From positions 3,162,001-3,226,000 of the forward strand of contig JAGUCH010000001.1 in NCBI GenBank assembly GCA_019096065.1: a stretch of 64,000 bases of DNA, given 5' to 3'. Positions 1 through 64,000 of this stretch are shown piece by piece (position 1 is the first letter of the stretch; the number at the start of each line of letters is the position of its first letter). This stretch comes from Paracyclopina nana. Its lineage: Eukaryota > Arthropoda > Copepoda > Cyclopoida > Cyclopettidae. The notes below the pieces were generated by a model that made no database searches, was not told where the DNA came from, and saw only the letters and a list, made by a program, of their open reading frames with translations. The translations under genes and the position numbers were made by a program.

Positions 1-3000
1 TAACATACTTTGAGGCCAAGTTTAAATCAAATGCGCGCGAGGAATGGCTGCTCAATGGAGAAATCACTTGGGCTTTCTCGTCAGAATTTCCGTCTTGCAG
101 ATGCTCAAAAATCGCCTTGGGAATAAACTGTGACTAGAAGGAGCAGCAGCAAAGAAAAAGCTTTTTTCAAAGAAACTATTTGACAACGACGACAAAACCA
201 CTTGGGGAATGTCCAACTGACCCGAGAACATCACTACGGGGAAAAAGAAGTTGAATGCTCAAATCATCCAAACGGTGACTGACAGATGCTATCAATCAAA
301 TGCAATACTGCATACGATGAAAAATGATCCTTAATCCTAATGATGTGATGACCAGGATTGAGTCTCGCGAAAACAACTCTATCTTTACCAACTTGAATGT
401 ACTGCGCCATGGCAGGTGTTATTCTAGGACCATTTATCAATAAAGTCGTAAATCGAGCTCACCCCCTTTTCCAAGCTGGCAGTACTTTTTGCTTGTTTAA
501 TTGAGCTAATCGAGTGAACGAGACCATGAAAAGAACAGAAGTGAAAAAGTTTGCTCGACGCCACAGACCACCCAATTTTCTCACACATTACTTGCGTCAT
601 ATCAGAAGAAATTGCACGATAAGAAAGTTTGCTTCTCAAAACATGCGCGGATGTAATGGGGGTCAAAGCTTATGTACATTCTTTTCCCATCATCGAAGCG
701 AGGCTGGCCACTGACCCACAAAGATATCTCGTTTCACTTCATTTGCACTTGAGCATAAATAGCTGTTGCTATCTTGGTTTCTGCTGAAGCTCAGCTAAAA
801 ATACTCCCGAAACTGCAAGAAAGAACTTCACGCGATCAAAGGCTCGCATGCTCCAAACAATGTGAGGTTTCGGATGCAGATCACAACTTCTGCAGTAGCA
901 CAAAAAATGGTGACGTTCAGGCAATAAATGATATTAGCCGGGGAGAATGTCTTTTTTCGGGAGCGATCTCGCGCTCACAGCTCCCGGTGAAATGTCGAGG
1001 ATGATTGCGAAGATTGATGCGGCCACGTCTCTGCAGCTGTGCTACATTTGTTGCTTGTAGTCAATTTTTCTGCCCAAGCTGGAAGCTTTCCCTTAGTTGC
1101 TGCTGGGCCGCCATTGCCGCTATCATCGTTTTAAACTGCCGCGCACGAGTCCATGAAATCGGAGCCGCTGAGCATATGGCCGACAAAAAAACACAATTGC
1201 AATTTTCCTGCTCTCTGATTATGATATGATGCCTTGCCCATATGTTCGAAAGGGGTCAGCCAACTAGCTTTATTTATTGATAACATCAAATAATCACATA
1301 ATTAAATATGTTTGCCTCTAATTTCATATCAGAATTGATCTTGGCTACACGCCTAGTTTAGCTAAGATAGGTAGATCGAATTTTAGAACCGAAAACCTTA
1401 CAATTATTTCAACCAGATCAAATCAATTAGAAAGCAGGACTTTTCGAGTCTTTTTCTATTGCCGCCTATGGAAGGTAATTTTATTTACTCTAAAGCATAT
1501 ATGTTAGATCTCCTAGAAAATGAGCGAGAATTATCTCTGGGACTTGGGATGGTCTCTGTGGCAATCCTAGCCAAATCGCTGAGGGACAATGCAACTTCGT
1601 CTTCCTACCATAAAAACTGTGAACACCATTCGGCCTCATACTGCTATGTATGCGAGTTTCATATATAGTATATGGAGCACGCATGGAATGCAATTCGGGG
1701 CTGCATTGCAGCAATAAAATTGCATTAGCAGCCGCACTGTACATGCAAGAAAATCCAATTTGCTGGATCCTTAAGATTAATTTCGCTGAATTGACTTTCT
1801 TCAGGTGCAAACGCCTCCCTGGGGACACCGGCGCGGTAATTACAAAATAATAAAAGCTCATTCTTAAATATCACTTTAAATAGGCTTAAAAATCAAATCT
1901 CACTTTTCGTGCTACCACTTCTGACAACACAGCATATTTTAGGGTTACATTTTTGTGAGGCATTGTCGGGACCTTTAAGGTGTACTAAAGTGTAAGTTTG
2001 CCTAACTTACTAGCACTTCACCTGTAACAGCAAAATTCTTCATAAAACTGGTTAACTGTCCTTTCCCCCTTTTATGACCCTTTTAGGGGAAACAACCCCG
2101 CTTCAAAAAAATCCCCTTGCTCTTACCCCTCAAAGAAGTTAGATGCGAAAAAGAAGATTTAATTGTTTGATCTGATTGAATTCAGTTAGATGATGATTTG
2201 TCATTTCAAAGTTGCTTCTGCGAGGGATAAGTTGCAGTCTGTGCAAACTTTGACAATTGTGTAAACTTCTTGAGCTTGAAGTTAAGCATTTCAAACAGAA
2301 TGACAAAGTGAGGAGACAGCGGACTGGCTGGAGTGTAAATCACGAAATGATGATTCATTATGTTTCACCTCCTTGCTTTGAATGACTTATTATTGCTTTC
2401 TTTGAAAACTTTTAACCCTACGACTAGCGAACAGATTTATGCGGACTTTGCAGCTACCAACAAAGAGCAAGGAAATTGAAGCATGTTTTGAAAAGAGTTC
2501 GGCATCTCCGCTCGGCGATAAGAAAAAAAAGGACAAAACTTCCCATGGGACTGTTCAAATCCGATTCGAAAGCATAAATCGTACAAAAACCATGTCAAAC
2601 GTAAACCCAGACCTTTTCATCTACTAAGTGCAGAAAGCAGTTTTATTGCTATAAAACGTATTCAAATTGGAATGCCGTGGCTAGAAGATCATAACTTTCC
2701 AATTGGTTATTATAGGAAGGAAATGTAGAAGTGAACGAATGACTATTTCAGAAGAATGAAAAAAACTTAAATGTCCTTCTGCAGTGAATTTGCATTTGAG
2801 TGAAAGCCGTCATCTTCCCTTGGGAGGTGATCATCACTTTAGCTGAAAACCAACCAAATGCGCAGACCATGTCTATTGTCAATCAAAATGTCGTCCCTAC
2901 AACAGCACAGTGGCAGCTTTTTTTGCCAACTAATGGCCATTTATATTGGATTTTTGGCTGTAACATAAAAGTCTGGCCACAATACTTGTCGTAAAAGCAG

Positions 3001-3890
3001 GTCGCGACTAGATAAGAATCACTTTAGCGTGAAACAATAAACTTTTACTGCTGACTTTTTGGTCATTCAATATATCGAGCCAATGTTAGCCTACAAACAG
3101 GGACTGCATAGACATAAGCACCACTGCTTTCTTATTTCCCAAGTGTTTGAGGTGGTCACAACGTTGATAAAAAAAATGAATTTAGTTGCTGATCGCCACC
3201 GAAAGGTCTAGTAGCTTTCTGGTCCATTTTTGCGGCCAAAAGTCCATAGTGGGATAATACAAAGTTATAAGCTCCCGATCCTTCTCATCAAAGATTCATA
3301 TTGTCAATATTACAGGAAAAGTTGGGGCTCTCACGCAATCACATTTTGTAGCAAAAGTCCCTTGGTATATCTCGCTAGTAGCTCCTGCTATGAGATTTAT
3401 TCAAACTGTGTAGGAATAAACGGGCCATGAATAACAATAAAACAAGCAGTTTTGAGTAAACAGAAACGCTTTCGTCTAGATTGCAGCAAAGGCTCCGTCA
3501 GCTTTGAGATATTCTTAACCTATGTGGTGCTCTTTGAAAGATCTCGTCCTAGAAATCAGTAATCCCTCCAATGATTACATGTTGAGCTAACATTAATAAT
3601 ATAGCAGCAGTAAAAAAAACCTAGCACGCTTTGCTGAAAAAATAGTGGCTGATCTTTACACAAAGGTAATAAGAGGTAGAGGGTAAAGCAAAAAATCTGA
3701 GTGAAATATTAATTATTGTGACGTGGCCCAAACTATTTGTCAAAAATACTAAGAAAAGTCGCGAGCGATCACCATCCGAGCAAATAATTCCATTGTCACC
3801 AGGGACATCGGGGCAAAATTGATTGATCAACCCGTGAAAAATGACCACAGCTTTCTAATCGTCTGCAGTCACGCGATGAAAATTACTCAC
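1..3890 (-). other. Intron of the COE/EBF gene, left part of window
   Basis: This stretch lies downstream of the last COE exon that I can place (3891-3959) and upstream of COE exons that must lie left of the window. The family's next conserved exon, the phenylalanine/cysteine-rich part after the zinc knuckle, was searched for on the minus strand and not found. The sequence is AT-rich with only short random open frames, and I see no RNA gene or obvious repeat in it. Confidence 0.6.
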
Positions 3891-7447
<3,557 letters not shown>

Positions 7448-9110
7448 CTTGCTACAGTTATTCCGTGGACTCCAGAAAGGCTGCAAAAAAAGCGCAGTTT
7501 TGCAGCTCAGAATTTCGAGAAAACAAAAGTTGAAGGGAAAAAAAAGTTTGCAGTTCATAAAGTTTTGCGTCAATTTGCTAAGGGCGTTCAAAGAGGCGCG
7601 CGCGTGCGAGTGGTTTTCTTGAGCAATCCTACTTGATATCGATGCATGCTGTACTTGGTTGCTCTGTGGTAGATGGGAAAAGTTTCAATTCACTTGAGGC
7701 ACACATAGCAATTGCGAAAACCGCACTAACTCACCGTCGTCCTCGTGTCCTCATCCGCCTATGAGGTCGTCGTGGTGAGGCTACAATGAAAACGCGTCGA
7801 GTTATGGCTCCGATGGGGAATTCGACTCTCACCGGAGCCTCGAGACCAACAACTGCTACGGCTCTAGTATTCTCTAGGCGCTCCCCACGTACTACTACTT
7901 ACTCTTGAGCAGCTTCGGCGACGACGACGGCTTCGAAGACTTCTCCTGGTGACCCACCGTGGCCAACTGAGGCCGGAGGCAGACCTCGGGGAACAGAGAG
8001 CTTTAATGCGTCGAGGGGCTCACTTACAACATCCCTCGGCCTCGGGGCTTTGGCCTCCGAGGAACGATGTGAAAACAATGACCATGATGATCAGCAAATC
8101 CCACCGCAAACTGCCGGCTAAAAAATATCCCCTGGTGGATCATGTCAGGCTTGTCAAATGCTTCCCAGCTACCTGTATGCTACATAGCTTGTGTGCTAAA
8201 ACGAGCCACTTTGTCGGTAGAAAAGTGTCACTACTCGTAGTCGCATGATTAGTAATTGGAGGGCAATTGCTTTCTAATATGCTGCTTTCAAAAAGTGAAA
8301 GCCAGCTCTCTGTGTGTATTATGAGCAGCTACTCTAAAGTTGCCGAATTGAATGATAAATCGTAGCGTATTAACATTATTTGTCCAAAGGGCAGAAATCT
8401 CGTAATGGGCAGTTTTCTGGGCCCAGAGTTCAATGTCAGTCCGCATTTGTGCCCCGGCTTTAAAATTCTTGCCAACCGTGATTGGACGCGCAAAACACCG
8501 TTGAGCCAATCACGAGCGTTCCGTCAGTCACGGTGCCGCCAACGCCGACGGTAGCGGAAGAAAGGCCAACAACTTCTAAGGTGGCCTCCAGAGGTTTGGC
8601 CTCAATTGATACACAAATTGCAAAGGCTTTTTTACACTGACGTGAGTTATAGCTGCTCATGCCTCTTATTTAGATGAATTAAAAAAAACCGACTGAGCAA
8701 ACATGGGGTCAAATTGACAGATGGTGTTTAATCAAATCCTTTTCTTTTACAAAGATTTACGACTTTTGTTTGTCCAGCTTCAAGAGTGGTTTGATGGAAA
8801 ACATTTGCCAGAAACTTGAATATCAAGCCAAATACTGTGATAAAAAGCAGTGATTATGACTCACCCAAATGTGGAGCAGAGCAAAAAAACCTGAGCTGTG
8901 ACATAATGCATGCTTATAGTTGACAATCGACCTAGATCAATTGAAGCGTATCATTGCGCTGCCATAATTGCCGTCATCAAATTAGTGGTACTGTTTGGTG
9001 TTTGCATTCCTACTTCAAAACCACACGAGCCTCGAGGGCAGCTTTAACAAGCTTTTGAAAAGCTGGATTGAAACAATTCCCTTTGTAGCCACGACGGTTG
9101 GACTCTCAAG
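7448..9110. promoter_or_regulatory. Presumed COE 5' UTR/promoter region
   Basis: This stretch lies directly upstream of the COE start codon on the minus strand. It includes a GC-richer block at about 7720-8060 and a second GC-rich patch at about 8460-8600 containing CCAAT motifs on both strands (around 8478 and 8506). Open frames here are interrupted and resemble no protein known to me. I assign it to COE 5' sequence by position only; no transcription start or TATA box could be fixed. Confidence 0.3.
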
Positions 9111-9491
9111 AGGGCGGTCTCATATTCGTCAATTGGGCAAGGTAGGTGGACTCACCTTCCCACCTACCTAGGGTAGGTAGGTGAGGGTAGGCAGGTGAGG
9201 GTAGGCAGGTGGGTAGGTGGGTAACCTGGTAGCTTAGTGAACCAGTTAGTGCAGGCAAGTTAAGTCAATTTTTTAAGCATAACAAAAAGCTGCTTCTACA
9301 CAAAATGTCTTCTCGTGATTTCTGGGTCAAATTGACTTAACTTGCCTGCATACTAACTGGTTCACTAAGCGACTAGGTTACCCACCTACCCACCTGCCTA
9401 CCCTCACCTGCCTACCCTCACCTACCTACCCTAGGTAGGTGGGAAGGTGAGTCCACCTACCTTGCCCAATTGACGAATATGAGACCGCCCT
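9111..9491. mobile_element. Foldback (snapback) MITE-like element, 381 bp
   Basis: Two arms, 9111-9272 and 9329-9491, are inverted copies of each other around a loop of about 56 nt. The outer 118 or so nt match perfectly. Small differences occur only near 9229-9233 and 9250. The termini read AGGGCGGTCTC and its complement, flanked on both sides by AAG, a possible 3-bp target duplication. Each arm carries tandem GGTAGG/GGTGGG-type units and five GGG runs. It has no coding capacity, so it would be a non-autonomous element mobilised in trans. The near identity of the arms suggests a recent origin or arm homogenisation. Confidence 0.85.
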
Positions 9492-12148
9492 AAGAGCATT
9501 TAATAAGGGCTTTCACGCATTTGGTGGTATTCAACAAAACAGAAGTAATTGATGCAGAAGTAGAAATCAATGCGAAAATAGTTGACACATAGCAAGCCGG
9601 TTTTGCTTTTTCCCAAGTCCCTTGGGCAATATTTGCAGAGGCAATATAAACGTGTTAAAGGCCGCAACTATTTCGGAACGACGTACGGAAAGGCGAGCCA
9701 AAGAATTGAGCAATAAACGTCCAAAAAGAGTATGACAATCACGTCCAAGCTCGAAGAAGCTCCAGGTCCGCGGCAAGGTAGGGGAAAAACACTCAGTAGG
9801 CAAACAAAAGCAGAAAGTTGGGAAAAAACCTTGAAAGCTTAGCGTCGTCTCAGGCATTAACGGTGCATTGGCCATTATCATCACAAATTCTCGAAATGAG
9901 TTGCATGAGCTAGCCATGTTCAGTGGGCGATTACAATTATTGTACTTTTTTGATGAAACCAAATGAGCGAAATAGCATTTGTTTGCTCCACTAACTACGG
10001 AAGATTGCTAAAACCTATATACCATCTGGATGAAGTGAAGTCATGGAGAAAGCTTGGAAAGGCCCTCAAATTAGTTATCATAACCGTTCAGCATGCAAAC
10101 TAAATGTGCTTCGATGAATGGTGAACTCGTCTTTTTGTGGGGGGATTTAAAAAATGCGGAACACAGCTTGATGGTTCGTTGCTATACATATGTGCTTTTA
10201 CGATCTCTATTGTGTTTACAGCTCCAAAATAGAAAGCATACGACGAACTGCTCCTGATCGTAGTTATTCTGCTCGCTCTTCAGTTCGCTTGATTGATGAG
10301 CCGCAATTTCTCGCTTTTTGGCAGGTCAACAAGCATCATCGTGATCATGAACAGATGTTAGAAAAAATCTTCTGATTGCTCTTTTTATTTAACGCCACGT
10401 CAGTCTCACACACATTAATAATGAAAGTGTGCTACTGGTAATTATTATGCAATCAATAATTACAAATGATGATAGTGTTACCGGGGTCCAGAGCTGACAA
10501 TTTAATCACGAAAATTCGGAATATTAAATGAAGGTTCCCACACGTGCGAAGTCTATCATCATATTTTGTGCTGACCAAAATGAACACTTTTCTGCACGCA
10601 CCTCTGATTTGCGCTTGGTATCTGCCCTGGGAAAGCCTAGCGCAAGCAACAATTCAATTATGTTTGCGATTTTAAGCACATAGCAGCATTTTGGAAACGC
10701 TACGCGCACGGTTGCATTTTTCTATTGTGGAAAGCCACAATTTTCTGCTGCTTTTACCCCCTTGAGCAGATGTGTCTAATCGTGCCAGATATGCATACAT
10801 AAGAGCTATTCTACTCAAAATAGTTGGAGTTTATTTGAATTTCATCTCTTCTCACTCACCCCCAAATAATAGAAGCTGTGATTGCCCCCCATAGATAGAG
10901 AGCATGATATTTATATAGGAAAACATATGTGGATTTTCTGCCCTATTTCAAGCTTGCTTCATTGTGGTAATGATCCAACTTCCATTATGATTGCTGTACT
11001 AACAAACATTCATTCCCAAACGCGCGCGTCTCATCCCGCAAGAATGATGGACCAAGCGCAACAACAAAAAGAATTGTTTCCTTTATGCAGTAGCATAAGA
11101 ATATTGTTCATAGAATAAAGATTGAGGGTAAATCCATTTAGGGCTGTTGCTAAGTTGGCAAAAGTGAACATGTTTATTTTAGGAGTTCAACTTACGAAGC
11201 TGAGATGTTTGCAGCAAAATCAAAGGCGTTTGTGTTAGCGAAATCAAGTTCACCTGTCATGTTTGGCAACCACGAAAAAGTGATGATTAAATTATCAGCA
11301 TATTTTATGATGAGGAAAAATGGTTGTTTAGCATGATGGCCTGACTTCATACCATATATGATTACGAGGAACACCCTGATAATGACGCAGCGATCATTCA
11401 AAATGTCGGATGGGAAATGCATGCTACAACTACACAAGCTCTCTAGTATATACTAAACAACATGATGGGCTCTTTTGGAAACCTTTTATCGAATCAAGAC
11501 TCTTTTGACGACCAAGTGTGACCGGTTTACCAAAGAGCTCCATTTGGAGCATCTTCTCTTTCGTCGTCCAAATTCAATTTCCAATGGACACTGGATCAAA
11601 ATTGTCCCTTACAACTGGTCCGGCAAAAAGTGTCTAAAAAAGTTCGCCAACAACAAAAATGTGATGTTCGAGGGCAACTGTATTGGTGTAGTGTTTTCAA
11701 AGTTAGCGAGACAATTTACTGTGTCCGTACATTCACTAGTGCAGTTGACCCTTTCGGGAACGTGATGATGCTTCAGCCAACTACTACTATCGCGTCCCAT
11801 GGGAGGGAGAAGATCCGGCTCAGGTCCAGTAAGCAGACAACAGAGTTGAAAAAGGAGGAGAAAAGCATTTGAAATTCATTCAAGACTTGTCTCATTTCCG
11901 CTCAACTGATGTTAAGTATGATTCTCTGGGGATGGCAGCAACGATGGAATTTCCCGCCACCACTTTTGGGCTTTTAGCTTTCTTCGCCTGCTTCATGTAC
12001 AAGTTATACAAAAAATGCAATATCCATTTGCATCTCCTGATACATGTGTACATTTAAAGAAAACAGTCCGCCCTTATCAGCAATTTTCTTATCCTGAACT
12101 CACAACATATACGTATGAGCACAATACAAAAGGTCATTTCAAGACATC
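9492..12148. other. Intergenic, no gene recognised
   Basis: AT-rich sequence between the foldback element and the FAD oxidoreductase gene. Only short frames without family resemblance were found. The last few hundred bases presumably carry the promoter of the downstream gene, but no distinct core motif is clear. Confidence 0.5.
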
Positions 12149-13529
12149 ATGGCAGCCAGAGAAGTGTTTGACGTTCTTATTATTGGGTGTGGGGCAGTGG
12201 GAGCTGCAGTGGCCAGAGAAATGGCCTTACTCGGCCAAAAGTGCTTGGTTCTAGAGAAAAATATGGATGTAATCAGCGAAGCCAGTTCAGGAAACACTGG
12301 CCATTTTGTGAGTACATTCAAGACATTTGCAACAAGTAGCAGATAAAGCTTACTTAACACATTCGCGCGTGTAGGCAAGGAACTTTTTCTATACGAAGGA
12401 GAGAGCTCCACTGGAGTTTGAACTAACGAGGAGAGCAGCCATGAAGCACAACAATGAATGGCTGGATGTCCAAGTCAATGTGCCACGAAAACGATGCGGC
12501 TTGGTTATGGTGGCCTTTGATGATGAGCAATTCAAGGCCATGGTTGACATGGAAGCCAAGGCTAGGGTCAATGGAGAAGACGTCCGTATATTAACGCCCA
12601 CAGAGTTGCGCCTGTTGGAGCCCAATCTCGAGGCGGAAGTGAAAGGTGCCCTCTATTCGCCCGATGAGTACGTTGTGGATGCTTACTTGATGGCCTTATC
12701 CAACCTGTATGTGGCCTTGATCCTTGGATGTCAACTTGAGACTCGTTGTCGCGTCGTTCACGTGGAGGAAGACAGGCAGAGCATTTGGAAAGTCAGTGCA
12801 GAAAAACGAGACGCCAAAGAGGGAAAGTTATCTCGCGTTTTTTTCCTGGCCAAAAAAGTCATCAATTGTGCTGGCAATTACTCTGACGAGTTGGACCTTT
12901 TGGTGCCAAGAACTATAGACGAGTTGCCACCGTTCACCATCCAACCGGGTAGGGGGGAATATTTGGTGTTTGAGAAGGATCTTCCTGGAGAGGCCACCAA
13001 AGGACCGCTAGGAATGGTGACTGAAGTGGCCACTAAAGACTATGCTGGCCTTTACATTTTTCAATCGGTCTATGGGCATTACGTGGTAGGTCCGACGAAT
13101 GTGGTGCAGGACTCAAAAGAAGATCGAGGTTGCGATATTGAAAATGTTGCGAAAATGGAGAGGCACGTGTTTCGGTGCTTTCCTGGCCTGAAAAGCCGCA
13201 AGGTAGTTGGCACCTATACTGGCCTCAGGCCGAGGGCAGTGAAAAGAGACGACTACCAGATCCGGTTCAATGCCAAAAATAACTGGGCCACGCTCGGGGC
13301 AATTCGATCCACTGGACTGACTGCCTCTCGCGCCATTGCTGAGTATTGCGCGCGGAAAATGTTTGCTGAGTACGACACAATGCCTCGTACAGCTGAACCA
13401 GTCATGCCACGAGCTCAACCAGAGGGGAAGTCGGGATTGATTCGCGTTGGTGATTTCACGTTTAGACCCTCTCACAAATTGTCTCAGCTTGGCTTGACAC
13501 CTAAACCAAAATGTTCTTCTTCTCTTTGA
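12149..13529 (+). CDS. FAD-dependent oxidoreductase, DAO family (GlpA/L-2-hydroxyglutarate oxidase-like)
   Basis: Two exons, 12149-12307 and 12375-13529, join in frame across a 67-nt GT-AG intron to give 437 aa. The N-terminus holds a Rossmann dinucleotide fold: hydrophobic strand, GCGAVG loop, and an acidic residue closing the second strand (LVLEK). It is followed by SSGNTGHF, the flavin-contact motif of this family, which is completed across the splice site. The C-terminal half carries GRGEYLVF, YVVGPTN, GLRPR and a closing GAIRSTGLTASRAIAEY motif. All are typical of the COG0579 branch, which oxidises 2-hydroxyacids or glycerol-3-phosphate while reducing FAD. The exact substrate cannot be read from sequence. 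No mitochondrial presequence or membrane segment is evident, and the ATG sits immediately before the Rossmann strand. It is convergent with the aldehyde dehydrogenase gene. Confidence 0.85.
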
Positions 13530-14401
13530 AAAGTTCAAAGTGCGTGAAATGGAATGCACAATCCAGTTGGGAATCAACTGTCACGACAACTTCTTTGAGC
13601 AGCACTCTTTGTCTTTTCTTCTCCTTCCAGAGTCCGTTTGTTTTTTGACAAAATTTCGAGCACTATTGATTCATCGTCAAATGAAGCTCCCCTCGCTCGT
13701 GGTGGCTCTTTTCTTTACTATTAATGTACCACCACAACCATATAGTTGCTGTAGTTATGAAAGGGATTTCGAAAAGTTCCCCTTTGACAGCCAACTCATC
13801 ATTTTGGTAGTTTAATTTGAATTGAAAGCTGCTCATGGAAATTGGAATGGTACATTTCTCATTAGCATTTCATCCATCATCTGTTGGATTTCTCCCTCTC
13901 TCAGTCTAACTCCTTTGGCTGCTCGTCGAAAATGAGAAGAAAAAGGTGCTACTTCAACATGGAAGCGAGCATATGCAGGGGAGCAGATTGCAAATGGTGC
14001 GGAAACCATCGAGTGAAAGCAACCCTGACATGAAAAATTCAACAGGTTCTCATTTGTATTCAAAATTCAGATTGAGTCCAAGCTTTGAATGTCAATGTGA
14101 GAGTAGCATGAAGAAACATTTCGAGGCTTCTACTGCGCTCTCGATCTATGTTGAACGTAGAAGGCAGTAATTGGATTTTCTTTCAATAATGTGATTGCAT
14201 TGTTACCCCCGCCCACATCTCATCTTTCATGTCATGTGTGTGTGGGGCTATATAGGGAATATCCACTTTGCACCAAAAGTTCATTTGTGAATAATTGAGC
14301 AATGCAGTTGATGTTAAGGGTTATTTATGGGCAAAAGTTAAGCTGAGTTGTAGGCAGCTGAATATTATAAATCGAGCCAGGCAACTGGATTTATATGCCA
14401 T
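13530..14401. other. Convergent intergenic region (3' UTRs)
   Basis: Space of 872 bp between the stop codons of the FAD oxidoreductase and the aldehyde dehydrogenase genes. It presumably holds both 3' UTRs. No canonical AATAAA was placed with confidence, and no further gene is seen. Confidence 0.5.
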
Positions 14402-16066
14402 CTAGCTGCCGAAGCATTTGCACAAAAAGATGCTGACGGCACCGGCCAAAAAGGATAGGATGTAGCCCAACCAGCTGAGACCAAACAGCTTTCGATTCTT
14501 CAGCAGACTGCTCATCATGCCAAGCCTTTTGTAGTTGTAGGGAGGATACCTGATGGCTCCTGCCATTTCGCCCACGTAACCCAAATCGCGAATTAGAATC
14601 GATTTGTAGTGGGTGAACGTATCAAAGGTGGCCTCGAAAAAATATAATTGAAAGCCTGCTAAACGTTAGGTAGCATTAAAGTGGATGTAGTACCTTTCCG
14701 TGGTAAGCGCCCATTCCACTGTGGCCAACTCCACCAAATGGCAAGGAGTCGACGCTCATTTGCATGAGACACTCATTTATCACCAGACCTCCACTTGAGG
14801 TGCCATCGATGAACTTTGACTGGACAGCTTTGTCCTCCGAGTAGACATAGAGGGTCAAAGGCTTCTCCCGTTTGTTGATGAATTCAATGGCCTCCGTGTC
14901 TGATTTGACGTTGATGATGGGGAGAATGGGACCGAAAATTTCCTCTTGCATCACCCTGTCCTCAGGGGACACTCCAGACATAATGGTCAAATCAACGTAT
15001 CTAGATTGACGGTCGAAGTTGCCACCTATGAAAGTTTTATGGTCAAAGATTACGAGCTCATTCGGTAAAGGTTGTACCAATAACAATTTGGCCTCCTGAA
15101 CTCGTCATCAAATCAACCAGGCGGTCTAAGTGGTGATCAGAAACAACCCTGCACAAATCTGGAGAGCTGGAGGGGTCGTCCCCAAACCATTGCTTCATGA
15201 TTTCGCTAGCTTTGGCCACAAACTTGGACTCGACCTGGTCTGAGCAAAGAATGTAGTCAGGTGCGATGCACGTCTGCCCCAAGTTCATCATTTTGCCCCA
15301 CAAAATTCTCTTGGCAGCGACGTCCAAGTTGCAGTTGTCATCAATGTAAACCGGGCTTTTCCCGCCCAGCTCAAGTGTGCAAGGAGTCAAATGCTTGTTA
15401 GCCGAGTCCCTGATGATTTTCCCAACTTGGGTGGAGCCAGTGTAGAAAATGTAGTCAAACCTCTGAGCAAGCAATTCCGTGGTCTCCTTTATCCCCCCAT
15501 TTACCACCCTATATATAGCGGAGGAATTAATGCGCGTTAACTAACTTCATTAGCAAGTTATAATGAGCTTACTGGAAGCAATCCTTGTCGACATATCTAG
15601 GCAGCAAATTTTCAATAGCACTCGCTGTGTTGGGGCTGATTTCAGAGGGCTTGATCACGGCGCAATTTCCAGCCGCAATGGCCCCGGACAGAGGGCCCAG
15701 GGAGATGTGCAGGGGGTAGTTCCAGGAGCCAATGATGAGCACCACTCCATAGGGCTCAGGCTTGATCAGCGTCCTGTCCAGTATGGTGGCCAAATTGCGC
15801 CTGGTCTCGACCTCCTTGGTCCAGTGTTTGATGTCCCTGAGGCAGCCGATAATCTCATTTTTGTTGAATTCAATCTCTGCTCCAACGGCTTCCCAGCGAG
15901 GCTTTCTCAAGTCCTTATGGAGAGCTTCGGTGAAAATGGCTTCATTCTCCTCATACATCCTCAGGAGACCTTTCAGTTGCTTCACTCTCCATTCAATAGG
16001 CTTGGTTTTGCCAGAAGCAAAACTTTTCCTTAAGCCAGCCAGTAATTGATCATAGCCAGATGACAT
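14402..16066 (-). CDS. ALDH3: Class 3 aldehyde dehydrogenase (fatty aldehyde dehydrogenase-like), membrane-anchored
   Basis: NAD(P)-dependent oxidation of long-chain or aromatic aldehydes to acids. Four exons (15573-16066, 15078-15508, 14694-15025, 14402-14632) join exactly in frame to 495 aa, the usual ALDH3 length. The NAD-binding region has GSWNYP and the P-S-E motif. The catalytic glutamate is in LELGGKSP and the catalytic cysteine in NLGQTC. EEIFGPILP and LPFGGVGHSGMG follow, and the family's FDTFTH and IRYPPY close the fold. The C-terminus ends in a hydrophobic stretch of about 20 residues (LSFLAGAVSIFLC), the tail anchor of ALDH3A2/3B-type enzymes, so it likely sits on ER or another membrane. 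The second and third introns are about 52 and 61 nt. The exon 4 acceptor (TTTTTCGAG) was chosen because it restores the family spacing. Confidence 0.95.
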
Positions 16067-17961
16067 CTTGAGTCAGTGTGAACGAAGTCGATCTCGCATA
16101 GCTATCTTCATTGATAATGCTCCTTATCTGAGTCAACATATTTTTATTAATCGAAGTTGCGCAGCATTACAAAATTCTGTTAGACTTTGAGAGCAAAGAT
16201 TGCCAACGCTGAGAGGAGATGAAGAAGTCGAAATCGACTTGGTAACGAAAATGTAAGAAGGGATCATGTGTACGCGTACACGCTATACACACAAAGTGAG
16301 CATATTCTTCTGGCAGCAGTGGTATATGACTTGTAAGAGCAAATATTCAGCACACGAAGAAGATATGTTTAACCAGTGGGATCCCCAGGCTTCATTTGCA
16401 TGATTTGATAGTGTATTTCTCTTCGGAGACTCCTCACTCATTGCAGAACGGGCATGCACATTGGGACTTTTAGATGTGGAAAACTCCCCCCTTTCAATGT
16501 ACTCCTGTCTCCTCCACGGTTGATGTCATCCTAGCAAAACATTAGTAATTCAAGAAACCCAGCGCGAAATTGCAATAAAAGCAAACATGGCAGTAATCAC
16601 AGAGTTCAAAATGGATTTGGAAAGGTAGGGGTTGATGATGATGTTGAGTGCTTTTGCACAAATTAAAAAGCCATATTCCCAAATGGGGAAATGAGCCTCA
16701 TGTTATGGAGGTGGAAAAGTGCGCGGCGGAAAGAGCTTAAATTTTCATTAGCTCCAACGAAGCAGCCCAGACTTTTCCACAAATGTTGATGGAGGAAAAA
16801 TTGAGAAATGAGAGAAAGCTTTCACGGAATCCGGCCAAAAACGACGCAAAGTATGATGTAGCCAGCCGGTGGTGCTACCGCATAAAAAAACATCAAAATG
16901 GGTCTGGAAAAAATGAGACATTATGAGACATCCCGAGGACACTTTAGTGCTATAGCTTTTCATTTATGAAGTGTATCATCACAGGTAGCGATAAAGGCGA
17001 AATTCACGATGTTCTTCGATGCCATAGCTGCATTAACCCAGAGAGCGTGTAAATAATGCAGTAAAGCCATTATCTTGGTCATCCCAAGATAGATCATGTT
17101 GTTTGATGACTTTTCCCTGGTCCGTGTAAGGGGTTCTTCCCAGTTTTCTCATTCTTTTTGCTCCTAGCTCAGAAGGGCTAGAAGTAATTTGGCCTGGTGT
17201 CGGACAGACGATTTTTCTCTCGGGCCCCGCTGGGACCCATGCCGCAGGGACCTCGGGGACTCCTGAGGTCAGGATCCCAACAACAAAAGCAACGCAACGC
17301 TTGCTGACAAATGATGCCAAGTTATTTCCAAGAAGACGATGCCAGCAGGCAAAACCAACTGTTATTTGTTCATATCAAAAAAGCATTACCCTTTCCTGCA
17401 AGAATGCGTCATTTACGATAGGGCATATTTCGCTGTTTTTTTATGTTATCAATGATCCAAGGAGAATAAATTAATTAACAATATGTCTTATCGGAATGCC
17501 GATCATGGCCGTTGGGTGTCGCTATCTTTATGTATTTTCTCCACAGACAATTTGGCTGAAAGGTTGAGGGAACGTCAGACTAAAGTTGCGAAGAGCTAAG
17601 GAAAGGCTCTATTCAGCCTTCCAACAGAGCCAATAACAAAGGACAAAAAAGGTTGAGAGTAGCAATTGAAACAAACTTCCGCTAGCTGTATGGATGATGC
17701 AGATTTATTGCAACATAAATGTGCTCACAAGAAATCTGACGAGACTACGACACGAATTATAGCAATACTCCTTCGGTTATGAGCTATCTATAACACCTAT
17801 GACTATCTTTTACTTTGGCACTTCACCAATTACAAACCAGAAATATTTACAATGCATTGGTGACGGCTACCCATATAATTTAGAATGCCAATTAATAGCT
17901 TATTTTCACTGCACTTGAAATCTAGTGACATGAATAGAATTTGAGCAGGCCGGAAAGTCCC
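16067..17961. other. Intergenic: ALDH3 promoter side and KChIP 3' UTR
   Basis: 1.9 kb between the ALDH3 start codon and the KChIP stop codon. The part next to 16066 should hold the ALDH3 promoter, and the part near 17.7-17.9 kb the KChIP 3' UTR. A 95-codon minus-strand frame around 17033-17320 lacks an ATG start and resembles no known protein, so it is not called. Confidence 0.45.
17704..17709 (-). terminator. Candidate polyadenylation signal of the KChIP gene
   Basis: AATAAA on the minus strand, about 250 nt past the KChIP stop codon. It is assigned by position and motif only. Confidence 0.35.
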
Positions 17962-20900
17962 TCATAGAACGACGTTACTAAACGCTATTATGGATCTGGT
18001 TATGTTCTCATCGCCCATGCAAGTCTCCAGAAACTCATCCATGGAGACAACTCCATCACCATTGAGGTCCATTCTCTGCGAGGAAACGTGAAGAGTGGTT
18101 AGAAAATGGATGCGTCAGCAATGTTAAGAATGCCAATTTCGATTTTTGAATTTTCAGCAGCCTCCAAGGCCAAAGCGATAACGCAACTAGAAAGCTACCT
18201 CGAATATGTAGTCAACTCTTTCGTTGATAACTTCTTCTTCCAGAATGGGATCGCTAGTGCGGCCCATGAGGTCAAACACTGACCCCACTACATCTTCCAT
18301 CTCTTCCCTGAAACGAAAGATTTCAGTGCAGCCACGTAAAAATGGTTCGCGGCCTACCTGGAAATGTATCCATCTCGGTCTTGATCGTACAGACTGAACA
18401 TCCAACGAACTTTTTCTTCCACTGTTCCTCGAGTCAAAATCGATAAGCCAATCACAAAATCCTACAAATGAATATTTCAAAACGTTCAACTTCTCTATTT
18501 ACGCATTCATCTACCTCAAATGTTATAATGCCCGAGTCTTCGTGGTCCAGAGTAGAAAATATGTAATGAGAGTACGAGCTGACATTGGCTGCAAGAACAA
18601 AATGAGATAACCGTCAAGAACTTTTGAGCTAGAAATCTGTCGATGCACAATTAATCACGAGTATATGAGTATGTACACCGGAATCGAATATTTACTGTAT
18701 ATATATAGTATAATGCTTTGAAAGTTCAAGTTAGAAAGTCCTGTGGCCAAGATTGGTGGAATAGTATAGTTTTGGGCGTATTAGGCGACATTCACAATTC
18801 TATGTACAATTAGAAACTGACAACTGCTGAGCACGAGGGTTCGCTATTTTTTTTCCTTTTTAAAGCTGTGTAGTGTAAGAAACATCAAAACGTTCGAACA
18901 GTCAGACAGTTTACTTCAAGACAGTCCAGAAAATAAAATAGCATGAGTTCCTTGGATGCGTTCACTGCGTCTTTTTGTCGATCTTATTACCGACTCCCAA
19001 CCAAATAGCTAGGTTGATCCAATAGTAGTTTTCATCGCTGCATACATTACATTAAGAGGAGGCGGTATAAAATGCACATTGGAACCAACTTTAATCAGGT
19101 AAAAAGCAATGAGTGTACCTTTCAAAATGAGCTCTAATTGGAATTGTCGTTAAGGCTGATTCTAGGCCATACCTGGCTTTTTTTAAACATCAAATGTACA
19201 CATAATTATTTTTGAACTTTCGAAACGTTTGGGCTGAGTTTACATAGTGCATTTCATCTCATCCAATAAAAATGACTAGGTAGCGTTTTTACTTTTATTG
19301 TCTGGACGTCTATCGACACACCAATAAGTTCTTGTATTGGACTCGTTGTTAATTCGGGTTATTCATTCAAGACAATGCGGGAGCATTTGCGAAAGGAGAA
19401 AGTAAGAGACACATTCGAACACCATTTCAAGATTTTCAACAGAGAGAAAGCTCTTCAAATGTTCCCAGGGAACAGTGATGGCTGTCACAGTAGCCCTTTT
19501 GAAGAGAGTGCCGTTTTACCACAATATACAGTCATGAGTCATAGTGCCTGATTTACAAATATTGCTCAAATAACGTACTTTGACAGGCATGCATGATTAA
19601 GCCTTTATGCATGCCGAATATGGTACCAGTAGTTTCTATCTGTCTGAAATTGTCCCTACTTAATTAGGGGCAGCATCAAAGAATTGCTTTTCTACGACAT
19701 GTCTTTTTTTGCCACAAAAAAGGCCTGTTAGAATACGTAATGGTCATTCTAGTCGTGTAAGTTTGTACCACCCACTATGTTTTATGCAAACTAAACACAG
19801 ATAATTTACTTAGCGTTACAAAGCTACTTTAATTGAGCCGAGTTTCTAGATTAAAAGGCCCGTGAGATTAAACTACACCAAAAGTGCTTTGCTCGCCAGA
19901 CAACGGAACTTTTACGCATTTACAATAAAAATGTTGAATTCCTCTCGAGGAGAAATGTGAGCAAACTGAAAGTGTGGTCCAATAAGCTACTCGAAAAAAG
20001 TACAGGTAATTTCGGCAAATGTATTAGGCACTCGTCTAGTGAAGATATTGATGTGGTACGTATGCTCTACTAATGTTATTAGATGCCTCTACACAGCAAG
20101 ATGTGATTGAAAGTGAATGAAGCAACACTGAAGATGAGCAGCCTCATAATGTAGTACGATGGTTTCACAAGAAGGCTTAGTAATATGAAATTAGGCCATC
20201 GCAGTAGCTATAGTACTAACGCACAGATCTTCAAAGGCATGAAGGTGGTAGTAGAAGCTGCACGAGTTTTGTGGTTTTTATCGGTTTTTTTTTGTTACCT
20301 TGGGAATTCTGAACCTCTTTCCTCTCCTTCTTTGACATTTTGACATTGGCTGGTTTGAGAGAGCTGCGAACCTTGCCATTTACATCCCTCCATAAAAAAT
20401 GGGCTGTATGTGACCGAGAATAGATTTCAATGCTGACGATCGGAAACAATGATTGGGACAAGCATTCGGAAAGTGTGAGCTGCTCAGTTCGAGCTTTTGC
20501 TCATTTTGAAAAATATGCTTTCCACTATCTATGCACTTTCTACGCTCACTTGAAGAAGAAGGCAAACTTAATGCTCGAAACGAGAACTCACCTCCTTGAG
20601 GAAAGAAGCGCGAATAAATTCCATGAAAAGCCTCCTCAGTAATAAGACCCGTTGGACATTCCGTCTTGAATCCTCGATAAATGCGTTTCATTTCCACAAC
20701 ACTGAACCTGTAACTTGAAATATGAGACGAGCGTTGGCTGCGATTCCTTTTATTTACCCTGTGGCCTCACAAAGCAAGTGGAGATTTTCAGGACGGTAGC
20801 GATGAGGCAGATCGAGGTCCTCTAAAATGGGCTCTGGAATGAAAGAAGTAAGATGCATGTGTAACCTCGTTAGCTTTTGTCGTAGCTGACTTTCAGAGAT

Positions 20901-21874
20901 CTTCGGACCGGAAAGTCAAACAGAAAAAATCGACGATTTCTCCTGCTTTCAAGCAATAAAAGTTGCATGCAGGTGTGCAGAGTGCTCCTCGTGCAATGGA
21001 AACGATGTTCTGCAAATGCACGAATCCAAGGGACGGAATGTCACGGTTACCAATAAATTCAATCTTTGCCTTGGCAGTATCTCAAGCTTTGCCAAAGAGT
21101 TATTCTTTTGCACTGTCAATAAATTTGGACAAGAGGAAGCTCTAGCTTCGACTCGTTAGTTGGCTTGACAAGAAAAAGTCACAATCCCACTGAAAGAAGG
21201 CTTCCTTCGTTTCAGTGTCCTTTAAAGTTTTGCCTTTGTCGAAGGCAATAAAGGAAAAAAATCCCCCCGGGAGAAGAAAGGCATTGATGCAAACAATGGC
21301 ACTACTTTGAGCTTTTTTCATTTTCTTGACTAGAATGGATTGATCTTGGTTCAAATCAAGAGTAAAGAACTTTTCATGGGACTTTCTTCAGCTCCCATAT
21401 CTTCCAACGTTGGTATCCAAAACTATCTAGTCAATATCTAGGTCAATAACAAACGCAGCACACTTAGTTGGACAACTATAGATTACACGAGCAACTTGTC
21501 GTCACGATATCTATAAAATCTCTTTAGAAGCAGGAAAGGCCAATGAAAATGATCGCAAAAATAGTTGGTTGGCAACAAGAAAAAACAGTACCAGTTCCAG
21601 ATATCACCCCCGTCCACGTTTGCTTCAGATAGTGCCAAAGTCTGATCCAGAATTGCTGGTTGTTGCAATCCTCCAATGACACATCCAAATCATTTGAACT
21701 TGGATGCTCGGGTATCTCATCTTCTATCTCAACACTGGGTACGGTCATCGCTTTGGGTCTGCTTCGAATTGACCTTTTCGCTTGCAGCTCAGTTGGCTGC
21801 TTTTGGCTATTTCGAGAGCTAGGCTCAATGTGTTCATGGCTATAATAATTGCTTTCACGGGATACGTGTATCAT
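17962..21874 (-). CDS. KCNIP: KChIP short isoform from an internal first exon
   Basis: An alternative first coding exon at 21592-21874 begins MIHVSRESN and ends in the same phase (1) as the long-form exon 22506-22880. Both therefore splice onto the common exon 20758-20833 and share the EF-hand core, giving 291 aa. No convincing 3' splice acceptor precedes its ATG, which fits a true first exon with its own promoter just above 21.9 kb. The exon encodes an acidic, serine-rich stretch and then an aromatic segment ([15 protein letters not shown]). That segment could form an amphipathic helix, like the N-terminal helix that KChIPs use for channel or membrane contact; this is inference. The donor chosen (GTACTG) is not the strongest, but it is the one that keeps phase. 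Confidence 0.65.
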
Positions 21875-24800
21875 GGTGTTAAGTTTTCAGGATAGCGCAC
21901 AAGGAACTGAGTAATTTTATGGTAGTAGCAAGAGTTTCCCTTGCATATACGTAGATACTTTGATGTCTGCAAAGCCTTTAAGTCATGGCAGGAGCCAGTC
22001 AGCTATGTGCTCACAGTAGGAAGATCCAAGTCGATTAATAATATTTTCATAAGCTCAACAGGTTTACACAGCTCCTCGGCCTGAAGCAAACTAACTTTAA
22101 TATAGAGCTGCCTCAAATGGGATCAAGAGAGAGGCCTTACCGCGTATGCACGCCACCTTCGAGAAAGCCGTCTTCGTCACAATGACCTATATTGGCTTGA
22201 GCATTCTAAAATCTTGACCAAATGGACTGCTGTCACATTGCCACGAACAATTGTGATCACATATACATCGTATTCAAGAGGCTACATGCTCTTTTAGGCA
22301 ACCGTTGCATTAAGAGCCAAAAGAAAGCTTTCTCCACTAAAGTGCGCCTACTAAGTGGGTGGACTTTTTCTTGAAAGGCAGAAATGGAAGGCAGAAACAT
22401 TTTGATGCTGCTTGCAATGTTACGACCTTGATATCTCGAGTTTCAAGTCGCCAGAATCGCATAGAAGATTGTATAAGAACAGAGCTGTTTAAATGATTTT
22501 TTTACCTTTAATTATTTCCTGCACTGTAATGACTTCCTCAGGCCTGGCTCCAACCATGTTCTGCACCACTTTCCAGCTGTTGTGAATGAGGCTGTACAGA
22601 TGCGATTTGACTGAAGTTTCCGGGGACTTCTCGAGGAACACTTCGCCGGATTCAAGATCCTCAGATTGGCCGTCTAGTTTTTCTCCGTCTTCTCCTGAAT
22701 CATGATGATACCTTTTACCTCTGCCGCGAGCAATTTGGCCGTTCGGTTTCCGGGCAACAATTCCTCCTCCAGAAGATTGGCTTCCGGACCTGACGGAACC
22801 TTGCCGACGGTTCCGAGACCCGGTTCTTCGAACACTACCGGCACGAGCTCTTCGAGAGGCTCGTCGTTTCAAGGGATGGTCTGAAAAATACATTTCTTTT
22901 TATTAAGACTGACGAAACGTGACATATTCTAATGGTATCCATTACGAGCTAGACTGACATACAGTAAAAGTTTGGCAAATTGAAGTGACTTAATTGCTTC
23001 TATTTTAATTTCATGCAAAAAAATAATATCTATTTATATATGTAAACAATTTATAAAACAAGCTAATAAAGTAGCTGAGCAAATTTTGTAAAGGAAAAAT
23101 CGAGTGGCATTTTTGCGGGCTCGAGCTTGCGAGAGCCAAGTAATGCTACGAGATTTTTACTTTGCAAAATGAGCTCAGATATTTTGTAAGCCTGTTTTAT
23201 AATTAGTTTACATATATATACGATTTTATATGATGGAAAGTAATTTTCAAATGTTAATGAAGTTACCAGACCATGCAATCTTGACTTAGCATCTGATCCA
23301 TTACTTTGAAGGCTTGGGTTGAGAGGCCCTCAGTAGGGCAAGAGTAGTTGAAAGCGTTAATCAATCAATAAAAAATTGTGCATTTTGAATTTGGCACTGT
23401 TTGGAGCTTAAAGATCTGTTAGATCTTGTTCTGTCTGGTTTCTCTGATAGAGAATCTACTTTTCTACTATGCTTTTCTCAGCTATGAATAAGAATAAAAA
23501 GTTCTTCTAACAGCAATATTTCTATCTGGAAAGGTAGCTCAGTCAGTACAGCGCCGGATTAATAATCCTGGGGTTCAGGGTTCGAGCCCCATGCAGGGTA
23601 TTTTATCTTCTTTTTTCTGCAATGGTATCTACTTATTAGACAATAACTTTGTTATAGAGGAGCAGCACACCTTATAAAATACTTTATATAGTGTGTCACT
23701 TGATAAAGTTAAACGTCAGAGCTTTTATATATGTGTAGTAATATGAACTGAGACGAATTGGTAAACTGAATTATACATGCGAAAATTGCTTTCCATCATA
23801 TAAAATATTTTATCCTTGTTACCCCAAACTCCTTGATTTTTCCGAGCGTTGAGAGATTAAAAGTTCAAGATTGTAACTGTTAATAGAGAGTAAAGGATAA
23901 CTTGGCTGAAGTTGCAGCAATATGCTCACTCAACCCTTTACGATTTGACTTCCAACCGATACCTTAAAGCCAAGGCAAATTTGGATTTTCTAATGAAGTG
24001 GGCTAAAGAACTAAGCAATGCATTGGGTTGGAAATGAACATGATGTCATGATTAGTGAGACCAGATATTCTTCCGCGACTTCGGGTTTCAAGTGCTACGA
24101 GTCGCGGAGGAATTTTTAGAACCCTTATCATGATCGGGTGAGCGTAGTTGACCCGTCCCACTAAAGTGTTTCAAGTTGTTCGAAAAAAATCAGGCCAAAA
24201 AGAGCCAACTTTAAGCCTCTTTTAAGCATTGCCATTCTGGGAACAAATTTGATTTATGCACTGACTTGCTGAAAAGCCAGCCTAAAATTTGCAGAAAAAA
24301 ACTTGCTCAAAATATGGTCAAGTCTATGGACAAATTACTAGAAAAAATATGCATAATGGTTTTGATTTTGCGGCCGCTTTCATTGTTTCCGGGAGGGCGC
24401 GAATTTTTACCATCGAGGAGCGGAAAGATTCTCTACCATATTATCGAAACCTCGTTACTGATGCGCGGTAAAACTAGATGATATCAGCAAAGCACACAAG
24501 AGCTTTCTTCCCTCCAGCTGGTGGAGAAGCAAAGAAGTGGCCTATTCCTACATACAGTAGGTATCGATCTTGCTTTCGTTTTTCATTCTCTGAAAGTTAG
24601 AATGATTGAATGGCTTTCTTTACGGGGAAAAAACAGCCACAAGCTCCACTTTTTGCATTAATTTGGCGGATGCGACGAAAAATGCTAGCTGTCGTAACTA
24701 AGAAAAACCTTTAAGAACTTTAAGAGTCGAAGCTAAATTTCATATGAAAATGGCTATGAAGCCCATCGTCATGAAGGCAAATTTCCTTGAGTCAGCCTAG

Positions 24801-27553
24801 TAGCTAGGCGGTAATAAAGGAATTTTTGTTAAATATGTACTTTTCACTTTTTTCGCTAGTAGCCTTGGTATTTTAAATCTGCTTCAGGTGTGAGCTCATT
24901 CTTCATCAAAATCAATCGCAGTGTTTCTTTTTTCTCAAGTCTTACAGCTTCCAACACCAGCACGTAGTTGTAAAAGTATGTGCTTACACTCGTCGGGTTG
25001 TGCAAACAAATTTATTTCTAAGCTCCCAGCTCCGAGCACATTGCCTCATTTGGGAAAATAAGCGATGGAAAACTATGACCACTTAACTCTGTGTACATTC
25101 TCTGTTCAGAAATTTAAGCAGTCATGACAGTCGCTATTTTATGGCACAGTGTTTGCCTTGAACATTTGCATAGGCTTTTTAGTAAATAGGCGTATCCTCA
25201 GAAGTTTCCATTTAATTCAATAGGCCGTGGTTAAGTGGAGTGCCACTATGTGAGAGACCAAGTCGAAAATCGTATTCCAGAGCGCACAACAGTTGTAGAC
25301 CTGAGAGGCTTGGCTGCTCATCGTTCAATCAACAAGATGGCTTGATCTGAGCTCAACCAGACCTAGCGACCGTAGCATGATCATAATCAGAAAGGCACGC
25401 ATATGGAGATGTTGGGTGGTCGAGCTGGCAGCAAACTTTTTCAGCAAAAGTAGCAAAGTTTCACGAAGAGAAGCGAAAACGTCACCTACTTGAGAGCTCC
25501 TCGCACCAACACCATAGCTCTAAAGTAATTATATGCTGGCTCCTAAATCCGAACAATGCGTGATAATCAATCCCTGATGACCTTGCTATATTTCATACTA
25601 GCCTCAATTTAGCTACACAATAATATTACGGACCCAATCATCTTCTTTGGAACCTGGCGTGTCGCAAAAAATTACCTTAACTCATCTTTGCCATCTGCTG
25701 CTTATTTCTTGAGTAAACCTGCTTGCAATTCTGTACAAGCCCGTACAAGAGAAAGCTGCCATATAAGAAGGCTTTTGAAGAATTCAAAAAACTATCTAGC
25801 CTCCGAGCATTATAATTTTGCTTGAGCTAGCAGTATCCAGAAGGCAAACACTACTCCAACCATTATTTACATTTTCTGCTGCCTGAAATGGACGTCGGAT
25901 TCACAAATTTCTGGCAGAGAAAAACCTTCCAGAAAGCTTGTGAAGTGGACCCAGTTTCCTGCTGTCTCCAGCACAATGCTACCAAACAGAGCTCTTGCTG
26001 AGATGAAATCCACGCAATGGCAAATGAAGATCAGTGCCAAAAGTAGGGCTATAAATAACGTACGGTAAGGCAAGTAGGAAAGAATGAATGGCTTTTGAAA
26101 ATCGACGGACACACTTGTGCGTTGCTTTATTATGACACACACAACATTTCCAGAAATGTGCCTTACCTTGTGCTACCTCCTATAACTTTGATCTCATTGA
26201 AAATATTGCCTCCTCTACGTTTGATCATGGTATATCTAGATGTTCTTATGCGGAGAATTGAAATCTGATTCAAAGCTCATTGACTACGCTTCACTTTCAA
26301 GCTAAACACTGCATCTGCAAAAACAGAATTTGGCTCATAAAACTACGGTCTAGCAGTCTAGTGACATTACAAAATCACATAATTCGAAATGGAAAGCAAG
26401 CAGGTACATTTATCCAGAATCTGTTAACCCTTGCTGACCTCAATCAATGGATAATTGTAGTAAGCGCGGCCCTAAAACAATTCAGATATCACATTAGCGT
26501 CAACGCGATGCATGCTTAATCAGATACATTGTCAGGCCTCCACAGTGTAATGTAGAGAATACATAGAATAAGCAAGATAATTAACCAGCCATTTGCAATA
26601 AGCAAGGCCATGGAACGAGGATTGCTTTATAATCACGCCTGAAGCTAAACGGGCGAGGTTTCAGATAATGCTATTTTTTGCTCATTGGAAGGTCCTGTTG
26701 AGTACTCGACAAAAAAGCCACTTCAAAGATTTCCAGCAAAAAGTCAAGAAGGGAGAACGATAAACTTTTTTGTTTTTGATGGAAGTTGGCCATTGCTAGG
26801 CACAGAGAAAACTTTTTCCATATAGCTTATACTGAGCGAACACGAGATGCAATTTAGTAAACTTTTAAAGTCTATCATCGATTGCTCTAAAATGCCCTTC
26901 TTGAACTCATTTGGCATGTAATTTGACAAACGCAACACATTTTGACGTTTAAGGCTGCTCTTATAAATTCCCCTTGATCAAGGCCTAACTTTATCGGTAC
27001 ATGAACTAGAACTTCAAAGGCACAACAGTTTCGAAGTAAGTTCTGATCGTCGGCACGGAGTTGACAAAGAGAGGATATAACGAAATTCTCTTTGGGCCTC
27101 ATAGACTTCGGTAAGTAAACAGTTTTTGTTTAAATTAGCAAGAGCTGTCAAGCCAGCACTCGATCATGCAAAACGTCTTCATTTATCATGGCAGACATTA
27201 GCATACAAGCTCGCTCCAAAGATAATATAAGGTACCTAGTGCTGCTTACGATTAGCATAAGAATACAGTTCCTTACCTTGCTTCTTTGATGTCATTTTCA
27301 CGCTGACCTTTCTGACAAGGTTTAGGGCTGAGTTGACGCCAAGCAAGGAAGACCCAGCAGGCTTGCTGTTGTCCCTTTTGCCCTTGAATGGCTCCTCTTC
27401 AGCGTCGGTTCCCGGCTCACGAATTCTTGAGCCTTCTTGAAGTCGAACTCGATCCCTTCGACGGCCTTTCCTGGGTCGATGGCCAATGGCCTCTCCTTCT
27501 GGAATGGCATCTGCCGATGTCATGTCGGAATCTTCAGCTTCGTTTCTCACCAT
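17962..27553 (-). CDS. KCNIP: Kv channel-interacting protein (KChIP/calsenilin family), long isoform
   Basis: Calcium-binding beta subunit of A-type (Kv4) potassium channels, neuronal calcium sensor superfamily. Exons of the long form: 27277-27553, 22506-22880, 20758-20833, 20592-20707, 18515-18588, 18358-18461, 18199-18307 and 17962-18075. Phases fit throughout and total 414 aa. The last six exons encode the conserved core: [17 protein letters not shown], a degenerate first EF-hand, then EF-hands at [24 protein letters not shown] and [12 protein letters not shown]. It ends in the KChIP-type tail [13 protein letters not shown]...FSNVVL. The long N-terminus (about 217 residues from the two 5' exons) is rich in basic and serine residues, unlike the short vertebrate N-termini. 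The start at 27553 is the first ATG of the exon. No N-terminal myristoylation signal (MG) is present. Confidence 0.9.
18589..20591 (-). other. KChIP intron, 2.0 kb
   Basis: Intron between the exons ending RFFPQG and beginning ANVSSYSHY, with GTGAGT donor and TTGCAG acceptor. AT-rich, with no other gene recognised. Confidence 0.7.
20834..21591 (-). other. KChIP intron downstream of the short-isoform exon
   Basis: 758 nt of intron between the short-isoform first exon and the first shared core exon. No other gene or repeat is recognised. Confidence 0.6.
21875..22505 (-). promoter_or_regulatory. Likely promoter/5' UTR of the KChIP short isoform
   Basis: Sequence upstream of the short-isoform ATG and downstream of the second long-isoform exon. 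If the two 5' ends are alternative, the internal promoter lies here. No TATA box or initiator was pinned down. The call rests on exon structure. Confidence 0.35.
23035..23220. repeat. Imperfect palindrome (foldback) of about 185 bp
   Basis: The left half, from TATATATGTAAAC at 23035, and the right half, ending GTTTACATATATA at about 23219, are imperfect inverted copies. Further inside, AAAACAAGCT faces AGCCTGTTTT, and AAAAATCGAGTGGCATT faces AATGCTACGAGATTTTT. Only some 20 nt at the centre are unpaired. It has no coding capacity and is probably a decayed hairpin-type transposon remnant. Confidence 0.65.
23223..23806. repeat. Inverted repeat pair spanning 584 bp
   Basis: The 26-nt segments 23223-23248 and 23781-23806 are inverted copies sharing an 18-base perfect core (ATTTTATATGATGGAAAG and its complement) plus a flanking AATTTTC. 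They bracket the tRNA-like sequence. They may be terminal repeats of a small non-autonomous element, but no clear target duplication was found. Confidence 0.5.
23528..23600 (+). tRNA. tRNA-Ile(AAT)-like sequence, probable pseudogene or SINE head
   Basis: It has a clear pol III A box (TAGCTCAGTCAGTAC) and B box (GGGTTCGAGCCCC) at tRNA spacing. A seven-base anticodon loop TTAATAA would give anticodon AAT on a stem with one mismatch. However, positions 1-7 (GGAAAGG) do not pair with 66-72 (GCAGGGT) except at two positions, and only three of five T-stem pairs form. A functional tRNA is therefore unlikely. It is better read as a decayed tRNA copy or the head of a tRNA-derived SINE. Confidence 0.45.
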
Positions 27554-30500
27554 CCTTAAGATAACCGCCTATACAATAACGGTCATTTTCAGAAGGCGTG
27601 CCTAGGCTTGACGTGCTCAGTTGCTGCCAGGTGCTGCTTCAGTGTTTCCTCTCGCAGCTTTCTGTGCATCAAACACTTGTTCATAAACAAGTCTGGTGTT
27701 CTTTTTAATTTGAAAGCTAAATCAAGTCAGATATGCAGGAAGTATGTTGGCGCGTTCCGTTTCCTTCTTCTTCTTCGCGGCTGCTGGTGGGCATGACAAC
27801 GCTGAAAGAGGGGAAAAAGTCAATCATTGCTGTGGCATTCATTTCTGAAGATATAATCCAACATCATGTATTGTTTATGCTCTGCTTGCTTCATCTATGC
27901 AAGGATCTAATGAAAAAAAAATTAATAGCGCAGGCACAAATGTGGGCCCTACAGATTATTAGAGAAGTTTATCCCAAATGCATAAAAGTTGCAAAAGCAT
28001 CAAATAACCTGGCCAAGCTTGGAGTTTATGCGCAGTAGTTCACCCGATGAAGCTCATTTTCATTCCTAGCTTGGATTCGAGTTCCACGATAGCTCATTAA
28101 GCAGGCAACCTTTCAGATAGAACTGTCCTGAGAGACCCGCAGCATTTTCGGCGAAGAGAGACAGGCCTCTAGAGAAACTTCATAATAAGAGAGCGGCGAA
28201 CACTCATCGCGCGCTTTTCAGTTGACCGCAAAGGGAAAGATTGGCGGAATTTTGAGCAAAAACTCACTCAACCCTTCGTAATTTTATTGTCAACTGAAAA
28301 TGGCTCAAGTAAACCCAATCTTTAGCTTCAATTTAAAGCCTATTCCTTGTGTAGTTATGGTTTACAACATGTAAAATGAACAACTACTCATAGGTTTTAA
28401 AAATATAGTAAGCGATATTTAATGCTGTTAAAAGGGCAAATTGTTAATTTTTCCCTTCATAAAATGCCTCAAAAATGCATGGCTCGCTTCACGATTCCCT
28501 TTAGCGAATTTCGAGAACACGGGAACTCTCAGTACTTTTGTGTCCGCCGATCTCTTACTATGCAGTTTCTCTACAGGCCTCTCCTATCCGCTACTTTTTC
28601 AAGCTTCAATCAATCGACGCAGAAAGTCCTGTGCGGCCCAGTAGGTATCAAAGGCATCTCCGCCATCCATGGATTACATCATGTGAGACGTTCGCTCAGA
28701 GCCAGCAATATTGCTTATAGGAGTTCGTAATCTCCACTCGGCATATCCTCAACAAACAAGGTCATTAGAGCTAACTATCGTGGCAACATGAGGCTCTATT
28801 TTGGAGACTCGTTTCCGCCAACTGCTTGTGGCAAATCAGCAACTCAAAACCATTGAACGGAGAGAAAGTAGCAAAAAACCACCATATTTAATGTTTGCTG
28901 CTCAAACGATTTTCCAAATCTAATCTCAGGGAGATGTCAGTTTTTTTGCGCGATCATAAAACAATTTCCAAATGAAACGACTATAATCTAGAAAACTTAC
29001 CATTGCAGCAATTCCAATTCATGATTCTATCAATCCGACAATCAGAGATAGGAAATTTTACCCTAGTCGTTTGGCGGACAATTGTGAAATTGAAAATCCG
29101 ATTCAGTCCGTCCGAAATCATAACAAAACAAAAAATACGCTGGCGCCGTGCTCTCCGGTGTCCGCGAACCGAATTATTAAGTCAAGTAACTGAACCTAAC
29201 TCAGCAATCATCGGTGAGCAGTCTCAGCCAACTCGAACGTTTGGCTCTTTCGTTTTTCGATCGTACTGAAATGAAAAGGAGCCAAAAAATTTCAATTTCC
29301 ACCAAATTATCGAAACTAACACGGACAATTTACGAAAGTGTCTGGTAGCCAATTCTTCATTATTTCTGGTCATATCTGGATTTTCGCTAACGTTGACACG
29401 AGAGTGTGCTTCTGCCGAAAAAGTTTCATTTTTTGGAACTTGATTTAGAATAGTCAGGTGAGGCTTATGCATTCATCTGAGTGAAGAAGATGCCATTGAA
29501 TGAAATACCATGCAATTTGGAATGTCAGGTATTTTTGATTATTGCTAAAAATATTATCAAAAAATTTTCTTTAGTGCATTGTAGGCACCAATATATTGCG
29601 ATAAGTTATTCCTCGAAAATGCTTCAATGTTTTTCGGTGGGCATCTGTGGCGCCTTGGATGCGACACACTTCGCTTATATGGTTTCTATCACATAAAAAG
29701 CATGTAGCTAGATTAAGCTTGGCGAGCGAGGGCGGTCCGAGGCTGAAAGTAATTGCTTTATTTGGCTCAACTTTCCCATTATTGCTCAAGTTTTTGTATC
29801 CCGCCACAAAGATGGCGTCACTTTTGCTCGCGTGAAGTCAATCTTTATTAATGGAAAGAAAAGATCCGTCTTATTAGGCCAAGTAGTACTCAGCCCATCA
29901 GCTTGGGACTGGCATGTCAGGGAGAGAAATCCGACAGAATAAATGGAGCATATCAAGTTCTAATTTCAGGGAAATGGGATCTGTACTTGAGCCTCTGAAG
30001 GAAGACATCTCTCTTCGCGTGCATATAATTGATGATGCACTGTACTTCCACGGTTAAACAAGACCAATGTTTCATTGAGACCGTGATCGAGGATAAAGCA
30101 AGGCGAAGCAAAGATTAGTGAGAGCCGATAGCTTTGGATTATGCTTTCCCAAAAAAAGCAGCTACGTTTTAGCGTGAAACCATGAAGGGGAGATAAGGTA
30201 AGAAGACTCTCTTGCTTTACGATTTTGATAAATTAGGGGCTTGCTGGTCGTGTGAGGTTCGATTCGAGGAAATTCGACCCCAATCGCAGCCTTCGAGAGG
30301 ATGTCCTTGTCAGCCCAAGTAGTAGAAAGTGCTGGTAATTTGACGACGTGTCTTTACTGCGGCAGCTAGCTACTGCTACATTCTTCAACGTTAACTGTGT
30401 AGAAAGCAAATGATAGGAAAACTCTCAACTTTTTTGCCTCGTTCGCGTTAGTGCCCAAATACCACGAGAAATGTGACATCATCAGTTTTTATGTTTTGTG

Positions 30501-33500
30501 ACAATCCTCAGTCGAACCATGCAGTTGCTATAATAATCTAGATGAAAGGCAGTCGCAGTTCTTTGTTGTTAGCATTGTTCGTGCTCGCATTCTTTCCAGA
30601 AGGCGGGTCATATATGGTTTCAAAAACAAAGGAGGTAAATGTATAGGGAAAAAAGAAAAGAAAGCGTTGTGGCAGTAAGCAGTTCTACAAGGTGACACGT
30701 AATGATGAAGGCTCATATGTCAAAGGGAAGAAGTAAGGCTTTCAACGGGGACTTTTTATTTTCTTTGCGTTTTTCACTTGCTAAAATCTAATGCTAGAAG
30801 TTTTTTCCATGGAAAGTACATCTTGCCTTCACTTGCAAAGCTATGTATGAATGCCTGAATAGACTCGTAGATGTTGGTGTCAAAGACAAACTCGTCTACA
30901 TCAACTTTACACGCTACGCAGTTTAGAGAGGGAAAGAGAGAGCAAATCTAACGTGTGATAATGGAAAACAATGTTATGCGTGAGCCTAGGCTTTCATGTT
31001 CCAAATTTGCCAAAAATAAGCCTGACAGTTGACTAGCGGAGAGCATTAGGCGGCTTACTGCTATTCATAATGTCACGCGCATAAATATTAATGTGGCTCA
31101 AAAGTCTTACTTTGTTGCGGCAATCGATGGAATATGGCCTTTTTATGAGTCAACTTGCATATTTGGAAAATTATAGCTCTATGTTTGAAAATGGCTTACC
31201 AACAAGTGTGCGCAATTTTGTGGCGTGTGGTGGTTGTTGCTCGACTCAAAAACGGTGGTTATGCTTATGGGTCTGTCATAAGATTGACTACAATGAGGCC
31301 GTTACAGAGGAGGCCGAGGCGCAACTCAAAAGCAGCAGCGCGCGCTTGGCCAGCCTACAGAGTCGTCTCTTTGCTCTCTTTGAATTTCATCTAATTTCTG
31401 CTCTGTGTGCTGGCCGATACTTCGTCATTGTCTACTTAAAATAGAAGTTCAGTGTTAGATTTCAAATTAGTCAACGTCTCGGCTTTTTTCCATATTTAGC
31501 GCCCTTCGTGCGATGTTTTTTCGCTAGTAAAATTGATTAGAAAGGCTTCTAATGCGAGACAATAAAACTGGGAGGAATTTTATCTTCCTTTTGTTCTATC
31601 CCATTTATTTATTGACTTCTTGTAGTATCGATTGTTCCAGCTGGGACAATCTCTATTGGAGGATCCATTCGGATGTAATCCCCTCCATTTCATTGATTCT
31701 TCTTTCCGGCTTTGGCGAAGGTGTTAGACGCACTAAGAGGATCTCTTTCGCGAAGAAAAGGCCCTTTTAGACCATTTTCACAGCTAGCACAAGCTTTTTA
31801 TGGATTTTTGCATCATGCTGCTTTCGCTTCCTTTCACAACATCCCATAGCTTTTCGACTCTCTCGCTGTACCTACATATACTGTACAGCTTCGTTTATGC
31901 TCCACACAGATATAATGAGTTTTTTATAGCACTTGTATCCCCGTCCGTATTCATTAAAGGTGTTTTGCGTTCTGCGGTTTGTTCATAACACTTGATCATA
32001 AACTTGTGTCGTTTTAGTGGCGTGTTATCTTTTGAAGTTGGTACTTCAATGTTGTTACGTTCACCATAAAATGTGCTGCCTTCGTGAAATGTCGTGCAAA
32101 TTAGGACTTGTGCAAAATAACTTTGGGTCAGTTATGAAATTTTTTTTTTTCAATATTTCTTTAACTGATTTCTCATCATTTTGATAACCGCTTAAGATAG
32201 TTTTTATGTCATTGGAAGAAATCCTTGCTTTGCGGAATTGTGGCTGATTAAGATAAGAATTGATTTATAAATTCAACAACAGGTTGCTCATTGTTCGTCG
32301 TTGTCTATTTGATCAGTTGACCCAGGATTTTTGCTAGATCCTAGGCCTTTTTTCTTTTTTTCCTAGAAATCCAAAAAAAAGGAAGTTATCAAATTATGCG
32401 ATCAGAACTCGTGTTGTAGGTCAATTTTTTGCTTAATGCATCCAGTCTGAGAGTTATACGGGTGCCTGCATTTTTTCCCTTAGTAGTTAGTGTTATCCGG
32501 AAAAAAAATCTGGCTCAAGTAATCACGGTCGCTACCATTTTTATATCCCATTCGTTTTAAATGCACTCTCGACTCACTCAGCTGACTCACGAGTATGACC
32601 ACCAACTTTCAAGGCCTACTTTACTTTACTGAGGGTTTCTCCCCTAATTTTAAGCATGTCATAGATTGTGCTGAATGATTATAGTGATGAGCAGAAATGA
32701 TAAAAATGACTTGACTCTCTGTAAGACCTTTTTCGAATTGCGAACGCTGAAAATAGACATTTCCATGCTTGGACAAATTGTTCCCTTAGTAGCAAATGTA
32801 TTGGCCAACTCCCCTATCAAGTCGTTACATTGATAAGACGATTGAGAGGAAAAAAGCAGAATCAATCAGTCTGAAGATTGTCTCTCGAGTTCTCAAGAAC
32901 GTCAATCAAGTTGGACAGGCTTTTAAAATTGTGAGCGCGTGCTCTACTTTACGTAATTATTTTCATAAATGCATGGAAGATTTGTACATATGAAACTATT
33001 TTGCGGGTCGTTGAAACAGATATGTGAATTAACACACTCATGCTTAATTCAATAGTCAATTTGTCTTGATTGACTCATTTTTGTTAATACCTGCCCTAGG
33101 CCATAGTGTTTGCTCTCAGGTCTGAGGTTAGCTATGTCTCTTGAGACTTTCAGGATCATTGGAAGAAGCTAAAGTCTACATGCCAGGGATCCCATCGATA
33201 CGTACAAAAGTTGCAAGTTTGTCAAAACTAGACAAAATGAGATGCTCGTAATTTAAAAAAAGCAATAGTTTTGTTATTTTTAAAAGTTATTCTGATCTTC
33301 AAAGACAGCCAATATATTCATTATCGATTAATTAGCGCTTGAGTTCAATTTCAAAAATTCTCTCTTTGTTTCAAAAGAACTTTTTTCCTGGTGATGCGGC
33401 ATTTTTGAAAGAAAATTGGGTGAACAATTTCACCTGAGGTTGTTCTTTATAAGTTGGTGGTTGCAACTTCATCAACTTTGGGCTGTTTGTGTGGCCTCTG

Positions 33501-34698
33501 GAACTTTCTCAACTACGGCATGCTCCTTCGAAAAGAAGGTCAATTTTTCATAAATGTTTTGGACACCTTGAAACAAGATGTGGCAACTTTCTTTGGGAAA
33601 GCTGGTGGTATGCTGGCACCCAGCAAAAACTCGAGGTAAATGTTCTAAACAAACTCCTTCAATGCATCCTTGAGTTGGGCTCACCGCACTCAACAAAACG
33701 AAGCTTAATTGTTTTATTTATGTATCTGACGTACAGTTGTTTTACTTTCATAGTATAAGGAACGATGGCTTCTGTTACGTTGTACAGTCAGCGCGCCCTA
33801 GCGTGAAAAGCCATGTAGTATGTTCTCTACAAAGGAGGCTACATAACAATTCGTAATTTGCCTTAAAATCGGCCTTTCCTTGTGATGTACCGAAAATTCG
33901 TAAAAAAAATACTGACTTATTTTAATGTTTCATGCTACTTTGTGAACAAAAACCAGGCCAATCAGGTAAAAAAGCGTGAAAATGCTAGTACCTAAGTTGG
34001 AATTTAATTTGAAAATTTCCGCCTTTTTCTAAACCAATAATGTCCTGTTCATGTACGCCCCAAACTCCTTAGGAAAATGCCCGAAAAACACCTCAAGGAA
34101 AGGAGAAAAATTGTCTTACGCCAAGCGCCAGCTGATACTAAAAAAATCGGATCGACTTTAAGCCTACTGGAAAATAAACAAATCTAATTTGGGCAACTAA
34201 GCACTCCGCATTTTAGCCATTTTGAGCAAAATCCCTTGTTAAACATCTCTTATCAAAGAAACGCTAAGAAAGCTAGTTTGTTTTGAAAAAAAGCTGAAAA
34301 CCATGAGACAAAATAGCAAAAATTGCCATTAAAAACGCTGCTCGGCCCCAAGCTGAACTCGTAGAGTAGCAGTAGGCAACAGATTCACTATTCCTTATGA
34401 CAATTTTTTCCACACATTAATGCATTCTTAATACATATACAGGGCATATGAGCAGAGTTGAAAAAAGTTGGTTTTTATGGTGCTACCGGATAAAAACTTT
34501 TGCCAGCACGTAATAAGTGATATGGGCTGTTTTATTCAAAAACTGGCAATTAATAAAAGCTTTAGGCGTGCAGTTCAAAACTTATTTTTTTTTTTTACTT
34601 TATCTGTCAAAGCGTCATGCGTAAACAGCTGTACTACCTTACAATGACGCCATCTACCATGATTTTCAAAATAAGTTCTTATTGACAGTTTAGTTAAC
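27554..34698. other. Intergenic, 7.1 kb, no supported gene
   Basis: Between the KChIP long-isoform start and the TMEM26 stop. The part just above 27553 should hold the upstream KChIP promoter and 5' UTR. Many short frames are present on both strands, but none shows a family motif, conserved composition or a splice partner. No tRNA, clear transposon ORF or long tandem repeat was seen. Confidence 0.5.
34531..34536 (-). terminator. Candidate polyadenylation signal of TMEM26
   Basis: AATAAA on the minus strand, about 165 nt beyond the TMEM26 stop codon. Assigned by motif and position. Confidence 0.35.
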
Positions 34699-37639
34699 TC
34701 ATATGAGAGTTTGATTCCTGACTTTTCGCTTTTGGCTAGATTGGTGCTTCTCACGCCATTTTTCTTCCCTTTCTCGCACATAATCATGGACAGATTCAAC
34801 GGAAACTTGGCTAGCAAGCGATTTCATTGAACCGGTTCGCTCAATTTGTTGCTTTAGGAGAAATCGGTCATTAATGTTGGGTGTTCTTAAAACTTGGAGG
34901 TTGACTTCCTTTGATAGAAGTGGCATTGGTATGTGTTCCGAGTCCTCTGAGGTTGAGGGTGGCAGGTCGTCCGAACAAGTGGAAGGAAAAGTGCCTTGAT
35001 GCTTCAACCTTGCCTTTTGTCGATGCCTTGAATACAAAGGGGTTTAAAATTCACGAACCCTGATTGTGTTCACCTAAGTGAAATTATCTTAGCATCGTGT
35101 TTTCTTGCTCTTGAAATAATCCAAGATAGGTGTAAAAACGGTTCAATTGAAGCCATACAAAGGTAGAACTAAAATTGGATGCTCAAGGAAAGCATAATTC
35201 AACGGAAACATAACTGTATCTGGAAAGGTGATCTCGAAATAAGATTTAAAATTGTGATGTGATATTTGCCTGTGTTTTGGAATAGCAGATTTTTTCAAGC
35301 TGTGGTTGCGTGGTTTTGATGCGGGTCCATCATTTGCGGCAGTTTCTGGCGCTCTTGCCTCTATGGCAATTGGCAAACGTACATCATCGTCTAATTCCTC
35401 TTCTTTGCCGTCGTAACGAGCATCATCGTATGGAGCGCTTGAAATGAGCGAAAATATTCTCGATTGTCGCCTATAAACTGGTCTCCGCTCAAGGCATAGG
35501 ACTAGGAGCCTATAAACTTGTAGCAAAATCACCAGTGAATTTTTGCAGGTGAAAAATATGTTCATGTGACTGATCACTTGGAACCTGCGAAGAGACATTG
35601 AATCCGGAGTCCTGCCTGCATGATACCTGTCGCATATATATACTTAAATATTAGCGTCATTCGCAGGCAAAAGAAAGGGCCATCTTGAAGGATTAAGGAA
35701 GTAGCGATGACTATCATATCCATTTTTATCCTTCTTTTCTTTTCGTCTTGAATTCCCTCGCTCTCTGTCGACTGTTGCCTCTTAGGTATGGGATTGCTTG
35801 AGAAAACTTCTGGATTTTCCGAGCTCGTTGCGACGCCCATCCTTTGGAAACGAAAGGCAGAGTGGCATTATGTATTTCTTTTGTCAAAGTTTAAGGAGGC
35901 TCCAAATCCCTACCTGTTTTTTCTGCCTCTATGACTGGCTCCGAGAACCAAGCAGAATTGGAGTAGGCTCCACGACCAAACCCCCAACACTGCATACGTC
36001 AGCGTTGGCTCCAGCATTACTTTACTCTCCCTGAAAGCTTCGAATATTTCGACAATATCTGCTGCCATTCCTATGTAGACGAGCATGAGCTGTGAAAATT
36101 GATCCCTCGACAGGCTCCCTTTGGGCAGGAGCCACCTTCCCAGAATCAAGACCACCAACACAATTTGCTCTAGTATTCGTGTCCATTGGTCAGGCTTGAG
36201 TGCTATATTGACGTGGATGTCCAAAAAGTTCAAATTCTCTTCATTTTTCTCGACTCTATTTCGTGTCTCCTCTGAAATTTCAACCGATTGACAGGCTTGT
36301 TGCGCTTCTTTCAGCTCGCTACCTTTCACCTAGCAATAGTGGATGCAACTTGTGAAAAGACCTCTCAAATAACAAAAGAAGCCATTTCCGTCAAATCGAG
36401 TGAGGCACGCGGTGTATTCTTTACTGGAAGAATGCCTCAAAGTTAAAGACCTTCGGAAGAGGTGTGTTCTCGGCTGGGCACAGAGCTTTAATCATTTTCG
36501 CGAGAAAAGAGGACCGTAAGAGGTCTTTGTTCGTTGCAAAAAAGGAAAAAAATGCTTGGAAAGCGATGCAGAATTTTTCTGAGATGTAACAGTGCAAGCT
36601 TTTGAGCATGAGATACGCGACTTGGCAAGGATTGTTTGTTCGCGAAGCAACTATCAAAAATATGATAGTCTGGATCCAGAAAAAGCCAACTTAGAGCTTA
36701 CTATCCATGATAAAGGGCTCGCCAACTAAAACAAATGCGTGCACTTTTTGTTAATGCTTTTACGAAAACCAGAAAGGTGAAGTAAAATGTAAAATCAAAG
36801 GTTCTCATAATGTGTTTTCAGAAGATTTAGAGTCGAAAATATTCTTTCAGGTCAACATCCATCAACAATCACCAAACATTCACTATTGTTTGAAGGATCA
36901 GCCTTTAGTGGAAAGTGAGCTCGGGGAGATAGATGTAGTTCAAAATCGGCTTTAGAAAGTAGAGCATATTAATCTATGTTGTGCGGAACAATGCTTCTGA
37001 TGCGCTGCCCAAAATCCTTGCTAGTGCAAGCTCAAACGACGGCTGCGGTAAGATTTTGTGTTTTGGCTTTTAAACTGTCACCTGCATCAGGTCCATTAAC
37101 ATTGATTGCTTCAGGGCATCGTCATTCTCCTCAACAATATCAATGTAGAGACATAGCAGCTCTCTCCTGTTTGTATTTAGCTCCAGTATCCATATGGCTG
37201 GTACAATTGTTGATAAGTATATGAATATGCTTGGGCAAAAGTATTTGAGTTCCTCGCCTCTTCTGTAGCATAGCGAATGCAGTCCTTCACCCAGCAGGCA
37301 CAAAATTCCAATTGCAATTTTCCAATTAGAGTCTCCTTCCTACAAGAATTCAAACAATTTGAAACGGGAAGCTAGGCTTTTTTTCTTGACAGCATAAAAG
37401 AAATTAACATCGAAATTATTTTTAGAAAAAAAGATCGTGATTTTCCGTGTGAATGAGCGCTATTTAGTGGAGAAAATAAGTAAAATGAGCACACCTAAGT
37501 TTATTCCAATTGAGTTACAAATTGTATGATAGTTAGGTTAATTTATCACCTGAATTACTACTCTCCAAACTGTGATTAGAATATGAACACCAAAAAGAAA
37601 CCTGGCTAAAGCAGCCTTCACCAAAGTCACGCACGTCAT
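34699..37639 (-). CDS. TMEM26: TMEM26-family multi-pass membrane protein
   Basis: Six exons are proposed: 37550-37639, 37082-37339, 35914-36329, 35627-35841, 35159-35576 and 34699-35026 (574 aa). Family marks: RFLFGVHILITVWRV in the first helix, KYFCPSIFIYLSTIVPAIWILEL, then ILGRWLLPKG, LSRDQFSQLMLVYIGMAADIVEIFEA, VWSWSLLQF, IVIATSLILQDGPFF and FFTCKNSLVILLQVYRLLVL. Together these make about eight hydrophobic segments. The molecular function of TMEM26 is not established; in mammals it marks beige fat cells. The tail beyond the last helix is acidic and serine-rich, and the product is longer than vertebrate TMEM26 (about 370 aa). The last junction (donor GTATGG at 35158) is the least certain: reading through it instead ends the protein three residues later, at 35143. 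Confidence 0.88.
36330..37081 (-). other. TMEM26 intron, 752 nt
   Basis: Intron between the second and third TMEM26 exons, phase 0. A 78-codon frame inside it has no family resemblance and is not called. Confidence 0.65.
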
Positions 37640-38565
37640 TTCAATGAGTCAAACATTTGGATAGTGAGAAAACTGCACCAGAAGATTGTAGTTGGGATAC
37701 GTTTACTTTGGACTGGGCTTTCTCTATTTGGGAAATATCACTATTTATTCGGGAAAGGCGATCATAGCTCCATAAATTCCAAAGCTAACGTAAATAGTAT
37801 CTAGAGAACTCATTTATGAGGAGAGATGCACGTGCCATTGCCTTTCCTGTGCTTATCCTTGTTTCTGGGCTAGCTCTAGCAAAATGAATCTCATTTTGGG
37901 GCAGAAAAAAATCCAAAACAATCGTGCACATTTTACTGAGAATGCTTGGGTAAGCCACTCGAGTACAGAACGTACTTTTGATTCTGCGTATGATGCAACA
38001 TACGTACATGTGCGTATATCAGATTATTATTAGATAGGAAAAAATCAACACAATGTGATGATAAGTCGTTCAGTGCCTTAAGCTTATCTTATTTCGGAGG
38101 TAAGGGTTTTAAATTAGAATAGTGGACTTCAAGTAAGAGCTAGCTTGTCAAAACAAAAAAATTAGCAAAATGAACACAATAGTATCGCGTGTTCTGAGCT
38201 AGGGGAAAATTCGTAAAAATGTGACAAAAACGTTTCGTTTCATTTAAGTTGATATTTGATTATTTCGGATTAGCCTGTCAAGCCTCCAGAAGATGGGGAA
38301 GACGCGGTTGATAACTCTGCTAACAACGCAAACTTCACATTTTTAGAGGAAATAGTCAATCAATCTTCTGTCTACTATTGGCATAAAAATGAAAACGTAT
38401 TGAATTGGATAATTGCGTGTTGTATATTGCTATTAGTCCAGCCCCCTCAGACGCGAGACGCATCGCGTATAAAAGACGATGAAATAGATCCAGTTTGTCC
38501 ACTAGATCAGTTCGCCTTGTGAGAGACTCATGAAAATACCCCTTCTTTGCTTCCAGTGTTGCACA
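37640..38565. promoter_or_regulatory. Shared upstream region of TMEM26 and flavohemoglobin (divergent)
   Basis: The two genes face away from each other across about 0.9 kb. At 38541-38556 a pyrimidine-rich tract ending in CAG looks like a 3' splice site, suggesting that the flavohemoglobin mRNA has a spliced 5' leader. No donor was assigned. Confidence 0.4.
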
Positions 38566-40018
38566 ATGGGAGACGCCAATCCAAAGCCCATGAGTGCGCT
38601 GACAATAAAGACTTTGAAGGCCACAGCACCTGTTGTCAAGGCAAATGGCAATCAGATCACAGAGGTTATGTATGGCATAATGATGCAGCGCTACCCCGAA
38701 GTGAGAAACTACTTCAACATGAGCCATTTTCGTAAAAATGGAGATTCCATGACAATTGCTCCTCAGGTTGGTTTAAACTTTTTTGCAATTAAAGTACTTT
38801 AAAAGTCTAAATCTTGGTTTTGTCTTATTAGCCCAAGACGTTGGCAAATGCGATTATTGCTTTTGCCGCCTACGCAGACAATCTTTCTGTACTTAACGAT
38901 GCTGTCTCCACTATGTCACACAAGCATGTCAGCTTTGACATCAAGCCAGAGCAATATTCGATTGTCGGTGAGTGCATTCTTGAAGCCATCAAAACCGTTC
39001 TAGGTGACGGAGCCTCTAATGATGTCATGACTGCATGGGCTGAGGGCTATCAATTTTTGGCTGACTTACTTATTGGTATCGAGGCCAAGATGAAAAGGAA
39101 AATGCCGACAAGAAAGGTACGCTGAATAATTTTAAGTGTTGGCAATTTTTGGGCCAGATTATGTAAATCTTAGGTGGATGGTACGGCTACAAAAACTTCA
39201 CCATCACTGAGAAAATCCCCGAATCGGAAGACATTGTATCGTTTTATATGAAGCCCTGCGATGGTGGCGAAATTGCAAAGTTTGAGCCGGGGCAGTACCT
39301 GTCCATTCGGTTCCCCAAGGGAACTTTTGATGAGTTCGACCACGACGTTGTCCGTAATTATAGTTTGTCTTCGGGGCCTGATAAGGATTACTATCGTATC
39401 AGCCTAAAAGGGAGGTCTCGAGCGACCTCGTACATCCGGATGGCCTGGTGTCATCATATTTTCACGACACCCTCACTGTTGGCTCTAACGTCGAGGTAAC
39501 TTATAATTTCGAGAAAGTCTTGTAGCATTTCATGATTTGGGTGTTATTGTTTTTAGATTGGAATGCCTTGCGGCTCATTTACGCTTGCGAGGGAAAGTAA
39601 CAAGCCAGTTGTACTGATTGCGGGTGGGGTTGGGCTCACACCAATGATAAGCATGCTTGAGTCACTTATGAGCTCAAACAATGACAGACGAGTCGTTTTC
39701 GTCCAGTGCACCAAAAGCCCTAAAACGCATGCAATGAGTGCATTAGTGGACAACCTGAGCAACTCTGAGCTACTCTCTTCTCATGCTTTCTATTCAACTC
39801 GTAGCGCTGGAACTACTCAACTGACCAACACTCAAGTCCATTATGGAAAGTTTTCAGCAGAGGACTTGGCTGCAATTGTGCCCGCTCCTCCTGTCGAAAA
39901 TGAATACTACTTTTGTGGACCGCCACCATTCCTTGGTACTATAAGAAACATTCTTGAGGAGCTCAAGGTACCAAAGAATCAAATCCATTACGAATATTTT
40001 GGTCCGACTGAGCAATGA
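38566..40018 (+). CDS. hmp: Flavohemoglobin (nitric oxide dioxygenase, Hmp-like), with two frame breaks
   Basis: Converts NO and O2 to nitrate using NAD(P)H, through globin haem and FAD. Exons: 38566-38766, 38832-39116, 39174-39495 and 39557-40018, GT-AG, about 423 codons once the two breaks are counted. The globin domain has TLKATAPVVKANG, YFNMSHF, the proximal haem histidine region HKHVSFDIKPEQY and VGECIL. The reductase has GGWYGYKNF, FEPGQYLSIRF, the FAD motif RNYSLS, the NAD motif GGVGLTPM, FCGPPPFL and the terminal EYFGP. In exon 2 (about 39090-39092) and exon 3 (about 39402-39410) the family frame continues only if one base is missing from each place; downstream residues in the shifted frame match the family well. 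Start: ATG 38566 is preferred because a likely splice acceptor ends at 38556, although an in-frame ATG exists at 38530. Either sequencing error or pseudogenisation is possible. Confidence 0.9.
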
Positions 40019-40023
40019 AATAT

Positions 40024-40041
40024 TTTATTTTTGGTAATAAA
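40024..40041. terminator. Overlapping polyadenylation signals of two convergent genes
   Basis: AATAAA on the plus strand at 40036-40041 serves the flavohemoglobin gene, 18 nt past its stop. AATAAA on the minus strand at 40024-40029 serves the small gene ending at 40068. The two 3' UTRs must overlap. Confidence 0.6.
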
Positions 40042-40067
40042 GGCAGCTGCAGCTTTTGTGATGATTT

Positions 40068-40403
40068 TTAGTTAAGAAACCTTCGGAAAACTTGTCCAAT
40101 GCCACCACTGGATGCCTCGGCATTTCCAATGGTTGGATGCCAATTGGCCTCCCATTCTTCACGAAACTGATCGCATTCTTCGTCCGACAAAGTTGTCTCG
40201 ACTGATTCATCAAAGGCCTTTCCATCTACAGTAATTTGCTTGACCACATAGGTTTTATCGCCGATTGATCGAATATGGTTCAAAATCTTCTTTTCCTTGC
40301 CATCCTCAATCACAACGGTCAGTTCTTTGCGTTCTCGGAGGACCACTCCATCAACGATGATTTCATGGTCAACGAGAACGCTTCTATTGACTTGGTCGGC
40401 CAT
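40068..40403 (-). CDS. Small MLF-like protein (111 aa), function uncertain
   Basis: Single-exon frame starting MADQVNRS, preceded by AT-rich leader sequence. I see no signal peptide or membrane segment. The pattern of a reactive strand (VVLRERKELTV), then IRSIGDKTYVV, then LSDEECDQFREEWEANW resembles the conserved block of myeloid leukemia factor proteins (R-E-R-K, I-G-D-x-x-H/Y-V-V, then D-E...F-D-E-x-W). It is shorter than MLF and the match is by eye, so the assignment is tentative. It is convergent with the flavohemoglobin (49 bp between stops) and divergent from the Dlg gene. Codon use looks genuine and there is a polyadenylation signal 39 nt past the stop. Confidence 0.6.
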   Translation of the reverse strand: MADQVNRSVLVDHEIIVDGVVLRERKELTVVIEDGKEKKILNHIRSIGDKTYVVKQITVDGKAFDESVETTLSDEECDQFREEWEANWHPTIGNAEASSGGIGQVFRRFLN

Positions 40404-40868
40404 AATTCAGTAATTTTGCTTACGAATTATTTCTGGCGGTCTTTGAGCTTGGCTGCTAATTTAACCCTACGTCAATTGACGAAATATTAAAAGGCTATCA
40501 TAAAGTAGCTTCATAGTTTTAGTGGGGGGTTGTGTGAGCTGCTTATTAAAACTTCCGCCAAAAGGCGAGGAGGGTCAACAAACAAGCAAGCTCGCTCAGC
40601 GAGGAAGAATGGAGATTGCTCGCGCCCAAACCCGCTCTTTCCTGCCTTGTCAGCCCCAACTCGGGTGAAAACAACAACAATCACTGCAAGACCGCCTTCG
40701 TCCGTCGCCGGGGAAAGCCGCGCCCTGACTGACTGACGACTGACTGCCGCGGCATTCCAGCTTGAGCAGTCGTTCTTCGGCGGTAGCGTGGCCGACTTCG
40801 ACATCGTGATCAGCAGCAGTTGCAGGCTCGACAGCAGCAGCTGCTATTTAAGTCAAAGACATGAGAAG
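40404..40868. promoter_or_regulatory. Bidirectional promoter region, small gene / Dlg
   Basis: This 465-bp stretch separates divergent start codons. It becomes clearly GC-rich from about 40550 onward and contains a short ACTGACTG-type repeat near 40730. A TTCCAG at about 40758 could be a splice acceptor, leaving open an upstream Dlg exon. No TATA box was identified. Confidence 0.4.
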
Positions 40869-43140
40869 ATGAACGTTAACGGGGAGCGGACCCTGTCGGT
40901 GCCCGACGTGGGCGGCAACCGCTCAACGGCCTCCATGGCCTCACTCCGGAGCGTCAACGGAACGGCGGCAAGGAGGCGACTGGAGGACAGACTTTTTCCC
41001 AGGGAGCCTCGTCTCGTCGAGCTGATCAAGGGCCGATCCGGTCTCGGCTTCAACATCGTTGGCGGAGAGGACGCGGAAGGAATTTTCATTTCGTTCATCT
41101 TGGCGGGATCTCCGGCGGATACGTGCGGAACGCTTCGCAGGGGTGACCAGATCTTGTCCGTCAATGACATCGACATCCGCACGGCTTCGCACGATGAGGC
41201 CGCCGCTTGCCTCAAGGGCTCCGGCCAATACGTACGCTTGTTAGTTCAGTATCGTCCCGAAGAGTACAACCGCTACGAGGCTCGGTTGCATGAAATTCAG
41301 CAAACGATGACCGGAACGCTGGTGAGGACGTCACCGAAACGGTCGTTATACGTCCGGGCCCTGTTTGACTACGACCCCGCGAGGGATGACGGGTTGCCGT
41401 CCCGTGGCCTGGGCTTTTCATATGGCGACATCTTGCACGTGACCAATGCTTCCGACGAAGAATGGTGGCAAGCGAGGAAAGTATTGCCCAATGGCGAGGA
41501 GGCTGGCCTAGGCATCATTCCGTCCAAAGTTCGGTGGGAGCGAAAGGAGCGCAAGAAGAATCGACGGCTCGTATTTCATGGAAGTCGGAGCTCAACGAGT
41601 CTGGATCGATCACTGCTGCAAAATGCCAATTCCAGGCGACATAAGGGGCAAAAAATTTCGTTCAGCCGCAAATTTCCTTTCATGAAGTCGAGAGAGCGTT
41701 TGAACAGGCTCGACGATGACGACAACGAGGACCTGAGTAGCGACCTTGCGTCGGATCCGAATAACAGGTAAATTCATGATAGGAACAGCTATAGTCGATT
41801 TGCTGAGGCTTCTTCTAATCCGATGAAAATTCTGTAATTGAAGGCCTAGAAACTTTCATTAAGTACAACACCCGCACCTTTCCACTCTCTTACGTCTGTG
41901 TGTGCGTGGTATTTTTGGATCAATCGAAAGCATTAGGCTGATGTAGAGTAAGCTATGCTGAGTGCAGCTAAGCATACTGCATGCTGTTGGAACAAAAACT
42001 CCCAGAACAAGTAGAGGCAGAAATCCGGCTTTGCATTGTATCTATCTACTTAGGTTTTCACGTGTTTTTATCGCAGTGTGCAATGCCCGTGTGTTGTATC
42101 TGCTACTGCTCTGCTCATGTTGCTGATAAGCTTATAATATGTCTGTATTGACATGCAAGTCCTAAACTCAGCTAGGGTAATTGTAGGTCATTTGAGGTAG
42201 AAGCCGCGAGCCGAATTTTGTCTCCAAAATTATCGATTCTGTCGATTTCCTCGACAACAATGTTGCGTTATCACGTTTTTATTTTCTGTGTTGCTTCAGG
42301 GAAAACTTGGTGGCCTTATTATTATAAGTCATTAGATGTGAATGTCATGCTGTAAAATATGTCGAAATCCCCCTTTGACTGGGTTTTCCTGTCATGATAT
42401 TTGCAATACCGGTTTTTCTTTGACTATCCCGTTTTGAATGACGAAAAATCACATGAATGTTGCGTCTGCATTCAATTCTGCTATATTTTTTCAGAGGCCG
42501 TGATGAAGGCAGGGTGGCATCCATTCTCACCTATGAACCTGTGCAAGAAATAGACCTGGAGTTCACCCGTCCTGTCATTATCCTTGGGCCTCTGAAAGAT
42601 CGCATAAATGACGACTTGATGCGCGAGTTTCCTGACCGCTTTGGCTCCTGTGTGCCCCACACTACTCGTGAGAGACGTGACCATGAGGTCGACGGTCGCG
42701 ATTATCACTTTGTAGCCACGGTCGAAAAGATGGAGCGGGACATTGCTAACCACCTGTTCATCGAGGCTGGTCAATACAACGATAACTTGTACGGAACCTC
42801 TGTGCAATCCGTACAAGATGTGGCGGCTCAGGGCAAACATTGCATCCTCGATGTCTCCGCGAACGCCATAAAGAGGCTGCACGTGGCCCAGCTGTATCCA
42901 ATTGCCATTTTTCTGAAGCCCAAAAGCATGGACTCCATATTGGAGATGAATAAGCGGATGACTGACGAGCAAGCCAGGAAAACGTACGAGAGGGCCTTAA
43001 AATTGGAGCAGGACTTTGGAGAGTACTTCACTGCTGTCGTTTCTGGTGACACCCCCGAAGAAATCTACGAACGAGTCAAGGATGTGATTCAAGAACAGTC
43101 CGGCGACACAATTTGGGTCCCTTCGAAAGAGAAGCTTTGA
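40869..43140 (+). CDS. dlg1: Dlg/PSD-95-type MAGUK, single-PDZ form (PDZ-SH3-GK)
   Basis: Membrane-associated scaffold for junctions and synapses. Two exons, 40869-41767 and 42495-43140, join in frame (AG|A) to 514 aa. The PDZ at about residues 36-125 has the carboxylate loop [16 protein letters not shown] and [12 protein letters not shown], the hallmark of Dlg PDZ3. Next come the SH3 ([25 protein letters not shown]), a basic hook (about residues 225-300) and a guanylate kinase-like domain with [48 protein letters not shown] and KHCILDVSA. It ends in IWVPSKEKL as Dlg does. L27 and PDZ1-2 are absent, and no such exon is visible upstream in the window. Either this is a short isoform or paralogue, or upstream exons lie beyond. 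Exon 1 is notably GC-rich and contains no introns. Confidence 0.93.
41768..42494 (+). other. Intron of the Dlg gene, 727 nt
   Basis: Single intron between the SH3/hook exon and the GK exon, donor GTAAAT and acceptor TTTTTTCAG. AT-rich, with no other feature recognised. Confidence 0.8.
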
Positions 43141-43673
43141 TTTTTGGATACAAACACTAAGTGATACACAACAAAGTTGGGGACTATAGAGACTCTTGAG
43201 CTTAACTATCACCGCTCAGGATAGATTTCTATTGCCTATTGCTAATTTTAGGCTACGTGGACAAACATCGAATGTGTGTTCCATTTCTGTATTTTTAGTG
43301 TAACTTATTTTTTGTTTCTTGCCCCTTCAATCATTCGTGGCCATCTATACTACTAATTATGGATTTTCGAAAAAGTTATATTTTATTTAGACCAACTTCT
43401 GCCACTACAACCTCCTCCTTGAAGAAAATACCGATCTATTTTTCTTGAAACTCCCCTGTGAAAGGAGGGAGACGATAAACGTCCTGCTGCTAACTTTCCA
43501 TGGTTTGCAGTGTGTTGTTGTTGTAATTTTTGCCTGATATATAATGTCCCAATCAACCAGCGTCGAAGAACTTCAGTTGTTGACAGTACACTGCTATACT
43601 ACAACTCTCAAACAAGCATTGGGATGCGAAGAATTAATACTATTAATAAATGAAACAACGATGAATTCTGACA
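43141..43673. other. Convergent 3' region of Dlg and the zinc-finger gene
   Basis: Holds the 3' UTRs of both genes. An AATAAA on the plus strand lies at 43645-43650, about 505 nt after the Dlg stop and just short of the zinc-finger stop codon. No further gene is seen. Confidence 0.5.
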
Positions 43674-44880
43674 CTAGTGCCTATTTATTGAAGTGGTTGG
43701 CAAAACCAGCATAGTGTGACTGTGGTTTTCCATGTTCGTCAGGGTCAGTGACTCTGCCTCTTCCGTTTTGATTGAGCTGGGAATGGAAGCTCCTTGAGCA
43801 ATCATCCACTCGTCAATCTGCTGCGATTCAATTTCCTTCCTCCTCTTCTCGTCTGCGTCCACTTCACTTGGGGGCCAAGCCATTCGGAGCACAGGCACGG
43901 GCTGCTCGTATGTGGGGTAGCCTTCGTCTGCCTGCAAGGGCTTCGGATGAGGCTGCTCGATAGGGGCATAATTGGGAGGAATCTCCTCAGTAATACTTGA
44001 GTCAGGGTTGAACAATGGAATTCCAGTGCTGCCAGCCTTCTCGTGCACAGATCTTACGTGGGACCTAATTTGAAAGGAAAAAGTTATTTGCGAACAAAAA
44101 AAGAAGGCCCTGAGAATGCAGTTACCTGAGATCAACGTGCACAAGGAAGGATTTTGAGCAAAACTGGCACTGGTGAGAACGGAGGCCTTTGTGCCTTTCT
44201 AAATGCTTTGAAAGAGTAGATGAGCTCTGAAACCTCTTTCCACACTGGGGACACTGATATTTACGATCTCCCGAGTGGTAGTCCATATGCTCAGCCAGAT
44301 AGTGTTTATGAACGAAACCTTTCCCACATATTTTGCACACAAAAGGGCGCTCCCCAGTGTGAACAGTCATGGAGTGGTTTCTCAGATCACGGCTTTGGTT
44401 GAACTTGATATGGCAAACTGAGCACTCAAACTTTTTCTCTGGATCGTGAATAATGAGGTGTTTGTTCAAGTTGCCTCTGGAGCTGAGGATCTTTTTGCAG
44501 ACATGACACTCGTGTTTCCTTGATCTGGTTTTCTTCGTTTTAGGCTCTGTTGCGATTGCCTCGGGCTCAAAGTCATCAAGGTTGTCATCAAGTTTTTCTT
44601 CCTCTTCTTCAGCATTTACTTCACGAGGAACGTTCGGCTTGCTGGGAGATAATGAAAGAAGCTTGGTTTCGTCGAAAAACGTGATGGATTTGAGCAATTT
44701 CTGCACGTCAGTCAATGCTTGAGCCAGCTCCAGAATTGAGTGTGACATGTGATGAAAAACGAGATCGTTTGTCGTCTTGAACAGCTTCAAGTCATCTTCA
44801 GTGCTGCATATGATACACCTCCATATATTGTTAGTGGACTCACTCGCGCTATTCTTATCCTTTCTCGCCTTCTTTTTCAT
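43674..44880 (-). CDS. C2H2 zinc-finger protein, five fingers
   Basis: Probable nuclear DNA-binding protein. Exons 44126-44880 and 43674-44064 join AG|G to 381 aa. An N-terminal C-x2-C pair (WRCIICSTED) followed by a helical segment with an HHMSH pair may form an extra, atypical zinc module. An acidic, glutamate-rich linker (about residues 90-110) and a basic patch follow. Five tandem C2H2 fingers then start at about residue 124 (HECHVC, FECSVC, FVCKIC, YQCPQC, HQCQFC). One classical TGERPF linker joins fingers 2 and 3. The intron cuts finger 5 between its cysteines and histidines. The C-terminal 115 residues are proline- and acid-rich and could be an effector region. No orthologue name is proposed. 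It is divergent from the gene at 45617. Confidence 0.88.
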
Positions 44881-45616
44881 ACTTGACAGTCAGAAACTGA
44901 AGCACGATCCAGTTTATTATGAAAATGTTGGCAAAGCGAGGTTACCAGAGTTGGTGGTTTTTGAAAAAAAGCCTCTCTCACTCAAAATACGCCAATAATT
45001 ATCACTGATTTCTGATGTAAATAATTTATGTGCAATTTCCATCAAAGCAGAGTTAATGTTGATATTTTCAAGGTTTCAAGTGACTTCTAAAATGTAATTA
45101 CTTCTGCATTGATTACAGTCAGCAAAAGAAGCATTTTTTTCCGTCGAAAAATATAATTGCTGTTTGCCACTTTGTAAAACCAATTTTGAAAAATCCTCGC
45201 ACATGACGAGGTTGTTTATCTTTTCATACGCTAGTAAGCAAGTCATGCATTAGCGCGACTCCTTTGTGAGAGCATTCTACAATGCGTGTAGTAAAATGTA
45301 CCACTATGTGTAAGCTACGTTCGACTTCCAAGGCTATGGTGGTGGAGGGACTATTCACTATGGGAAAAGTGAACCAATTCAAGGACTTTTTCTGAGCATG
45401 CACTACCTGCTTCCTTGTTGATATCATTAAAATTGACAACTTTCCAAATATTTTCAAAAAATTGATTTTAAATCATTTTTCTGCGTTGCATGCATACCCG
45501 CATATCTAATCGAAAGTAGAGCGCGTAACGGCAGCCAAATTGCTGTCAAATATTGATAGACCTCTTTATTGCAAGGAAACGTAATTCGTATCCTGAAAGT
45601 GAAACACAGCTACAAC
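44881..45616. promoter_or_regulatory. Divergent intergenic region
   Basis: 736 bp between the start codons of the zinc-finger gene (-) and the coiled-coil gene (+). Both promoters must lie here. The sequence is AT-rich and no defined core element was recognised. Confidence 0.4.
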
Positions 45617-46057
45617 ATGGAATTGGAAAATGCAGAGCCGAAATTCAAGAGAATCGTGAGGGACTTTCAGCATTTCCTGCTCATCCGAGAAGACAATCAC
45701 AAGTTCATCGAGCATCTCTTCATGGAGCGACTCAAGGTAGAGGCAGAACTACTGGAAAGACTCGAGAACGAAATCGAGCAATTGAAATCGTTGACCTTGA
45801 GAAGCTGCCCCAATTGCGGCATCATGAGGCCCAAAAGGTACCACAGGGGAACCCAGACACCGAGGCAAAGACCATCCAATGCACCTGTCGTCACTCTTTT
45901 GAACGACGAAAATGACGTTGAGGAAAGGCTGCAAAGGCTAACTGACCAAGTTGACAAGGTGTCCAAGAAAACGACGGGGATGCTCTCAAGGTCTTTTCAG
46001 CTGCAGTACAACTCTCACCAGTTAAAAAATCAAGTGGAGAAAATGAGCCTCATTTAG
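45617..46057 (+). CDS. Uncharacterised 146-aa coiled-coil protein with a CPNC motif
   Basis: Single-exon frame, ATG 45617, stop 46057. Residues about 5-60 are strongly helical and charged with heptad-like leucines (ERLKVEAELLERLENEIEQL). A cysteine pair, SCPNCG, follows at about residue 72, then a basic linker with a TQTP motif. A second heptad-like helix (VEERLQRLTDQVDKVSKK) leads to the C-terminus. There is no signal peptide or membrane segment. I do not recognise the family. Charge pattern and a well-placed AATAAA (46105-46110) support it as a real gene. TMEM129 starts 82 bp after its stop on the same strand. Confidence 0.65.
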   Translation: MELENAEPKFKRIVRDFQHFLLIREDNHKFIEHLFMERLKVEAELLERLENEIEQLKSLTLRSCPNCGIMRPKRYHRGTQTPRQRPSNAPVVTLLNDENDVEERLQRLTDQVDKVSKKTTGMLSRSFQLQYNSHQLKNQVEKMSLI

Positions 46058-46104
46058 CGGAAAATTAATCTGGTAGCGCTGTTAAAAAACAAACCGTGTA
46101 TGTA

Positions 46105-46110
46105 AATAAA
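46105..46110 (+). terminator. Polyadenylation signal of the 45617 gene
   Basis: AATAAA 47 nt past the stop codon and only 28 nt before the TMEM129 start codon, so cleavage would fall at or inside the next gene's 5' end. Confidence 0.55.
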
Positions 46111-46138
46111 GAGTGACAGCGCATAGTGTCAACAAAGC

Positions 46139-47341
46139 ATGATTCAGGCGTCCTCTTCGGCCTTTTTCTCCCTGTTTTACTTCCTCTTTTCGGCTGGGTT
46201 CATTTTGCAGTCCAAGGAGTTCATTGGAGCTGGCATCACTCCGGAGAACATTTTGGCCAGATGGCTGCAAAATGGCAACGACGAGCAAGTGCAGCTCATC
46301 CAGCATCAGATTGTCAAGACGTCAGGCACTTTCATCATCCATTGTTGCCTACCCTTGTTGTACCTGTTTGGCTATTCCTACTTCAGCCTGGTCGTTGATG
46401 GCGATTTCCCCACTGTCAACGACCTCATAGAAGCGTATCCCCCCTTTTACTACTCAGTCGTTTTGGCATCGCTCCTTGTCATCTCTGCTTTCACTCTGGT
46501 ATGCTCTAATGAAGATATACTTGGCTTATTTTTATCATGATGTGCTTGTCTACAGGTTTATTATTGGTCACTGGATAATTGGCGAAGCCACCCTTTTGCC
46601 AAGAAAATAGCCGCTTTTGCTCAAGACAACGGAACCTGGTCTGACGTTGCCACAGATATTAACAACGAGTTCCGGAGAATTGACAAGCTCATCATCCGCA
46701 CAAGTCCTCTTGTACTTGTTATTGTTACAGACAATTGGATTGTCAAGGTTGGCCAGTGGCCATGGAAATGCCACTTGGCTCACCAGTCTGATGTCAAACT
46801 TGAGCTGATTCGCAGTGTTCATGTCCCCATCTCTCCCGAGGCTGAAGCTGGAGGAGTGCAATACTTGACCATCCAAGTGGAGAACCGGTTGAAGCCTTTT
46901 GAAATTCGCCTCAAATCAACAGACTATCGTGACCTTGAGTCCCGACTACGAGGCTCCATAGAAAACATTGAGAACATTGCCATTTTCAAGAGCGTGAGTG
47001 AGCGGTTCGTCGAAGTGTTCCGCCAGCACGTTGAGAGCAATCCCAAGTTCACCGAAGTTACCGAAGTTGAGCCATGCATTGGTTGCATGGCAGTTCCAGC
47101 AAATACAAAGCTCATGAGGCGATGTGAAACCTCTGGAACTGATGCATGTGTCACTTGCTACTGCAGGCCCATGTGGTGCCTAACATGTCTAGGGAAATGG
47201 TTTGCGATGAGGCAAGACCAGGAAAGGCCGGATACATGGCTTGGCTCAAAATGTCCGTGCCCAACTTGTAGGAGTAAGTTTTGCATTCTCGACGTTGCTT
47301 TAATTGATGATGCTTCGTTGCGCCCCCAAAACGAAGATTGA
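46139..47341 (+). CDS. TMEM129: TMEM129, ER-membrane E3 ubiquitin ligase
   Basis: Exons 46139-46498 and 46556-47341 join in phase 0 to 381 aa, near the family's usual 362. TMEM129 is an ERAD ubiquitin ligase of the ER membrane with an atypical C-terminal RING. Visible features are an N-terminal hydrophobic helix (FFSLFYFLFSAGF), a second at about residues 66-85 (TFIIHCCLPLLYLFGYSYF) and a third at about 105-121. A long cytosolic region with DNWIVKVG follows. The cysteine-rich end has C-x2-C in EPCIGC, then CETSGTDACVTCYCRPMWCLTC and CPCPTCRSKFC. No histidine sits in the usual RING position, as expected for this family. The intron is 57 nt. It is convergent with the ionotropic receptor gene, with 109 bp between stops. 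Confidence 0.95.
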
Positions 47342-47413
47342 AAGAACCTGCATATGTGATATACTAATGTTTCTTGTTCGGTTACCATAAAGAAAAGCTC
47401 ATCTATCCTTTCA

Positions 47414-47419
47414 TTTATT
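47414..47419 (-). terminator. Polyadenylation signal of the ionotropic receptor gene
   Basis: AATAAA on the minus strand, about 32 nt beyond the receptor stop codon, between the two convergent genes. Confidence 0.5.
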
Positions 47420-47450
47420 TAGTTTTTATACAGTTCATTTTATATACTCT

Positions 47451-49611
47451 TTAAGTAAATGTAACGGTGCGCCTTGGTTTGACAGGCTTTTTCTTCTTGG
47501 TTGTATGGGAGCACAACTCAAACACAAATGCAATCACAGAAAAAAGAATCAAAACCCCATAAATCAAAAAGGTGCTTGAGAAATGCTCAAGACCCATTAC
47601 TTGGTTGTCAGAGCCAACATTTGGCCTGTCATTAACTAAGATAGAGAAAAGGTTGGTGAAGGTTATTTTAAGTTTTTGTAATATATTTGCAATATCATTA
47701 CTCTCTGGTGGTATGTATTCTGCCAAAAAGCTTGTAATGATTCCGCTAGCTGTGAGGCGTCCAATTGATGAACTAATCAGTTCATTCAACATGTAATGAT
47801 CTTTGGCTAGGACAAATCCCGAGAAAAAAGGAATGATCTTCTCCTTCATCTTGTAGAAAGGCTGCTGCCCTGTCCTCTGATAGTACAAGTTTGCAACTGC
47901 CTCAAATACCCCATCGAGGGCTAGCACGGCAAAATTCTTTTTAGCAACATCATCCATCAATGATTGAGAAATGGGGTCACTTGCCTGAATTTACGAATGA
48001 AAAAAACTGGTGTTAAGAATGTCCTTAAAATTACCGTGGGAATGTAGTAGAGATTCCCTTCAACTGACAATCGCCAAGTTTCTCTGAACAGAGGATTGTC
48101 AGCCAACTCCAAATTACTCTTAACATAAGTGGTTCCTCCCAAAAGATATAGAGTCACTTTGTTGGCAAACAACTCTTTAAAAAAACATTCTTGATTGCTT
48201 CATAGTTATAATTTATACATGAGACTGACTACCTTCAATTGTTTGAATTGGCTTTTTGTACTGTACAGCCAGTAGAGTGGCTCGTAAGGTTGCGTCGTAA
48301 AAGAAATTAAAGAAGGTGCCTACGAAGAGCCAGCCCATTATGGCCAAGGCTCCAGCATAAGTGCCTCGGATTCGTGTATAAATAGGTTTTCCTCCGAAAT
48401 GGCATGCCTGTATGAGCATCAAAATTGGTCCAGTTAAACTCCTCAAGACCTGTTGAAGAAATGATCTCGTACCCTTTTACATCTTTAACTCTATAATTGA
48501 ATGGATACCCAATAAGAGTTCCTTGCAGATTCTTGAAAAAATGGGTGAAAATCTAGTGTCAGGAAAAGAACACCACCCAGGGCAAGGCCTGATGACAAAA
48601 AGCCAATCCAGCCATATTGATCAATGGGCTCCATGGACTTGAGAAATGACTTTAATGGGCCGGGTTTTCTCATGAAAAAGCGCATCCCTCCAAAATAGTC
48701 ATAGTGAGTGAAATCAATTCCTTCATATCTGGGAGATGTGAAAGCCATTGAGCCGATGCCAATCTGAGCGTCTCCGTGGTAGACTCGTCCAATGGTACCA
48801 GTTGTCCAATTGCCATTGCGTTTCACGTCCCAACCAATTGACCGTCTCACCTCTACATTGAAACCATACTTCTCGGCCAGCACACGCAGTAAGCGAACGT
48901 CAACTCCATCAAATGTATTGTCGGGGTTGGTCTTGAAATAGGGCACATAGCCAAACCCATAAGATATGAAATCTTGCCCTTTGATTTGCTCGCGTACATC
49001 CGGACACTGATTCAAGACATTCTCAACTGGATACATGTACCCCGTTGTCTGACGCCATATATTGGCCAATTTCGAATTACAATTGGCCTGCACATGAACT
49101 ACACCTGGCTGAAACTCGTGCACAAACATTATGGGAGGTGTCAAATATTTCCTCCCCCAAGTTAGTTCAGAGGTTCTTTTCGAGATAACAATAAATTTGG
49201 CCCTTGGCATAAACCTCGCAGCAAAAGACAGCTTGGTCTCATCCACCATACGGTCAATGACAATGCGACAAACAGAAGTTTGCCTTTTGGAGTTAGTATC
49301 TGCTACCCCCTCAAACTGCGTTGCCAAGTTGATTTGGACCATTGGAACATTATCAAAGCTGTTGGCCTAAAAGGGAAAGGTTGCCATTTTTGTTTTTTTT
49401 TAAAAGATAACCTGAGTACCAAATATTTTATGGCCTGGCTTGTCAAGTTATTGTGCACAATTGTGCAGAAGTGCTCAGTGTTTTCAGCCTTGGCTTGTTT
49501 CAGGACTTCTTGGATGTATCGGGCTGTCACGCTTATTTCATTAATTGACTGACTGTGAACGCTCATTGGCCATAGCAATTGTAGCAAAAACACCATCATC
49601 GGAGCAACCAT
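47451..49611 (-). CDS. Divergent ionotropic glutamate receptor (IR-like)
   Basis: Ligand-gated cation channel of the iGluR/IR superfamily, typical of chemosensory receptors in protostomes. Exons 49420-49611, 48509-49366, 48233-48449, 48035-48174 and 47451-47984 give 646 aa with all phases consistent. An N-terminal signal peptide (MVFLLQLLWPMSVHS) precedes a short, non-iGluR amino-terminal region. The ligand-binding S1 has YVPYFKTNPDNTFDGVDVRLLRVLAEKYGF and GDAQIGIGSMAFTSPRYEGIDFTHY. M1 is at IGFLSSGLALGGVLFL, the pore loop at LTGPILMLIQACHFGG, and M3 at GALAIMGWLFVGTFFNFFYDATLRATLLA, where the iGluR gate motif SYTANLAAF is replaced. M4 is at STFLIYGVLILFSVIAFVF, followed by a short basic tail. 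Start ATG 49611 begins the signal peptide. The exon 1 donor GTACTC is chosen to keep frame. Confidence 0.9.
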
Positions 49612-50593
49612 TTTGACAGTCTTGAACAGACTGGTAAGCAATGCATTGTTTTTTCAAAGTTTGCATACTTCAATTTGCATTCCGAGTAGGAGAAAATGGA
49701 AAAAGTTTCCTGACATTTGAATGATTGGCAAAAACGTAAAAGCCAAAGGAGCATGAGTGACCAGGACAGCCGGTTCAATTATTATCATCCTTTTTTATTC
49801 TTTCCTTAAAGCAAAATCAATCCAAGCACAGAGACGATCTTTTTTATATAGCAGTAGAGGTTGTAGTGAATCAGAAGTAAATTTTAAGAGATGCGAGTTT
49901 CTTGAAGACTTTGACAAAAAAGGCAATTGTGTTGGTTGTTGGTTCCTCTTAAAACTTGAAAAAATTCAACATTGTTTGCATGAATAATCGTGGTGCGTGT
50001 GTAAGTGTCATCTATAAGCTAAGGTGAGCTGCTCAATTTTTCAATTTTCGTTTGATATCACAAAATGGCACGAAAATAAACATAATCATCAAATTCCATG
50101 AAGGGTGAAATAGAGTAACTTTAAAGTGCTGCTGCAGTTTTTTTTCATTCAGATGAACATTAGTTTGCTTTTCTTCTCGAAACGATGGCAGTTATTTAGG
50201 TTTTGTGTAGTTAAGGCCCTTTTTCAAAGATGCGGATGACTGGGGCCCTTGGCGGTATAGTTAAATCCTTCCTCTATTATACATCATCTCTGGCAGTGGG
50301 ACCACTTTATAGCATAATAATAATAATAATGTCTTAGAGAAAAAGACACAAAATCGGTAAAATTTTGCGAGGACGGAGAAGCTGCTCAATTGGTTTAGAA
50401 ATATTTGCCTAATTTCCAAAACAGGGGAAACTGAAGGAAAGTTACAGCAGCGCATTCGACAAGCTGCTGCTGCCATAAAATTAAAGGTCGACTGAAAAAG
50501 ATTATTGATTCAAGCTCACGTTTTAGCAGGTCGAAAATTAATTATTACTGTTAATTAACTGTTATTGGGTGGTGGGGGGGGAATGAAGCTATT
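49612..50593. other. Intergenic between receptor promoter and adducin 3' UTR
   Basis: About 1 kb upstream of the receptor start and downstream of the adducin stop, both on the minus strand. It contains a short ATA trinucleotide run near 50318. No gene is recognised. Confidence 0.5.
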
Positions 50594-53500
50594 TTATGCC
50601 TTCTCTTTCTCCTTCTTCTTGTCCTTCTTCTTCTTCTTCAAAAAGGAGGGCGTCCTAAGGCCTGACTTCTTCTTCTTCTCCTTACGGGGCGAGGCCATTT
50701 CCGTATCCGTGGCCTTTGAGGTGTCACCCTCGCCCTCGGAAAAAGTGCGATTTCCGTCTGTCTCTTCGCCGTTGAAGGTGTGATCACCTGAAAAAAAGAG
50801 GTACCCAAGCAATGAAATTTGGTGCAACTTCAACCGAGTGCGTGGCGAAAATTCGTGATAATAAGGGGGAAAATAACCGCGAACAATATTGCGAAAAAAA
50901 GGGAGCACAACCGGAAAGGAACAGCGAAGCGCAATATCTACAAGAAAAGAAAACCAACACCTTTTCGCAGGCTTTTAGAATGCAGTTGTGTTAATCAAAC
51001 TAAAATGCGTCCACGCGGCAGCAAAAGAGCAAAAGAGTGCATCATTGGAAATGATAAAAATGTTAGTATTGTTAACAGGGATACCAGTGGTGTGTTCAGT
51101 ATCAGAAGTAGGAGAAAGAACAGGCGAAAGGGTATTGTCTCCAGCACCACCCGCCGTTGTCGGCGGACTCGTCACATCATCACCTTCAAATGTCGAATTG
51201 GGGTCCCCAGCCGCCACAGAGGAGTCCGTTGCTGAAATTAGTGATTCATTTTTGCCTGTTATAACATCTCAGTGATCTTTGTGACCAGCATACCATCTCC
51301 TCCCCGGTTCTTTGCGTCGATAATGCGTCTGTATTCAGCCAGCTCGTCGGCCGACACATTGTCGAACGGGTTTCGACTGTAGGCCGACTTGTAGACTGTT
51401 GCGTGATGTTGGTAGTCCCTCTGAATGATGCCTTTAGAGGCTGCGCCCACTTTAAAGTCCACGGTGTCGTGAGCGAAATTTCGCCCACCACCGCTGACGT
51501 TGCCATCTTGCATCTGTCGGGCGTCGTCCCAGGTCGCCCCATCCAGGACCTTTGACTCAGGTCCCGCGGTGATTCCACCGGCTCTTCGACCCTCTTTCAT
51601 CTGACGAAAAAAATCAACCTTTTACCTCACACCCGCAGCCAACAGCGAAAGATCGACGGGGATGAAAATCTACTACTCACAGCTGCTTGGATCTTTTTAA
51701 ACTCCTTTTTGCTTGTGCCCAGCGGAACGAATTGGTTCGGACTTTCCACCTTGATGGGTGTCGAATGCGACGGAGATCCCTCTTGGACCCACTGGAAGAG
51801 AGAAGAGACAACACACTAATTAGTTGAGTTTACAGGCTTTTGCGCTTTTCAAAGAGGAGAAAGAAAAATGTTGAGGTGCTTGCCTAAATTATGCTAAGGA
51901 AATTAGTAGTGAGTTGTCTCTTCTTACATTTTTTGGCAAGAGTCTCAGAGTGGGCAACCAGAGCAGCTAAGGCAATGATTGCAAGCATGCACACACACAT
52001 TTTTTCTTTCTCTTCATCATAATAATTATATTTCGATCAATATGATACAGTTCAACACGCACAAAAGCTAATTTTTCCCAACGAGAGTAAAATGCCCACG
52101 CAAATCGTACTTTCTTTTCACAAACATGGAGGGTTGAGAGATTTTAAAAAATTATACAGAGCAGTGCTACAAGCATCGGTTGCAGATCCCATCAAAGCAA
52201 ACAAGGATAATTTCGCAAAGTTTGGCCTTAAAATTCGCATTTGTTATAATATCATGAAAGCGCACTAAGAGCACACGCTTCTCTAAGATGATTTCAAAAA
52301 TGTCAAAATTGGCAGTAATTTCACTGATTTTAGTTCCTCATGTTTTCGATCATTGTGACCTCTACCTTTGTGATCTTTTTGGGGTCTGGAGTGCCAGTTT
52401 CGAGAACCTCGACTTTTTGGTACACGTTGGGCGAGTTCATCCACTTGGTTCGACCAGCCTCCTTGTATGATTTGGAAAAGCCACCAAGCAAAGCCCTAAG
52501 GGGTCTGGAGACAAAAGCAAAATTGAATTATCAAGCAAAAGTACGCAAGCCCAAAAGTATGCACGATTCTCATTATATCAATGTGCCATTGAATACGACT
52601 ATCTTCTCCAAGAGTACAATACTCAACTGGAAGTTAGCTACTTTTTCTTACGTACTTTTTCGGGTTAGTTGAATAAATGCTTTTGAATATGAAGAACATA
52701 GTAAGCTGACAAGAAAAGGGCTTATGAACACATGTACTTACCCATCTTTATAAAGATTTTCTTCCTCAAGAAGATAGCCCAAAGAGGACACTGCAGCAGG
52801 AAGCTCGACGTCACTCTTTGGCTTGGGGGGCTCTTCTTTCACGAGAGGCTGTTTATAAATGTAACCAGTGCGATAGCCCTGTGAGAAAAAAAAGAGACGC
52901 ATCAATTAGCATATATGGGCGCTTCTCAAGTATTGAGTGGAAGCTTACAGCATTGTCCATCATCCTCATAAGAGCCTCGAACTCAAGCTCGCCCACGCTC
53001 CATTTCTTCTTCTTCTTATCTCCGGACCCGTCAGGTCCACCTTCTACTTTGCTATCGACACCACCACCTCCGCGCTGACCATGCTCGAAAACTTTCCTCC
53101 TGGTGGGCTCGTCGATGACGATAAGGTTGTCAATTCCCAGGGGAACCATTTTGAGCTGAGCGTCACAGGCCAAAACGAGATGGTAGGCATAGAAGAAGGC
53201 CTCTTCGATACTTTCACCGCAACAGATCGCTCCATGATTCCTCAAGAGCATCACCTTGTTGTGGACGCCAAGGTCTCGAGCCAAAGTTTCCCATTCGGAC
53301 TTTTCTACCACGAGTCCCTCATAGCTGTGGTAGGAAACGTCTCCAATAAGACACGATTCTTGACTTAGATATAAGAGACCACATTTCATAGAGGATACCT
53401 AAAATGGAGATTTAAATGCATTGCAAAAATGGGGGCCACACTTGAGCACTTACGGCTACAATGTTGGGTGTGTGTAGGTGGAGGATGCACTTGAGGTCTG

Positions 53501-54209
53501 GTCTTGCGGAGTGGATAGCTGCGTGCAGCATGAACCCAGCCACGTTGACACCGAAGTTGGTAGTGCCAGACTCCACAACATCGCCTTGCATGTCCACCTT
53601 GACGAGACTGGACGCCGTGATTTCGCTGTACAACATCCCAAATGGATTGATCAGAAAATGTTCTGTGTCTTGACTAATGCGAACCTGCAAAAAAAAATCT
53701 TGGCATTAAAAACACTCGCTCATAGTAGTTCAAATGGGGGGTTGAATTACGGAGATGTGGTTGTAGATGGATTGGGTCCAGCCATACATGTCAACAAGCC
53801 GGTAGGCCGCTGCCAACTTGCACCTGAGCAACTTTTCGTTCTTGGTGTAGCTCATTCCCTCCAGGCCCCGAATGTCATTGATGGGAATCACGCTGCCCAG
53901 GGAGAGCCCACCAACGGCCACGCCAGATGCCCCACCTCCAGACTTCACATTCATCATGTTTGAGAGTAGCTTGGTGATGCCCTCCGCACCGGACTCTTTA
54001 AGGCTATCGGTTACGACCCGTTCGAGCTCCTCTCGGAATAATTTTGAGCTCATGATGGCTTCCACTCGCTTTCGTCGTTCCATTTCACGCATGTCTTGCT
54101 CGATGTCGACAGGCCTCAACTTTGAGGTATCCTCATCATCGCTGTCAGCTGCTCCGTTCCCATTTGCCGCGATCGGAGGCTGCTGCTCCTCAGTGGCGGC
54201 CATTATCAT
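50594..54209 (-). CDS. hts: Adducin (Hts-like), with MARCKS-type tail
   Basis: Caps actin filaments and recruits spectrin to the membrane skeleton. Nine exons: 53751-54209, 53454-53684, 52949-53398, 52742-52878, 52366-52504, 51681-51791, 51294-51600, 51085-51231 and 50594-50787. All phases fit and total 724 aa, the usual adducin length. The head is a class II aldolase-like domain ([48 protein letters not shown]). The neck and tail follow with [30 protein letters not shown]. The last exon ends in a lysine-rich MARCKS-related domain ([11 protein letters not shown]), the calmodulin- and PKC-regulated site that binds actin-spectrin. Retention of the 62-nt intron 51232-51293 would add a short tail and stop before the MARCKS domain. 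The first coding exon is preceded by a TTTTCAG acceptor at 54225. Confidence 0.96.
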
Positions 54210-57200
54210 AGAGGTTCAGGCGGCCTGAAAATATCGACAGTCTTAAAGCAACCGAGTTGAGTGTCACGCCTAGCAGTTGACCAATGGCTAATCCTCTTAT
54301 TCACGCAGACGCTCGTAAAAAAGTAAAATGTGTACAAGGAAGGATTGAGAAAAACCTTCAGAAAAATGTTCACAAAAAGCAAGACGTTGTGAAGCCCAAG
54401 CACTCAGAAGATTACCCAATTAAATATATTTCCCTTATCGAGTACGACGAAACAACAACACTAGAAAATCTAGTCAGTTGTTGGCAAGCAGCTTCTAAAT
54501 TAGTGCTCATAAAAACAAGTTTTCGTCTGACTATGAGGCTCACCAGCAAGTTGCTTGGAGAGAGCTGATATATCTTGGGCACTAAAAAATCGTGAGGAAA
54601 AGTTTTCAACAAAGTACTCTTAAAATGTCACACCGGCTTACAAGTGCAACTTTGAAAGCGGTGTACTTTAAGCGAAAGTATGGGAGAAAAACAGCTACAA
54701 ATAGAATGCAACGTCAACTTCTAAAAAGGATTAGGTCAAAGCACCACCAACTGCCACACCCTTTGAAATGAGTCTGATCATTCTCCAACCGAGACTCGAC
54801 TGTTCAGCTGCACAAAAATAGGTCAAGGGAGGCATGGAGCACACGCAAGATTTTTTAAAGCCTCACGACATAATAATTATTTCTCAGCTGCTTTCCATAT
54901 TTCACACCTCGCCTTTTCTCCCCCAGATTTAGAAGTCTTAGAAGTGCCTTTTTTGTTTCAGGTAATCAGCATAAACGTATATTTGAAACCACATTTTATG
55001 TCAACATCTTACCAAAGTCATGAAGCGTGTCTGACTTTAAAATTCCCTACAAAGAGTTAGCTTCACAATTGTCCGCAGTCTACTAGCATGTTCCAAGATG
55101 ACATCATCTCTCGCTAATTCCTGACGTTGCCACTCGAGTGCGAAAGACGAGTTGAGCTGTCAGTTAACAAAATGTGTCCCATGAAAAAATTACGGTAGAA
55201 ATCAACCGTTTTAATCCCGTTAATAATGAAAAAAGAAATATATAGCATTTTTTAGCAGCAATAAACGGTTTATACGATTATGTCTTTCTCTGTGTCCCGC
55301 AGAGGCTCTACATTCACGCGAAGTTTATTGCATCCGTGACCCCAATTGCTTTCCGCTTTTCCGTAAAAAAATTAGTTTTTAAAAAGGTTTACCACTCCTT
55401 TGAGGGAAGAAGGTGCGATGACCTTCAAAAAGGCAGCTGATTCAAGCAGCGGCTGCATGCAGCCTTCGAAAAAGGCCAAGATATCCTAGTTTTGGAGTAT
55501 AGATCAAGTAAAGCCCCAGCCCCACCCAAAGAAAGAAAGAAAGCAGCAGCAGCAGCAGCAGTAGTAGAAGCAGCTTTCTACCAAAACCAGCGAAGGGAGC
55601 AGCAGACCTTTCCAAGCTGACGCCAGACTGGCGCCAATTATACAGAGTGTACCACAAATATTCAATCAAAATACCTAGTTGGCAGGTACTTTTCATTATA
55701 TCCATAGCTAACAGATGGCTAGCGACAATGCCAAAAATGTAGAATACCATGCACAGCTCTGTGATAAGCTACCCCCATGATTCCCGATACTGTTCTGTGC
55801 GTCGAAATCGGATTGACTCAGCAGTATGCACGACGGCTATACGGGGCTTGATAAATTTTTTAGGTCACAATTGTACACCAGCAGCAATGCATTCCATACT
55901 TGAGTAAGGAAAAATGTATGACTGCCTGCTAGAAGCCCGAATTGCGATTCTATTGATTTCACCAAATCTAAATCCATTAAAGATAATGCAACATAGCAGG
56001 GAGCTTTCGGAAATGGAGCTAGTAGGAGGAATCGAGCCTTCACTCTCGGTACTTGGCATCGATCTAAGAATAATGAAGTGACTCGGCGTAACTATCACGT
56101 AAACAACTCTTACTTTATATATTTAAGCTGATTTTTAACGAAAGAGAAGAAGAACGCAAAATGGCTCGCAAATGAACACTCTAAAATACGGAGCAGGAGC
56201 AAGCAACAACACACCTAGAAGACAAGGAGAAAATCATTTTCCGTGGGAAAATAACAGTTCTTAATCAGCGAGCTCAGTGCCAACGGGAAACTGCATCAAA
56301 CAACGATTTTTGACACTTAGCCAGAACTTGAGGTCAAGTAAAAGGCAAAGGAAAGGATCAGTTTAATGCAACAAATTCTTGTATGCTTTAGCATAAAAAT
56401 CGAAACCTGAGCAGCTCCTCTTCCCCTCTCGTCGTGGTATTAAAGTCACTGACACTTTTTGCCTTTCCTACTTGCTTTTTTATTTCGTACCGTAATTGCG
56501 CACCCTATATGCAGGAGAATTACTAGTGTTCCCAGAAAGGACTGATTGACTTGAATGTTATTGCTCAGATGTAAGTGGTGAAAACGAAAGTGAGGGGCGT
56601 GTTGTTTTGTTGCAGCTTATGATGATGAACATTTAGTCATAGGGGCCAAACACGCCTCAATACAAGTCTTTGCATGACATCCGCACATTTTTCATGTGAG
56701 CCTAACATATCTGGCACTGCTACTTGTATTTCCCTATCTAAGGGGTCCCGTCCAGAAATGCGCGATGAGCACCTCGCATGTTTGTTGATTTGTATCGGTG
56801 AATGTTCCTCCTATCATTGCTAACACTGCACTACTACCTGAACACGTGGTATGCTGTCGTGAACAGTTTAGTCAGTTCTGCAGGTGTGCCAAGAAGAAAG
56901 AGTTGCAGTCCTCATAATAAAGTAATGAAATTCATTTACTAAGTAGTACAACATGGGTCCACACTCAATTGAGCTACAGCTCAAAATACTGCGCTGGAAG
57001 TCGAGACACTTAGACAGAGTGGAAACAAGTTTCCCTTTAGATAATGTTGGCCCCCGTTTCATACTAGTGTGTTCATTCAAAGCCAGTCAGCTATCATCCT
57101 AAGGGAATGTAGAGATGTGCAGGAGGAATCTAGAATAAAGAGCTCTCGGTCTCTTCTTTCTGTTATTGTTAAGTAAGCAGAGAGAAAGAGGGAGATGTAA

Positions 57201-58423
57201 ACATAAACGCATGCTGCAGCTAGTCTGGAGCAAACAGCGAAAACAAAAGTCATAAAACCGATCCAACATCTGTACTAATAGAGCAATCATGTGTCACACT
57301 CAACCGCTCGCTCGCTGCTGATGTGATACTCTAGCAACAGGTTAGAAATGCTGAAATATTGCTGCTCAAACAAGAGAAAGAGAGAGGAAGCAAACGGGTT
57401 GATGACACACCATGCATGGGAGCTTGCCATTGTGAGCAATTGCCACGGAAATCCGCAAAAGCTTCGCCACATTCGCTGAGCGTAGTAGCGAGTCTCTTTG
57501 CACTGAACAATTGCTGTTCAAACTGACACATCCATAATGCTGCGGTCCGATGTGGGAAGGGAGGAAAAATATGCTCAAGATTCTGTTTCAACTCTCCTTC
57601 CAGCAGTCTAATTAGGGAGAAGTGAGCGGTACGAAGTAAGCAAAAATAAATAACCTGCTACTCCAGCCGAAAATCACTACACTAAGCAGCAGCAGCGGCG
57701 AGGTGAGAAATTTTTTATTGTGAGCTCACAAAGCAGCTCAACTTCCTCTCAAGCGAAGGGCGCAAAAAAACCCCGATGAAATTCCTAGATGATCCAAGTG
57801 CAAAGGAGGTACGATTTCCCCTGAAAGTATTTGGAAGTTGCTCGTAAAACCATCCCTCCGATAGAAACTCAGGTTGGAAGCCCCCTACCTACCTCCATCA
57901 TCATGACTGGAACACCACTAGACGCGAAGTCAAGCTTGGATGGCTTGAGACACACAATAGCAGCGCCACAGCATGGTTGAAACACGATGAGTCACCAAAT
58001 GAGGCTGCAGGGTTTCTGCATGTGTGTGATATCATCAAAAAAACGCATCACGCATTGCGATGGAAATTAAAGCACCACATTAAATCCTGATATTGTTTTT
58101 CGCTAGCGCTAGGGTCCATTACTACTCGTTTGAGCCGGACGGAAAGGAGAACAGTACTTTTGCTACGAAAGATAACTAATTTCGCCTACATTGCCTATCA
58201 ACATGAGAGAAGTGACCTACTCATTCATGCATGAGGTGGCGCGTTGCAGATCTATCCCTTTTTCTGCCGAAATGCACGAGAATGAATTTTTTAATCTATC
58301 ATTCCACTAAAATGCCAAACAGCTGCCCCTGCACACAAACCGAATTGAAAACTGGCTTTGCATTGCACTGAGTAGATTGTGCAGAGAACAAAATGCCCCA
58401 TCAATCCTAGAGTAAACACTTAC
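54210..58423 (-). other. Probable adducin 5' UTR intron / gene-poor stretch
   Basis: A splice acceptor just upstream of the adducin ATG (exon edge at 54224) and a consensus GTAAGT donor on the minus strand at 58418-58423 could frame one long intron. Within it lies a CAG/CAA-type trinucleotide run at about 55543-55570. No gene with family resemblance was found on either strand. Confidence 0.4.
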
Positions 58424-58700
58424 GAGGATGAAGAATGATTATTGTTGGAGGCAAACTCTCTCGCGAGGCTGCTGGTCAGTCGATCCAAGCAGAGCAAGTC
58501 TTGCAATGTTGTCCCATAATAACTGAACTGGGACAGATGGCCCGAGAAGTTGGCTTGCTGAACTCGAACTCAAGAGAGGAAACGACGACGACGAAGACTT
58601 GGAAAACGAACACGGCGCTTTCCTCCTCGTCGACGTCGTCGTCGTCGTCACCGCAGTCCACGACGAGCAGCCGCGCCCAGCTCCATCCTCAAAATACCCA
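58424..58700 (-). promoter_or_regulatory. Candidate noncoding first exon/promoter of adducin
   Basis: GC-richer block containing GAC/GTC trinucleotide runs (about 58583-58660), ending in ATCCTC|GTAAGT on the minus strand, a perfect donor. Its upstream (right) limit is not defined. It would splice to the adducin coding exon at 54224. The plus-strand frame through it is low-complexity serine and is not called as coding. Confidence 0.4.
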
Positions 58701-59700
58701 CCAAATCACACTCTCTTACACACCTAGCAGCACTTGATGCCCAACGTTCGCTTCAGAAACAGCCATGAAATGCTTATTATGTCAATAATCACGCCTAGGT
58801 TGGCCGTGGGCGATTCACGTGTGCTATATGGTCATTTTTGTACGAACAGGGGAAGTAGTGTGTATGTAGTATGTGCATGCCACCAACAAAGATGGCGGCC
58901 ATGCACCGAGCCTCGTTTGGCACGAAAGGCTCGCAATGGGGACATGACATGTATCACAGGGAGGCGTACGATATGGGAAAAGAGCTCAAAAACGCAACGT
59001 TACAATCGCTAATCATATGTAGACGCTTAATTCTGCTATAAACTTTGTTTAAAGCCGGTGACATGGCTGACGGGGCTGGGCAATGGCCGAAGCGGCCTGG
59101 AAACCGCACCCACCGAGGCATCGACTAAAAATCGCCTTCTAATGTAAAATCTAACAAACGGCCTTCTACTCCATGCGTAGCAGTCCATCAGACTTAAATT
59201 CAAATCCAACTGAAGAACAAAAGGTCAGGTCTTACCTTGAAATCCGCAAAAACAGGGTTTTCCCAACCTCACTCTGCTTGACGAGGAGCGTCTGCTATGC
59301 TCACTCTCCGACAATGAGAATTGGGGAAGAAACGAAAATAACTCCAAGAATACTGACTGACTTCAAAAATTGATAAAATTCACAATCTTTCGCGTTTTCT
59401 TTGAAACATCAGTTCAATTAACGAAAAAAAAAATTTCAGAATTTATTTTCGTCAAGCGAAAGTTGTTTTTATTAGGCAGGGTTATTTTTGCGAGGTTCTC
59501 AATTCAGCCAATATGTGGCGTTTTCTGGGCTTTTTCTGCGCTAAACTTTCTTAAGACGAAGTAACGACCAAAAGCTCCACAGATGGAAAAGAAGATGTAA
59601 ACGTCATTTTCAGATTTCTAATCGCATAAGATGTCACTTTGCCCAGACTTTGTTCAACTCTTTCCTCGTGAATTATGATTTCCGTGTAAGCGAGCAAAAA
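58701..59700. other. Intergenic, CCDC186 promoter side
   Basis: About 1 kb between the candidate adducin first exon and the CCDC186 start. These genes would be divergent, so it should contain both promoters. No core motif was fixed and no gene was recognised. Confidence 0.4.
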
Positions 59701-62473
<2,773 letters not shown>

Positions 62474-62530
62474 GGTCGACCACAATGAGGAGTCATGAAA
62501 ATGAAGCAACTATAGACTGTGATATGATAT

Positions 62531-62549
62531 TTTAATGACTAGAATTAAA
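62531..62549. terminator. Overlapping ATTAAA-type poly(A) signals of CCDC186 and BLTP1
   Basis: ATTAAA on the plus strand at 62544-62549 follows the CCDC186 stop by about 70 nt. ATTAAA on the minus strand at 62531-62536 follows the BLTP1 stop by about 25 nt. The convergent transcripts must overlap. Confidence 0.4.
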
Positions 62550-62561
62550 AAAAAACTTTGT

Positions 62562-64000
62562 TCAAGTCGGACGCTTCCTCCGCAATTCATCAGGATTTTC
62601 TTGTCCATGCTTTCGCTCTTCTTTCACCACTTGAATGGTTTTCAGTACTATCACGGAAAGAATTTTGTCTAGGGGATCCATGCATCCGCGTTGGCACCAC
62701 TTGGGAATTGTGGTTCGCGCATGGTTGAAGCCAAGTCTCTGCAAGATGTAGTCAATTCCATAAGGCTCTATTTGACTGCCAGCCCAGCTGATGAGCCTCA
62801 CTGTTGGCTCCAAATGCCAAGTGTTGCACTCAAACTGTCTCCAGTCATTTTGCAAGGGATCAACAGGCTTTTGTAAGAGCAGTTTGTCACTTTTACTTCC
62901 GTTTTCACCAACATCAGACTCCAATTTTTCGTTTTCAGAATTTTTAGAGCTTTTGTTTGAAAATTCCATTTTTTCCTTCAGCGGAGGATTCCCACTCAAT
63001 TGTTGCTGGACATTGAGCACTCTCTCTTTTTCTTTCAAGTAAGACGAAATGAGGTCGTGGAGGAAAAAGAAAGCCTCGGCATCAGTGGTCACATAAATGT
63101 GATTGTCGAAATCTAAGCGAGAATCGAATTACTACTTGAGCATGTATCGGAAAAATGATAAAATACCTGTGACAAAGGTGCAATCTACCACTGGCTTAGG
63201 ATCGTCTACTGTAGGCACTTTTTCACCTTGGACATGCTTGGTTTTCAAGTCCATCCTGAGGCACGGCAGCGCGAAAATCTCTTCTGTACGTTGTTGACTC
63301 TTGGCAATTTCCTTTTCCTTCTCGGTGGAAGCGGACAAAGTTGGAAATCTGTACACCTCATCCAACTCAGAAGACTTGAATGCATATGAAAACCAATCAG
63401 CCAATGTCTTGATTGGGGGCAGGTAGGAAATATTTCTCGAAATCTTCTTCACAGTTGCCATGTAGCTATGATGGTGCGTTCTCGTTGGCTGATCCGATTG
63501 GCCAAGCGAAAAGGATAGAGTTTGAATGACTGTAGTGTTGCGCAGCTTCTTAGAAGGATCGTCCGGACTGTCCTCGAGAATTTCCTGAGCATCCGAGACG
63601 AACGATATTGACGGATCTTTGAGGCTGAAAAGGGCCCATGACTTCGATTTGAAGTTGATGCCGTGAAAGCAAGCCAGTGAAATGTGACTTCCTCTGAGCT
63701 CGAGAAGACCACCTAGGACGGAGCCGATGTCAGGCAGCTTGAATGGCAAGGTGTAAATCTTCATGCCAGATATCTTCCCTAGTGCCTTTTGCCAATGGCG
63801 ATGATGACTCACGCTGTCCCCACCGACCTGATTATTGGCGTTAAACTCCTGCTTTTTCACATCCTGGTTGTTCCAGGGCTCAAGGCTCGAAAAAAGCTTT
63901 TTGCTACTCTTGAACTGCTGCGAAAAAAACTCCTCCAGCTTGGTGATGATTTTCAACAAGTCTGCGGTGGTGGACTTGCTAATCAGCATCTGAAGTTGAT
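62562..64000 (-). CDS. BLTP1: BLTP1 (KIAA1109/Tweek/FSA), C-terminal part
   Basis: Carboxyl end of the giant bridge-like lipid transfer protein, which moves phospholipids at membrane contacts and supports synaptic vesicle recycling. Two exons are visible: 63167 to beyond 64000 and 62562-63112, split by a 54-nt intron in phase 1. Together they make about 460 residues. The conserved FSA C-terminal block is clear: NTWHLEPTVRLISWAGSQIEPYGIDYILQRLGF, then HARTTIPKWCQRGCMDPLDKILSV. Upstream, PIKTLADWFSYAF and YVTTDAEAFFFLHDLISSYL also fit the family. The remaining several thousand codons lie to the right of the window. It is convergent with CCDC186, with 88 bp between stops. Confidence 0.95.

Follow-up and report, generated by a model that had tools for sequence, protein, structure and literature searches.

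The genome of the copepod Paracyclopina nana carries a flavohemoglobin-family gene which, in the reading we favour (probability about 0.6), was acquired laterally, stayed under selection for a long time and, in recent times, had its reading frame broken in two positions. The gene lies on the forward strand at positions 38566-40018 of the window, by which we mean the whole 64,000-nucleotide stretch of DNA analysed here, and direct reading confirmed its four exons and three short GT-AG introns. The coordinates, exon number and intron boundaries proposed in the earlier note were thus borne out, as was its view of a flavohemoglobin gene with spliceosomal-type introns in an animal genome. The gene is nuclear, belongs to an arthropod and is distinct from the other globin loci of the host. 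Judged by its sequence, the locus is a flavohemoglobin-family gene by descent; as assembled, it cannot encode a complete flavohemoglobin.

All four exons could be assigned to parts of the flavohemoglobin protein using Pfam, the NCBIfam family NF009805 (NO-inducible flavohemoprotein) and a profile of 96 relatives, from which the window sequence was excluded and which was run against the six-frame translation of the window. Exon 1 (38566-38766) encodes the start of the globin domain (NF009805, E = 1.9e-12 at 38566-38772; profile, 4.8e-16) and exon 2 (38832-39116) the remaining globin domain with the proximal histidine (Pfam Globin, 7.2e-10; NF009805, 9.9e-32; profile, 9.8e-36). Exon 3 (39174-39495) corresponds to the FAD-binding domain (NF009805, 6.4e-25 at 39176-39409; profile, one segment in each of two frames at 6.9e-27 and 3.8e-4; Pfam FAD_binding_6, 0.018, short of its cut-off), and exon 4 (39557-40018) to the NAD-binding domain and the stop codon (Pfam NAD_binding_1, 9.8e-11, above cut-off; NF009805, 1.3e-40; profile, 4.2e-43). 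NF009805 was the best family for four of the five exon pieces, covering model positions 2-55 (exon 1), 55-144 (exon 2), 150-224 (first part of exon 3) and 249-396 (exon 4), with every piece below the whole-protein cut-off, as expected for fragments; the fifth piece, 32 amino acids of exon 3, had no family match in the same search. The exon 1 piece extended two codons into intron 1 in the Pfam and NF009805 comparisons and in the alignment from which the frame breaks were read, and later comparisons used 38566-38766. The five profile segments occurred in the correct order, no other place in the six-frame window matched the profile (E ≤ 1), and 500 sequences resampled from the locus with a first-order Markov model gave no match either.

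The residues expected of the family are retained in all three domains. The N-terminal 3-over-3 globin domain contains the proximal histidine in the invariant K98-H99 column, and the heme-pocket residues Y36, Q67, Y109 and E151, which we take to be the catalytic Tyr B10, Gln E7, Tyr G5 and Glu H23, are retained and invariant among six flavohemoglobins. Likewise invariant are R224, Y226 and S227 in the FAD domain, presumably the FAD-binding motif known as RxYS, and G296-V-G298, T300, P301, G393 and F420 in the NAD domain. The globin/FAD/NAD architecture with proximal histidine, as originally described, is therefore confirmed by NF009805, the profile and the invariant columns. Counting only columns with at least 90% conservation among the 96 other sequences, the copepod sequence keeps 75 of 86, compared to 72 of 86 in yeast and 78 of 88 in E. 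coli. Because so many conserved columns are retained, constraint probably acted on the protein for the greater part of its history, and a loss of frame, if real, would be recent.

Among solved structures, the best full-length matches were the flavohemoglobins 1cqx/3ozu, 1gvh and 4g1b. Bacterial Hmp proteins (NF009805; PDB 1cqx/3ozu and 1gvh; Porticoccus L026) share all three parts and their order with the copepod gene, and the match to 1cqx/3ozu spans the whole length (E = 5.6e-80) once the two breaks are read through. Compared with bacterial Hmp, the copepod gene adds three introns, two frame breaks and six to seven residues by intron 1, which the alignment with relatives places at 38732-38766, abutting this intron. 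Yeast Yhb1 (PDB 4g1b, E = 4.2e-62) also has the same parts, and its branch length and loss of conserved columns are similar to those of the copepod sequence, but it groups elsewhere in the tree, where it is the sole fungal sequence. Single-domain bacterial globins (Vitreoscilla 1vhb and thermoglobin 7dih, the latter matching exon 2 at E = 9.5e-22) resemble the globin part, whereas the copepod gene carries FAD and NAD parts as well. The host's own animal globins (L001, L002/L004, L005 and L006/L007) match Pfam Globin as the flavohemoglobin locus does, but none adjoins a NAD_binding_1 match, and in the genome only the window locus combines both. Two of these globin-domain exons, L002 and L004 (C7:1,246,971-1,247,814, reverse strand), lie about 320 bp apart and possibly form a multi-domain globin gene.

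As assembled, the locus lacks the one continuous frame of about 400 residues that characterises a flavohemoglobin; its frame is disrupted at two breaks that were overlooked in the earlier note, which had implied an intact gene. The first, break (a), lies near the end of exon 2 (39089-39095), where exon 2, read in the frame of 38832, fails to join exon 3, read in that of 39176, across intron 2 and, by reading and alignment, the final codons of exon 2 match the family linker only in a second frame. This break falls at the column of a tyrosine present in 97% of the 96 relatives, and codon reading indicated that one missing base alone is insufficient to account for its absence. The second, break (b), lies within exon 3 (39406-39415), where the frame shifts near 39409; it is a bare frameshift, because the profile segments on its two sides, 39173-39415 and 39406-39501, share part of their DNA and yet are read in different frames. 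Both breaks are located at runs of four A, within about 320 bp of each other. Apart from these two frame changes, and speaking against loss, the exons are free of in-frame stop codons and the splice sites and the polyadenylation-like signal look intact.

Two ways in which the cell might circumvent the breaks were considered and rejected. For alternative splicing, 1784 in-frame plans of four exons were scored, with AG acceptors, donors of the GT or GC type, fixed ranges for both and a minimum intron of 35 nt, and even the best of them did not restore the conserved protein: it reached 436 bits compared to 475 for reading through the breaks, used two GC donors and left the FAD domain with about 24 residues out of frame. 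Each of the top 12 plans had at least one GC donor, and the best GT-only plan among those listed reached 388 bits. A GT donor at 39076 repairs the frame at break (a) but loses the invariant Glu151. Programmed frameshifting was rejected by reading, since a slippery heptamer in the required register is absent from both breaks.

Whether the breaks belong to the animal or to its assembly bears directly on a possible but unlikely alternative, namely a working and expressed flavohemoglobin in which both are sequencing or assembly slips and which guards the copepod against NO from its own synthases or from grazed algae. The gene is otherwise pristine, with its splice sites, invariant residues and 75 of 86 conserved columns in place, and the genome has three NO synthase loci. 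Both breaks fall at A runs, and long homopolymers look scarce: G/C runs in the sampled host sequence, a count that took in overlapping host loci, numbered 20 at length 6, none at length 7 and one at length 8. Together, the seeming scarcity of long homopolymers and the position of the breaks at A runs might be a sign that the assembly contains homopolymer errors.

Against slips, no bare frameshift was found in 13 HSP70-family loci of the same genome, amounting to about 22.7 kb of matched coding sequence (16,545 bp from ten loci and 6,153 bp from three single open reading frames), so that two within about 320 bp would be a local oddity. These loci were picked by family match, and only matched segments were scored, the stretches between segments being long in L129 and L132; L123 was omitted because it overlaps L126, and a weak opposite-strand match in L131 went uncounted. 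The ten loci contained 24 junctions between matched segments with intron-like gaps of 32-337 nt, mostly 40-100 nt, while the remaining three loci are single open frames. At the 95% upper-bound slip rate of a second control, 19,035 bp of open reading frames with 59 A/T runs of at least five, which is biased because most were chosen for openness, the chance of two or more slips in the flavohemoglobin exons was 0.017. The loss at break (a) of the tyrosine kept in 97% of relatives likewise counts against a working gene. We consider the breaks to be probably true lesions of the animal's DNA and not assembly errors, and a recently lost gene more likely than a working one. A broken allele might also segregate beside intact ones, the assembly happening to show the broken one; recent loss agrees with the otherwise well-kept sequence in this case too, but the assembly has a single copy, and we regard this alternative as quite improbable. 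A DNA search of the animal's own genome for a second flavohemoglobin copy returned one match, the locus itself; in the assembly, this one DNA copy has a disrupted frame and has kept its introns, as an unprocessed pseudogene would.

The introns and the host neighbours on either side show that the gene is integrated in the host genome. Introns 1 (38767-38831, 65 bp, 25% GC), 2 (39117-39173, 57 bp, 33% GC) and 3 (39496-39556, 61 bp, 30% GC) are all of the GT-AG type and AT-rich, with 25-33% GC compared to 47% in the exons of the locus. GC3 of the gene is 0.496, within the span of 0.464-0.683 of seven window genes. Intron size and AT-richness are host-like as well, the junction gaps of the HSP70 genes being mostly 40-100 nt. 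The flanking genes include, as first noted, a TMEM26 gene and a PDZ-SH3/guanylate-kinase (MAGUK) gene; the latter, DLG-like by our reading, occupies 40869-43137 on the forward strand, and its first long exon has a PDZ and an SH3 domain. A pyrimidine-rich stretch ending in CAG and resembling a 3' splice acceptor precedes the start codon (38540-38556) and may mark a 5'-UTR intron or a trans-splice acceptor, and a putative polyadenylation signal, AATAAA, lies 17 nt past the stop codon (40036-40041), both on the forward strand. Close to the gene and convergent with it is a 111-residue reading frame (40068-40406, reverse strand), for which a Pfam search returned no match at E ≤ 1.

Bacterial contamination or a chimeric join would agree with the closest relatives among the collections searched being bacterial, but runs against the three AT-rich GT-AG introns, the host-like GC3, the animal genes on both sides, the location on a 17.8-Mb contig (in a genome of 91.95 Mb in 10 contigs) and a best bacterial identity of just 46-47%. 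The size of the contig, the introns, the neighbouring genes and the base composition led us to reject contamination, and a chimeric assembly is unlikely because of the host-like introns and GC3 and the 17.8-Mb contig; we give such an artefact only the slightest chance. In the genome as a whole, Chitin_bind_4, a cuticle domain of arthropods, was matched 80 times. The Lin12-Notch repeat was matched 38 times (150 of 437 candidates scored), with the matches spread over many contigs and partly in tandem (for example at C2:13,603,874-13,608,876, L107), and a search of the assembly for COX1 gave no match. A study of Oithona nana describes a Lin12-Notch burst of 75 genes, against at most six in four other copepods, and calls it unique in metazoans (PMC8301441).

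A lateral origin is the natural reading of these sequence data, in agreement with the horizontal acquisition suggested in the earlier note, for which proximity to bacterial flavohemoglobins speaks; the acquisition itself is not proved, and the sequence, on its long branch, takes no firm position in the tree. Among 84,980 species genomes of bacteria and archaea that were scanned, there were at least 513 confirmed relatives, the best 80 of which were kept. The best identity to bacterial flavohemoglobins was 46-47% among the matches listed (45 of 87 rows), and none of the listed bacterial loci (best 80 of at least 513) is close. In the phylum of the relative L082, titled Flectobacillus (Bacteroidota), 8 of 395 genomes match at E ≤ 1e-60, L082's own included; L110, the same gene as L082, was excluded from the tree. 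In the resulting tree of 97 sequences, with bacterial flavohemoglobins, one fungus and no animals sampled, the copepod sequence branches next to an alphaproteobacterial set, though weakly supported (91/67), and falls within none of the well-supported sets.

Vertical descent from an early eukaryotic flavohemoglobin, lost in most other animals, is a highly improbable alternative. The long branch of the copepod sequence (1.95, against 1.97 for yeast) would suit any old origin, whereas passages of a 2020 review and a 2006 survey place flavohemoglobins in bacteria, in fungi and in certain microbial or algal eukaryotes but not in animals (PMC6950321, PMC1457004). In addition, the AU test disfavoured a grouping of the copepod sequence with yeast alone (p = 0.019), a weak rejection of a yeast-like origin, but not a grouping with yeast and its Bacillota neighbour Niallia (p = 0.093). 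In plasmids, relatives of exon 4 occurred in 752 records and relatives of exon 2 in 337, all at less than 60% identity. A viral source was rejected after two scans of viral contigs (viral_contigs), of which the first gave no relative and the second a single one at 36% identity. The full flavohemoglobin encoded on an 8.9-kb IMG/VR contig (L106) clusters with that of Paracoccus L080 (98/96), and this contig may be bacterial DNA labelled viral.

Taking the recently lost, laterally acquired gene as our preferred reading, a flavohemoglobin (NO dioxygenase) gene would have entered a crustacean ancestor, most likely from a bacterium, either directly or through a microbial eukaryote, the latter passage being possible. 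It would then have gained three short spliceosomal introns and a host-like base composition, and purifying selection would have held it for long as a cytosolic enzyme converting NO and O2 to nitrate, with NAD(P)H supplying electrons to the heme by way of FAD. The sequenced animals would have lost the reading frame recently at two places, so that a complete enzyme is presumably no longer encoded. Turnover of NO and O2 to nitrate is the known role of the flavohemoglobin family, and an intact copepod enzyme would have had this activity in the past; a present role in NO detoxification, as earlier expected, is not supported given the two frame breaks. NO dioxygenase activity of flavohaemoglobins is also stated in the 2020 review (PMC6950321).

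In the host genome, three NO synthase loci (L014, L015 and L016) were located by their oxygenase exons at C5:1,689,224-1,690,460 (forward strand), C5:6,700,686-6,701,883 (reverse) and C7:1,508,928-1,510,142 (reverse), each with a NAD-binding match within about 3 kb, and the reductase open reading frame of the first (C5:1.689 Mb) contains flavodoxin, FAD and NAD domains. The enzyme might have served the animal by removing its own NO or that of grazed algae. That the copepod makes a working, spliced flavohemoglobin of microbial origin beside these three loci, with the breaks being assembly slips or a broken allele next to intact ones, is a tentative and somewhat doubtful prospect.

The enzyme family is known, as is lateral transfer into arthropods, but the host is unexpected. 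The 2020 review confines flavohaemoglobins to microbes, asks why higher organisms are without them and hopes for microbe-only drug targets (PMC6950321), and the 2006 survey names fungi, diplomonads and mycetozoans together with an unpublished red-algal flavohemoglobin (PMC1457004). A 2026 study on transfer-derived gene fusions in arthropods does not contain 'flavohemo' in its main text. In the open-licence literature, no report of an animal flavohemoglobin was found among the matches listed, at the level of titles and abstract starts, and none of a copepod flavohemoglobin or flavohemoprotein. Animal sequence databases may nevertheless include copepod entries annotated as 'flavohemoprotein'. 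Against the review's microbes-only view, even a decayed animal copy is notable, and a working copepod flavohemoglobin, if true, would contradict it. An intron-bearing copy in a copepod would demonstrate that a flavohaemoglobin was acquired by an animal lineage, which either uses it or has been losing it, and with three NO synthase loci in the same genome, both gain and loss of NO removal would be directly open to study in a common marine grazer.
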